Below, piece after piece: positions 1 to 42,333 of a stretch of 42,333 nt of DNA. This DNA comes from Nitrospirae bacterium MYbinv3. Lineage in GTDB: Bacteria; Nitrospirota; Thermodesulfovibrionia; Thermodesulfovibrionales; Magnetobacteriaceae. Position 1 is the stretch's first letter. Each line of letters starts with the position of its first letter. Made by a program: the position numbers and the translations under genes. The stretch is taken from assembly GCA_002753395.1 (NCBI GenBank), contig PEAB01000025.1, forward strand, positions 1-42,333, written 5' to 3'. The notes beneath the pieces are model-generated. The model was not told where the DNA came from. It searched no databases and was given only the letters and a program-made list of their open reading frames with translations.

Positions 1-7
1 TTTACAT

Positions 8-112
8 CCTTAAGTTAACAGCTTTAGGTCTGAGGGGAGGGGTTGCGAACCCCTGCGCCAGTTGGCAGAGCCTCCCATTATTTGACAAAACCCACGACTT
101 TCTTATGCACCC
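8..112. repeat. Mosaic palindromic intergenic repeat, left-edge copy
   Basis: This stretch holds three modules seen elsewhere in the window. The first is a CTTAAGTTAACAGC-type segment (8-28), which reappears near 21415, 26140 and 29392. The second is a long GC palindrome (about 33-76) containing GGGGTTGCGAACCCC. The third is a TTCTTATGCACCCC segment (about 92-107), also seen near 26435 and, in the other orientation, near 19870 and 42227. No gene is visible here. It could act as a terminator for a gene lying to the left. Confidence 0.6.
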
Positions 113-145
113 CAGAAAGGGCAGGTAGTTGAAAAATATATTATC

Positions 146-173
146 TTTAAGTTATATTTATATACATTATAAT
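146..173 (+). promoter_or_regulatory. Possible promoter of the MORN protein gene
   Basis: A perfect TATAAT lies at 168-173 in a strongly AT-rich stretch, about 41 bases before the ATG at 215. The -35 region (around 146-151, TTTAAG) matches the consensus poorly, so only the -10 is persuasive. Confidence 0.3.
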
Positions 174-214
174 TATTATAATCCGTAAATTTTAAATTAC
201 AAGGTAGAAAGAGT

Positions 215-2872
215 ATGGATAATTCTAATAAAATAGACGATATTTATAAATATTATGAAGTCCTGGGTGTCAGTATAGACGCCAGTGAGGAGCTGGTAAC
301 GCGTGCCTATGAGGAATTGATCAGCATATGGCATCCTGATCTCTTCAAGGAAAATCCCATCTTCCAAAAAGGTGTGACGGAAAAGACTAAGGAGATCAAT
401 CATGCGTATAAGATGGTTTGTGACTTTATAAAGGTGCAGAAGGTTGATTCACGTGGAGAGCAAGAAACAGTTCAAGAAGAAGACATCGCTAAGCAAGCAG
501 AAGAACCTATAATGTTGGAAGAGGACGCTAGATCAGGGGAGATCAACATCGGTTTATTGGAAAAACTCATCGACACAGAGGATAACGATCCAATGGAGGA
601 TCTAGATAACCAGGGTGTGGGCTATGCCGAGGACGTGGACAATGAGGAAGATAGCGATATATTGAACAAGGTCGCAAGTATAATAGAAGATGATATAAGC
701 ACCCAAGACGTCAACTACAACAGGGATGAATATAGTAACTTGCTGGACGAAGTTGCTGTCATACTAAAGAAGGACGATTCGTCAACACAAAGAGAGGACG
801 TAGACACTGACGTTAGCACTAATGAGGAAGTTGCTAGTACACAGGTTGATCATGTATTTAAAGAAGAGGACGCCGGTACGCAGGAAGAGCTTGGCAGCAT
901 TGAGGAAGAGCCCGTTGCATTAGTCGAGGAAGAGGTTGTAGCTTTAGAGGAGGAGCCTATTGCTTTAGATGATCTCGTCGCTGTGCAGGAAGAGGACTCT
1001 GCCGTTGAGGCTGAGGACACCGGTACGCAGGAAGAGCTTGGCGGCGTTGAGGAAGAGCCCGTTGCATTAGTCGAGGAAGAGGTCGTAGCTTTAGAGGAGG
1101 AGCCTGTAACTGTACAAGAGGAGAGCACTGGTGTAGAGGAGGATGTTGTTGCTCAGGAAGGCGACTCCATAATACGGGAAGATGACACCAGCAAACAGGA
1201 AGAGGAGGTTGTCAGTATGCAGGAAGAGGAAGTCATTAGTCATCAAGAGGATGCCGGTACGTATGAAGAAGATACCGCGACTTATGATACAAGCGCTGAA
1301 GATGGTTGTTCAGACACCCAAGCTGTGGCAATCCCAGGTACGTATATAGGCCAATGGCGGGATGGTAAACATAGCGGGCAGGGAACTCACACTGACCACG
1401 ATGGCTCTACGTATGTAGGTGAATGGAGGGAAGGTAAGAAAAGGGGTCAAGGTGTGGTGACTTACGCTGATGGCAGGAAGTATGAGGGTGAGTGGAGAGA
1501 TAATAAGCCCAATGGACAAGGCGTTTATACCTTCCCTAATGGTGAGACGTATGCCGGTGAGTTGAGAGATGGCATGGCTAATGGCTATGGGACTCATTCC
1601 TATGCTGATGGTACCACTTACGAGGGCAACTTGAGGGATGGTCTGGCCTACGGACAAGGGAGATATACGTTCCCTAATGGTGAGACGTATGAGGGTGAAT
1701 TGAGAGATGGTTTGGCTAACGGTCAGGGGACTTATACCTACCTTGACGGTGCAACGTATGTGGGCGAGTGGAAGGATGGCAAGAAGGAGGGGCATGGAAC
1801 TTACGCTTACCCTAATGGCGATCAGTACGTAGGGCAATGGCGCGACGGTCTGTCTGACGGGTATGGCACGTATACATTCCTTGACGGTGCAACGTATGTG
1901 GGCGAGTGGAGTGATGGTTTAACCAATGGCAACGGTACGTTGACCTTTCCTGATGGTGAGACGTACGTTGGTCAGTGGAGGGATGACAGAAAAGAGGGAC
2001 ATGGAACGTTGACCTTTCCTGATGGTGAGAAGTACGTAGGTGAGTGGGTTGATGGTAAAAAAGAGGGGCAAGGGACTTACTCTTACCCTGATGGAGAGAA
2101 GTACATTGGCGAATGGGTAAACGATAAGAAAGAGGGGCAAGGGGCTCAGACCTATCCCAACGGTGAGAAGTACTTGGGTGAGTGGCGTGATGACATGAAA
2201 GACGGTCATGGCACCTATACCTACCCTAACGGTGAGAAGTACGTTGGCGATTGGGTAGAAGATAAGAAGGTAGGCTACGGTTCCTATAACTATACCAACG
2301 GTGAGAAGTATGTGGGCGAATGGAGAGACAACAAACGAGAGGGTCAGGGTACGTATACGTACAATGATGGTTCGTCATACTCAGGTCAGTGGAAGGATAG
2401 CAAGAAGGAGGGACAAGGGACTTACGCTTACCCTGATGGTTCATCGTATGTAGGGCAGTGGAAGGACGGCAAAAAGGATGGTCAGGGAACATACACGTAT
2501 CTTGGCGCTACGTATGTGGGTCAGTGGAGAGACAACAAGCGAGAGGGGCAAGGGACGTTGGCGTTTGACAATGGAGAGAAGTATGTTGGAGAATGGAGAG
2601 ACGGTAAGAAAGAGGGCGATGGTACGATGATCTATACTGATGGAAGGAAGTATGCGGGTCAGTGGAAAGACGGTAAGAAGGATGGCGTAGGGACGTTGAC
2701 CTTCCCTGATGGTTCATCGTATGTGGGTGAGTGGAAGGACGGCAAAAAGGATGGAGATGGTTCGCTTACCAAAACCGATGGCACTGTAATGAGGGGAATC
2801 TGGAGAGACGGTAAGTTAGCAGTCAGAGGGGCAACAAGCAAACCAGAGGACAAGAAATATATAAACACCTAG
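215..2872 (+). CDS. J-domain / acidic linker / MORN-repeat protein
   Basis: The 885-residue protein has three parts. Residues about 10-70 resemble a DnaJ J-domain and keep the HPD tripeptide in IWHPDLF, the motif that stimulates Hsp70 ATPase activity. Residues about 75-370 are very acidic and low in complexity (EEE, VALEEEP, TQEE). They contain a nearly exact duplication of about 50 residues, encoded around 868-960 and 1019-1107. Residues about 373-870 are 22 consecutive MORN repeats of 23 residues (YVGEWRDGKKEGQGTY-like); one is a residue short and the last is degenerate. MORN arrays form elongated beta structures that bind lipids or proteins. No signal peptide or membrane segment is visible, so a cytoplasmic or membrane-peripheral scaffold is the best inference. 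The ATG is preceded by AAGGTAGAAAGAGT, a modest ribosome site. The gene stands alone, and a repeat-filled gap follows it. Confidence 0.85.
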   Translation: MDNSNKIDDIYKYYEVLGVSIDASEELVTRAYEELISIWHPDLFKENPIFQKGVTEKTKEINHAYKMVCDFIKVQKVDSRGEQETVQEEDIAKQAEEPIMLEEDARSGEINIGLLEKLIDTEDNDPMEDLDNQGVGYAEDVDNEEDSDILNKVASIIEDDISTQDVNYNRDEYSNLLDEVAVILKKDDSSTQREDVDTDVSTNEEVASTQVDHVFKEEDAGTQEELGSIEEEPVALVEEEVVALEEEPIALDDLVAVQEEDSAVEAEDTGTQEELGGVEEEPVALVEEEVVALEEEPVTVQEESTGVEEDVVAQEGDSIIREDDTSKQEEEVVSMQEEEVISHQEDAGTYEEDTATYDTSAEDGCSDTQAVAIPGTYIGQWRDGKHSGQGTHTDHDGSTYVGEWREGKKRGQGVVTYADGRKYEGEWRDNKPNGQGVYTFPNGETYAGELRDGMANGYGTHSYADGTTYEGNLRDGLAYGQGRYTFPNGETYEGELRDGLANGQGTYTYLDGATYVGEWKDGKKEGHGTYAYPNGDQYVGQWRDGLSDGYGTYTFLDGATYVGEWSDGLTNGNGTLTFPDGETYVGQWRDDRKEGHGTLTFPDGEKYVGEWVDGKKEGQGTYSYPDGEKYIGEWVNDKKEGQGAQTYPNGEKYLGEWRDDMKDGHGTYTYPNGEKYVGDWVEDKKVGYGSYNYTNGEKYVGEWRDNKREGQGTYTYNDGSSYSGQWKDSKKEGQGTYAYPDGSSYVGQWKDGKKDGQGTYTYLGATYVGQWRDNKREGQGTLAFDNGEKYVGEWRDGKKEGDGTMIYTDGRKYAGQWKDGKKDGVGTLTFPDGSSYVGEWKDGKKDGDGSLTKTDGTVMRGIWRDGKLAVRGATSKPEDKKYINT

Positions 2873-2918
2873 CACGTGCACTTTAACTTATAATTTGGTC
2901 GTCTTAATAGCAATGCAC

Positions 2919-2940
2919 CCCCATGCCTAAAGGCATGGGG
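2919..2940. repeat. Perfect hairpin resembling an IS200/IS605-type right end
   Basis: A 10-bp perfect stem (CCCCATGCCT / AGGCATGGGG) with a two-base loop is followed by GAATTACAC. Right ends of IS200/IS605 tnpB elements often carry a hairpin of this kind just after the tnpB stop codon. No tnpA or tnpB remnant is visible nearby, so this is either a solo end or a terminator for the MORN gene 47 bases upstream. Confidence 0.4.
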
Positions 2941-2962
2941 AATTACACTCGTTACTTAAGTT

Positions 2963-3107
2963 GCTGGATAGGTTTATCCCTACAACGACAGTTTAGAAAT
3001 AGAACATGGCAAAATAAACGGTTTACATGCTTTGGTGTTATTTGAAGTTACCGCAGAAATCAACCGTTTAGACAGGAAGTGACGTTGTAGGGATAAAGTT
3101 ACCCAGC
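2963..3107. repeat. 145-bp element with 25-bp inverted repeats
   Basis: The arms 2963-2987 and 3083-3107 are inverted copies sharing TTTATCCCTACAACG and differing at about four positions. An inner inverted pair (AAACGGTT / AACCGTTT) makes the transcript potentially cruciform or strongly folded. No ORF is visible inside. It could be a MITE-like element or a structured RNA. No clear target duplication was found. Confidence 0.5.
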
Positions 3108-3248
3108 CCTACAATTGCTTAAATTAATGTAGTGTCCACTACTTCTGGCGTGTTTTTAGCATAACTATGTGTTTTTAAATCATTATCTTGAAATTATGCC
3201 ATCCTCCGCGCAGAACATCCGTTATAAAGTAAAAAGGAGATAGATAAC

Positions 3249-3653
3249 ATGCCTATAACATTCGACATAAGAGAGTGTGATACCAAGTTGCGTTCATACC
3301 AGTATTGGTATAGAAGGGGAGACTCTGTCTCCCCTCAGACCCCTCTGCAAGGGGACCAGTCCCCTTGACCCCATTACAATACAACATCTTACATTCTGAA
3401 ACATAATATACCTCTTTGAATGAAACTTAGTATGAGATGTTTTTAGATGGTAAGCGTGAAGGCTTACTTGAGGGTGTACTTGAAGGGGAGCGTAAAGGTT
3501 TGCTTGTTGGTATAGAAATGGCTCTTGAGGTCAAATATGGATATAATCAGGGATATTGAGACATCTGAGGAGCTTAATCAATTAATGCTTTTAATAAAGA
3601 GGTCTGATACGGTAGACGAATTAAGAGAGACTCTCGTTGATATGAATAAATAA
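3249..3653 (+). pseudogene. Rpn-like (PD-(D/E)XK transposase-nuclease tail) pseudogene, split by a repeat
   Basis: An ATG at 3249, preceded by AAGGAG, opens the frame MPITFDIRE. The frame runs into a 154-bp repeat at 3280-3433. Immediately after the repeat the sequence continues as MFLDGKREGLLEG and MALEVKYG, which joins the first part seamlessly when the repeat is removed. A second lesion, a frameshift near 3540-3550, moves the end (ETSEELNQLMLLIKRSD, TAA at 3651-3653) into another frame. The EGKREGLLEG-type helix followed by a short helical tail is typical of the C-termini of Rpn/PD-(D/E)XK family proteins. No catalytic domain is present. The family call rests on remembered similarity. Confidence 0.55.
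3280..3433. mobile_element. Small non-autonomous element interrupting the Rpn-like relic
   Basis: The left end ATACCAAGTTGCGTTCA and the reverse complement of the right end, ATACTAAGTTTCATTCA, match at 14 of 17 positions. The interior carries the GC palindromes GGGGAGACTCTGTCTCCCC and AAGGGGACCAGTCCCCTT. Positions 15120-15215 hold a closely similar left part. Removing these bases restores a continuous reading frame, which makes insertion the simplest explanation. The flanks (GAGTGTG and GAGATGT) are only a rough match as a target duplication. Confidence 0.6.
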
Positions 3654-3686
3654 AAAAACGAACTCCCATTGAACCCCCTTATAAGA

Positions 3687-6600
3687 TCATATCTCTATAC
3701 GAAACTCAGCCCCAACCTCTTTATTACTTACAGAGAGTTTCCAGCCCATATTATTTTCTATTATTGTTTTGGACATGTACAAGCCTATACCAGTACCTTT
3801 ATCTGCTGATTTAGTTGTAAAGTAAGGCTCAAATATCTTATCAACAATATCGCCGGGGATACCTCCGCCGGTATCACATATGCAAACAACCCTTTTGTCG
3901 TTGCACTCTAGTAGGTTAATCTCTATCTTGTCTTCTAATTCACTTCCACTTGGTCTGTTTTCACGTCTTGTAAGAATAGCGTCTCTTGAGTTGTTTATTA
4001 CGTTTAAAATGACCTGTTTAAATTCATTTGGATAACCTAATACATTAAAATCCTTATTGTCAATATGATTTAATTTGAGCTTTATACTGCTTTTTACAAA
4101 TAAAGATGAAAACATTGAGATTAGCTCTTCTATTGCCTTCTTTATATCAAATAATGTTTTTTCTTTAGAAGGTCGTAGAAAGTTGCGAAAATCATCTATC
4201 GTCTTAACCATGAACTGGATCTGCTGCATTATTGTTTGTTCAGATCTCTTAACATACTCATTATCTAATTCGCCATAAGTATAAGCATCACGCAGGTCTT
4301 GTACAATCAGTGAGATTACATTTAAAGGCTGCTTCCATTGGTGTGCGATAGAGTTGATCATCTCACCCATAGCCGCCATTTTGGATTGTTGGATAAGCAT
4401 TTGCTCCTTTTGCCTGGAATTTTCTATCTCCTCCTGAATCTTCATCTCAAGGGTTCTATTTAATTCCTTTAGCTTACTTTCCATCTGTTTCGTTGTAGTG
4501 ATATCTCGTGCTGCCGCAAATACCCCTGTGACCTTGCCGGTATCGTCCTTATACACAGATGCGTTGTACAGGACAGGCGTTGAGTGCCCATCTCTATCTC
4601 TAATAGACAGTTCATAATCTCGAACCTCTCCATCTTCAAACACCCGCCGATAACCTGCTTTAGCCTTTTCTGGTTCAGTAAAGTAGTCAGAAAAATCAGT
4701 TCCAATCAACTCATCTCTTGAATACCCTGTAATAATTTCTGTGGCCTTATTTACGTCGCCTATCTTTCCATCATCTGTGATAGTAACAAGTGGATCCAGG
4801 CTGGTTTCTATAAGATTTCTGTTGTATTTATTTGACGACTTCAAGGATTCATTCATACGCCTGTGTACAATCTGCTCCCACATACCATTTATGAGTAATG
4901 TTATCTGGTTAAGATCAGCTTGTGTATAATCCGTTTCCTTGTTTCCAACGGCCATAACAGCAACGATCTTATCGTGTTCAAACGCAGGTACAACCATTAA
5001 ACTTTTCAGAGATACATGACCTTTGGGATAACCTTTTTTGATAAAATGTGTTGTTTCATAGTCGTTGATTATAACAGGCCTTCTAAGACGTATAGCTTCT
5101 GCCCACATCCCTGCCGATTCTATTAAATAATGTGCGTTATTATTGATAAAATCACACTCTTTCATTACGGATTTTGAGTAGGCCTGATTGATATAAACAG
5201 TCTCATCCTCATTCGTAAACGATATAAAACCAATCACGCTATTAGTTAAACTAATGCTTCTTTCAAGAACAAACTCCATCGTCTCAGTTAGCGGTTTATC
5301 CTCCATCATGTTTAACTTGATCAATGCCTCAAGCCTTGCCTCATTAAGCCTAAGGGATTCCTCTAATTCCTTACGCATCGTAATGTCACGTGCCACTGCG
5401 TAGGTAATACCATGTTCAGGGATAGGATAAGATGACCATTCTATAAATTTATACGTGCCATCCTTACAAGCATAACGGTTTACAAAATGCTCAACAGTCT
5501 GTCCAAGAGCAAGGTCTTCCATCGCGCTAATAGTCGCCTCACGGTCATCTGGATGGATAAACTCAAGGATTGGTTTTGATAACACCTCATCTATGGTATA
5601 ACCAAGCGTTTTCTCAAATGCAACATTAACCCTTCTAAAATAACCACTTATGTCCGCAACACACATCATATCTAAAGACAGATCAAAGATTTTATCCAGT
5701 TCTCTCCGCATCTTTTTACGCTCGGTTATATCTGTGTGTATCGAAATCCACACGTTCCCGTATTTATGATGCTTAAATGTAGAAACAGTTGCATTGCACC
5801 AGAAAGGTGTGCCATTTTTCTTTATGTTGTATACTTCGCCTTCCCATGTCCCTTTTTCTAACAGAGAAGATATAATCTCATTTGCTCTTTCTTCTGGTAA
5901 TGTATCAGAAGGTGCATTTAGTATAGAGACATGTTTGCTTAATAATTCGTTTCTCTCGTAGCAGAACATTTCGTCAAGTTTCGGATTGGTGTATACGATC
6001 GTGCCATTGTCAGCCCTTATCAAAAAGACGCCCTCAGACATGTTTAACAATATTTCACTGTGGATCTGTATCTCCTCTTCCATTATTTTTCTCTCTGTAA
6101 TATCATGGGAAAATCCACATACGCCTGAAATAGCGTCTTTCCCATCCCTGAAAGGGAATTTCAGTGTAAGATAATATCGTTTCCCTATATTGAATATAGC
6201 GTTCTGATTACCCTCAACGTCTCCGATTTCCTCTGACTCAAGGATACTACCAGTATCAATAACGTACCTATCATTTTCCCTGAGTCGTTCTGCCATCCGC
6301 TTATCGAAAAAATCATAGTCGGTATAATCCCGCTCTCTCAAAGCTGATCTGGTGGTATTAAATAATTCTTCTGTTTTCTTGTTAATGAACACGTAATTGC
6401 TATTTTTATCTTTTATATAAACATAGGCATCGATATTATCCATATAATACGAAAATAATCTCTCTGACATATCCAAAGCCCTCTTCTTAGGCATACCCAT
6501 GTTGCATATAAGTTCAACAAGACGTAATAGAAAGTCCATTAATGTTTTTACATATTCTTCTGTAAAAATAGGCACTTTTGATAATTCCTCAAAATACTCT

Positions 6601-7052
6601 CTCTCATCAAACCCAAACTCCCTTGCTTGTCTCATAAAGTATTCGACATCCGGCGATTCAAAGAAAAACTGCCCCGTAAAAAGATTACCCATGTGGATTC
6701 CATCTATAACTATAGGTACTGCGACATCTATCAGACCATTCTTACATCTATAAACGTTATACTTTTCGCCGCTATTAAGTCTGCTCGCCAAGACGGTGTC
6801 GCTCTCTCTACATCTCACTGCTGTCTTAGGATGTATGCGGTGAAACCTTGTACAGACAGGTTGCCAGCCAGTAGCTGTTAATATATTACCCTCTAAGTCA
6901 AGGATAGCCGTAACAGCGCCCGTTAGCTTGGTAAAGCTCTCTGATAAATCCTGAAGCTCTCCAATATCGAAAAGGTCTGACAGCTTATATATCATAGTAT
7001 CTGATGCGGCCTCTGCCTTATGAAACCTTGCCCACACAATACAGGACGGCAT
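3687..7052 (-). CDS. PocR/PAS/GAF sensor histidine kinase
   Basis: Domains in order (numbering from the start at 7052): a PocR-type ligand-binding domain (about 25-185, with CxxxxTxxxRC-like cysteines), three PAS domains with PAC tails (about 200-570), a GAF domain (about 590-740), a fourth PAS (about 745-870), a short coiled coil, the dimerisation/phosphoacceptor helix (His904 in AHQWKQPLN) and a C-terminal HATPase with N, G1 (DTGGGIPG) and G2 (GTGIGLYMSK) boxes. There is no transmembrane segment, so it is a cytoplasmic sensor. The ATG at 7052 is chosen because AGAGAGG lies 7 bases before it; the upstream ATG at 7070 has no such site, and the ATG at 6995 would also give an intact PocR domain. 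The gene overlaps the end of the receiver gene by 35 bases, implying translational coupling. The signal is unknown. Confidence 0.88.
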   Translation of the reverse strand: MPSCIVWARFHKAEAASDTMIYKLSDLFDIGELQDLSESFTKLTGAVTAILDLEGNILTATGWQPVCTRFHRIHPKTAVRCRESDTVLASRLNSGEKYNVYRCKNGLIDVAVPIVIDGIHMGNLFTGQFFFESPDVEYFMRQAREFGFDEREYFEELSKVPIFTEEYVKTLMDFLLRLVELICNMGMPKKRALDMSERLFSYYMDNIDAYVYIKDKNSNYVFINKKTEELFNTTRSALRERDYTDYDFFDKRMAERLRENDRYVIDTGSILESEEIGDVEGNQNAIFNIGKRYYLTLKFPFRDGKDAISGVCGFSHDITERKIMEEEIQIHSEILLNMSEGVFLIRADNGTIVYTNPKLDEMFCYERNELLSKHVSILNAPSDTLPEERANEIISSLLEKGTWEGEVYNIKKNGTPFWCNATVSTFKHHKYGNVWISIHTDITERKKMRRELDKIFDLSLDMMCVADISGYFRRVNVAFEKTLGYTIDEVLSKPILEFIHPDDREATISAMEDLALGQTVEHFVNRYACKDGTYKFIEWSSYPIPEHGITYAVARDITMRKELEESLRLNEARLEALIKLNMMEDKPLTETMEFVLERSISLTNSVIGFISFTNEDETVYINQAYSKSVMKECDFINNNAHYLIESAGMWAEAIRLRRPVIINDYETTHFIKKGYPKGHVSLKSLMVVPAFEHDKIVAVMAVGNKETDYTQADLNQITLLINGMWEQIVHRRMNESLKSSNKYNRNLIETSLDPLVTITDDGKIGDVNKATEIITGYSRDELIGTDFSDYFTEPEKAKAGYRRVFEDGEVRDYELSIRDRDGHSTPVLYNASVYKDDTGKVTGVFAAARDITTTKQMESKLKELNRTLEMKIQEEIENSRQKEQMLIQQSKMAAMGEMINSIAHQWKQPLNVISLIVQDLRDAYTYGELDNEYVKRSEQTIMQQIQFMVKTIDDFRNFLRPSKEKTLFDIKKAIEELISMFSSLFVKSSIKLKLNHIDNKDFNVLGYPNEFKQVILNVINNSRDAILTRRENRPSGSELEDKIEINLLECNDKRVVCICDTGGGIPGDIVDKIFEPYFTTKSADKGTGIGLYMSKTIIENNMGWKLSVSNKEVGAEFRIEI

Positions 7053-7401
7053 CAATAAGCCTCTCTGCATCTATCGGTTTTATAAGGTTAAGACACCTGA
7101 TGTTAGTATGTTCGTCATCGTTAAACGCAGTAGTAATAATAATTGGCTGATCATCATTAATCTCCCTTATCTTAGTAATCATCGTAATACCATCCATCAC
7201 TGGCATTTCTATATCGGTTATCACAATATCAGGGCAGTGCTTCTTGTAGAGTTCCAGACCTTCCTTACCGTTTTGTGACAGCCACAATTCACCAAACCTT
7301 CGTCTCATATATTTACCAAGACTTTCTCTCATTGCATCATTATCCTCTACATATAGGGCAGATAATTGTTTGAGCACCGCTTCATCTCTAATCATTGTCA
7401 C
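7018..7401 (-). CDS. Stand-alone response regulator (receiver domain only)
   Basis: This 127-residue CheY-like receiver has no output domain. Visible landmarks are the acidic pocket (YVEDND, E19/D20), the phosphoacceptor Asp63 in ITDIEMPVMDG, the switch Thr90/Thr91 in IIITTAF and Lys108 in LIKPI. The start is GTG at 7401, sharing GTGA with the stop of the upstream kinase (7398-7400), and its end overlaps the start of the downstream kinase. It therefore sits between two kinases in a coupled operon and probably receives phosphate from one or both. With no output domain, it must act by protein-protein contact or as a phosphorelay intermediate. ATG at 7395 is an alternative start. Confidence 0.9.
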   Translation of the reverse strand: MTMIRDEAVLKQLSALYVEDNDAMRESLGKYMRRRFGELWLSQNGKEGLELYKKHCPDIVITDIEMPVMDGITMITKIREINDDQPIIITTAFNDDEHTNIRCLNLIKPIDAERLIDAVLYCVGKVS

Positions 7402-9812
7402 ACCTCTATTCTAAATTCGCAGCCGTTATTGGTATTACATACACTTATGGAACCATCCATACTTTTTATTATAATCTTTGAAATGTATAAACTTAAACCA
7501 GTGCCTCTACTTTTATATCTGGTCGTAAAATATGGATCAAATATTTTTTCAATTATATCCTCACTGATACCACCGCCATTGTCCGTAATGGTCAATATCA
7601 CTTTGTTTATTTTGTAATCCCTGTATGAATTTATTTTAATAGTCCCATCTGTAATACTTCGCTCATCATAGATATCCTTTATGTTTGTTAGAAGATTAAG
7701 GATTACTTGTGAAAACTTACTTGTATAACCGTATATCGAAAGACTATCATCTATCTTAATCTCTACGGATATATTTTTGCTTTTTATATAATCATCTAAT
7801 ATAGATAAAGCTTTATTAACGGCGTCTAATATATTAATGCGGGTTTTTCCCGTATCCTGTATATAAAAACTCCTAAAATCATCTATGGTTTTTGATAAAT
7901 CAACAAGTTCCTTCATTAATTTATTAACAGTGTTATCAAAGTAATTATCATCAAGTTCCTTATGCCTATATGCATCCTCTATATCTTGAATCATTGCACC
8001 GATTGCGCTGAGCGGTTGTCTCCAGTGATGGGCTATGTTCATTAGAAGTTCACCTATTGCTACGTGCCGGGATTGCTCATATATTAACAGGTCTTTTAAT
8101 CTGTTCTTTTCTACTTCTTCCTCAACTCTTTGTTGGAGGTTAGCATTAATAAATTTTAATTCATTATCTAGCCGTTTACGTTCAGTGATATCTTCAAATA
8201 TTGCAAAAAAGTATCCTTTCTCTGAACTGTATACATTTATAAACAGCCAAATCTTTAATGGCATAAAAAACACTTCAATTGCTTCGCTGCTTCCTGTCGA
8301 GGCAACTCTTCCATATAAATCAAATAATGTAGGATGTGCATCTCTTATTCCAGGGATTGCATCAGTAACCTTCTTATTAATTACATCTTCTTTTGTTAAA
8401 CCAGTGATTTTTTCAAAAGATTTATTAATATTCAAATAAATGAAATCGGCTGGATTATTATGTTCATCAAAAATCATCTTACAATAAGCAAAACCATTAA
8501 GCATATTCTCGCAAATTAAATTAATAATATATTTCTGTTCCTCAAGCATTCTTTTCTCTGTAACATCCTGAATTATAGAGAAAAGCAAGATGCTGTCCTT
8601 CACTCGTATTGGGCTGCTGAGAACCTCAACATCCCTGATATCACCATTGGACAACCTATGCCTAAATGTAAACTGATTCTTAATCAAAAATCTTGCCTTT
8701 GTCATCGCTTTAGATGTCTCTTCCACGGGGGAAATATTAATATCAGTAATCTTCTTTTGAGTTAGCTCTTGTTTAGTATAACCATAAAATGAACACGCTG
8801 CATCATTTGCATCAACTATATTAGCAGTACTCGGCTCAATAAGAAGCATTACCGCCTTCGTGTCATTAAACATACTCCTGTAACGCTGTTCACTCTTCTC
8901 TAACTCCTCTTGCATCCTCCTTTGTTCTGTAACATCTCGTCCAACGGCATATATCTTACCCCCTTCAAGCACCGGTCCAGCCGACCAAGATATTATTTTA
9001 TAGCTTCCGTCCTTACATATATAGCGATTATCAAAGTTTTCAGTAGACAAACCATCTATTTGTTTCCTTATCTCAATAAGAGTTGATTCACGGTCATCAG
9101 GATGTATAAACTCCATTAAAGGCCTTGTTAAAAGCTCCTCTTTCGTATAACCCAGGATCCTCTCAAACATTGGATTCACCTGCTTAAAATAACCATCAGG
9201 CGACGCCACGCATATCATATCTTTTGAGTGATAAAAAAACATGTCACTGTCCTCATCTAATCTTTTACGTTTTAATATTTCAAGTATCCCCAAAGACACT
9301 ATCTGAGATAAGCCTATCAACAGATCTTTCTCATCCTCATCAAAGGCGTTTGGTTCAGCCGCATAAATAAACAGTGTACCAAAAACTGCCCCCTCACGCA
9401 CCAATGGTAATTCTATAGAAGAAGCATAGCCTCTTTTGATCGCCTTAGCACGCCAAGGTAAAAATTGCGGGTTGGTCAAGATATCCCTACAAACAAATGG
9501 TTTGCCGGTCTGTATTGTGGATCCAATAGGTCCATAACCCAAAACATCATCAGTCCTTGAAACCTTTCTTACCCTCAAACACCCATGCTCTAATCCAAAA
9601 CTAGCTAACGGTCTTAAAGATGCACCCTCATCATCTCCCTTATAACCTATCCAAGCAAATATATACCCCGCCTCCTCAACTATTACGCGACACACCTCGT
9701 TTAAAATCTCCACTTCCTTCGTCGATTTATGTAAAGCAGACTGACACTCTCTAATGGCCTTCAAAGCACGCTTCACATAATAAAGCTCACCTTTCTGATC
9801 AATACTCGTCAT
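7398..9812 (-). CDS. GAF/PAS sensor histidine kinase
   Basis: This 804-residue soluble kinase has a GAF domain (about 35-190), three PAS/PAC units (about 205-300, 315-420, 435-540), a coiled-coil linker, a phosphoacceptor helix (His595 in IAHHWRQPL) and a HATPase (NLLTNI N box, TDNGGG, GTGLSLYISK). It is the first gene of the operon; its TGA overlaps the GTG of the receiver gene. The catalytic half from the linker to the end is closely related to the kinase at 31599-33596 (shared stretches such as DPYFTTRY and NALSILDDY), so the two are paralogues with different sensory fronts. The region upstream (9813-10013) has no convincing promoter. The ribosome site (AAAAAGAA) is weak. Confidence 0.9.
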   Translation of the reverse strand: MTSIDQKGELYYVKRALKAIRECQSALHKSTKEVEILNEVCRVIVEEAGYIFAWIGYKGDDEGASLRPLASFGLEHGCLRVRKVSRTDDVLGYGPIGSTIQTGKPFVCRDILTNPQFLPWRAKAIKRGYASSIELPLVREGAVFGTLFIYAAEPNAFDEDEKDLLIGLSQIVSLGILEILKRKRLDEDSDMFFYHSKDMICVASPDGYFKQVNPMFERILGYTKEELLTRPLMEFIHPDDRESTLIEIRKQIDGLSTENFDNRYICKDGSYKIISWSAGPVLEGGKIYAVGRDVTEQRRMQEELEKSEQRYRSMFNDTKAVMLLIEPSTANIVDANDAACSFYGYTKQELTQKKITDINISPVEETSKAMTKARFLIKNQFTFRHRLSNGDIRDVEVLSSPIRVKDSILLFSIIQDVTEKRMLEEQKYIINLICENMLNGFAYCKMIFDEHNNPADFIYLNINKSFEKITGLTKEDVINKKVTDAIPGIRDAHPTLFDLYGRVASTGSSEAIEVFFMPLKIWLFINVYSSEKGYFFAIFEDITERKRLDNELKFINANLQQRVEEEVEKNRLKDLLIYEQSRHVAIGELLMNIAHHWRQPLSAIGAMIQDIEDAYRHKELDDNYFDNTVNKLMKELVDLSKTIDDFRSFYIQDTGKTRINILDAVNKALSILDDYIKSKNISVEIKIDDSLSIYGYTSKFSQVILNLLTNIKDIYDERSITDGTIKINSYRDYKINKVILTITDNGGGISEDIIEKIFDPYFTTRYKSRGTGLSLYISKIIIKSMDGSISVCNTNNGCEFRIEV

Positions 9813-10304
9813 TTCTTTTTGTTATGTACCCTAACACCCTCCTTATCTGGCTTATCATTTTATTTTCCATATTCTTAACTTATAGAGCCTCTTGCAAATC
9901 TCCTAAACAGAGAGCGTTTTTATACCTCCTTACGTTAAAGTGTAGTAGCAAACCAACTAAAATAAGTTCTTGAATGTATTATATCAGATCAGGCATTAAA
10001 AACAAAAATAAAGGGTAGTCCTGTAAGGTAGTGATACTATTTTGGGGTAGTTTTTCCTAATCAGACATTAAATACGGTTTTTAAAGATGGATTCCCACTT
10101 TCGTGGGAATGACAATAAATGGTTTTTTAGCTCGTCTGTGTCATTCCTGCGTAAGCAGTAATCTATAAGTGCAAAGGGCAGGTCATGTTCAGTTTCATGG
10201 AGTATTGAAGAATGAGGATTTAGCCTACGGGCATCACTACTTGTTCAGGACTTCCAATAAAGCTATCACAACTTCTATGGACTACCTAACTCTTGTGTAC
10301 CCGT
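9813..10304. other. Repeat-containing gap upstream of the kinase operon
   Basis: No gene is supported in this gap. Positions 9813-10010 are AT-rich and presumably contain the minus-strand kinase promoter, but I cannot place -35/-10 boxes. Positions 10014-10113 contain repeats (separate entry), and 10137-10165 has a CATTCCTGCGTAAGCAG segment related to the repeat at 21629. The 63-residue plus-strand ORF here overlaps the convergent large gene and looks spurious. Confidence 0.5.
10014..10113. repeat. Partial 102-bp-family element joined to an ATTCCC hairpin repeat
   Basis: GGTAGTCCTGTAAGGTAGTG at 10014-10033 matches one end of the 102-bp elements at 26283 and 31398. It is followed by a segment around 10055-10113 ending in ATTCCCACTTTCGTGGGAAT. 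The same two modules lie side by side at 31398-31566, so this is probably a decayed version of that arrangement. Confidence 0.5.
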
Positions 10305-13300
10305 TTATAATGTTGATAGGGTGTGGATATTTATTCTTGATGGGATGTTGTGTTCTTTGAAGTCCTCTGTCATTCGGGGGAGGATCTCTATCTGTGCAGC
10401 TGGATGGAAGTTGAGATGGAGGAGTATCTTGGCGAGTTTAGATAGGGCACCGATGCGTTGTTCGAGTGTATTGTAGAATTCTCGTGTGTTGTCTAGGAAG
10501 CCGAGGTCTATGATAGCGTCGGGCTGGGTGGGGTCTGAGGTAACCCTGCCGCGTATATATCTATTTCTCTCTGCGTAGGGGACAAGGGCTCCAAGCTGGT
10601 TATGAAACAAAACGCGTTGAGAGGCCACGAGGAAATTAAACTCCCATAGGTTGAGGCCGGCGGTATGGGGGTTATGGAGACAGTTGTTGCTATCCAGCCT
10701 TGGGTCAACAATAAAAATCGGGGCGTTTAACTGAAACATCATGTCCTTGGGATGCCAAAGATTGCGCTCTTTTACGTCGTTGAAGTGCTCCCTTAAGGCG
10801 GCATTAAGAACGGTATTTTTTTCGACCTTCTCCTCTACTCTGGCCAACGTCTCTCTATCTATGTAAGGGGCTATGCGGTTTTGCGTAAAGATGCCATACT
10901 GCGAAGACTGTCTGGCGTTCAGCTTTAGAAGGATGAGGAAATACCACTCCGAGAGGGTCTCGTCCTCTATACCCTGCTGCTCTTCAAGGAGGTTCTCTAT
11001 CTCTACCTGCCTGTATAGTGAAAGTGTGTAGAGTTCCTTAAAGACTTGGAGCCGCTGTGTTCCGTCAATATTTAACAGTGCTGCCATCTGGTCTTTGCCT
11101 ACAAAGTCTTTCTCCGTCTTTTCGTAGGAACCTATAAGAAGCGTTAAACTGTCAAACTCGGATTTTAATGAACCTTTTTTCATCTCCGAGGCATACATAA
11201 CCGGGCCCGATATGAGGTTTAGGGCGTCAAGCAGGGCGTCGTCGTTTGAATAAAAGGAGACGGTGTTTTCCTTTAAGACCGATAACCCGACCTCCATGCC
11301 ATTTTTAAATATATCGAGGGCGCCGGGTATCTGCACAATGGGGATAGCCGTGTTTTGTTTCTCCATCTCGGATATAACCAACACCGGGTGTGCAAAGGGG
11401 GTGCAGGTCTCTAGGATGATGGCCCCTGGCAGCCTGCGTTTGAGGTAGACTTCAAGGTTGGCAATATCAAGATGCTTTGCTACGATGATGCAGCCTGGGT
11501 GGATTTTTTCAAGCTCGTACTGCGGAGAGCCGCCATTTATGTTAAGCACGCTGACTTGCCCGCGGGCGCAGCCAAAGGTAAAGGTCTGAAGGTGTTTATC
11601 AGTAAGACCATGCAGGCCGCTGAAGTCACAGTGGAATCGCTGGTCCTTGAGTTCTTTGAATGACCCAGTTTTAGGCCGTATCTGCGTTATAAAGATGTCG
11701 TTGTTAAGGGATACGGCGTATTCAACATCAAGCTGAAGGCCCATAAAGATGGGAAGCTGTTTGAGCTTATCTATGATCTCAAAGAGTATCTTCAGTTGGA
11801 CGTCAGAGACCTTCTGCCTTATACGTCTATCTGACTCCGGGATCTCTTTCACCTCAAACCTCAGAGTCTCACTGTCCCATACAATGGCCTTGGTCTGAGG
11901 TGAGATTATCTTGTCTGTGATCTCGGCATGTAGATTGAGGGTGTATTTGTCAGCAGCAATATCTGAGCGTGTGCCGCCTTCCAAGCCGTAGGAGGCCGAT
12001 ACGACTATCCCGCCGCTTTCAAGGGTCATAATAACGCCCGATACCGCAGCATCCACAACGCCCTGAATTACGACACCCATGCCGATGTTCTCAATGGCGA
12101 ACTTCTCAGCCAGTGAGGGGTCTAACTCCATGATATCGTGGCGGTAGGAGATGGCCTTTGGCGACCAGAGTGAGGCCCATATACGTTTTACTGCTATGAG
12201 GAAGTCCTCAGGGGTCTTTATGTCCAAGACGGTCAGAAACTGTCCTGCAAAGGAATAGAGCCGCCCGTCTTCACCCTTTGCCGTTGACCTGGCACCGATA
12301 GTGACAAACGAATCGTAGGTGTTTATGTGTTCCTTGAACTTGATGAACTTGTCTATGAGTTCAATCTGCATGTGTTCTGGCAGCGTCCCGTTTATTATTA
12401 ACGAGTGGATTTTTTCTCCGGCCTCTACGATCCTCTTTTCGATATCGGGTTTGTCGTCAAACCTGATGGAGGCGATTATATCGGGTATTATGTTATTTAA
12501 GTGGTTGTGTTCTATATAGTGGTCATATGCGGAGGTCTTAAGTAGGAGGAAGACGGGTATCTTGCACTGACCGATTATCTCAAGGAGGTGGTAGCCCTTT
12601 TCGCCTATATCAAATGGGTTAAAGCCGAGTGTTGAGGATATGGCCGATATATAGGATGCCTGGGGTATGGAGTGGCTGCCGGGTTCGAGGTATATGGATT
12701 GATGCTCCATACGGAGTTTCTTAAGGGTGTACAGGATGTCGTGGATAGTGAGCTTGTAGTTGACGTCTGTGCTTGAGAGTTCATTGATGAGGATATTCAT
12801 AAAATTGCCGCTCTTTTGGTGAGCGCTGTATTTTATTACGTGGTTGCCGAGTAAGAGGAGGATCTCGCGTGCCGGATCGATTACCTCTATAGCGCCAAGT
12901 CTTAAGAGCGAAAGAATGAGTCTGATAGAGGCGTCTAGTTCAACGATGTCTATGTCGTCCCCTCTGGATTCCAGGAAGTCAACGATGGCCCGCAGGATGG
13001 CAGACTTGCTGGTATTGGAGTTCTTCAGCAGGTATACATTAAACGCCCTGAGATCGAGGCGGTTATCGCTCCTTTTACAGTTAAACGACAACATCAGCAG
13101 CGTTGCCGAGTAGATTGTAATCCAGTTATCGCCTGAGAGAAGGACGTCCTCGGTGATCCTTATAAACTCATCGGCGCTGTGCATGGTATTGATTTGATAG
13201 TCTTGGTCAAAGATCAGGGTAGCTGTGGAGATCACTTGACTTAGGAGCAGGGGGCCGCAGTCCTTAGCGGTCTTGAGGGTAAGAACGATAGCATCGGCGA

Positions 13301-15098
13301 TCTTTTCCGCCTCCATGAGGCCGTTGTTTAGGAGATAGTACAGGCTCTTAAATATCTCCCGCTTGTAAGACTCTGGCATTGAGGGGTTTAGTGACAAGAG
13401 GCTTAGTAGAAAGTCGGTGTTTTCAACGTCGTTTATATTCATTGCCTCAAGGAACTGGTTGCATGCCCTGAAGTCCTCATCGCGGTACTTTGCGATGAAG
13501 ATGCAGTTAAGCTGCAGGAGCTGCTCGAGGATGCCGGCGTGGTATTTTTCTATACCTTGCTGGTGGGTTATGATTGCCTTTATCTCCGACTTCATCCACT
13601 GTGAGAGGGTGTCGTAGCAGGCCCCTTTAAAGACGGTAAGCTCTTTGCCCTGTTCTATGGTGAAGTGTTCAAACATTATGGTGATGGCCGATACCACAAG
13701 GGGTTTGAACTCGTCGTCGACCATCTTGTAGAACCATCTAAAGAACTGTATGACGGTGCGTTTGTCTCTGACAAAGTATGAAAACTTTTTGAGGTTGTCT
13801 ATAAGCTCCGGGATGTTTTCTCTTTGGACGTGTTCCAATCCAACGGTTACGGTGTCGGATATGTAGTGAAACAGGATGTCGTTGTCGACCTCGCCAGCCT
13901 CGATGTCGCCGATGAACTTTGTGAGGTTTTTGACGACTGCGTTGGAGTTGTGCGTGAACTCCTCACTTTCTGGGATGGACGTAAAGTATGGGACGATGCC
14001 TTGCAGGATAGATAGGTCCTTCTTGAGTTTCTGGTGAAACTTGAAGTGTATGATATCACCGCGGAATATGTAGTTGACCTGCAGGAAACCGATGATACGT
14101 TTCATAGTGTCGTTGAGGCGGACTATTATATAGGAGGTTATGTTTGATAGCTCCTTTATATTAACGCACTTTGGGTTACACGATGTATCGGGGATGATGT
14201 CGTAGCCCTTGAGGCAGGCCAGGTATATGGAGTCACCGTGGGTGATTATCTTCCGTCCCTCGAGGAAGAAAGAGGACTTGTACACGGGGGTGGGGATGTC
14301 GGATTCCTTGCTCCACAGGCCGATGGTCTTGACTATGTCGCTAGCGCTTTTTGAGTACAGGCGGATGGACTCGGCATCCAGGAGTTTTATAAGCTCAGGG
14401 ATCGTCTTGAATCGTTCGGACATGTCGCTTGCCTTTAGCCGCTTGATGAATGAGGTAAAGGCGTCTAACTTTTCATCTGAGTAGATGTCCTTGTTGAGGT
14501 CGCAGTAGGGGTCATAGAGGGCGCTTAGGGTGATGAAGTGGGAGACCTCAACGATACTCTCCGTTATGCCCTGCAGCTCGGTGAGCAGGCTGCGTTGATA
14601 GTTCACGAACTGCTCGTTTTTGGGCGTCATGTCGTAGCTCTCAGCGTCGGGGTTGCAGCAGCCTGCGCTTATGTCCTTTTCAATTTTGAGGTATCCGGCT
14701 GGTCGTCCCTCGCTGTCTTTGATGCAGACGAGGATAAAGACGTTTTCGTTGTCGGACATCTTGTTGTTGAGCTTTATGTAGTAGCCATTGCGGCTAGCCA
14801 GGTACATGCGTTCGCTCTCGGTGATCTTACGTGGGGGATTAAAGGACGAACAGACGTCGGCCCCTTCAAGCATCTTTATATCGCCGTCCTTTTTAACGAA
14901 ATCAAAGGCGGCGTGCAGGCGGTTTCCCTCAAGAGGGATGTAGTACAGCACCCTGGCCATATCGAATATTCTTATAATGCCGATGCACAGGGTCCTTATC
15001 TGTTCGTTGAACCCTCTCTCCATGATGATGGCATTTTTTAGCTTGTTGATCTCAACCAGATAGGCGATCCTATCGTGGATAGGTCGTGTGTTTTTCAA
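10305..15098 (-). CDS. Giant PEP/pyruvate-binding (ATP-grasp) and phospho-His swivel domain protein
   Basis: The start is set at TTG 15098, 8 bases after a perfect AAGGAGG; the in-frame ATG at 15137 lies inside a dispersed repeat and has no ribosome site. The product is 1,597 residues. The N-terminal 130 residues may be GAF-like. About 150-900 is mostly helical with no recognised family. Residues about 930-1160 form a PPDK/PEP-synthase N-terminal ATP-grasp domain (ARSTAKGED with Arg937, ISYRHD, GVVIQGVVDAAVSGVIMT, TQIRPK). Residues about 1180-1280 form the swivelling domain, with a candidate phosphocarrier His1237 in TPFAHPVLV. The C-terminal 350 residues are unassigned, and there is no PEP-binding TIM barrel. 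This resembles dikinases such as rifampin phosphotransferase or glucan water dikinase in logic, but the acceptor is unknown. It is a monocistronic gene. Confidence 0.8.
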   Translation of the reverse strand: MKNTRPIHDRIAYLVEINKLKNAIIMERGFNEQIRTLCIGIIRIFDMARVLYYIPLEGNRLHAAFDFVKKDGDIKMLEGADVCSSFNPPRKITESERMYLASRNGYYIKLNNKMSDNENVFILVCIKDSEGRPAGYLKIEKDISAGCCNPDAESYDMTPKNEQFVNYQRSLLTELQGITESIVEVSHFITLSALYDPYCDLNKDIYSDEKLDAFTSFIKRLKASDMSERFKTIPELIKLLDAESIRLYSKSASDIVKTIGLWSKESDIPTPVYKSSFFLEGRKIITHGDSIYLACLKGYDIIPDTSCNPKCVNIKELSNITSYIIVRLNDTMKRIIGFLQVNYIFRGDIIHFKFHQKLKKDLSILQGIVPYFTSIPESEEFTHNSNAVVKNLTKFIGDIEAGEVDNDILFHYISDTVTVGLEHVQRENIPELIDNLKKFSYFVRDKRTVIQFFRWFYKMVDDEFKPLVVSAITIMFEHFTIEQGKELTVFKGACYDTLSQWMKSEIKAIITHQQGIEKYHAGILEQLLQLNCIFIAKYRDEDFRACNQFLEAMNINDVENTDFLLSLLSLNPSMPESYKREIFKSLYYLLNNGLMEAEKIADAIVLTLKTAKDCGPLLLSQVISTATLIFDQDYQINTMHSADEFIRITEDVLLSGDNWITIYSATLLMLSFNCKRSDNRLDLRAFNVYLLKNSNTSKSAILRAIVDFLESRGDDIDIVELDASIRLILSLLRLGAIEVIDPAREILLLLGNHVIKYSAHQKSGNFMNILINELSSTDVNYKLTIHDILYTLKKLRMEHQSIYLEPGSHSIPQASYISAISSTLGFNPFDIGEKGYHLLEIIGQCKIPVFLLLKTSAYDHYIEHNHLNNIIPDIIASIRFDDKPDIEKRIVEAGEKIHSLIINGTLPEHMQIELIDKFIKFKEHINTYDSFVTIGARSTAKGEDGRLYSFAGQFLTVLDIKTPEDFLIAVKRIWASLWSPKAISYRHDIMELDPSLAEKFAIENIGMGVVIQGVVDAAVSGVIMTLESGGIVVSASYGLEGGTRSDIAADKYTLNLHAEITDKIISPQTKAIVWDSETLRFEVKEIPESDRRIRQKVSDVQLKILFEIIDKLKQLPIFMGLQLDVEYAVSLNNDIFITQIRPKTGSFKELKDQRFHCDFSGLHGLTDKHLQTFTFGCARGQVSVLNINGGSPQYELEKIHPGCIIVAKHLDIANLEVYLKRRLPGAIILETCTPFAHPVLVISEMEKQNTAIPIVQIPGALDIFKNGMEVGLSVLKENTVSFYSNDDALLDALNLISGPVMYASEMKKGSLKSEFDSLTLLIGSYEKTEKDFVGKDQMAALLNIDGTQRLQVFKELYTLSLYRQVEIENLLEEQQGIEDETLSEWYFLILLKLNARQSSQYGIFTQNRIAPYIDRETLARVEEKVEKNTVLNAALREHFNDVKERNLWHPKDMMFQLNAPIFIVDPRLDSNNCLHNPHTAGLNLWEFNFLVASQRVLFHNQLGALVPYAERNRYIRGRVTSDPTQPDAIIDLGFLDNTREFYNTLEQRIGALSKLAKILLHLNFHPAAQIEILPRMTEDFKEHNIPSRINIHTLSTL

Positions 15099-15119
15099 TC
15101 TGTATACCTCCTTCTTATA

Positions 15120-15215
15120 ATACCAACTTGCGTTCATACCAGTAGGGTATAGAAGGGGAGACTCTGTCTCCCCTCAGACCCCTCTGCAAGGGGACCAGTC
15201 CCCTTAACCCCATTT
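15120..15215. repeat. Second copy of the 3280-type element (left part)
   Basis: This stretch is nearly identical to 3280-3375, including TTGCGTTCATACCAG, the GGGGAGACTCTGTCTCCCC palindrome and AAGGGGACCAGTCCCCTT. The far terminal repeat seen at 3417-3433 is not recognisable here. It lies directly upstream of the giant gene and supplies the misleading ATG at 15137. The rest of the gap to 15357 shows nothing else clear. Confidence 0.65.
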
Positions 15216-15357
15216 AAGGGCACTGGATTTTGTATTTCACCATTTCGAAACATGCTATAAATAATTTAAGGGAATAAAAAGAAACGTTTATTTTCAGTCT
15301 AATCAGGTTAGAATCTCTTTATATAACAAGCATCCGTTTCTTTACGATTATAAGATT

Positions 15358-16041
15358 CTATGAGAAACAGTCGTTTACGCATTCGATGAAGCAATGCCAG
15401 CTTTCAGATTTTGCTCTAATCTCTTCAGAGCAACACAAGTGGGTGAAGTTGATTTCATTGGTTATCTTGTATGAATCACTCTCGTTCTTTTTGTATTCTT
15501 TGCCTATTAGTCTAAGTATCTGATCGATTAATTTTGATGGGTGTGGATATAATTCTGTGCACTCGTTATTAAGAAGGCATTCGATATCGTTTGGCCTTTT
15601 TGCCATTTCAATAAACAAGTTACGATCTAATAAAAACCAAGCCTCTATTTCCATAATTGCAAGGATATATTTTATCCTGTATTTGTAATCACTATTATCA
15701 AACTTCTTATAAAAGGTACTAATCACCCTGTCTCTTTGATCTTGCTTGGCAGGATACAAATCGCGCAAACCGATTAAATAAGAATATCCAGAGCCTTTGA
15801 TCATCCTCTCAGCCTGTTCCCAAAGTCTCGAAGAGACTCCACCGTCTCCTCCGACGTCATAGATTAAGACAAAGAACTTTGCTAAAGGGTTTGTTTTCTC
15901 ATATATTCTTTCAATTCCTTTATTTCCTCTATACTTTTGTGACAACAGTGTAAAATTATGTGTTCCGATGTATTCTTCTAAGAACTTTTCTACGAAGATT
16001 CTTTCTGTTTGACCTTCTACGAAGAAGGCTATTTTTATCAG
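15358..16041 (-). CDS. TOPRIM-like (DUF4276-type) partner of the adjacent ATPase
   Basis: From the first conventional start the frame gives only 195 residues, but it stays open upstream and encodes IKIAFFVEGQTERIFVEKFL. This is the N-terminal strand and Glu motif (VEGxTE) expected of a TOPRIM-like protein. Including it gives about 227 residues beginning at a CTG (16041). The ATG that directly follows the ATPase stop (16050-16052) is out of frame and hits TGA after four codons. Other plausible family features are LIYDVGGDGG (acidic cluster) and IEAWFLLD. The gene is 11 bases downstream of the ATPase gene, so the two form an operon. Either a rare start codon, a -1 shift or a one-base deletion is involved. 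Family assignment to DUF4276/DUF4435-like TOPRIM proteins is moderate. Confidence 0.6.
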   Translation of the reverse strand: MIKIAFFVEGQTERIFVEKFLEEYIGTHNFTLLSQKYRGNKGIERIYEKTNPLAKFFVLIYDVGGDGGVSSRLWEQAERMIKGSGYSYLIGLRDLYPAKQDQRDRVISTFYKKFDNSDYKYRIKYILAIMEIEAWFLLDRNLFIEMAKRPNDIECLLNNECTELYPHPSKLIDQILRLIGKEYKKNESDSYKITNEINFTHLCCSEEIRAKSESWHCFIECVNDCFS

Positions 16042-16052
16042 TTGTTGATCAT

Positions 16053-17153
16053 TTATTTATACATCTGTCCGCTAAAGAAGTCGAAGTTGGTTAGGCCAGT
16101 GATTTCATAATCATCGAATATTTCTTTGCTATTAGAATAATTGTAAGATTTAACGACATGACCTTCCCTCTCTAATATGTTTAATGTTGTACGATCAACA
16201 GCATTTATCAAGAATCTGTCATTTGATGATGCTATCAGTTGTATATTAGAGTCTTTTAGCTTGTCAAAGATCAACCTTGTGATTTTTGTTGATCTATCGA
16301 AGTCTAATCCCTCTCCAATGTCATCAATAGCAATAGTGCACTCTTGTTTTAATGACAATAAGTATTCGATAATGACGATTAGAGAGAATACTCTGGACAT
16401 CCCTCTGGACATTTCATAATATCCAGTAAAACATGCCAAGTCTTTTTCTTTCACAGTCGGGATAAATATACTTTTAGGAATTCCTGGGGTTTCCATTTTC
16501 TCATTTTTAAGATCATCTATTGGATAACCAACAGATGTAAAATCTTCTATTATTATATTTCTATTTTTCTCATCTTTTAGTAATAAGTGTAACAAGTAAG
16601 ATGGCAGACCTAAAGCAGAAGTAAAGTCAGTAATCATTTTTTTGTCATACAAAAAGCTTATCGACTTATCAGTAAAATCAAACGTATAAAAACTAGTAGC
16701 CCAGTTATATAATTTCTCTAAAAAGGGAAATTCCTCCATATCACGTCGTACATGTAATGTCAGTTCTTTTGATGGTGGTGAAATATTTAACATTTCATTT
16801 TTTATACAAGAGAATATTTGTCCCTGGCCAAGACTTCTTTTTAAAACTTCTTTACCATTGTACGTTAATATTTCTGAAACTATTATTCTGTTTATCAGTT
16901 CTAGGTTATATACATATACATCATTATTAAATTTGTCTAAAAACTTAGCGCTCCAGCAACAATGTTCTTCATCTATCCTGTTTCTATTTTTTGAAATCAT
17001 TTGAGCAAGAGTTGAGATTAGAGTTATTAACAATGTCTTTCCTGTTGCATTTAAACCAACGACTATATTTAATTGAACAAATTCTACATCTTCGATTTCC
17101 CAATGATTAGGTTTTCCTTTATTTTCATAGTATTCGATCTTTTTTAATATCAC
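16053..17153 (-). CDS. AAA/ABC-type ATPase of a two-gene nuclease module
   Basis: The 366-residue protein is an SMC/OLD-like ABC ATPase. The Walker A is GLNATGKT (33-40). A signature-like SRGMSR precedes the Walker B, IAIDDIGEGLD (Asp277/Asp278), and a switch-like segment, LIASSNDRF, follows. Such single-ABC-domain ATPases without membrane parts commonly pair with a TOPRIM or other nuclease protein in anti-phage systems (PARIS, OLD/Gabija-like), and the next gene fits that role. The start is GTG at 17153 with a weak ribosome site. The pair is flanked by repeats (17200-17310 upstream). The base composition is more AT-rich than the giant gene on the other side, suggesting later acquisition. The defence role is inferred from architecture only. 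Confidence 0.75.
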   Translation of the reverse strand: MILKKIEYYENKGKPNHWEIEDVEFVQLNIVVGLNATGKTLLITLISTLAQMISKNRNRIDEEHCCWSAKFLDKFNNDVYVYNLELINRIIVSEILTYNGKEVLKRSLGQGQIFSCIKNEMLNISPPSKELTLHVRRDMEEFPFLEKLYNWATSFYTFDFTDKSISFLYDKKMITDFTSALGLPSYLLHLLLKDEKNRNIIIEDFTSVGYPIDDLKNEKMETPGIPKSIFIPTVKEKDLACFTGYYEMSRGMSRVFSLIVIIEYLLSLKQECTIAIDDIGEGLDFDRSTKITRLIFDKLKDSNIQLIASSNDRFLINAVDRTTLNILEREGHVVKSYNYSNSKEIFDDYEITGLTNFDFFSGQMYK

Positions 17154-17199
17154 TTATTCTACCAACCTATGATAACAATCGTTCATTACCCTTATAAAA

Positions 17200-17310
17200 T
17201 GGGGTCAAGGGGACTTCTTTGTGGCCGGGGTGCCTCAGACCCCTCCCCTTGCGGAGGGGTCTGAGGGGAGGGGTTGCGACCCCCTGCGTCAGTAGGCAGA
17301 AGCCTCCCCT
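17200..17310. repeat. Mosaic palindromic repeat
   Basis: It contains GGGGTCAAGGGGAC, a CCTCAGACCCCTCC / GGAGGGGTCTGAGG palindrome, and a long GGGGTTGCGACCCCC hairpin with the CAGTAGGCAGAAGCCTCCCC tail. The GGGGAC-TTCTTTGTGG variant also occurs, inverted, near 26180. It begins right after the stop of the cNMP-binding gene, so it may act as its terminator. Confidence 0.6.
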
Positions 17311-17314
17311 TTTC

Positions 17315-18916
17315 TTATTTTGTGCTGCCTTCCCCTAACGCCACGATCTCTCTTTCGGCGAGCACGTCTATGAACTGCGACAGGAACTCTATGTAGCGGT
17401 TCTTGCGCACTTCCGACAGCTCGGTTAAGTAGTAAGAAAGACGCGGATTTTGCTCGATCAGGCTGAAGATGAATTCCTTGTGTATCTCGCGCACAAACAC
17501 ATTGCTCCCCCTTGCTATACCGTTTGCAGAGCGTTCGCCGCTTTCGAGGATGGCTATCTCTCCAAACACGTCGCCCTTTCTCAAGGTGCCATATGATATC
17601 TTGTCGCTAAGATCTTCTATCGTTACCTCGGAGGTGAACTCAACCTCGCCCTCTTCTATCAAGAACATTGTATCGCCAAAGTCTCCCTTTTTCACTATCA
17701 AGGCGCCATCGGGGAAGGCTCTAAGCGTGGTGTTTTTCAGAAGGGCAAGTATCTCGCCAGACTGCAACAGTTGTAGAAACTCAACCTTATGGGCAGCAAA
17801 AGCGGCAAGATCATCTTCTGAGACAACCCTGCTGATCAATGTCTTTGCCTCAATGTTGTCAGGATCTAAAGAAAGGGCTGTCTTGGACAACGATACAGAT
17901 AGGCCTGGTTTGGTGTTTTCATAAAGCAGTGCGGCCTTAAGCATTGATATAGAAGCCTCTGCCTTCTTGCCGTCCTTTAAGAGCTGATCGGTCTTATCTA
18001 TATAGAACATTGGGTCGTTCTCGGCGTAAACCCTTTTGGCGTCGCCAGTAATTAACTTAGATGTCCCGCTTATAGCCTTCGTTACCGCTGAGAATGTACA
18101 CAGGGCAATGTTAGGCGGATTCTTCAACTTGTGTTCCAAGTCCTTGGCGCTTGAAAGGGTCACTGAGTACAGGTACCTTACAAACTCGGAATCAGGCGAG
18201 TATAGCTTATAAAACAGTTTACTTGTCAACGCTATGAGTTCTACGTCCTCTTTTGCCTTTATCGTAGCCTCTACCTGTTTTTCGGTCAAAAAGCTCATCA
18301 GGTTTACGAGGTCGCCTGCTATTAATTCACCTTGGTCGATATTATCGGCCCCTGCAACCTTCTTTACAAAATGGTTGATAACGCAAGGAGGTAACGGCAA
18401 GCCAATCGAGGACGATATCTTACTACTTACCTCGACCCTGCCCTTAAGCATGAGAAACAGATAGTCAGTATAGGCATCCCCTTCGTTTAGAATAACGTCT
18501 TTGCTTTTGTATTTTTTGAACTTCAGGCCGTCCTTTTCTAATATGCCTATGTTTTCAGCGCTAAAGAGCATCTGTAAGAAGTTTACTCCACCTTCAACCG
18601 TTGGTGGTACCAGAGCCAACATTACATCGACATGTCTTCTTGCCTCTGAGTAGTCCTTCTTCTGTAGTGCCAGTACGAGGTTATTAAAGGCCATTTCTGA
18701 AACTGACAGTTGGGTGGTTACTGGTCTGTCTTGTGTAGTAAGGATAGTGGCCGTTTCTTTTTCAAACGAAGATGAAAAAGAAGGAGATGGTGATGGCGTT
18801 GATGAGTCTTCCTTTCTAAAAGGCGAATAGAAGATACTTGTTACGAGGTTTAGTACTCGCTTCATATCTGCGCTTAAAAACGAGTCGGATTTTGTAAAGT
18901 CATTCTTACTGTCCAA
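17315..18916 (-). CDS. Protein with two cyclic-nucleotide-binding-like domains
   Basis: The start is TTG at 18916, six bases after GGGGAGG; the next ATG (codon 19) lacks a comparable site. The 533-residue protein has a Ser/Pro-rich N-terminus (about 35-60), a first cNMP-binding-like beta roll (about 115-250, NEGDAYTDYLFLMLKGRVEV) and a helical, TPR-like middle (about 290-375). A second cNMP-binding domain (about 385-500) has the phosphate-binding-cassette-like FGEIAILESGERSA. The second roll keeps the expected Gly-Glu and Arg and could bind cAMP or cGMP; the first lacks the cassette. There is no helix-turn-helix, so it is not a Crp-type activator. It lies 121 bases downstream of an anti-sigma kinase and is probably cotranscribed, suggesting a role in the same partner-switching pathway. 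Confidence 0.8.
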   Translation of the reverse strand: MDSKNDFTKSDSFLSADMKRVLNLVTSIFYSPFRKEDSSTPSPSPSFSSSFEKETATILTTQDRPVTTQLSVSEMAFNNLVLALQKKDYSEARRHVDVMLALVPPTVEGGVNFLQMLFSAENIGILEKDGLKFKKYKSKDVILNEGDAYTDYLFLMLKGRVEVSSKISSSIGLPLPPCVINHFVKKVAGADNIDQGELIAGDLVNLMSFLTEKQVEATIKAKEDVELIALTSKLFYKLYSPDSEFVRYLYSVTLSSAKDLEHKLKNPPNIALCTFSAVTKAISGTSKLITGDAKRVYAENDPMFYIDKTDQLLKDGKKAEASISMLKAALLYENTKPGLSVSLSKTALSLDPDNIEAKTLISRVVSEDDLAAFAAHKVEFLQLLQSGEILALLKNTTLRAFPDGALIVKKGDFGDTMFLIEEGEVEFTSEVTIEDLSDKISYGTLRKGDVFGEIAILESGERSANGIARGSNVFVREIHKEFIFSLIEQNPRLSYYLTELSEVRKNRYIEFLSQFIDVLAEREIVALGEGSTK

Positions 18917-19037
18917 GACCGTCCTCCCCTATTGTATTAAAAGATATAAAATATCTTCGTTTTATTAGGATATCTATCATAGTTTTCATGTATAGGCCTC
19001 CATTTATTATTTGTGCAAAAGGTGTAATTACTGCCCA

Positions 19038-19457
19038 TTAACTCTTTTTAAGGCAGATGAGTTGCAGGATGTTTTTATCGTTGTTTCGATGATACTTGAC
19101 GTCATCCATTAAATTCTTTATCATAAGGATTCCCAGTCCCCCGATATATCTATCTTCTAACCCAAGTGTAATGTCAGGTTCTTCTGCTGATAAGATATTA
19201 AAGGAGATACCGCTGTCAACGATCTCCACTATAAACATTTCTGAGTTATCTACCAAGCAATTAACCTCAACGTCGCCATCAAGACCACCGTAGGCATAGT
19301 TAAATACGTTAACCAGCACCTCCTCAGCAGCAACGTTAATGCTACTGACTTTGTCTGGGGTAAAGCCAACATTTACAGCACAAGCCGATACCATATCTAT
19401 AAACGTCTCTAAATTATCAAGCTTAGCGGGCAGCTTTTTACTATCCAGCGTCGTCAT
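19038..19457 (-). CDS. Anti-sigma factor / serine kinase of the RsbW-SpoIIAB type
   Basis: This 139-residue HATPase_c_2 protein has an N box (AAEEVLVNVFNYAYGG), a G1-like DSGISFN and a GGLGILMIKNLMDDVKYH segment typical of RsbW/SpoIIAB kinases. Such proteins sequester a target (sigma factor or other partner) and phosphorylate an antagonist STAS protein. The STAS gene lies 12 bases upstream in the same direction. A ribosome site (GGGAAGAG) precedes ATG 19457. No sigma factor gene is present in the window, so the target is unknown. Confidence 0.87.
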   Translation of the reverse strand: MTTLDSKKLPAKLDNLETFIDMVSACAVNVGFTPDKVSSINVAAEEVLVNVFNYAYGGLDGDVEVNCLVDNSEMFIVEIVDSGISFNILSAEEPDITLGLEDRYIGGLGILMIKNLMDDVKYHRNNDKNILQLICLKKS

Positions 19458-19469
19458 TTCAACTCTTCC

Positions 19470-19796
19470 CTAAGCTAAGGCAGCCTCCAAGGTGTTAAAG
19501 ATCTTAAATATTGAGGATAAACCTGTAATCTTAAAAACCTCCATTACAGGGCCGGCACATACAATCAGTCTCAATTCACCACCCTGCGCCTTGAGAGCCT
19601 TAGACGTTGTCAAGATACCTCTTAACCCTGCACTGCTCACATACTCAACACCGCTAAGGTCAAACATGAGCTTCTTTTCTCCCTTGTTTATGAACTCCAT
19701 TATATGTTTTTCAAATTGACCGACGCTTGTGGCGTCTAGTCTGCCCGATACGCTAAATATCAAGGTATTACTATCTTTTTTTTCTTTTATCTCCAT
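19470..19796 (-). CDS. STAS-domain anti-anti-sigma factor (RsbV/SpoIIAA-like)
   Basis: The 108 residues form a single STAS domain. The phosphorylation loop reads YVSSAGLRG, where alignment with SpoIIAA places the target serine at Ser55. AAGGAGA lies four bases before ATG 19796. It is the first gene of the operon leading into the RsbW-like kinase and then the double cNMP protein. In its dephosphorylated form it would release the kinase's partner. Confidence 0.9.
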   Translation of the reverse strand: MEIKEKKDSNTLIFSVSGRLDATSVGQFEKHIMEFINKGEKKLMFDLSGVEYVSSAGLRGILTTSKALKAQGGELRLIVCAGPVMEVFKITGLSSIFKIFNTLEAALA

Positions 19797-19869
19797 CTGG
19801 TCTCCTTCTCAGTATTTTCTTTAGTATACAAGATAATCCTAAAAAGATTCAATGAGAATAATTCTTTAG

Positions 19870-19963
19870 GGTGCATATAAAACTCATGGGGATAAGCATG
19901 TATAAAGGGGTCAAGGGGACTGGTCCCCTTGTGGGTAGGTCTAGGGAGGGCAAAGCCCTCCCT
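19870..19963. repeat. Mosaic palindromic repeat upstream of the STAS operon
   Basis: It comprises a GGTGCATATAAAACTCATGGGG segment variant (compare 42227), then GGGGTCAAGGGGACTGG/CCCCTTG, then the short hairpin GGAGGGCAAAGCCCTCC. No gene is supported in 19797-20124; the 69-residue ORF across it is repeat-derived. Confidence 0.6.
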
Positions 19964-19989
19964 ATTTTTCTTCTTCACCCAAAAAGACA

Positions 19990-20021
19990 TTGACAAAAAC
20001 AGCCTTTTTATAGTTTATTAT
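19990..20021 (+). promoter_or_regulatory. Probable sigma-70-type promoter of the FadL-family gene
   Basis: A perfect TTGACA at 19990-19995 is followed 18 bases later by TTTATT, within TTTATTATATAAAAT (20014-20028). The -10 alignment is ambiguous because TATTAT at 20016 would give a 20-base spacer. It lies about 105 bases before the FadL-type start, leaving a long leader. Confidence 0.45.
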
Positions 20022-20124
20022 ATAAAATCGTTGATAATCAAGTTACCCTGTGTACCGGAACATCGTACAAAGAGAGGTGTTTTTAAAACACCCTAACAAA
20101 TAAATAACTATATAAGGAGGAAAT

Positions 20125-21405
20125 ATGCGAAAATATCTACTGGTAGTCTTAACGCTAACTTTCGTTTTAGCAGTATGTTCAATGGCCTATGCCACTAACG
20201 GGGATAATATGATCTCTGCGGGTTCGGCGTCCAATGCGATGGGTGGTGTGGGTATCGTTGCTCCACAGGATGCAGTTACTGCAACCTTCGCAAATCCAGC
20301 CGCACTTGCTTGCAGCGGCACGTGCAAAGAGTCTGTGTACGAAATAAAGGCCAGTCTGTTTATGCCCTCTCCAAAAACAGAGATCTCGATTGGAAACAAC
20401 ACCTACTCGGCTAGCTCAAAAAAGGTGGTCTACCCGATACCAGCCATTGGTTACAGCACCGCCCTCACCGATAAGGTAATGGTAGGGGTTGGGGCTTACG
20501 GCGTCAGCGGAATGGGCGTGGATTATAGAAATACATCCATAGACAATGATCGTTACTATGACTTTTCGGCCATGTATGGCAAGCCCCCTGGAAGCGTGGT
20601 CTATCCTACTTGTGGTGCAGCCTACTCTCAGCTTTCCTTAATGCAGTTTGCCCCTGCGGTCTCTTATACCCCCAATGACAAGTTCTCCGTAGGGCTTGCC
20701 GCAAAGGTCAATATTGGTAGTCTGGACTTCGGTACCAGCTCCACCACTGCTTTTGGAGTTGGCGGCCAAGTAGGATTCTTGTACCACGCCACTGACCTTG
20801 TCTCCCTTGGCCTGGTTTACACTTCCCCGATATCAAGCAATTACGATCAACTCAGGGATTTCGATGGAGACGGCGAGTTGGACGATCTGAGACTTGAAGC
20901 CCCCCAGCAGATAGGCTTTGGCATAGCCATAGAGCCAATTAAGAACAGTCTCCTGTTTGAAACAAACTTAAAATGGATAAATTGGGCTAATGCAAAAGGC
21001 TATAAGGAGTTCGACTGGCAGGATCAGTGGGTGTTAGCCCTTGGTGCACAGTACAAGCCCACACCGGAGATGGCCCTAAGGCTTGGCTACAACTATGGTA
21101 AAAACCCTGCCAAAGAGCACAATAACTTCGTTGGTTCAAGCATGACCTCATTGCAGGGTAAGACCATGCCCACGTACTACTATGAAAACTTCAGGATCGT
21201 TGGCTTCCCAGGGATCGTAGAGCACCATCTCACGATGGGTGTAGGCTACAAATTCTCAAAAAATCTAACGTTAGAACTTGGTTACATGCACGCTTTTTCA
21301 AAGACCATACAGGAAAAAGGCACCGACATGCTCGGCCAGCCCGTTACCCTCAAATCCACACTCAGCGAGAATTCTATAGAGCTCGGCCTTGTTTGGAGAA
21401 TCTAA
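20125..21405 (+). CDS. Outer-membrane transport protein, OMPP1/FadL/TodX family
   Basis: AAGGAGG precedes the ATG. The 426-residue product begins with a clear signal peptide, charged MRK followed by a hydrophobic stretch and cleavage after about AYA (residue 23). The mature N-terminus (SAGSASNAMGGVG, ATFANPAAL) has the glycine-rich hatch pattern and the NPA signature of FadL-like channels. The rest alternates short beta strands (VGLAAKVNIG, LALGAQYKPT, LTMGVGYKFS, LTLELGYMHAF) and ends in a strand, ELGLVWRI, as expected for a 14-strand barrel. The family carries long-chain fatty acids or other hydrophobic compounds across the outer membrane; the substrate here is not predictable. It appears monocistronic. 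Confidence 0.9.
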   Translation: MRKYLLVVLTLTFVLAVCSMAYATNGDNMISAGSASNAMGGVGIVAPQDAVTATFANPAALACSGTCKESVYEIKASLFMPSPKTEISIGNNTYSASSKKVVYPIPAIGYSTALTDKVMVGVGAYGVSGMGVDYRNTSIDNDRYYDFSAMYGKPPGSVVYPTCGAAYSQLSLMQFAPAVSYTPNDKFSVGLAAKVNIGSLDFGTSSTTAFGVGGQVGFLYHATDLVSLGLVYTSPISSNYDQLRDFDGDGELDDLRLEAPQQIGFGIAIEPIKNSLLFETNLKWINWANAKGYKEFDWQDQWVLALGAQYKPTPEMALRLGYNYGKNPAKEHNNFVGSSMTSLQGKTMPTYYYENFRIVGFPGIVEHHLTMGVGYKFSKNLTLELGYMHAFSKTIQEKGTDMLGQPVTLKSTLSENSIELGLVWRI

Positions 21406-21414
21406 CCTAACCCC

Positions 21415-21555
21415 TAATGCTGTTGACTTAAGGCTGAGGAAGAAGAAGGGGGAGCGTCTCTCCCCCTCAGCCCCCTTCGCAAGGGGACTCGTCCCCTTGA
21501 CCCCTTTATATCGCATGTTTATACACAGTGTCTCAATCGTCTGCTGAACTATTAC
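21415..21555. repeat. Mosaic repeat with a terminal GAACTATTAC end
   Basis: The modules in order are AATGCTGTTGACTTAAGG, the hairpin GGGGGAG/CTCCCCC, AAGGGGACTCGTCCCCTT, then TATATCGCATGTTTATACAC and CTGAACTATTAC. The right end equals that of the element at 35066-35225; the left terminal repeat is missing. It begins 10 bases after the FadL-type stop codon, so the hairpins may serve as a terminator. Confidence 0.6.
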
Positions 21556-21612
21556 ACTCCTTCTTCTCTGACTCCCTCTGCTTAAGTCAATAGCTATACC
21601 AAGATAAGTCAG

Positions 21613-21746
21613 GTTTGCAAAAATCTTGTCATTCCAGCGTAAGCGGGAATCCACTCCGTAATCCCGTCAAGACGCATGGATTCTTGCTTTCTCAGGAATG
21701 ACATTTTCATGTTATTGGATGTCAAGGTCAAAATCTTTTTGCAAAC
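21613..21746. repeat. Nested inverted-repeat element
   Basis: The outer arms GTTTGCAAAAATCTTG (21613-21628) and AAAATCTTTTTGCAAAC (21730-21746) are inverted copies. Inside them, 21629-21703 carries inverted GTCATTCC / GGAATGAC ends with AGCGGGAATCC, related to the ATTCCC hairpins at 10087 and 31545. No ORF is supported between 21406 and 21891. Confidence 0.5.
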
Positions 21747-21891
21747 TCCATTTAGTTTAGTATATATAAAATCTTCAAAAGTGTCGTCCTGATGACATCT
21801 CCTTATACCACAAGTGCGCTATCATTTAACTATGCTCATGATGAGTATGAACATAATAGATAAGAACTCAACACTATTAAGGAGGTTTGTC

Positions 21892-23955
21892 ATGTTTACA
21901 TCGTTAAATGGTAGGAAAAGGTGGTTCGTATTACTGATCAGCTTATGCTTGTTGCCTGGTTTTTCGACACTGGCTCTTGCAGTGCAGGCCAACAACGAGG
22001 TTAGCGAGTTAGCACAACCTGATGGCAGTATTATTATGGGATCCCTCCGTGGGGATGAGTGGTCAAACTGGATGGAAACAACCGAGGGTTATACGATTGC
22101 CAAGAGCGGCGACGGATACTGGTATTACGTTACGGCTTACGACGCTAGCAACCAGCCTGTCTTAAGCGCAATTCGAGTTGTGGAAAAACCTTCTGGCTTG
22201 ATAACTAATAAACATGTCCAGCCATCACGCACTAAGATGTTGATGGAGAGAGATCTTCTGCACGCTGAAAACGAATTTGAGAGAATGGCTGTTTCACCAA
22301 AGGCGACGTTTAGCGGAAAGGTGCTTTTTATCCTGGTACAGTTCAACAACAGAAAGGGTACGTATACCGAGGCCGAGTTTGCTAATCTCTTGACTAATAA
22401 CATCAAGGACTACTACAGCAAGGCATCAAATGGCAAGGTAACGATCTCACCGGCCAATGAATCCTTTGCAGCGGCAAACAATGGCGTGGTCGGCTGGTTG
22501 ACCCTTAACTACAACCACCCAAATACTGGAGGAAATATAAGTGCAATCAACCAGAAGATCGTATATGACGCTATTGTTGCGGCAGACCCATATGTTGATT
22601 TTGCCTCCTACGACACCAACCACGACGGCTACGTGGATTCAAGTGAGCTTGCCGTCGTAGTCATCGTCGCAGGTTACGAAACCTCCTATAGTACCAGCTA
22701 TACACCGAGCGTCTGGGGACATCAATGGAGCATAGCTATACCACCAAAGATGGATGGTGTCTACGTAGGGGCGTATCATGCAGGCGCTGGCGGCTATGCG
22801 CAGTTTGGCGAAATACACCAGAGCAGCGCAACCAACATGCACTTGGCCACTATGGGAATCATGGCTCATGAGTTGGGACACCTAATATTCGGACTGCCTG
22901 ACCTCTATGACACAGATGGCTCCTCCGTTGGTATAGGACCTTTTTGCTTAATGGCCTCAGGCAGTTGGGGAAAGACCGCTACAGACATCTACAGTGGTGC
23001 AACGCCAGTGCTGCCCAGCGCATGGGTCAGATCAAGCCTCAACTGGATAAGCAGCTACATAGCATCAGGGAACTCGTCCTTGACCGCTATCGGAGATACC
23101 TCAGCCAATGCCTACAACACCGTGTATAAGGCCAAAACCAGCCTTTCAAACGAATACTTCCTGGTTGAAAACAGACAGCCACTAGGTTACGATAAAGGCC
23201 TTGAGAGATGGTTAGGTACAGGCTTTGGCGGCCTGGCAATATTTCACATAGACGAAGCCATCGCAGCCAACTCCAATGACACCCACCGCAAGGTTGACCT
23301 CGTTGAGGCCGATGCCACTGAAGGCAAGACATACGCAACCGACCTATGGTACTCCGGCAACGCTGCGACGTTTAACAATACATCAACCCCCAACAGCAAG
23401 CTCTACAACGGAGCCGACAGCAACGTCTCTATAACTTCTATCTCTGCAAAGGGTACGAACATGACAGCCCAGACGTCAGAGGCCTCCGCACAGGTATATA
23501 CAATCTCTACATCTGTAAATGGCGTAGGCGGCAGCATCAGTTGCACACCAACCAGCATTACCTCCGGCGGCAAAGTTACATGCACCATCAAGGCAAACAC
23601 GGGCTATTCTCTATCAACCCTGACTGACAACAGCGTCAGCGTAAAAAGCAGCGTCAGCAACAACACATACACCATCAGCAACGTCACCGCTAATCACACA
23701 ATAATTGCCAGCTTCTCTCAGATCACCTACACAGTGTCGGCGTCTGTCTCTGGCGTAGGCGGAAGTATCAGTTGCACACCAACCAGTGTGGCATACGGCA
23801 GTAAGGTTACTTGCACCATCAAGGCGAACACGGGCTATACTTTATCAACCCTGACTGACAACAGCGTCAGCGTAAAAAGCAGCGTTATCAACAACACATA
23901 CATCATCAGCAACGTCACTGCAAACCATAAAGTGTTAGCAACCTTCAAGAAATAG
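21892..23955 (+). CDS. Secreted M6-family metalloprotease with two C-terminal beta repeats
   Basis: ATG 21892 is chosen because AAGGAGG lies six bases upstream and a signal peptide follows directly (GRKRW, then a hydrophobic core ending LALA). An upstream GTG would add 26 non-signal residues. The 687-residue product has an M6 (immune-inhibitor-A-like) catalytic domain with the zinc motif HELGH (His326, Glu327, His330). The following GLPDLYDTDG supplies the third ligand. VDFASYDTNHDGYVD resembles a calcium-binding EF-hand-like loop common before this motif. The last ~150 residues are two tandem 77-residue repeats (VGGSISCTPTS, KVTCTIKANTGY) with paired cysteines, likely for cell-wall or surface association. 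It is probably exported to degrade extracellular protein. A repeat follows immediately after its stop codon. Confidence 0.88.
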   Translation: MFTSLNGRKRWFVLLISLCLLPGFSTLALAVQANNEVSELAQPDGSIIMGSLRGDEWSNWMETTEGYTIAKSGDGYWYYVTAYDASNQPVLSAIRVVEKPSGLITNKHVQPSRTKMLMERDLLHAENEFERMAVSPKATFSGKVLFILVQFNNRKGTYTEAEFANLLTNNIKDYYSKASNGKVTISPANESFAAANNGVVGWLTLNYNHPNTGGNISAINQKIVYDAIVAADPYVDFASYDTNHDGYVDSSELAVVVIVAGYETSYSTSYTPSVWGHQWSIAIPPKMDGVYVGAYHAGAGGYAQFGEIHQSSATNMHLATMGIMAHELGHLIFGLPDLYDTDGSSVGIGPFCLMASGSWGKTATDIYSGATPVLPSAWVRSSLNWISSYIASGNSSLTAIGDTSANAYNTVYKAKTSLSNEYFLVENRQPLGYDKGLERWLGTGFGGLAIFHIDEAIAANSNDTHRKVDLVEADATEGKTYATDLWYSGNAATFNNTSTPNSKLYNGADSNVSITSISAKGTNMTAQTSEASAQVYTISTSVNGVGGSISCTPTSITSGGKVTCTIKANTGYSLSTLTDNSVSVKSSVSNNTYTISNVTANHTIIASFSQITYTVSASVSGVGGSISCTPTSVAYGSKVTCTIKANTGYTLSTLTDNSVSVKSSVINNTYIISNVTANHKVLATFKK
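23497..23952 (+). repeat. Tandem 231-bp coding repeat in the protease gene
   Basis: Two head-to-tail copies (23497-23727 and 23728-23952) encode the 77-residue C-terminal modules. They are nearly identical in stretches such as CTGACTGACAACAGCGTCAG, suggesting a recent duplication or gene conversion. Confidence 0.8.
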
Positions 23956-23959
23956 ATGC

Positions 23960-24068
23960 AAGAAGGGAGGGCTTTGCCTCTGCCGCAGGGGTTCGCAACC
24001 CCCTCCCTTGATGGGAGGGTTGCGAAGGGTGTTAAGTTTACCGTCACCACTACTTGTGCAGGACTACC
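23960..24068. repeat. Hybrid palindromic repeat (two element families fused)
   Basis: The left part (AGAAGGGAGGGCTTTGCCTC, GGGGTTCGCAACCCCCTCCC) matches the interior of the 26049 and 35066 elements. The right part, TGTTAAGTTTACCGTCACC through TGCAGGACTACC, matches the end of the 102-bp element at 26283. The join falls at the shared CCTCCCTTGATGGG string. Confidence 0.65.
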
Positions 24069-24102
24069 GATTTATTTACTCGTTATTTGCAAAATCATAA
24101 TT

Positions 24103-24606
24103 TCATACAAAAAACTCCTGCTTGTCTTTATTAAGTTGAGAAGCAGGTTTGCAGCATTTAGTGATATTTTTGTCACAAAGGAGGTCTTCATTCTTCTTTG
24201 TTGAGTAAATCTTAGGTTTTTTCCCTTTCCCATAGAACTCCTTATTTGTTAAGAATGGGATGGCACGTTTGTCGTTTGTACAAACTAATCTCACACCACT
24301 GACAGCAACTATAGCAACTAGGTGAGGGTCGTCAAAATCACTGTTTACGTGTCTTTTGTACTCTGCTTCCTTGCTGTCAACAGCGGCTTTATCTACGACT
24401 ACAACTTTATTGTAAATACTAAATCGTAAGAAAAGTTTCCGAATCGTAGGTGTCTCTTCCAATTCACGTTCGTAGGTTGTACCCCCATAAACGATCTTCC
24501 CCTTGCCACTGATAATCCATCTATAGACAGGTTCAAAATCAGCGTGTTCACGATTTTCCTTTTTAAAAACGCAGCTGAGATTGTTTGTGTCAATTACTAT
24601 GCACAT
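24103..24606 (-). CDS. PIN-domain nuclease-like protein
   Basis: This 167-residue protein has a PIN-fold acidic pattern: Asp6 in IVIDTNN at the N-terminus, a central Glu/Asp-rich segment (YERELEE), SDFDDPHLVA, and a late CTNDKRA. PIN proteins are Mg/Mn-dependent RNases, often toxins or effectors. Its ATG shares one base with the stop codon of the upstream ATPase (TAATG), so translation is tightly coupled. No antitoxin-like gene is adjacent; the partner is an ATPase, which suggests a regulated effector module and not a VapBC pair. The C-terminus from about 125 is lysine- and cysteine-rich and unassigned. Confidence 0.7.
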   Translation of the reverse strand: MCIVIDTNNLSCVFKKENREHADFEPVYRWIISGKGKIVYGGTTYERELEETPTIRKLFLRFSIYNKVVVVDKAAVDSKEAEYKRHVNSDFDDPHLVAIVAVSGVRLVCTNDKRAIPFLTNKEFYGKGKKPKIYSTKKNEDLLCDKNITKCCKPASQLNKDKQEFFV

Positions 24607-25925
24607 TAACGTATCCCCAATATCGAAATCTCTTCTTTAATGAAGAAACTTCCAAAAGATTCCGGCAGATTGTCCTGGTATCTACCGTTAGGTAGTATCT
24701 TTATTGGATATGCCTTATTCAAACTGTCTTTTTGTTCAAAAAAAACAACTTGGGATTCTACAGTCTTTTTGGTGCTGTTGACTTTTAAGCGAAAACGATC
24801 AACCATAAAATCACTGTGGGTTTCAATAAAAAAAATCATTTTTTCTTTCATTGCAAGGTCAAAAAATACCTCACCAAGAGCTGCCTGTGCACGCGGGTGA
24901 AGATGAACCTCCGGCTGCTGTATAGCAAACCAAGAATACTTTGGGCGCGTAAAGAGCTCAACCAATATTGGCAGAGATTGACTTACACCATAACCTAAAT
25001 TACAGACATTAAGTGATTTACCTTCATTTACAACCCTGAGTTCAAATGGTGAAGCAGGATGTGTCCCAAAACTGTTGATTTCAATATCTTTAAATAACCC
25101 GCTCTCCTTACCAAAACCTTGTATGAAACTGTGGAAATCCTTTGCTATATCACTAAATTCGTCTTCGAGCATTTTTCTGATTAAATATGGTGTATGGTCG
25201 CCCTCAGGATTGAAGGCTAATTTGATCTGGTCATACGTCCTTTTGGGCTTGCTTCTTAGTGGCGCTATCCATACAAGGTGATGTGTGAACCCCATCATGC
25301 TTAATAAATCCGGCGTGTTTATTATCCGTGGTTTTTTTGCCCCTCTCTTTTTGATGCTTTTACTGTCCTCTATTATACTGGTAAGAACTGACAGTGGCAT
25401 ATCAAAAAGCTCAAAGGAAAATGTCTTCAACTTTTTTAAGTTTGACTCGTCGACTCTATCCACCAGCCTTCAATCAAAGACCTTCTTTATAACTTCAACT
25501 GGTTCTTTGTCATAATCAATGGTATTTATGCTGTACTTAATGTCCTCGTCTGTAAAGAATAATTTGACAATGTTTGCATCATTTATGTGGTAATATTTAG
25601 AAATTGCCGGTAAGCCGTTTTTTTCCCGAAACTCCATTAAGAAAACAAAACTCGATGTTTTTTTATCTGAGCAGAGAATAAGACCTACCCGAAAATAATC
25701 AACATCTTTTGCATTAACATTGGCGATATCCCGGTAGTTGCCGAATTGGTATTCCTCAGTATTAAACTCTTGCCTCATCCATAATGACGGCGAGGAAAGA
25801 AGATTGAGCAAGGCAAGAATGGAAGATTTACCGGTGCTGTTTTCTCCGACAAGAAAATTCACATCCTTCAAAGGTATGTACTGCTGCTCAAAACCTCTAA
25901 AATTCTCAACATAAAGATATCTCAT
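24606..25925 (-). pseudogene. AAA (OLD-like) ATPase gene interrupted by one in-frame TGA
   Basis: Two ORFs, 25470-25925 and 24606-25463, are in the same frame and separated by a single TGA (25470-25472, codon 152). The rest of the 439-codon frame is intact. The N-terminal part has Walker A GENSTGKS (27-34). The C-terminal part has the Walker B region AIQQPEVHLHPRAQAALG, then FFIETHSDF. QQPEVHLHP is common in DUF3696-like and other OLD-related ATPases. A restart at GTG 25463 has only a poor ribosome site and would lack Walker A. So the gene is inactive, a sequencing error, or read through at TGA. The start is ATG 25925. The PIN gene is coupled to its end. The neighbours are only repeats, consistent with an acquired two-gene island. 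Confidence 0.75.
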
Positions 25926-26048
25926 TTAAACTACTCTCAGCAATTAGTATAGAGCCTACGCATAAACTCAATTTTCCACTTTAGTTATTAAAATAACACC
26001 ATCTCATCTCTCAATAGTACAACATTACTAGAAAAAGTTCAACACTTT
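25926..26048. other. Gap before the repeat block 26049-26392
   Basis: This 123-base stretch upstream of the minus-strand ATPase should contain its promoter, but no convincing -35/-10 pair is visible. The rest of the gap to 26509 is the two elements listed separately, followed by a TTCTTATGCACCC repeat segment near 26435. Confidence 0.4.
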
Positions 26049-26248
26049 GTAATAGTTCACCCATATGTGTATTAAGAAGGGAAGGCTTTGCCTCTGCCGC
26101 AGGGGTTTGCAACCCCCTCCCTTTTTTTATCTTCACAACCTTAAGTCAACAGCATTAGGGGTGAGGCACCCCTGCCACAAAGAAGTCCCCTTAACCCCAT
26201 TATATGTATGTTTATACACAATGTTTCAATTGTATACTGAACTATTAA
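26049..26248. mobile_element. GTAATAGTTCA-family MITE, about 200 bp
   Basis: The left end GTAATAGTTCA (26049-26059) and right end TGAACTATTA (26238-26247) are inverted copies of the ends of the 160-bp element at 35066. The interior has the GGGGTTTGCAACCCCC hairpin and an additional CCTTAAGTCAACAGCATTAGG module. The last base is A where the consensus has C. No target duplication is apparent, so this is an older or rearranged copy. Confidence 0.65.
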
Positions 26249-26282
26249 GTACCTGGACAAATGTTTTTGTATAACAATGTTC

Positions 26283-26384
26283 GGTAGTCCTGCAGAGGTA
26301 GTGATATTCAATCCCCCTCCCTTGATGGGAGGTGTTAGGGGAGGGTGTTAAGTTTACTGTCACCACTACTTGTGCAGGACTACC
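26283..26384. mobile_element. 102-bp MITE with an exact 8-bp target duplication
   Basis: The ends are GGTAGTCCTGCA (26283-26294) and TGCAGGACTACC (26373-26384), a perfect 12-bp inverted pair whose similarity extends further (AGGTAGTGA / TCACCACTACTT). CAATGTTC directly flanks both sides (26275-26282 and 26385-26392). The interior carries a CCTCCCTTGATGGGAGG hairpin. It has no coding capacity, so it must be mobilised by a transposase encoded elsewhere. Confidence 0.85.
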
Positions 26385-26509
26385 CAATGTTCATGTTTAA
26401 TACCGTTCTTGCTGTACAGAAACATAAGGGTTCTTATGCACCCAGGCAATTCGACCACTTTAAAAAGGGACGGGTGTTTTGTTATACTTATCTTTAAGGA
26501 GGTCTAATA

Positions 26510-26926
26510 ATGCCTAAGACAATAGAACTGTACAACTTACTGAAGGAAAAGATTGGCGAGGAAGGTTCGGTAGCTATAATAGAGGCCTTTGATGAGGTGT
26601 CGGAGCGGATAAGGTCTGAAGTAGTTAGAAAGGATTATTTTGAAAGAAGACTTACAGAAGAAACAGGTAAACTACGGATTGAGATCGAAAAAGTACAAAG
26701 GAACCTTACAGAAGAGACGGGCAAACTGCGAATTGAGATCGAGAAGTTACGCTCGGAGTTTAAAGCTGATAACATGGAACTACGCTCGGAGTTAAAAAAT
26801 GAAAACGAGAATCTAAGAGTCGAAGTGGAGCGTTCGGCTAAGGAAACCACCAAGTGGATGTTTCTGTTCTGGATAGGCCAGATAGCCGCAATGATTGTTA
26901 TCTTTCGCTTGTTTATTAAGCCATAG
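26510..26926 (+). CDS. Coiled-coil protein with a C-terminal membrane anchor
   Basis: AAGGAGG lies seven bases before the ATG. The 138-residue protein is charged and helical. Residues about 45-108 form a coiled coil containing two copies of LTEETGKLRIEIEK (16-18 residues apart) followed by related ELRSELKNEN heptads. A single hydrophobic helix (about 115-134, MFLFWIGQIAAMIVIFRLF) ends the chain, giving a tail-anchored topology. It resembles DUF1640/CCDC90-like small proteins in layout, but I do not recognise a specific family. No function is inferred. A weak -10, TATACT, lies at 26483-26488. Confidence 0.75.
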   Translation: MPKTIELYNLLKEKIGEEGSVAIIEAFDEVSERIRSEVVRKDYFERRLTEETGKLRIEIEKVQRNLTEETGKLRIEIEKLRSEFKADNMELRSELKNENENLRVEVERSAKETTKWMFLFWIGQIAAMIVIFRLFIKP

Positions 26927-26976
26927 CGATGGATAGGGATTATGATATAAACAAAGGGTTAATTATATAGTAGCTA

Positions 26977-27915
26977 GTGCAAAAGACGGCTGTTGTTATA
27001 CCTGTCTATAAGGCAGCGGACAAGATAGAAACAGTAATACTGTCAATCCCGGATAACGTCGATGTTATCATTGTCGTTGACGATGGATGTCCACAGCGCT
27101 CAGGTGATATTGCCGCTGCAATAAATCAAGACAGACTCATTGTGTTATATAACGCTGTGAACATAGGGGTCGGGGGAGCTGTTGTTAACGGATTGACAAA
27201 GGCGGTTGAGCTTGGATGCGACGTGATAGTAAAGATGGATGGCGATGGCCAGATGGACCCTGCTTACCTCAACGAACTTATCACCCCACTGATCAATGAC
27301 GAGGCAGACTACACAAAGGGTAACCGGTTTATGAACTTTAATGCACTAAAGGCAATGCCCAAGATTCGCTTGTTTGGCAATAGCGTCTTGTCTTTCCTTC
27401 TAAAGTTTACCTCAGGGTACTGGAATATTATTGACCCAACAAACGGCTACATTGCGATACACAGGAGGGTGGCTGAAAAGCTAAACCTTAAAGAGATCGC
27501 ACACGGGTATTTCTTTGAATCAGACATGCTGATAAATCTTAATATTATAAACGCTGTTGTAAAAGATATAGACATACCGGCAATATACAACGATGAGAAA
27601 AGCTCTCTTAGCATAATGAAGGTGTCCTTGCAGTTTCCTCCAAAACTGTTAAAGGGGCTCTTAAAAAGGATGTTTTATAAATACTTCCTTTATGATTTCA
27701 ATATGGCGTCAATATATATTATACTAGGGTTGCCAATGTTTGTATTTGGTTCAATCTTGGGAATCATAGAATGGATGGATTCAATCGTAAATGCAACGGT
27801 AAAGACCTCTGGCACTATCATGCTTGTAGCCTTACCGATAATTGTGTCGCTGCAGATGCTGTTACAGGCGATAAGTATAGATATTAACTCAGTCCCCAGA
27901 AAGAATAGAGGTTAA
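26977..27915 (+). CDS. Family 2 glycosyltransferase (dolichyl-phosphate mannosyltransferase-like)
   Basis: The 312-residue GT-A enzyme starts at GTG 26977 with a weak ribosome site. It shows the GT2 nucleotide-sugar pocket (AVVIPVYKA, IIVVDDGCP, NIGVGGAVVNG) and the DxD metal motif at Asp88/Asp90 (MDGDGQMDP). It ends in two hydrophobic helices (about 240-262 and 272-295), as in polyprenyl-phosphate sugar transferases that work at the inner membrane. The next gene begins three bases after its stop, so the two are cotranscribed. The likely job is charging a polyprenyl phosphate or extending a surface glycan. Confidence 0.85.
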   Translation: MQKTAVVIPVYKAADKIETVILSIPDNVDVIIVVDDGCPQRSGDIAAAINQDRLIVLYNAVNIGVGGAVVNGLTKAVELGCDVIVKMDGDGQMDPAYLNELITPLINDEADYTKGNRFMNFNALKAMPKIRLFGNSVLSFLLKFTSGYWNIIDPTNGYIAIHRRVAEKLNLKEIAHGYFFESDMLINLNIINAVVKDIDIPAIYNDEKSSLSIMKVSLQFPPKLLKGLLKRMFYKYFLYDFNMASIYIILGLPMFVFGSILGIIEWMDSIVNATVKTSGTIMLVALPIIVSLQMLLQAISIDINSVPRKNRG

Positions 27916-27918
27916 ACT

Positions 27919-29346
27919 GTGGCAAAGGTATTACTGTTATCACCACCATACGTTGATCTATACGGAGATCTCTCCAAGGCAGCCGGCAGGTACTTTCCTT
28001 TAGGATTGGGTTACATTGCCTCCTACCTGCGCAAGTACGGCAGCCACGATGTTTCAATGTACGAGCCAGAGGCCCAGGGATTAAGCTACAGCGCCATTGT
28101 ATCGGTAATAAAACAAACTCAACCGGATGTAATCGGTATAACGTGTGCAACCCCTAACTTCTCAAGGGCAATTGAATTAGCTAAGCTCTGCAAAGGTCAT
28201 AGCCCGGCCAAGGTAGTCATGGGCGGTGTGCACGTAAGCGCCATCCCTGAGTTCGTAATCCAAACGTACTCGGACTTCATTGACTGTGTCGTTATAGGAG
28301 AGGGTGAACACTCCATGCTTGAGCTTGTCAACGCCTACCAAAACAACGCATCTTTGGCAGGTGTAAACGGGATTATTTATAAGGCAGGAAACGCCGTTAT
28401 CCGAAACGGTATAAGACCATATATAGAGGATATGGACACAATCCCCTTTCCTGCACGGGACCTAATCCCTCAGAGACTCTTTGTGCCAAATATGCACAAT
28501 GTGCGATATCGCAGCTGCATGACGATACTGACAAGCCGCGGCTGCCCCTTTAACTGCTCCTTCTGTGCCGCAAGGATAGTCTCAGGCAAGAGATACCGGA
28601 TGCACTCGGCTCAGTACGTATTAGAAGAGATGCAGATGCTCAAAAGGGACTATAACGCAAGGCAGCTTATTATCACCGACGATACATTTACGATTAACCA
28701 CAGCCGTCTTGAGGAGATATGCAGGGGGATGATCGATAAGCGGTTAAATCTTAAATGGTTTTGCTTCTCGCAGGCCAACACGGTCAACAGGGAGGTGCTG
28801 ACGCTTATGAAAAGGGCAGGGTGCTACAGTATAGGATTTGGCCTTGAGTCCTCTGATGCAGAGATACTTAAGAGAATGGGAAAACCCATTGCCCCGGCCA
28901 AGGCCAAGGAAACCGTTACGATTGCAAACAGCCTTGGTATCAAGACACAGGCATTTTATATTATCGGCTCCCCAGGGGAGACAAAGGAGCAGATGGAAGA
29001 CACGCTCAGGTTCTCCAGAGAGGTCAATGCAACGCTTGCGTTTTACAACATGCTGGTACCCTTCCCAGGGACAAAGGAGTTTGATTACTTCTTTGCCTCA
29101 ATACCTTTGGAAGAAATAGATTGGAAGAAGTTCGTTGCAGTGGGTGAGGACTGCGTGATAAAGAACTCCACCGTCTCAGCACAGGAGATTGAGTCTATGA
29201 TAGCAAAGGCCAACTTCCTCTACTACACTGATATCAGAAGGCTGTTAAGCGTGCTGTCTCATATAAGGACATTTTATGAGCTTGCAAACTACTTCCAAGG
29301 CGGTATCGCCCTAATAAAACAAATTGGAAAATGGATAAAAAAATAG
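27919..29346 (+). CDS. B12-binding-domain radical SAM protein
   Basis: This 475-residue protein starts at GTG 27919, three bases after the glycosyltransferase stop. Residues about 1-140 form a cobalamin-binding Rossmann-like domain (KVLLLSPPY, LGLGYIASYLRK, DVIGITCATPNF, VVMGGVHVS, VIGEGEH), without a clear DxHxxG. The radical SAM domain has CPFNCSFC with Cys209, Cys213 and Cys216 to hold a 4Fe-4S cluster. It continues with ITDDTF, GLESSDAEILKRMGK and IIGSPGETKEQM. B12-radical SAM enzymes often methylate unactivated carbons or modify lipids, hopanoids and antibiotics. The coupling to a GT2 suggests modification of a lipid carrier or glycan, but the substrate is unknown. Confidence 0.88.
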   Translation: MAKVLLLSPPYVDLYGDLSKAAGRYFPLGLGYIASYLRKYGSHDVSMYEPEAQGLSYSAIVSVIKQTQPDVIGITCATPNFSRAIELAKLCKGHSPAKVVMGGVHVSAIPEFVIQTYSDFIDCVVIGEGEHSMLELVNAYQNNASLAGVNGIIYKAGNAVIRNGIRPYIEDMDTIPFPARDLIPQRLFVPNMHNVRYRSCMTILTSRGCPFNCSFCAARIVSGKRYRMHSAQYVLEEMQMLKRDYNARQLIITDDTFTINHSRLEEICRGMIDKRLNLKWFCFSQANTVNREVLTLMKRAGCYSIGFGLESSDAEILKRMGKPIAPAKAKETVTIANSLGIKTQAFYIIGSPGETKEQMEDTLRFSREVNATLAFYNMLVPFPGTKEFDYFFASIPLEEIDWKKFVAVGEDCVIKNSTVSAQEIESMIAKANFLYYTDIRRLLSVLSHIRTFYELANYFQGGIALIKQIGKWIKK

Positions 29347-29358
29347 TAGATAAAGAAG

Positions 29359-29525
29359 GGGGAGTTTTGCTCCCCCTAAGACCTAATGCTGTTGACTTAA
29401 GGTTGTGAAGATGAAAAAAAGGAGGGCTTTGCCCTCCCTTAGACCCATCCACAAGGGGACCAGTCCCCTTGACCCCATTAAATCACATGTTTATACACAA
29501 TGTTTCAATAGTATACTGAACTATT
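29359..29525. repeat. Mosaic repeat with the GAACTATTAC right end
   Basis: It contains hairpin GGGGGAGTTTTGCTCCCCC, module AATGCTGTTGACTTAAGG, hairpin GGAGGGCTTTGCCCTCC, AAGGGGACCAGTCCCCTT, then CATGTTTATACACAATG and CTGAACTATTAC. It begins just after the radical SAM stop codon and fills nearly all of the gap to the next gene. The left terminal repeat is eroded. Confidence 0.65.
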
Positions 29526-29535
29526 ACAATTTTTA

Positions 29536-31371
29536 ATGAATATAATCTCAAATAAACTTATCAATCATGTTCTGATAATCATTGTCGGTCTTATTGTTTA
29601 TTCTAACACCTTAAACGTACCTTTTGTTTTTGACGATGATATTAGTATAACCGCCAATCCGCTGATACGGAATTTCAACAGTTTTTTTGAATCATCGGCG
29701 CTCAATAATACTGGCATAGAGCCAAGCGTTAGGGATTTTTTTAGTACCCGCATTATAGGATATCTAACCTTTGCCATCAACTACAACTTAAATGGCTATG
29801 ACGTGACGGGGTATCATATATTCAACATCTTGGTTCATCTGGCTAATGCCCTGCTGATCTACTGGCTTGTAATGTTTCTATTTAGCACACCATATTTTTC
29901 AGAGGCTCAATGGCAAGATACACCTAATGTCGTGGCTTTAGCAAGTGCTCTGTTGTTTGTCTGTCATCCGATACAAACACAGGCGGTGACTTATATCGTC
30001 CAGCGATTTGCCTCTCTTGCCACATTGTTCTACCTGCTGTCCGTTGTAGCCTACATGTGGTCAAGGTTTGACTTTGAAAGCAAGGCACGGAAATACATCC
30101 TGTATGCCGTTTCGGTTATTGCGGCTGTTTGTGCGATGAAGACAAAAGAGATATCGTTTACCTTGCCGGTGGCAGTTGTCTTGGTAGAGTTTCTGTTTTT
30201 TGCGGGGGATGTGAAAAAGAGGGTCATCTATCTTCTGCCAATCCTCCTAACGATGCTGGTCATACCTCTGACGCTGCTAACATCAGGCGGCTCTTTTACC
30301 ATCGCTACCTCGGAGAACGTCTCACGGTGGGACTATCTGTTTACCCAGTTTAGCGTTATAGTTAGATACATACGGTTATTTTTCATCCCTGTGGGGCAAA
30401 ATCTCGACTATGACTATCCGGTATATAGGTCGTTGTTTGAGCCGGCAGTGTTTTTATCTCTCTTCAGTCTGTTGTCGATTATCGGGGTGGGGATGTACCT
30501 GTATCATCTCTCCTGTGGAAGGTGCCCGGAGAAACGATATCTTTATCTGTGCAGGTTAATAGCATTTGGTATAGTATGGTTTTTTTTGACGATATCGATT
30601 GAGTCAAGTATAATACCCATAGAGGATGTTATCTTTGAGCATAGGGTGTATCTGCCAAGTGTGGGTTTTTTTACCATGATTGCAGCTATGTTGGCAGCCA
30701 TTGAGACTCTTAAGGCTGAAGTAATAAAGACGAGGAAGGTACTAATTCCGCTTGCGGCCTGTCTTGTTTTGGTTTTATCCGTTGCTGCATATCATAGAAA
30801 CGGAATCTGGAGAGATAACGTCACGTTATGGGAAGACGTAGTGAATAAAAGCCCTAACAAGGCGCGCTCCCACAATAATCTAGGTATGTATTACGAGCGG
30901 CAAGGAAGTCTATATAGAGCTATAGAACATTATAAGACAGCAGCCAGACTCAAGCCTGATTACGTTGTAGCCCACATGAATCTTAGTCGTATCTATGCGA
31001 TGCAAGGGCTTACTACAGATTACTTGAGCGAGCTGCGGATGGCGCTTAAAGTCTACGACGATATCTTAAGGGATCCGAAGGCTGCAAAGAAACATAGAGT
31101 TGATGCTGTTGAGGTAGCCGGTATACATTATGAACTTGGAGCGTCTCTGGCACGGCTGAGGCTATATGATGAGGCCGCTGTTGAGCTGGAGGCTGCAATA
31201 AGGCTCAACCCAGACTCTGTCGAGGCACACGTGGATTTAGGCAACATCTATGCACTAAGGGGAAGCGTCGATGGGGCTATCAACCAATACCAGATTGCCC
31301 TGCAGCTCAGGCCAGGTTCAGTTGAAGCAAGGAATAACCTTGAGATAGTAAGACGTAAAATGACTAAATAA
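29536..31371 (+). CDS. Membrane O-mannosyltransferase-like protein with TPR tail
   Basis: This 611-residue protein has about 9-10 hydrophobic helices in residues 10-425. The motif VFDDDISI just after the first helix is the acidic loop expected of GT-C glycosyltransferases (TMTC/PMT-like). It is followed by NYNLNGYDVTGYHIFNILVH, also typical. Residues about 440-610 hold three to four TPR units (NNLGMYYERQGSLYRAIEHY, LGASLARLRLYDEAAVELE, LGNIYALRGSVDGAINQY). The layout matches bacterial TMTC-like proteins, which are predicted to transfer a polyprenyl-linked sugar on the outer face of the membrane. It lies downstream of a polyprenyl-type GT2, giving a plausible donor-transfer pair, although a repeat separates them. 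No clear ribosome site precedes the ATG. Confidence 0.8.
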   Translation: MNIISNKLINHVLIIIVGLIVYSNTLNVPFVFDDDISITANPLIRNFNSFFESSALNNTGIEPSVRDFFSTRIIGYLTFAINYNLNGYDVTGYHIFNILVHLANALLIYWLVMFLFSTPYFSEAQWQDTPNVVALASALLFVCHPIQTQAVTYIVQRFASLATLFYLLSVVAYMWSRFDFESKARKYILYAVSVIAAVCAMKTKEISFTLPVAVVLVEFLFFAGDVKKRVIYLLPILLTMLVIPLTLLTSGGSFTIATSENVSRWDYLFTQFSVIVRYIRLFFIPVGQNLDYDYPVYRSLFEPAVFLSLFSLLSIIGVGMYLYHLSCGRCPEKRYLYLCRLIAFGIVWFFLTISIESSIIPIEDVIFEHRVYLPSVGFFTMIAAMLAAIETLKAEVIKTRKVLIPLAACLVLVLSVAAYHRNGIWRDNVTLWEDVVNKSPNKARSHNNLGMYYERQGSLYRAIEHYKTAARLKPDYVVAHMNLSRIYAMQGLTTDYLSELRMALKVYDDILRDPKAAKKHRVDAVEVAGIHYELGASLARLRLYDEAAVELEAAIRLNPDSVEAHVDLGNIYALRGSVDGAINQYQIALQLRPGSVEARNNLEIVRRKMTK

Positions 31372-31397
31372 AATCTATGCTATACCTTTGCAGTTTT

Positions 31398-31499
31398 TGT
31401 AGTCTTGCAGAGGTAGTGATATTCAATTCCCCTCCCTTGATGGGAGGGGTTAGGGGAGGGTGTTAAGTTTATGGTCATCACTACTTGTGTAGGACTATC
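31398..31499. mobile_element. Second 102-bp MITE with imperfect 8-bp target duplication
   Basis: It has the same length as the element at 26283-26384 and nearly the same sequence (GTAGTCTTGCAGAGGTAGTG at the left, CACTACTTGTGTAGGACTA at the right). The flanks are GCAGTTTT (31390-31397) and GCAGCTTT (31500-31507), 7 of 8 matching. It appears to have inserted into, or next to, the ATTCCC-hairpin repeat that follows. Confidence 0.75.
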
Positions 31500-31507
31500 G
31501 CAGCTTT

Positions 31508-31566
31508 TTCTAAATAGACGTTTAATGCGGCTTTTAAAGATGGATTCCCGCTTTCGCGGGAATGAC
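31508..31566. repeat. ATTCCC hairpin repeat
   Basis: The perfect hairpin ATTCCCGCTTTCGCGGGAAT is preceded by TTTTAAAGATGG. It matches 10055-10113 with few changes. It lies just upstream of the orphan histidine kinase; the promoter of that gene must lie in or beyond it. Confidence 0.65.
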
Positions 31567-31598
31567 AGCAATCGCCGCTTTCCAAATACGATTGAAAT

Positions 31599-33596
31599 AT
31601 GGATATAACAGTACAAACGATTAAGTTTTACGAGGCATTGTTACGGATAACCGGTGACGGGATAGTCATTACAGATGAGACTCAGAACATCATAGTTGTC
31701 AACGATGCCTTTTGCTCTCTATTGGGTAAAAACTATGAGGACGTAATAGAAACTAGCTTATTAGTTTGGCTTGAGAAACTTGATCACACAGCCTGTGACA
31801 GATGGGTGCAATTAATAACCCGTCTAAGCCTTACGGGTAATATTCAAAATGAGGAGTTCCGGATTACATCAGGAGCTGCTCTGCGATTTTTTTCAGTCAC
31901 AGCCTCTGTCCTGAACAAGACCTTACCTGAAGATAGAAGTGTAATTATCAGTGCATGGCATGATATAACGAAATTAAAGAACATGGAAAGTTCATTAAAA
32001 AATTATGGAGGTAATCTCGAAATCCTTGTAAATGAGCGAACCTCTGAGCTTATAACGTCTAATGAAAGACTGCTGCAAGAGATAGAGTTACACAAGATAA
32101 CAGAAAACAAATTAAAGAACGCATCTGATGAGATTAAGGACCTCTACAACAACGCCCCCTGTGGCTATCACTCACTTGATAAGGACGGGACTTTTCTGCA
32201 TATCAATGATACAGAACTTCGTTGGCTGGGTTATACGAGAGAAGAGGTTATTGGAAGACTCAAGGTTACAGATATCCTTACTCCTAAAAGTTTACATGTA
32301 CTTCAGTACAATTTCCAGCGTTTTAAAGTGCTGGGAAAGTTACATGACATAGAGATGGAGATGATTCGCAAAGATGGTACAATCTTACCTGTATTGGTGA
32401 GTGCAACCGCAATTAAGGATGCCGACGGTAATTTTATAATGAGCAGATCGACTCTTTATGACATAAGTGAGCGCAGGAGGTTAGAAGAGCAAAACAACGT
32501 AGTTCTCCTTACATCTATTGAAGGTTTTTTAAAGATAGATATGGAAGGTTGTTTTTTAGAGGTTAATGATTCGTATTGTAATATGATAGGGTACAGCCGG
32601 CAGGAATTATTAAACATGCGTGTATCTGATTTAGAGGCACTGGAAGATATAGATGAGACCAAGAGACATATAGAAACGATTATTAGTAACGGCTTTGATA
32701 GATTTGTTACAAAGCACAGAACGAAGGCTGGTAAGCTCCTGGATGTAGAGGTAAGTATAAATTATATAAAAGACTGGAAGATCATGTTCGCTTTTATTCG
32801 GGATATTACGGACAGAAAGGCGCTGGAAAAAGCCCTCAATGAAATAAACGCAAATCTCCTGATAAGGGTGCAAGAAGAGGTCAAAAAAAACAGATTAAAA
32901 GACCTCGTGATGTTTGAACAAGCCAGACACTTAGCGATGGGTGAATTACTAATGAACATAGCCCATCACTGGAGGCAGCCACTTGGGGCTATTGGTGCAA
33001 TGGTACAGGATATACAGGATGCACATGCTTATAAGGAACTTGATGACGATTACCTAAAAATAAATGTTAAGGAAATAATGAAGGAACTTAGCGAATTATC
33101 AAAGAGCATAGATGATTTCAAGAACTTCTACGTACAGGATGAGGAAATAACTCAGTTTAATATCATAGACGCCGTTAATAATGCCTTATCTATTTTGGAT
33201 GATTATTTGCAAAGCAAGAACATATCTGTCGAAATAGACATGAATGAAAGTATTTCAATAAACGGCTATATGAATAAGTTTTCACAGGTAATTCTGAATC
33301 TTTTGACAAACATAAGGGATGTCTTCGAAGAACGAAACATAACAAATGGAATCATTAAGATACGTTCACACCTAGATCATCAAACCAGCAGGATGATACT
33401 AACCATTACGGATAATGGAGGCGGCATCAGAGAAGATATAATGGAGAAGATCTTTGATCCGTATTTTACCACTCGATATAGAAGCAGAGGCACTGGTTTA
33501 GGCTTATATATAGCGAGGTTTGTAATAAGTAATATGCGTGGTAATATCACTGCAAGAAACGTCGATGGGGGCAGTGAGTTTAGGATAGAGATATAG
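31599..33596 (+). CDS. PAS sensor histidine kinase (orphan)
   Basis: This 665-residue soluble kinase has PAS domains at about 8-120, 185-300 and 305-410, a coiled-coil region at 125-180, and the phosphoacceptor helix with His456 (AHHWRQPLG). The HATPase has N box VILNLLTNIRD, TDNGGG and GTGLGLYIARF. The part from about 415 onward is closely similar to the kinase at 7398-9812, whereas the sensory halves differ. No response regulator is adjacent, so it may share the receiver at 7018-7401. The ATG lacks a good ribosome site. The next gene starts within 30 bases but is functionally unrelated. Confidence 0.88.
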   Translation: MDITVQTIKFYEALLRITGDGIVITDETQNIIVVNDAFCSLLGKNYEDVIETSLLVWLEKLDHTACDRWVQLITRLSLTGNIQNEEFRITSGAALRFFSVTASVLNKTLPEDRSVIISAWHDITKLKNMESSLKNYGGNLEILVNERTSELITSNERLLQEIELHKITENKLKNASDEIKDLYNNAPCGYHSLDKDGTFLHINDTELRWLGYTREEVIGRLKVTDILTPKSLHVLQYNFQRFKVLGKLHDIEMEMIRKDGTILPVLVSATAIKDADGNFIMSRSTLYDISERRRLEEQNNVVLLTSIEGFLKIDMEGCFLEVNDSYCNMIGYSRQELLNMRVSDLEALEDIDETKRHIETIISNGFDRFVTKHRTKAGKLLDVEVSINYIKDWKIMFAFIRDITDRKALEKALNEINANLLIRVQEEVKKNRLKDLVMFEQARHLAMGELLMNIAHHWRQPLGAIGAMVQDIQDAHAYKELDDDYLKINVKEIMKELSELSKSIDDFKNFYVQDEEITQFNIIDAVNNALSILDDYLQSKNISVEIDMNESISINGYMNKFSQVILNLLTNIRDVFEERNITNGIIKIRSHLDHQTSRMILTITDNGGGIREDIMEKIFDPYFTTRYRSRGTGLGLYIARFVISNMRGNITARNVDGGSEFRIEI

Positions 33597-33624
33597 ATAT
33601 GAAGAGAAATCTTAGGAGGTGTGT

Positions 33625-34083
33625 TTGAGAAGGGTAGTTGTTGTAATCGTGTTCTTGTTATTAGGTGCTGGCTGTGCACCCTCTATAAGCAGGCACAGCA
33701 TAGAGACAGGTCTTAGGCTCTATAGTGTTGAACCCCTTATAAGTGAGATGGAACAAGACACAAATGCAAAGACCGAGTACTGGTACTGGTTAAACCTCGG
33801 TAGACTTTACCAGCTCAACGGGCAGTTCGTCAAATCCATTGGGGCCTACGATAAAGCAGAGGCCATAATTGTTGAGTATGAAAGCAGGGCTATAGTCGGC
33901 GCTCGCAACGTCAGCGCCTCGGCAGGGGCACTGCTGTTTTCAAAGGGGGCGGAGAGGTACTTCGGCAAGGGCTATGAACGAAGCCTGATGCACACGTTAT
34001 CCGCAGATGCAAAAAATGGTGAGATTGTGTTAATATCATATATATCAGAAAACAATGTGAGGTTAGACTATGTTAGTTATTAG
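33625..34083 (+). CDS. Short COG3014-like lipoprotein, apparently truncated
   Basis: TTG 33625 is chosen because AGGAGG (33614-33619) sits five bases upstream; an upstream GTG overlaps that site. The product (about 152 residues) has a lipoprotein signal ending LLLGAGC. A TPR-like segment follows (YWYWLNLGRLYQLNGQFVKS, IGAYDKAEAI). This pattern resembles the first third of COG3014 lipoproteins, usually several hundred residues long. Here the frame ends soon after GYERSLMHTLSA, where the family normally continues. An internal or 3' deletion is likely. The gene overlaps the following YcfL-like gene by 14 bases, the arrangement expected for the COG3014-YcfL-LpoB cluster; no LpoB is present. Confidence 0.65.
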   Translation: MRRVVVVIVFLLLGAGCAPSISRHSIETGLRLYSVEPLISEMEQDTNAKTEYWYWLNLGRLYQLNGQFVKSIGAYDKAEAIIVEYESRAIVGARNVSASAGALLFSKGAERYFGKGYERSLMHTLSADAKNGEIVLISYISENNVRLDYVSY

Positions 34084-34513
34084 TAAGACACTGAAATTTG
34101 AACGATTTCTTAAGGTGATGTTTGCAGCCACGCTAGCAGTCGTATCTGTGCTGTGCCTTGGCTGTTCAGCTCGTCAACAGACTATGATGAACCGTGCATA
34201 TTACACGGAGATCAACAAGGCATATTCCATTGAAGAGGTGTCATTTTTGGATAGCATGTCTGTGTTGATCTCTGACAGGCAGGTTACGTACGAAGGCAAG
34301 TTTTTGAAGGTGAGCATTGAGTTTATGAACGCCTATGACAATACGGTTAAAAAGCCGGTTTACAAGATAGAGTGGCTTGATGATAAGGGCGTCATGGTGG
34401 ATTCAACAAGGTGGAAACCTTTGACCATAACGGGCAACGAAAAGGTTAAGGTCACAGAGATGACCACAAATGCTGGTGCAACCAGATATAAAGTGATTAT
34501 ATCAGTTGATTAA
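34070..34513 (+). CDS. YcfL-like (DUF1425) lipoprotein
   Basis: The 147-residue product has a lipobox in VLCLGC with cysteine near position 35, so it is predicted to be anchored to the outer or inner membrane. The mature domain (VLISDRQVTYEGKFLKVSIE, NAYDNTVKKPVYKIEWLDDKG, WKPLTI) fits the YcfL beta-sandwich family. YcfL homologues usually lie beside LpoB, the activator of the peptidoglycan synthase PBP1B, which suggests an envelope role. GAGG lies seven bases before ATG 34070, and the start overlaps the upstream lipoprotein gene. Confidence 0.75.
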   Translation: MLVISKTLKFERFLKVMFAATLAVVSVLCLGCSARQQTMMNRAYYTEINKAYSIEEVSFLDSMSVLISDRQVTYEGKFLKVSIEFMNAYDNTVKKPVYKIEWLDDKGVMVDSTRWKPLTITGNEKVKVTEMTTNAGATRYKVIISVD

Positions 34514-34596
34514 AGCAAAGAGGTTACCTGTTATATGCTTTGATATTTAATTACCTAATGTGGATAATCGATAGAATTTCGTGCAAAGATACTTTT

Positions 34597-35088
34597 ATGA
34601 GTGTTCAAAAAACAATACATAACGATATTGTTACAGAAAAATCACTTTATGACACTGATTTTTATCAATGGACAATCTACAATGCTGCCCTGTTAAGACA
34701 AGGTAGGTTTAGTGAATTAGACGTGGAGAACATTGCAGAAGAAATAGAGACTATGGGTAGAAGTGAAAAAAGAGAATTAATAAACCGATTGTCGGTATTA
34801 ATAATGCATCTACTCAAATTGCAATATCAACCTCAACAACACTCTAAGAGCTGGATTACAACTATTGGAAGTCAAAGAACTGACATAGAGTTTTTATTAG
34901 AGGATAGCCCTAGTTTAGAACATGAAATAGAACTAATCATTGAAAAGGCCTATGAAAGAGCAAAAGTTAGATTTCAAAAGGACACAGGTATCAGCCAAGA
35001 AAGACTACCAGACTCCTGCCCTTATACATTTGAGCAGTTGATTGATGATAACTTTTGGCCTAAAGGTAATAGTTCAGTATACGATTGA
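34597..35088 (+). CDS. DUF29-family protein with a transposon-derived C-terminus
   Basis: The chosen start, ATG 34597, is uncertain; ATG 34558 and TTG 34540 are in frame upstream and none has a strong ribosome site. The body matches DUF29 (LYDTDFYQWTIYNAALLRQG, DVENIAEEIETMGRSEKREL, LSVLIMHLLKLQYQPQ, SWITTI). It is a small all-helical family of unknown function that is common in cyanobacteria and multiplies in some genomes. The last codons (GNSSVYD and TGA) come from the left end of the 160-bp element at 35066. Without that insertion the frame would read FWPKEI and stop (TAA), so the change is limited to the tail and the protein may remain functional. Confidence 0.82.
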   Translation: MSVQKTIHNDIVTEKSLYDTDFYQWTIYNAALLRQGRFSELDVENIAEEIETMGRSEKRELINRLSVLIMHLLKLQYQPQQHSKSWITTIGSQRTDIEFLLEDSPSLEHEIELIIEKAYERAKVRFQKDTGISQERLPDSCPYTFEQLIDDNFWPKGNSSVYD

Positions 35089-35225
35089 AACATCGTGTAT
35101 AAATATGCGATATAATGGGGTCAAGGGGTCTGGTCACCTTGTGGGTGGGGCTGAGGGAGGGGGTTGCGAACCCCTGGGGCAGAGGCAACGACCTCCCTTC
35201 TTAATACAAAGGGGTGAACTATTAC
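35066..35225. mobile_element. 160-bp MITE with perfect 11-bp ends and 8-bp target duplication
   Basis: The ends GTAATAGTTCA (35066-35076) and TGAACTATTAC (35215-35225) are a perfect inverted pair. GCCTAAAG flanks both sides exactly (35058-35065 and 35226-35233). The interior includes GGGGTCAAGGGGTCTGG and the GGGGGTTGCGAACCCC hairpin that recur through the window. The element has no coding capacity. IS66-family elements are known for ends beginning GTAA and 8-bp duplications, so an IS66-type transposase is a reasonable guess for the helper. Confidence 0.9.
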
Positions 35226-35258
35226 GCCTAAAGAAATCTAAATATCAAGGAGTAAACT

Positions 35259-35330
35259 ATGTCAAAAGTAGATTGGGATATTCGCCGTGAGGGGCGAGCA
35301 TGGAAAGGAAGTGAAGCAGAAGAACGTTGA
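35259..35330 (+). CDS. 23-residue ORF upstream of the small conserved protein
   Basis: A good ribosome site (AAGGAG, six bases before the ATG) opens MSKVDWDIRREGRAWKGSEA, ending at TGA 35328-35330. The next ORF begins with the adjacent base and is in the same frame. It may be a genuine short peptide, a leader, or the beginning of one gene split by a TGA. No family is recognised. Confidence 0.4.
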   Translation: MSKVDWDIRREGRAWKGSEAEER

Positions 35331-35495
35331 ATGCTAACACCTGAAAAGTTTGAGATGAATGACGGAAAACTGTTTTTTGAAGAAGAGGAAAGGATAAACT
35401 TACTTGGATTGTTATTAGAAAACGTTGGTATCGATAAAGCTATTACTCTTGGTAATCCTGAAACGTGGATAAGTGCCATTGAGAAACTCAAATGA
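35331..35495 (+). CDS. Small conserved hypothetical protein (54 residues)
   Basis: MLTPEKFEMNDGKLFF and LGLLLENVGIDKAITLGNP resemble a short family of unknown function that I recall from cyanobacteria and Nitrospirota. The start directly abuts the stop codon of the 23-residue ORF (TGA ATG), implying re-initiation. In the pre-insertion arrangement it would have followed the DUF29 gene closely, with the small ORF 17 bases after the ancestral DUF29 stop. No function can be given. Confidence 0.55.
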   Translation: MLTPEKFEMNDGKLFFEEEERINLLGLLLENVGIDKAITLGNPETWISAIEKLK

Positions 35496-35543
35496 GGACC
35501 CACGTTGTCATTTGTACACATTATGACTTAAATACATATGTTT

Positions 35544-35552
35544 TGCTATAAT
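35544..35552 (+). promoter_or_regulatory. Extended -10 promoter directly before the PilB/GspE gene
   Basis: TGCTATAAT (perfect TATAAT at 35547-35552 with an extended TGn) ends only seven bases before ATG 35560. A -35 near 35524-35529 (TGACTT) is poor. If the promoter is real, the transcript would be leaderless or almost so, consistent with the absence of a ribosome site before this start. Confidence 0.5.
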
Positions 35553-35559
35553 AGCAATC

Positions 35560-37374
35560 ATGCCTATTAACGATAAGGGTTCAAAGTCCCAGTATAAGAG
35601 CTTAGATATAGCAATGGTTACGGCTATACTGCTTAAGAAGGGACTTATTACGCAGGACCAGTGCGACCTCCTGATGACAAAGGGGGAGGAGCACAGAACC
35701 AGGATGCAGAGAACTAACGATGCAGGCCTTGCTAAGCGGCACAATCAGGTGCGCGACGTTGTAACGCCTGCTGAGGCCATTGCAGCCTTGGGTCTTGAGA
35801 TGCCAAGGACTAACAACAAACTTCTTACCGAGGATAAGGTAACCGAGGCCATAGCGGCTGAGTATAACATGTCTTACAAAAAGCTTGACCCGCTGAAGTT
35901 GGACCTCAAGGTGGTAACTAGTCATATACCAAGGCCCTTTGCCCTGCGTCACCTCATTGTTCCAGTAGAGGAAACCCGCGGTGTTATAAGCATGGCGGTG
36001 GCCGACCCCTTAAACATGGAGGGGATTGAGAGCATCAAGCGCGTTAAAAAGATTGAGATAAAGCTTGTATTAAGTTCAAAGAGCGATATATTTAAGATAG
36101 TCAGAGAGTTTTTCGGTTTTCAGGCCTCCATTGTGGCGGCAAGTGCGGAGATGAAGCCCACTATCGACCTGGGCAACCTTGAGCAGTATGTCAGGATGAG
36201 GGGACATGCCGAGATAGAGGCAACCGACTCACATGTTGTCAACGCAGTTGAGTACCTGTTGCAGTATGCCTTTGACCAGAGGGCAAGCGATATACACATA
36301 GAGCCAAAGCGTGATCGCTCAATAGTGCGTCTTAGGATAGATGGTGTGATGCACTACATCCACTCCATGCCAAAGAGTGTACATTCCCCTGTGGTGTCGA
36401 GGATAAAGATGTTGTCAAGGATGGATATAGCCGAGAAGCGTCGTCCGCAAGATGGCAGGATAAAGGCGCATCACAGGGACAAGGAGCTTGAACTCAGGGT
36501 ATCGACGCTGCCTGTTGCATTTGGTGAGAAGGTGGTCATCAGGATATTTGACCCCGATCTCGTTATGCAGGAGCTTAGTGAGCTTGGGTTTTATCCGCGT
36601 GAGTATCAGTTACATTCGTCTTTTATAAGGCGGCCTCATGGCATCTTGCTTGTGACCGGACCTACTGGAAGCGGTAAGACGACTACGCTTTATTCGTCGC
36701 TTAAGGCCATAGCCACTCCGGAGGTAAACATCATAACCATCGAGGACCCAATTGAGATGGTCATAGAGGAGTTCAATCAGGTAGGGGTGCAGCCGGCTGC
36801 GGGGATAACGTTTGCCAGCATCCTGCGCAACTTCTTGCGTCAGGACCCTGACATCATCATGGTGGGTGAGATAAGGGACAAGGAGACGGCAGAAAACGCC
36901 ATACAGTCGGCCCTGACTGGCCATCTTGTCTTCTCCACACTTCATACAAATGATGCCCCCAGCGCCATAACGAGGCTGCTCGATATCGGGGTGCCCGCCT
37001 TCCTGATCTCGTCTACCATAGTGGGTGTAATTGCCCAGCGTCTTGTGAGAAAGACCTGTGTGCACTGCAAGGTCGAACGTGAGATGACAGAGGAGGAGAT
37101 GGACTACCTTCAGCTTGAGAGGAAGACCTACATGATATCCTATGGCGAGGGTTGTTTAGAGTGTCGTGGAACCGGTTATCGTGGTAGAACTGGCATATTT
37201 GAGGTGATGGAGTTTACGGATAACCTTAAGCGCATCCTAAAGGACAAGGTGGAGCTTACAGACATAGTCGACGTTGCCAAGGCAGATGGAATGATAACGC
37301 TGCATCAAGCCGCCATCAGGAAACTCCTCGACGGTGTAACGACCTACGAAGAGGTCATCTCAATGACAGGGTAA
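35560..37374 (+). CDS. pilB: PilB/GspE-type assembly ATPase
   Basis: This 604-residue protein is a type II secretion/type IV pilus extension ATPase. The N-terminal domain (about 15-170) has the GLITQDQCDLLM and YNMSYKKLDP pattern of the MshEN/T2SSE_N region. The catalytic part shows Walker A GPTGSGKTTT (Lys373), the Asp box ITIEDPIEM, Walker B RQDPDIIMVGEIRD and a His box GHLVFSTLHTNDA. The zinc tetracysteine is Cys500/Cys503 and Cys532/Cys535, a mark of GspE/PilB and absent from PilT. It hydrolyses ATP at the inner membrane to drive pilin assembly. No other pilus or secretion gene lies in the window, so pilB versus gspE cannot be decided from context. An extended -10 sits immediately upstream. 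Confidence 0.9.
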   Translation: MPINDKGSKSQYKSLDIAMVTAILLKKGLITQDQCDLLMTKGEEHRTRMQRTNDAGLAKRHNQVRDVVTPAEAIAALGLEMPRTNNKLLTEDKVTEAIAAEYNMSYKKLDPLKLDLKVVTSHIPRPFALRHLIVPVEETRGVISMAVADPLNMEGIESIKRVKKIEIKLVLSSKSDIFKIVREFFGFQASIVAASAEMKPTIDLGNLEQYVRMRGHAEIEATDSHVVNAVEYLLQYAFDQRASDIHIEPKRDRSIVRLRIDGVMHYIHSMPKSVHSPVVSRIKMLSRMDIAEKRRPQDGRIKAHHRDKELELRVSTLPVAFGEKVVIRIFDPDLVMQELSELGFYPREYQLHSSFIRRPHGILLVTGPTGSGKTTTLYSSLKAIATPEVNIITIEDPIEMVIEEFNQVGVQPAAGITFASILRNFLRQDPDIIMVGEIRDKETAENAIQSALTGHLVFSTLHTNDAPSAITRLLDIGVPAFLISSTIVGVIAQRLVRKTCVHCKVEREMTEEEMDYLQLERKTYMISYGEGCLECRGTGYRGRTGIFEVMEFTDNLKRILKDKVELTDIVDVAKADGMITLHQAAIRKLLDGVTTYEEVISMTG

Positions 37375-37401
37375 GTGAAAGAGGTAAACATGAAAAACCA
37401 A

Positions 37402-37488
37402 CGGAGAAGGTGGGATTCGAACCCACGGTAGAGTTACCCCTACAACGATTTTCAAGACCGTCGCTTTCAACCGCTCAGCCACCTCTCC
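37402..37488 (-). tRNA. tRNA-Ser (anticodon TGA)
   Basis: On the minus strand a GGAGAGG acceptor pairs with CTTCTCC and the discriminator is G. The anticodon loop reads CTTGAAA with TGA, there is a long variable arm (GTTGTAGGGGTAAC), and the T loop is GGTTCGAATCCC. The length is 87 bases and CCA is not encoded. It faces the PilB gene. Confidence 0.95.
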
Positions 37489-37554
37489 ATCGCTGCAATA
37501 TTATAACATATGCTGTGAATTAATGTTTAAAAATCCTATCTACGCTACGGCGTG

Positions 37555-37695
37555 CATAAATAATTAATGGGTGCTTTGGGGGCGCTCCGACCCCCTCAGA
37601 CCCCCCGCAAGGGGACTCGTCCCTTTGACCCCGTAAATGTCGGGCGTGATTGTTTTATATGTTACAAATGTTTCAATCGTATACTGAGCTATTAC
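37555..37695. repeat. Mosaic palindromic repeat with GAGCTATTAC end
   Basis: It comprises GTGCATAAATAATTAATGGG, GC hairpins (GGGGGCGCTCCGACCCCC), AAGGGGACTCGTCCCTTTG, then CAAATGTTTCAATCGTATAC and TGAGCTATTAC. This is the same right end as the 160-bp family with one change. It fills the gap between the tRNA and the Crp-type gene. Confidence 0.55.
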
Positions 37696-37767
37696 GATTT
37701 TAATTAATCCTGGTAATCCTTTAATCCGTTAAATCGTGATTCAGACATTTCATTCTACAAAATGTGA

Positions 37768-37797
37768 TTGACAAAATGGTAGTGAAGCATTTAGGAT
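37768..37797 (+). promoter_or_regulatory. Possible promoter of the Crp/Fnr-type gene
   Basis: A perfect TTGACA (37768-37773) and TAGGAT (37792-37797) are separated by 18 bases. A start site near 37804 would place the nearby upstream GTG/ATG codons outside the transcript and favour ATG 37857 as the translation start. Confidence 0.4.
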
Positions 37798-37856
37798 TAA
37801 ACTATGTAGGTGACAGTTCGGTTGTTATAAACAAAAGTTTAAGACAGGTAAATGGA

Positions 37857-38615
37857 ATGCAAAAAGAGATTAATAGCGGAAATAAAGATTATACTGGTAC
37901 CAAGCCTACACGGAGTAAGAATGTAAAGGCAAATAACAGTTGTAGTAAGGAGAGAAGCCTGCAATGTTTACCGTGTTTATCTGCCTTTACACTTGCTGAG
38001 CTTTCATCAATAGAGAGATTGTCTGTTCATAAGAAGTGTTGTAAGAATGACTATCTATTTTGGGAGAGCGATGAGGTAAAAAATGTTTTCATCATTGAGA
38101 CAGGTGCAATAAAGCTCTTTAAGACCTCAGAGGAGGGCCGCGAGATAATCATTCGTATAATGAAAGGTGGGGATTATTTCTGCTGTGCTCCATTGTATGC
38201 AGACAGGAAAAACATGGTAAATGCCATAGCCATTGAGGATACATCTCTTATAATTATCCCGGCCGACTCATTTCATGAGATGATTTACGCTGGTCTTAGT
38301 CCGATTGGGATAAAGATTATGAGCACCCTATGTGACAGGGTAAAGCATCTCTCGAACATAATCGAAAACTTGACCTTTAAGGATGTCGTCAGGCGAGTCA
38401 TAATGGTTCTTTTAAACGAGGCCAACGAAAAAGATCCGGAGCAAAATATAGTCACATTATCACTTACACATCAGGATATAGCCTCAATGATCGGCACCGT
38501 ACGAGAGGTGGTTTCCCGGACAATGTCGAGGCTAAGAAAGTCAAACATGGTCTTTGGCTCCACATCCAGAGAGTTTAAGGTAAACAAACAGCTTCTTATC
38601 AAAGCAATGAAATAA
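37857..38615 (+). CDS. Crp/Fnr-family transcriptional regulator
   Basis: From ATG 37857 the protein is about 252 residues; in-frame GTG 37764 would add 31. It has a cNMP-type beta roll (about 45-160, LFWESDEVKNVFIIETGAIK, EGREIIIRIMKGGDYF), a dimerisation helix, and a winged helix-turn-helix (LTHQDIASMIGTVREVVSRT, about 200-250). It lacks the cAMP-contact RxS of Crp. Three N-terminal cysteines, Cys29-x7-Cys37-x2-Cys40 directly before the roll, sit where FNR has its cluster ligands, and the roll contains a CC pair at YFCCAP. A redox or iron-sulfur sensing role is therefore possible, not proven. It is convergent with the downstream PLP enzyme gene. Confidence 0.82.
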   Translation: MQKEINSGNKDYTGTKPTRSKNVKANNSCSKERSLQCLPCLSAFTLAELSSIERLSVHKKCCKNDYLFWESDEVKNVFIIETGAIKLFKTSEEGREIIIRIMKGGDYFCCAPLYADRKNMVNAIAIEDTSLIIIPADSFHEMIYAGLSPIGIKIMSTLCDRVKHLSNIIENLTFKDVVRRVIMVLLNEANEKDPEQNIVTLSLTHQDIASMIGTVREVVSRTMSRLRKSNMVFGSTSREFKVNKQLLIKAMK

Positions 38616-38622
38616 GTACGAT

Positions 38623-38763
38623 ACCAGCGATTCTCACTAATAATGAATGTAATTTATTGATATATAAGCAATATACTATAAAAACACCGCGAAAAATATT
38701 TTTCATATACACAGTAAAACCCTTATAAAAAGCCATTCTGCAAATTCAGTGAGAATTGCTGGT
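38623..38763. repeat. Inverted repeat between convergent genes
   Basis: ACCAGCGATTCTCACT (38623-38638) and AGTGAGAATTGCTGGT (38748-38763) are inverted copies with one mismatch; an AT-rich interior lies between them. They occupy the gap between the Crp-type gene and the PLP enzyme, so a shared terminator or a small mobile element is possible. Confidence 0.45.
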
Positions 38764-38795
38764 ACGATACCACTATAGTTAGAGTGACTGTTTTA

Positions 38796-40025
38796 TTACA
38801 CTATATTTAACCGTTTGCCTGCTTTCCAGAAGGCGTCAAGCACAAAATCGAGTTGTTGTTCCGTATGAGTAGCCATGTAGCTTGTCCTAATGAGGGCATG
38901 GCCAGGGGGAACTGCTGGGGTCAAGGCCACGTTGACAAAGACCCCCATCTCTTGCAGTGTTGTTGCCATACTACATGCTAGCTCATCTTTTCCTAGGAAA
39001 ACCGGCACTATAGGAGACTGTGTCTTCCCTATGTTAAATCCCATCTCTTTAAGACCTTTTATCATTTTATTGGTATTTCTCCAAAGCGTTTCTAACCTCT
39101 CAGGCTCACTGTCTACGATATCCAGGGCTGTGCTCACGGCGGCTACAGAAGCAGGCGATGGACTGGCAGTAAACAAGAACGCGCGGGCTACATACTTGAT
39201 ATAATATATAACATCCTTATCCCCGGCTATAAAGCCGCCTATAGAGGCAAAGGACTTACTGTACGTCCCCATTATTAAATCGATCTCATCTTCAAGACCA
39301 AAGTGCTCTGCCGTACCCCTTCCCGTCTTGCCAAATACCCCTAGACCGTGTGCGTCATCAAGCATGATCTTTGAGTCATACCGCTTTGCTATCTTAACCA
39401 GCTCTGGAAGATTTACAACATCGCCCTCCATGCTAAATACGCCGTCAATCACCGTTATGGTAGATTTGTCTGTCGTCTCAGATAGTACCCTTTCGTAGTC
39501 TTGCATGTCATTGTGTTTGAATCTCTTTACCTCACCGAAAGAGAGGCGGCAGGCATCTATAATGCTAGCATGATCCAGTTTGTCCACAATTACGGCATCG
39601 TCCTTGCCTACCAGTGCCGGTATTGCACCTAAATTGACTTGAAATCCGGTAGTAAAGGTTAGGGCTGCTTCCTTTTTCATAAACCTGGCCAACTTCTCTT
39701 CTAGCTGCACATGTATATCGAGAGTCCCGTTTAAGACCCTAGAGCCGGCACAACCGGTACCGTATTTCTTTATTGCCTCGATGGCCGCCTCTTTCACCTT
39801 TGGATGGTTGTTAAGTCCAAGGTAATTATTGGAGCCAACCATGATCATTTTCTTTCCTCCAATAAAAACCTCCGGCTCCTGCGCACTCTCAATGGCTCTG
39901 AAATACGGAAACGTCCCTGCCTCTATTAGTTGCCGTGCCCTTTGGTATTTCAGGCATTTATCGAAAATGCTTTTTTTCGTATCGTCTACAGCCATTTGTG
40001 TATCTTGTACCAGTTTGCAGTCCAT
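38796..40025 (-). CDS. spt: Serine palmitoyltransferase-like alpha-oxoamine synthase
   Basis: This 409-residue fold-type I PLP enzyme has SNNYLGLNNHP, the TGCAGSRVLNGT loop, LDDAHGLGVFG and the Schiff-base lysine Lys257 in GTYSKSFASIGGF. The SKSFASIGGF form is closer to bacterial serine palmitoyltransferases than to BioF or KBL, which usually read GTLGKA. SPT condenses serine with a fatty acyl thioester, the first step of sphingolipid synthesis. AAGGA precedes ATG 40025. The start overlaps the end of the upstream SDR gene by 40 bases, so they are coexpressed. KBL is less likely with no tdh nearby. Confidence 0.75.
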   Translation of the reverse strand: MDCKLVQDTQMAVDDTKKSIFDKCLKYQRARQLIEAGTFPYFRAIESAQEPEVFIGGKKMIMVGSNNYLGLNNHPKVKEAAIEAIKKYGTGCAGSRVLNGTLDIHVQLEEKLARFMKKEAALTFTTGFQVNLGAIPALVGKDDAVIVDKLDHASIIDACRLSFGEVKRFKHNDMQDYERVLSETTDKSTITVIDGVFSMEGDVVNLPELVKIAKRYDSKIMLDDAHGLGVFGKTGRGTAEHFGLEDEIDLIMGTYSKSFASIGGFIAGDKDVIYYIKYVARAFLFTASPSPASVAAVSTALDIVDSEPERLETLWRNTNKMIKGLKEMGFNIGKTQSPIVPVFLGKDELACSMATTLQEMGVFVNVALTPAVPPGHALIRTSYMATHTEQQLDFVLDAFWKAGKRLNIV

Positions 40026-40948
40026 CTAATACCATCCTTTAATTTTACTTTCGGTTCAAATTCAAAGTCCCTGATAGCTTCCTCACAGTTGCATAACCAG
40101 TATGGATGACTCAATTCTTTAATTTTGTCAGGGTTGATTATACTTTTCTTCATTAATCTGCCCGTTAAACTAGCAAAAACAGGCATAACACTCTTAGGTA
40201 TCCTTAACTTTATGTAGTGACACCCTAGCTCTTGTGCTATAGCATCTGCCATATCGGCATTGGTGTGCACTTGCAGGTCGGACAGGTAATATGTGCCGCC
40301 GATAGTCTTATCCGTCTTTATTGTAGCGACAATCCCTTTCACCAGATCATCTACGTATATGAGTGAATAGTAAGACTTCCCCCAATAGGGGAAGATCCCT
40401 TGGTGGATCATCTTAAACACATAAAACAGATCCCTGTCGCGCGGTCCATACACGGCTGGAGGTCTTACTATCGTTATGGGCAGTCTATCTTTATAAGCCA
40501 GCACAGCTCGTTCTCCCTGCAACTTGCTCTTGCCGTAATCAGACACCGGAGCTGGTTGCATATCCACACATACCGGTATGCCATCTGTGCAAGGTCCTGC
40601 AACGGCAAGAGTGCTCACATGTACAAAACGCTTGAGATCTCCTACGTACTTACAGACTGCCTCTAACAGATTCTCCGTGCCTGTAACGTTTGTGCAATAA
40701 AAATCCTGCATCTTTTGAGCCTTCGTAAGACCTGCTAAATGGAAGACGTAATTACAATCGCAGAGAAGGTCCTTAAGAGTCTCTACCCTCAGGCAATCAC
40801 CCTGCACCAGGCTCACAGGATAACCCTCTATCCATTGGAGATTCGATGTACTCCTAACCAGACACGTCACAGAGTATCCCTGTAGAAGCAACTCTTCCAC
40901 CAAGTGACTGCCTATAAACCCAGTCCCGCCAGTTACAATTACCTTCAT
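39986..40948 (-). CDS. Extended SDR (NAD-dependent epimerase/dehydratase-like), CerR candidate
   Basis: This 320-residue Rossmann protein has TGGTGFIGSH (about 6-15), a cofactor Arg in CLVRSTSN, HLAGLTK, VHVSTLAVAG and the catalytic YGKSK (YxxxK). RPPAVYGPRDRD is the usual substrate-loop marker. In Caulobacter the spt locus includes an extended SDR (CerR) that reduces the ketone of the sphingoid or ceramide product, and the overlap with the SPT-like gene makes that role the leading inference. Generic sugar-nucleotide epimerases share the same motifs. It is the first gene of the pair, divergent from scpB. Confidence 0.8.
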   Translation of the reverse strand: MKVIVTGGTGFIGSHLVEELLLQGYSVTCLVRSTSNLQWIEGYPVSLVQGDCLRVETLKDLLCDCNYVFHLAGLTKAQKMQDFYCTNVTGTENLLEAVCKYVGDLKRFVHVSTLAVAGPCTDGIPVCVDMQPAPVSDYGKSKLQGERAVLAYKDRLPITIVRPPAVYGPRDRDLFYVFKMIHQGIFPYWGKSYYSLIYVDDLVKGIVATIKTDKTIGGTYYLSDLQVHTNADMADAIAQELGCHYIKLRIPKSVMPVFASLTGRLMKKSIINPDKIKELSHPYWLCNCEEAIRDFEFEPKVKLKDGIRWTANWYKIHKWL

Positions 40949-41046
40949 CTTTTCCTACGTTTAACCCTACACACTCTAATCACAGTAAGTATAAACAATT
41001 TGTCATTATTTTTGCTCGAAAAATTAATCATACCCGCAAATGATTA

Positions 41047-41586
41047 ATGTTAAAATATGATCAAATGACATCCGAACATGCGTCAGCCATAGAGGCGTTG
41101 CTTTTTATATCCGGTGATTCACTATCAATTGCCGATATTAAGAGGCTCACCAACTTCTCAGAGCAAGAGATAGCTGACTCCCTAATAGAACTTACAGCCC
41201 AATACAAAGGTAAAAACGGGGGCATAATGATAGTTGAACTTGCTGGAGGCTATCAGATGGTCACCAATCCGATCTATGCACAGTTCGTTAAGAACCTTAA
41301 AAAATCAAAACCTGTGTCTAAATTATCCCTCACCACATTAGAAACACTTGCCATAATAGCCTACAAACAACCTATTACCAGGGTCGAAATCGAGGAGATC
41401 AGAAGTGTAAGCTCTGATTGGACAATAAAAAGCCTGCTTGAGAAAAAATTGATAAAGATCGTTGGGAGGAAAGACGCCCCTGGAAAACCCCTCCTGTTTG
41501 CCACTACAAGAGAATTTCTCATCGCGTTTGGCCTAAAAGACCTCTCAGAACTGCCAACCCTCAAAGAATTCACCAAACAAGAATAA
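41047..41586 (+). CDS. scpB: Segregation and condensation protein B
   Basis: This 179-residue protein contains the paired winged helices of ScpB: SAIEALLFISGDSLSIADIK at the N-terminus, GGYQMVTNP, LTTLETLAIIAYKQPITRVEIEEIRSV and GRKDAPGKPLLFATT. ScpB binds ScpA and the SMC ATPase to form the bacterial condensin. scpA is not in the window. ATG 41047 has no ribosome site; ATG 41065 is an alternative. It is divergent from the SDR gene, with 98 bases between them. Confidence 0.93.
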   Translation: MLKYDQMTSEHASAIEALLFISGDSLSIADIKRLTNFSEQEIADSLIELTAQYKGKNGGIMIVELAGGYQMVTNPIYAQFVKNLKKSKPVSKLSLTTLETLAIIAYKQPITRVEIEEIRSVSSDWTIKSLLEKKLIKIVGRKDAPGKPLLFATTREFLIAFGLKDLSELPTLKEFTKQE

Positions 41587-41600
41587 GTGTTGCGACGATT

Positions 41601-41609
41601 TGCTATAAT
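41601..41609 (+). promoter_or_regulatory. Extended -10 promoter
   Basis: TGCTATAAT (TATAAT at 41604-41609) is the same core as upstream of the PilB gene (35544-35552), including the trailing AG. No good -35 is visible at the right spacing. It would drive the small exported protein gene. Confidence 0.5.
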
Positions 41610-41641
41610 AGTTGGGGCTATGAAGTCCTATAATACAACAA

Positions 41642-41932
41642 ATGGGGGTTACGGTGGCAACACTAAGGTATCTGATGTGTTTACTGGCACTGGGGTTGTG
41701 CCTGAACGGGGTTGTTTTTGCGAATGACGCTCAGTCTAGAGAGTCAAACTCCGGTTTCGAGGAGAGAAAGGCAAAGATAGTCGAAAATGTCGATAAACGT
41801 ATTAAGGTCATGCAAGACTTTAAGAGCTGCGTGAGCGCTGCTAAGGACAGGGGTGCCTTGAAGAAGTGCATGCAAGACAGAAAACAGGCGATGCAGCAGT
41901 TGCGACCAACCGAAGGCAGGTCAAGAGAGTAA
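41642..41932 (+). CDS. Small exported protein of unknown function
   Basis: This 96-residue ORF has a signal peptide (hydrophobic LMCLLALGLCLNGVVFA, cleavage near ANDA). The mature part is short, helical and charged, with two cysteines (FKSCVSAAKDRGALKKCMQD) spaced 15 residues apart that could form a disulfide in the periplasm. GTG 41654, preceded by GGGGGTT, may be the true start; it gives a neat 23-residue signal. No family is recognised with confidence. The Cys-helix layout recalls PsiF-like small periplasmic proteins only loosely. Confidence 0.6.
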   Translation: MGVTVATLRYLMCLLALGLCLNGVVFANDAQSRESNSGFEERKAKIVENVDKRIKVMQDFKSCVSAAKDRGALKKCMQDRKQAMQQLRPTEGRSRE

Positions 41933-41952
41933 CCTAAATCAGACGTATTATA

Positions 41953-42025
41953 CGCGCCTGAGAGGGATCGAACCTCCGGCCTGAGGTTCCGGAGACCTCC
42001 GCTCTATCCACTGAGCTACAGGCGC
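41953..42025 (-). tRNA. tRNA-Arg (anticodon CCG)
   Basis: The acceptor GCGCCTG pairs with CAGGCGC and the discriminator is G. The anticodon stem GAGGT/ACCTC frames CTCCGGA, giving CCG. The T loop is GGTTCGATCCC. The length is 73 bases and CCA is not encoded. Confidence 0.95.
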
Positions 42026-42050
42026 ATTGATGAGCTAAAATATAGAAAGG

Positions 42051-42125
42051 GGTGAACAAGGGGACTTGAACCCCCAACCCCTGGAGCCACAGTCCAGTGC
42101 TCTGACCAGTTGAGCTATGCTCACC
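42051..42125 (-). tRNA. tRNA-His (anticodon GTG)
   Basis: The anticodon stem CTGGA/TCCAG frames CTGTGGC, giving GTG. An extra 5' G at position -1 (42125) faces C73 (42051), the hallmark of bacterial tRNA-His. The acceptor GTGAGCA pairs with TGTTCAC, including one G-T pair. It is 26 bases from tRNA-Arg on the same strand. Confidence 0.95.
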
Positions 42126-42226
42126 ACAAGGAAGAACTCCATAATCTACTATAACAGGTATATAAACTACTCATATCAATATAACATGACTTTGTAGTCC
42201 GTGTCAACAGTAGATAACGGGTGCAT

Positions 42227-42317
42227 AAGAATTTCATGGGGGACAATAAAAATTAATGGGGTCAAGGGGACTGGTCCCCTTGTGGGTGGGTCTGAGGGAG
42301 GGCAAAGCCCTCCATTC
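42227..42317. repeat. Mosaic palindromic repeat, right-edge copy
   Basis: It contains GGTGCATAAGAATTTCATGGGG, then AATGGGGTCAAGGGGACTGG/CCCCTTG, then the hairpin GGAGGGCAAAGCCCTCC. It has the same order of modules as 19870-19963. The window ends just beyond. Confidence 0.6.
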
Positions 42318-42333
42318 TATTCAAAAATCCCCA

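Follow-up and report, generated by a model that had tools for sequence, protein, structure and literature searches.

A 160-bp MITE at the end of a DUF29 gene shares its ends with a resident IS66-family element and its interior with a genus-wide palindromic repeat

The window analyzed here, a stretch of 42,333 nucleotides from a magnetotactic bacterium, probably a Magnetobacterium (phylum Nitrospirota), carries a short GC-rich palindromic sequence at the 3' end of a DUF29 gene. The locus raises the question of whether this sequence is a mobile element or a background repeat and, if it is mobile, which transposase moved it. In the original prediction it was described as a 160-bp MITE with perfect inverted ends and an exact 8-bp target duplication, and this description is right to the base. 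The features of the locus are as follows.

34597-35088, plus strand: DUF29 gene (PF01724, E 2.5e-50), whose final GNSSVYD and TGA come from the MITE junction
35058-35065, unstranded: target-site duplication GCCTAAAG, left copy, from the sequence
35066-35225, plus strand: MITE with type-A ends, 160 bp
35066-35076, plus strand: left TIR GTAATAGTTCA, found unchanged at either end of an IS66-family element, C50:15571-17009
35090-35115, plus strand: left subterminal block ACATCGTGTATAAATATGCGATATAA, resembling the left subterminal sequence of the IS66 element
35117-35141, plus strand: palindromic core GGGGTCAAGGGGTCTGGTCACCTTG, consensus GGGGTCAAGGGGACTGGTCCCCTTG, a genus-wide repeat
35160-35174, plus strand: second GC hairpin GGGGTTGCGAACCCC, within the stretch missing from short (~136-bp) copies
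35215-35225, minus strand: right TIR TGAACTATTAC, inward reading GTAATAGTTCACC, likewise both IS66 ends
35226-35233, unstranded: target-site duplication GCCTAAAG, right copy, from the sequence
35259-35495, plus strand: small downstream frame with an in-frame TGA at 35328-35330, 23 + 54 aa

The perfect 11-bp inverted ends were read directly from the sequence. Only short mechanical frames cross the 160 bp, and a transposase gene is absent; in single-strand folding the sequence outranks 199 of 200 shuffled versions (z -2.46), and no Rfam match was found over positions 34900-35400. When the element and one duplication are taken out, the DUF29 frame ends in ...DDNFWPKEI-TAA; with the element in place, the ending is ...FWPKGNSSVYD-TGA. 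The insertion thus lies two codons ahead of the ancestral stop; both endings had been predicted and were confirmed. The change is trivial, as the tail goes from KEI to KGNSSVYD and the domain, whose match stops at residue 154 of 163, is intact. Among the listed tails of relatives (n = 72, a few of them non-DUF29), mostly 0-8 residues, and commonly one, follow the FWP-like motif; the nearest DUF29 records belong to Magnetobacterium casense and Magnetomicrobium. Judging from where the domain match ends, the protein very probably still works after the insertion. The claim that the element "rewrites" the end of the gene is worded too strongly: EI is indeed replaced by GNSSVYD, but DUF29 tails vary anyway. 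Reading inward from either end of the MITE, one of the three frames meets TAA-TAG immediately, and a second frame at the left end, the one used in DUF29, reaches TGA after six codons, so that insertions at the 3' ends of genes can add only a few residues. With a stop supplied by the element a few codons in, the DUF29 protein is nearly unchanged, and for the gene itself the insertion is of little consequence.

The insertion had also been thought to split an apparent operon. The spacing of 17 bases from the ancestral TAA to the next ATG (35259) is correct, but the operon is doubtful, since its downstream member is an ORF of 23 codons whose frame stays open beyond its TGA, and no homologue was found in the loci examined; the nearest relative showed a 55-bp DNA match only. 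The in-frame TGA sits between MSKVDWDIRREGRAWKGSEAEER and MLTPEKFEMNDG..., which may indicate a broken gene or two ORFs.

To place the element in its family, the host genome (G000; 3.71 Mb in 175 contigs, an assembly fragmentary at repeats) was searched with the 160-bp query, which gave 48 matches, the top other copy being 91% identical. The exact 11-mer GTAATAGTTCA occurs 112 times in this genome, compared with a single occurrence of the reversed control; a count of the ends had been suggested in the original prediction, and it points to many copies. Flanking stretches were fetched and ends were paired, either strictly (at most one mismatch in each end, 28 pairs) or more loosely (34 pairs); the end sites were taken from at most 100 listed and sampled by similarity, which makes copy numbers per type approximate. 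Exact 8-bp duplications flank 11 of the 28 strict pairs and a 7-bp duplication flanks one, with none of 2-6 or 9-12 bp. Under looser pairing, 11 of 34 pairs have perfect 8-bp duplications and six more have one with a single mismatch (17/34), whereas, with all four bases taken as equally frequent, an exact 8-bp match is calculated to arise at random with probability 1.5e-5 per pair. One apparent element at C94:144 and C94:9858, suggested by a shared flank, was rejected, its orientation being wrong for two ends. The reconstructed target sites are mostly intergenic or, like that of the DUF29 copy, close to one extremity of a reading frame. Element lengths fall into two main classes of ~136 and ~160 bp, the short copies matching query positions 1-96 and 119-160. 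The MITE at 35066-35225 differs by 6.6% from the family consensus, and this distance, together with the 91% identity of the best other copy, indicates that the insertion at the DUF29 site is not recent.

Empty sites were sought in three genomes of the same genus (G001, the nearest relative, G002 and G003). None was found for the DUF29 copy, because G001 has no DUF29 gene at that place; its gspE (81% identical) has different upstream DNA. The check succeeded for a sister copy, C41:27478-27613, inserted two codons before the stop of ubiA (UbiA family, PF01040). Removal of this element and one duplication gives a ubiA ending in ...VFVLLEKFL-stop. In all three same-genus genomes the orthologue is uninterrupted, its last residues being ...EKSL-stop, and the exact end sequence is missing from the several hundred bases around it. 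This empty site is direct evidence that a family member inserted in the host lineage and, with the duplications in many copies, establishes the past mobility of the family. The element is short and non-coding, has TIRs and a duplication of constant length, and is multi-copy, and relatives keep the empty site of a sister copy; it thus qualifies as a bacterial MITE. Just past the ubiA stop of G003, a core-like repeat ...ATTAAGCATTATGGG was observed (C29, L336), at the same gene end as the MITE insertion of G000.

Which transposase, then, recognized these ends? Ends starting with GTAA and 8-bp duplications, named as IS66 traits in the original prediction, are documented in the literature: IS66 elements of Frankia produce 8-bp duplications on transposition and have repeats starting with GTAAGCG (PMC11946415), and ISPsko1, of the IS66 family, likewise begins with GTAAGCG (PMC12888890). 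IS66 transposases were detected in G000 on contigs C118, C50 and C173, and the search for a same-genome element with matching ends led to C50:15571-17009, a 1439-bp IS66-family element with GTAATAGTTCACC at both ends (inward), identical to the 11 bp of the MITE. The start on one side is identical over 13 bp in the two elements, and the right ends are unrelated past 13 bp. In the left subterminal region, CATTGTGTATAAACATGCGATATA of the MITE aligns with CAATGTGTTAAATCTATGCGATATA of the insertion sequence (family consensus against IS, local score 30), a resemblance equaled by 4 of 2000 shuffles. The C50 element is large enough for one transposase frame only, and its N terminus matches DUF6444. 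This transposase matches PF03050 and, in two frame pieces, NF033517 (E 4.6e-25, 207-356; E 3.6e-27, 45-207), each piece alone falling under the whole-protein cut-off of the latter. Additional partial copies are mostly 96-98% identical, some of them at contig edges. No intact transposase was seen among the IS copies with GTAATAGTTCA ends in G000, all being damaged or cut off: two frameshifts were read in C50, a premature stop in C104, an extra base in C36 and an insertion in C106. A clean 8-bp duplication around the C50 element was not found.

The other two contigs were rejected as sources of the parent. The 11-mer of the window is absent from the 3.9-kb stretch of C118, even with one mismatch allowed, and C173 holds IS66 remnants, the 6 kb examined there lacking an end of this kind. 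The C118 locus (~12300-14550, L162) is a separate and larger IS66 element; its transposase of 518 aa is intact and is preceded by a tnpB-like frame. By eye, its end near the transposase looks like GTAAGCGTCT.

Compared at the sequence level, MITE and insertion sequence make an IS66-type parent well supported. We consider it very likely that the MITE is a non-autonomous element whose ends derive from the same-genome IS66-family insertion sequence and which was presumably moved in trans. The IS66 transposase would have recognized the GTAATAGTTCA ends, perhaps aided by the left subterminal block as is probable, and would have moved the 160-bp unit into a new site with the staggered cut of 8 bp that characterizes IS66. 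In one of these insertions the unit would have hit DUF29 two codons before its stop, the element providing a new one. Since all transposase copies seen with these ends are broken or cut off, this mobilization is placed in the past, as probable; the earlier suggestion that an IS66 transposase may mobilize the element holds in that sense and not for the present day.

A related possibility is that the ends are of IS66 type but the transposase came from elsewhere, such as another member of the genus or an element since lost, rather than from the C50 lineage. The missing intact copy in the assembly and the differing right subterminal sequences agree with such a source, as does the sister genus (G008), where 58 end motifs occur yet a PF03050 search found no IS66 transposase. 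Against it stand the presence of MITE and IS in the same genome, the 13-bp identical start on one side and the left subterminal block common to both; moreover, the C50-type element is multi-copy in G000, and intact copies may hide at contig breaks. We regard a foreign transposase as unlikely, though it keeps an appreciable share of the probability.

The interior of the MITE also lies beside other ends elsewhere. A search with GGGGTCAAGGGGACTGGTCCCCTTG, two positions being left free, gave 205 core copies in G000 and 55, 167 and 113 in the three same-genus genomes, with at most one in each of the other family and order-sample genomes and no control hits. Eight copies lie in the window, where none is expected; the seven others were observed at 3348-3372, 15187-15211, 19907-19931, 21480-21504, 29452-29476, 37608-37632 and 42258-42282, several of them with ends other than GTAATAGTTCA. 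Composite and related elements in the window are listed below.

21480-21555, minus strand: type-A left end with core, right part different
26049-26248, minus strand: type-A element of 200 bp, a foreign repeat segment lying in its interior, target duplication absent
29452-29527, minus strand: type-A left end with core, right part a different repeat
37608-37695, minus strand: core and its CACGCCCGACATTTAC left block, to which a type-A left end (GTAATAGCTCA) is joined

Such a distribution could mean that the core is the true repeat, REP/BIME-like and spread by, for example, a RAYT transposase or recombination, with GTAATAGTTCA merely one of its adjoining sequences. Exact cores far outnumber the end motif GTAATAGTTCASY in the same-genus relatives (10-13 copies), several other left blocks exist, and only 13 of 94 listed G000 cores (~14%) have GTAATAGTTCA ends, these 94 coming from the first contigs in listing order and the core loci having been picked partly for lacking type-A ends. 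In two-ended copies, however, the duplication abuts GTAATAGTTCA exactly and not the core, so the 160-bp unit moved as one piece, and a core-only reading is refuted for the unit in the window. In G008, furthermore, these ends are found around something other than the core: the copies read among the 58 GTAATAGTTCASY motifs (e.g., L326 1501-1642) flank another palindrome, TCATTGCGAG...CTCGCAATGA, and one copy has a perfect 8-bp duplication, most others having none despite intact ends. We consider the core as the mobile unit improbable. The claim of mobility for the GC palindromes narrows correspondingly, holding for those with GTAATAGTTCA ends and not for palindromes at large. Coincidence, with inverted ends and flanking repeats arising by chance, has nothing in its favor beyond the shortness of the ends and is already refuted by the 112 ends against one control, the 11 perfect duplications in 34 pairs and the sister copy's empty site in three relatives.

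With an element bounded by IS66-type ends as the preferred reading, the remaining question is how the palindrome came to lie inside it. Other left blocks join the core at one point, with ...AAT, ...TAT or ...TAC before GGGGTCAAG; they include GGGTGCATAAGAA..., ...CACGCCTGACATTTAC, ...TTAGGATTGAGCATTAT and the TTTCGATTGGATTAAATACAA, TTTCAGAATGTAAGATG and ATTATGTAGGATATTTTTAGACTTTC blocks, two of the alternatives being present also in same-genus relatives. Two head-to-head chimeras were identified, GTAATAGTTCA-palindrome-GGGTGCATAAGAA at C123:48174-~48300 (L194), whose flanks agree at 6 of 8 bases, and a CACGCCTGAC block with GGGTGCATAAGAA on C24 (L281 ~3287-3317); in both, two different left ends are joined through the perfect palindrome GGGGTCAAGGGGACTGGTCCCCTTGACCCC. 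The GGGTGCATAAGAA ends also define a second MITE-like family in G000 (L270-L281 and others) with duplications of 8 or 9 bp, exact in four cases each among 21 pairs. On C61 (L166, 1383-1503), a nested insertion was observed, in which a GGGTGCATAAGGA element lies inside a GTAATAGTTCA end, also given as a GTAATAGTT end, with TAATAGTT duplicated.

The same core is thus combined with many different ends, and a given end can enclose more than one kind of core: ends and cores mix. The interior of the MITE is a genus-wide GC-palindromic repeat rather than a deleted transposase gene, and it would have been captured by recombination or template switching. The mixing as a whole may reflect the same processes inside the palindrome or, alternatively, independent captures. 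We tentatively propose, at somewhat less than even confidence, that the core is an exchange point, where switching or recombination in GGGGTCAAGGGGACTGGTCCCCTTGACCCC swaps half-elements and lets the repeat gain ends for different transposases (GTAATAGTTCA, 8-bp duplications; GGGTGCATAAGAA, 8-9-bp duplications). If exchange is real, high-copy palindromes would keep their mobility by switching from one vehicle to another, repeats would often pass between the REP-like and the MITE category, and the interior of a short repeat could not assign it to one parent transposon. What the locus offers in any case is a REP-like palindrome tied to a named transposase family by base-level evidence, namely ends, duplications and an empty site, and it suggests a route of persistence in which palindromes join the ends of different insertion sequences.

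In the open literature searched, no IS66-derived MITE was found, nor anything equivalent on Magnetobacterium repeats and mosaic MITEs. The closest systems are IS-derived MITEs such as MITECca01 of Cardinium, from an IS982-family element (PMC9769881), and MITEPsy1 of Pseudomonas syringae, with target duplications (PMC3189936). Like them, the present element is short, non-coding and multi-copy, shares its TIRs with a resident insertion sequence and has its copies mostly at gene boundaries or in intergenic DNA; unlike them, it has an IS66-family parent and 8-bp duplications, and its interior is a genus-wide palindrome, not an IS remnant. With the IS66 family (NF033517, DDE_Tnp_IS66) it has in common the repeats starting with GTAA, the 8-bp duplications and a resident IS66 element with the same ends, but it codes for no transposase and its TIRs measure 11-13 bp, less than the 20-30 bp, beginning with GTAAGCG, that are given for IS66 (PMC11946415). 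REP and BIME sequences (PMC2817692, PMC3733652) are likewise GC-rich, high-copy palindromes in mosaic combinations, whereas a subset of the repeats described here is bounded by transposon ends and target duplications. In QMITE2 of Coxiella (PMC10969869), also a MITE family with some REP-like copies, these arise via truncation, whereas here the same core is found on several different left ends.
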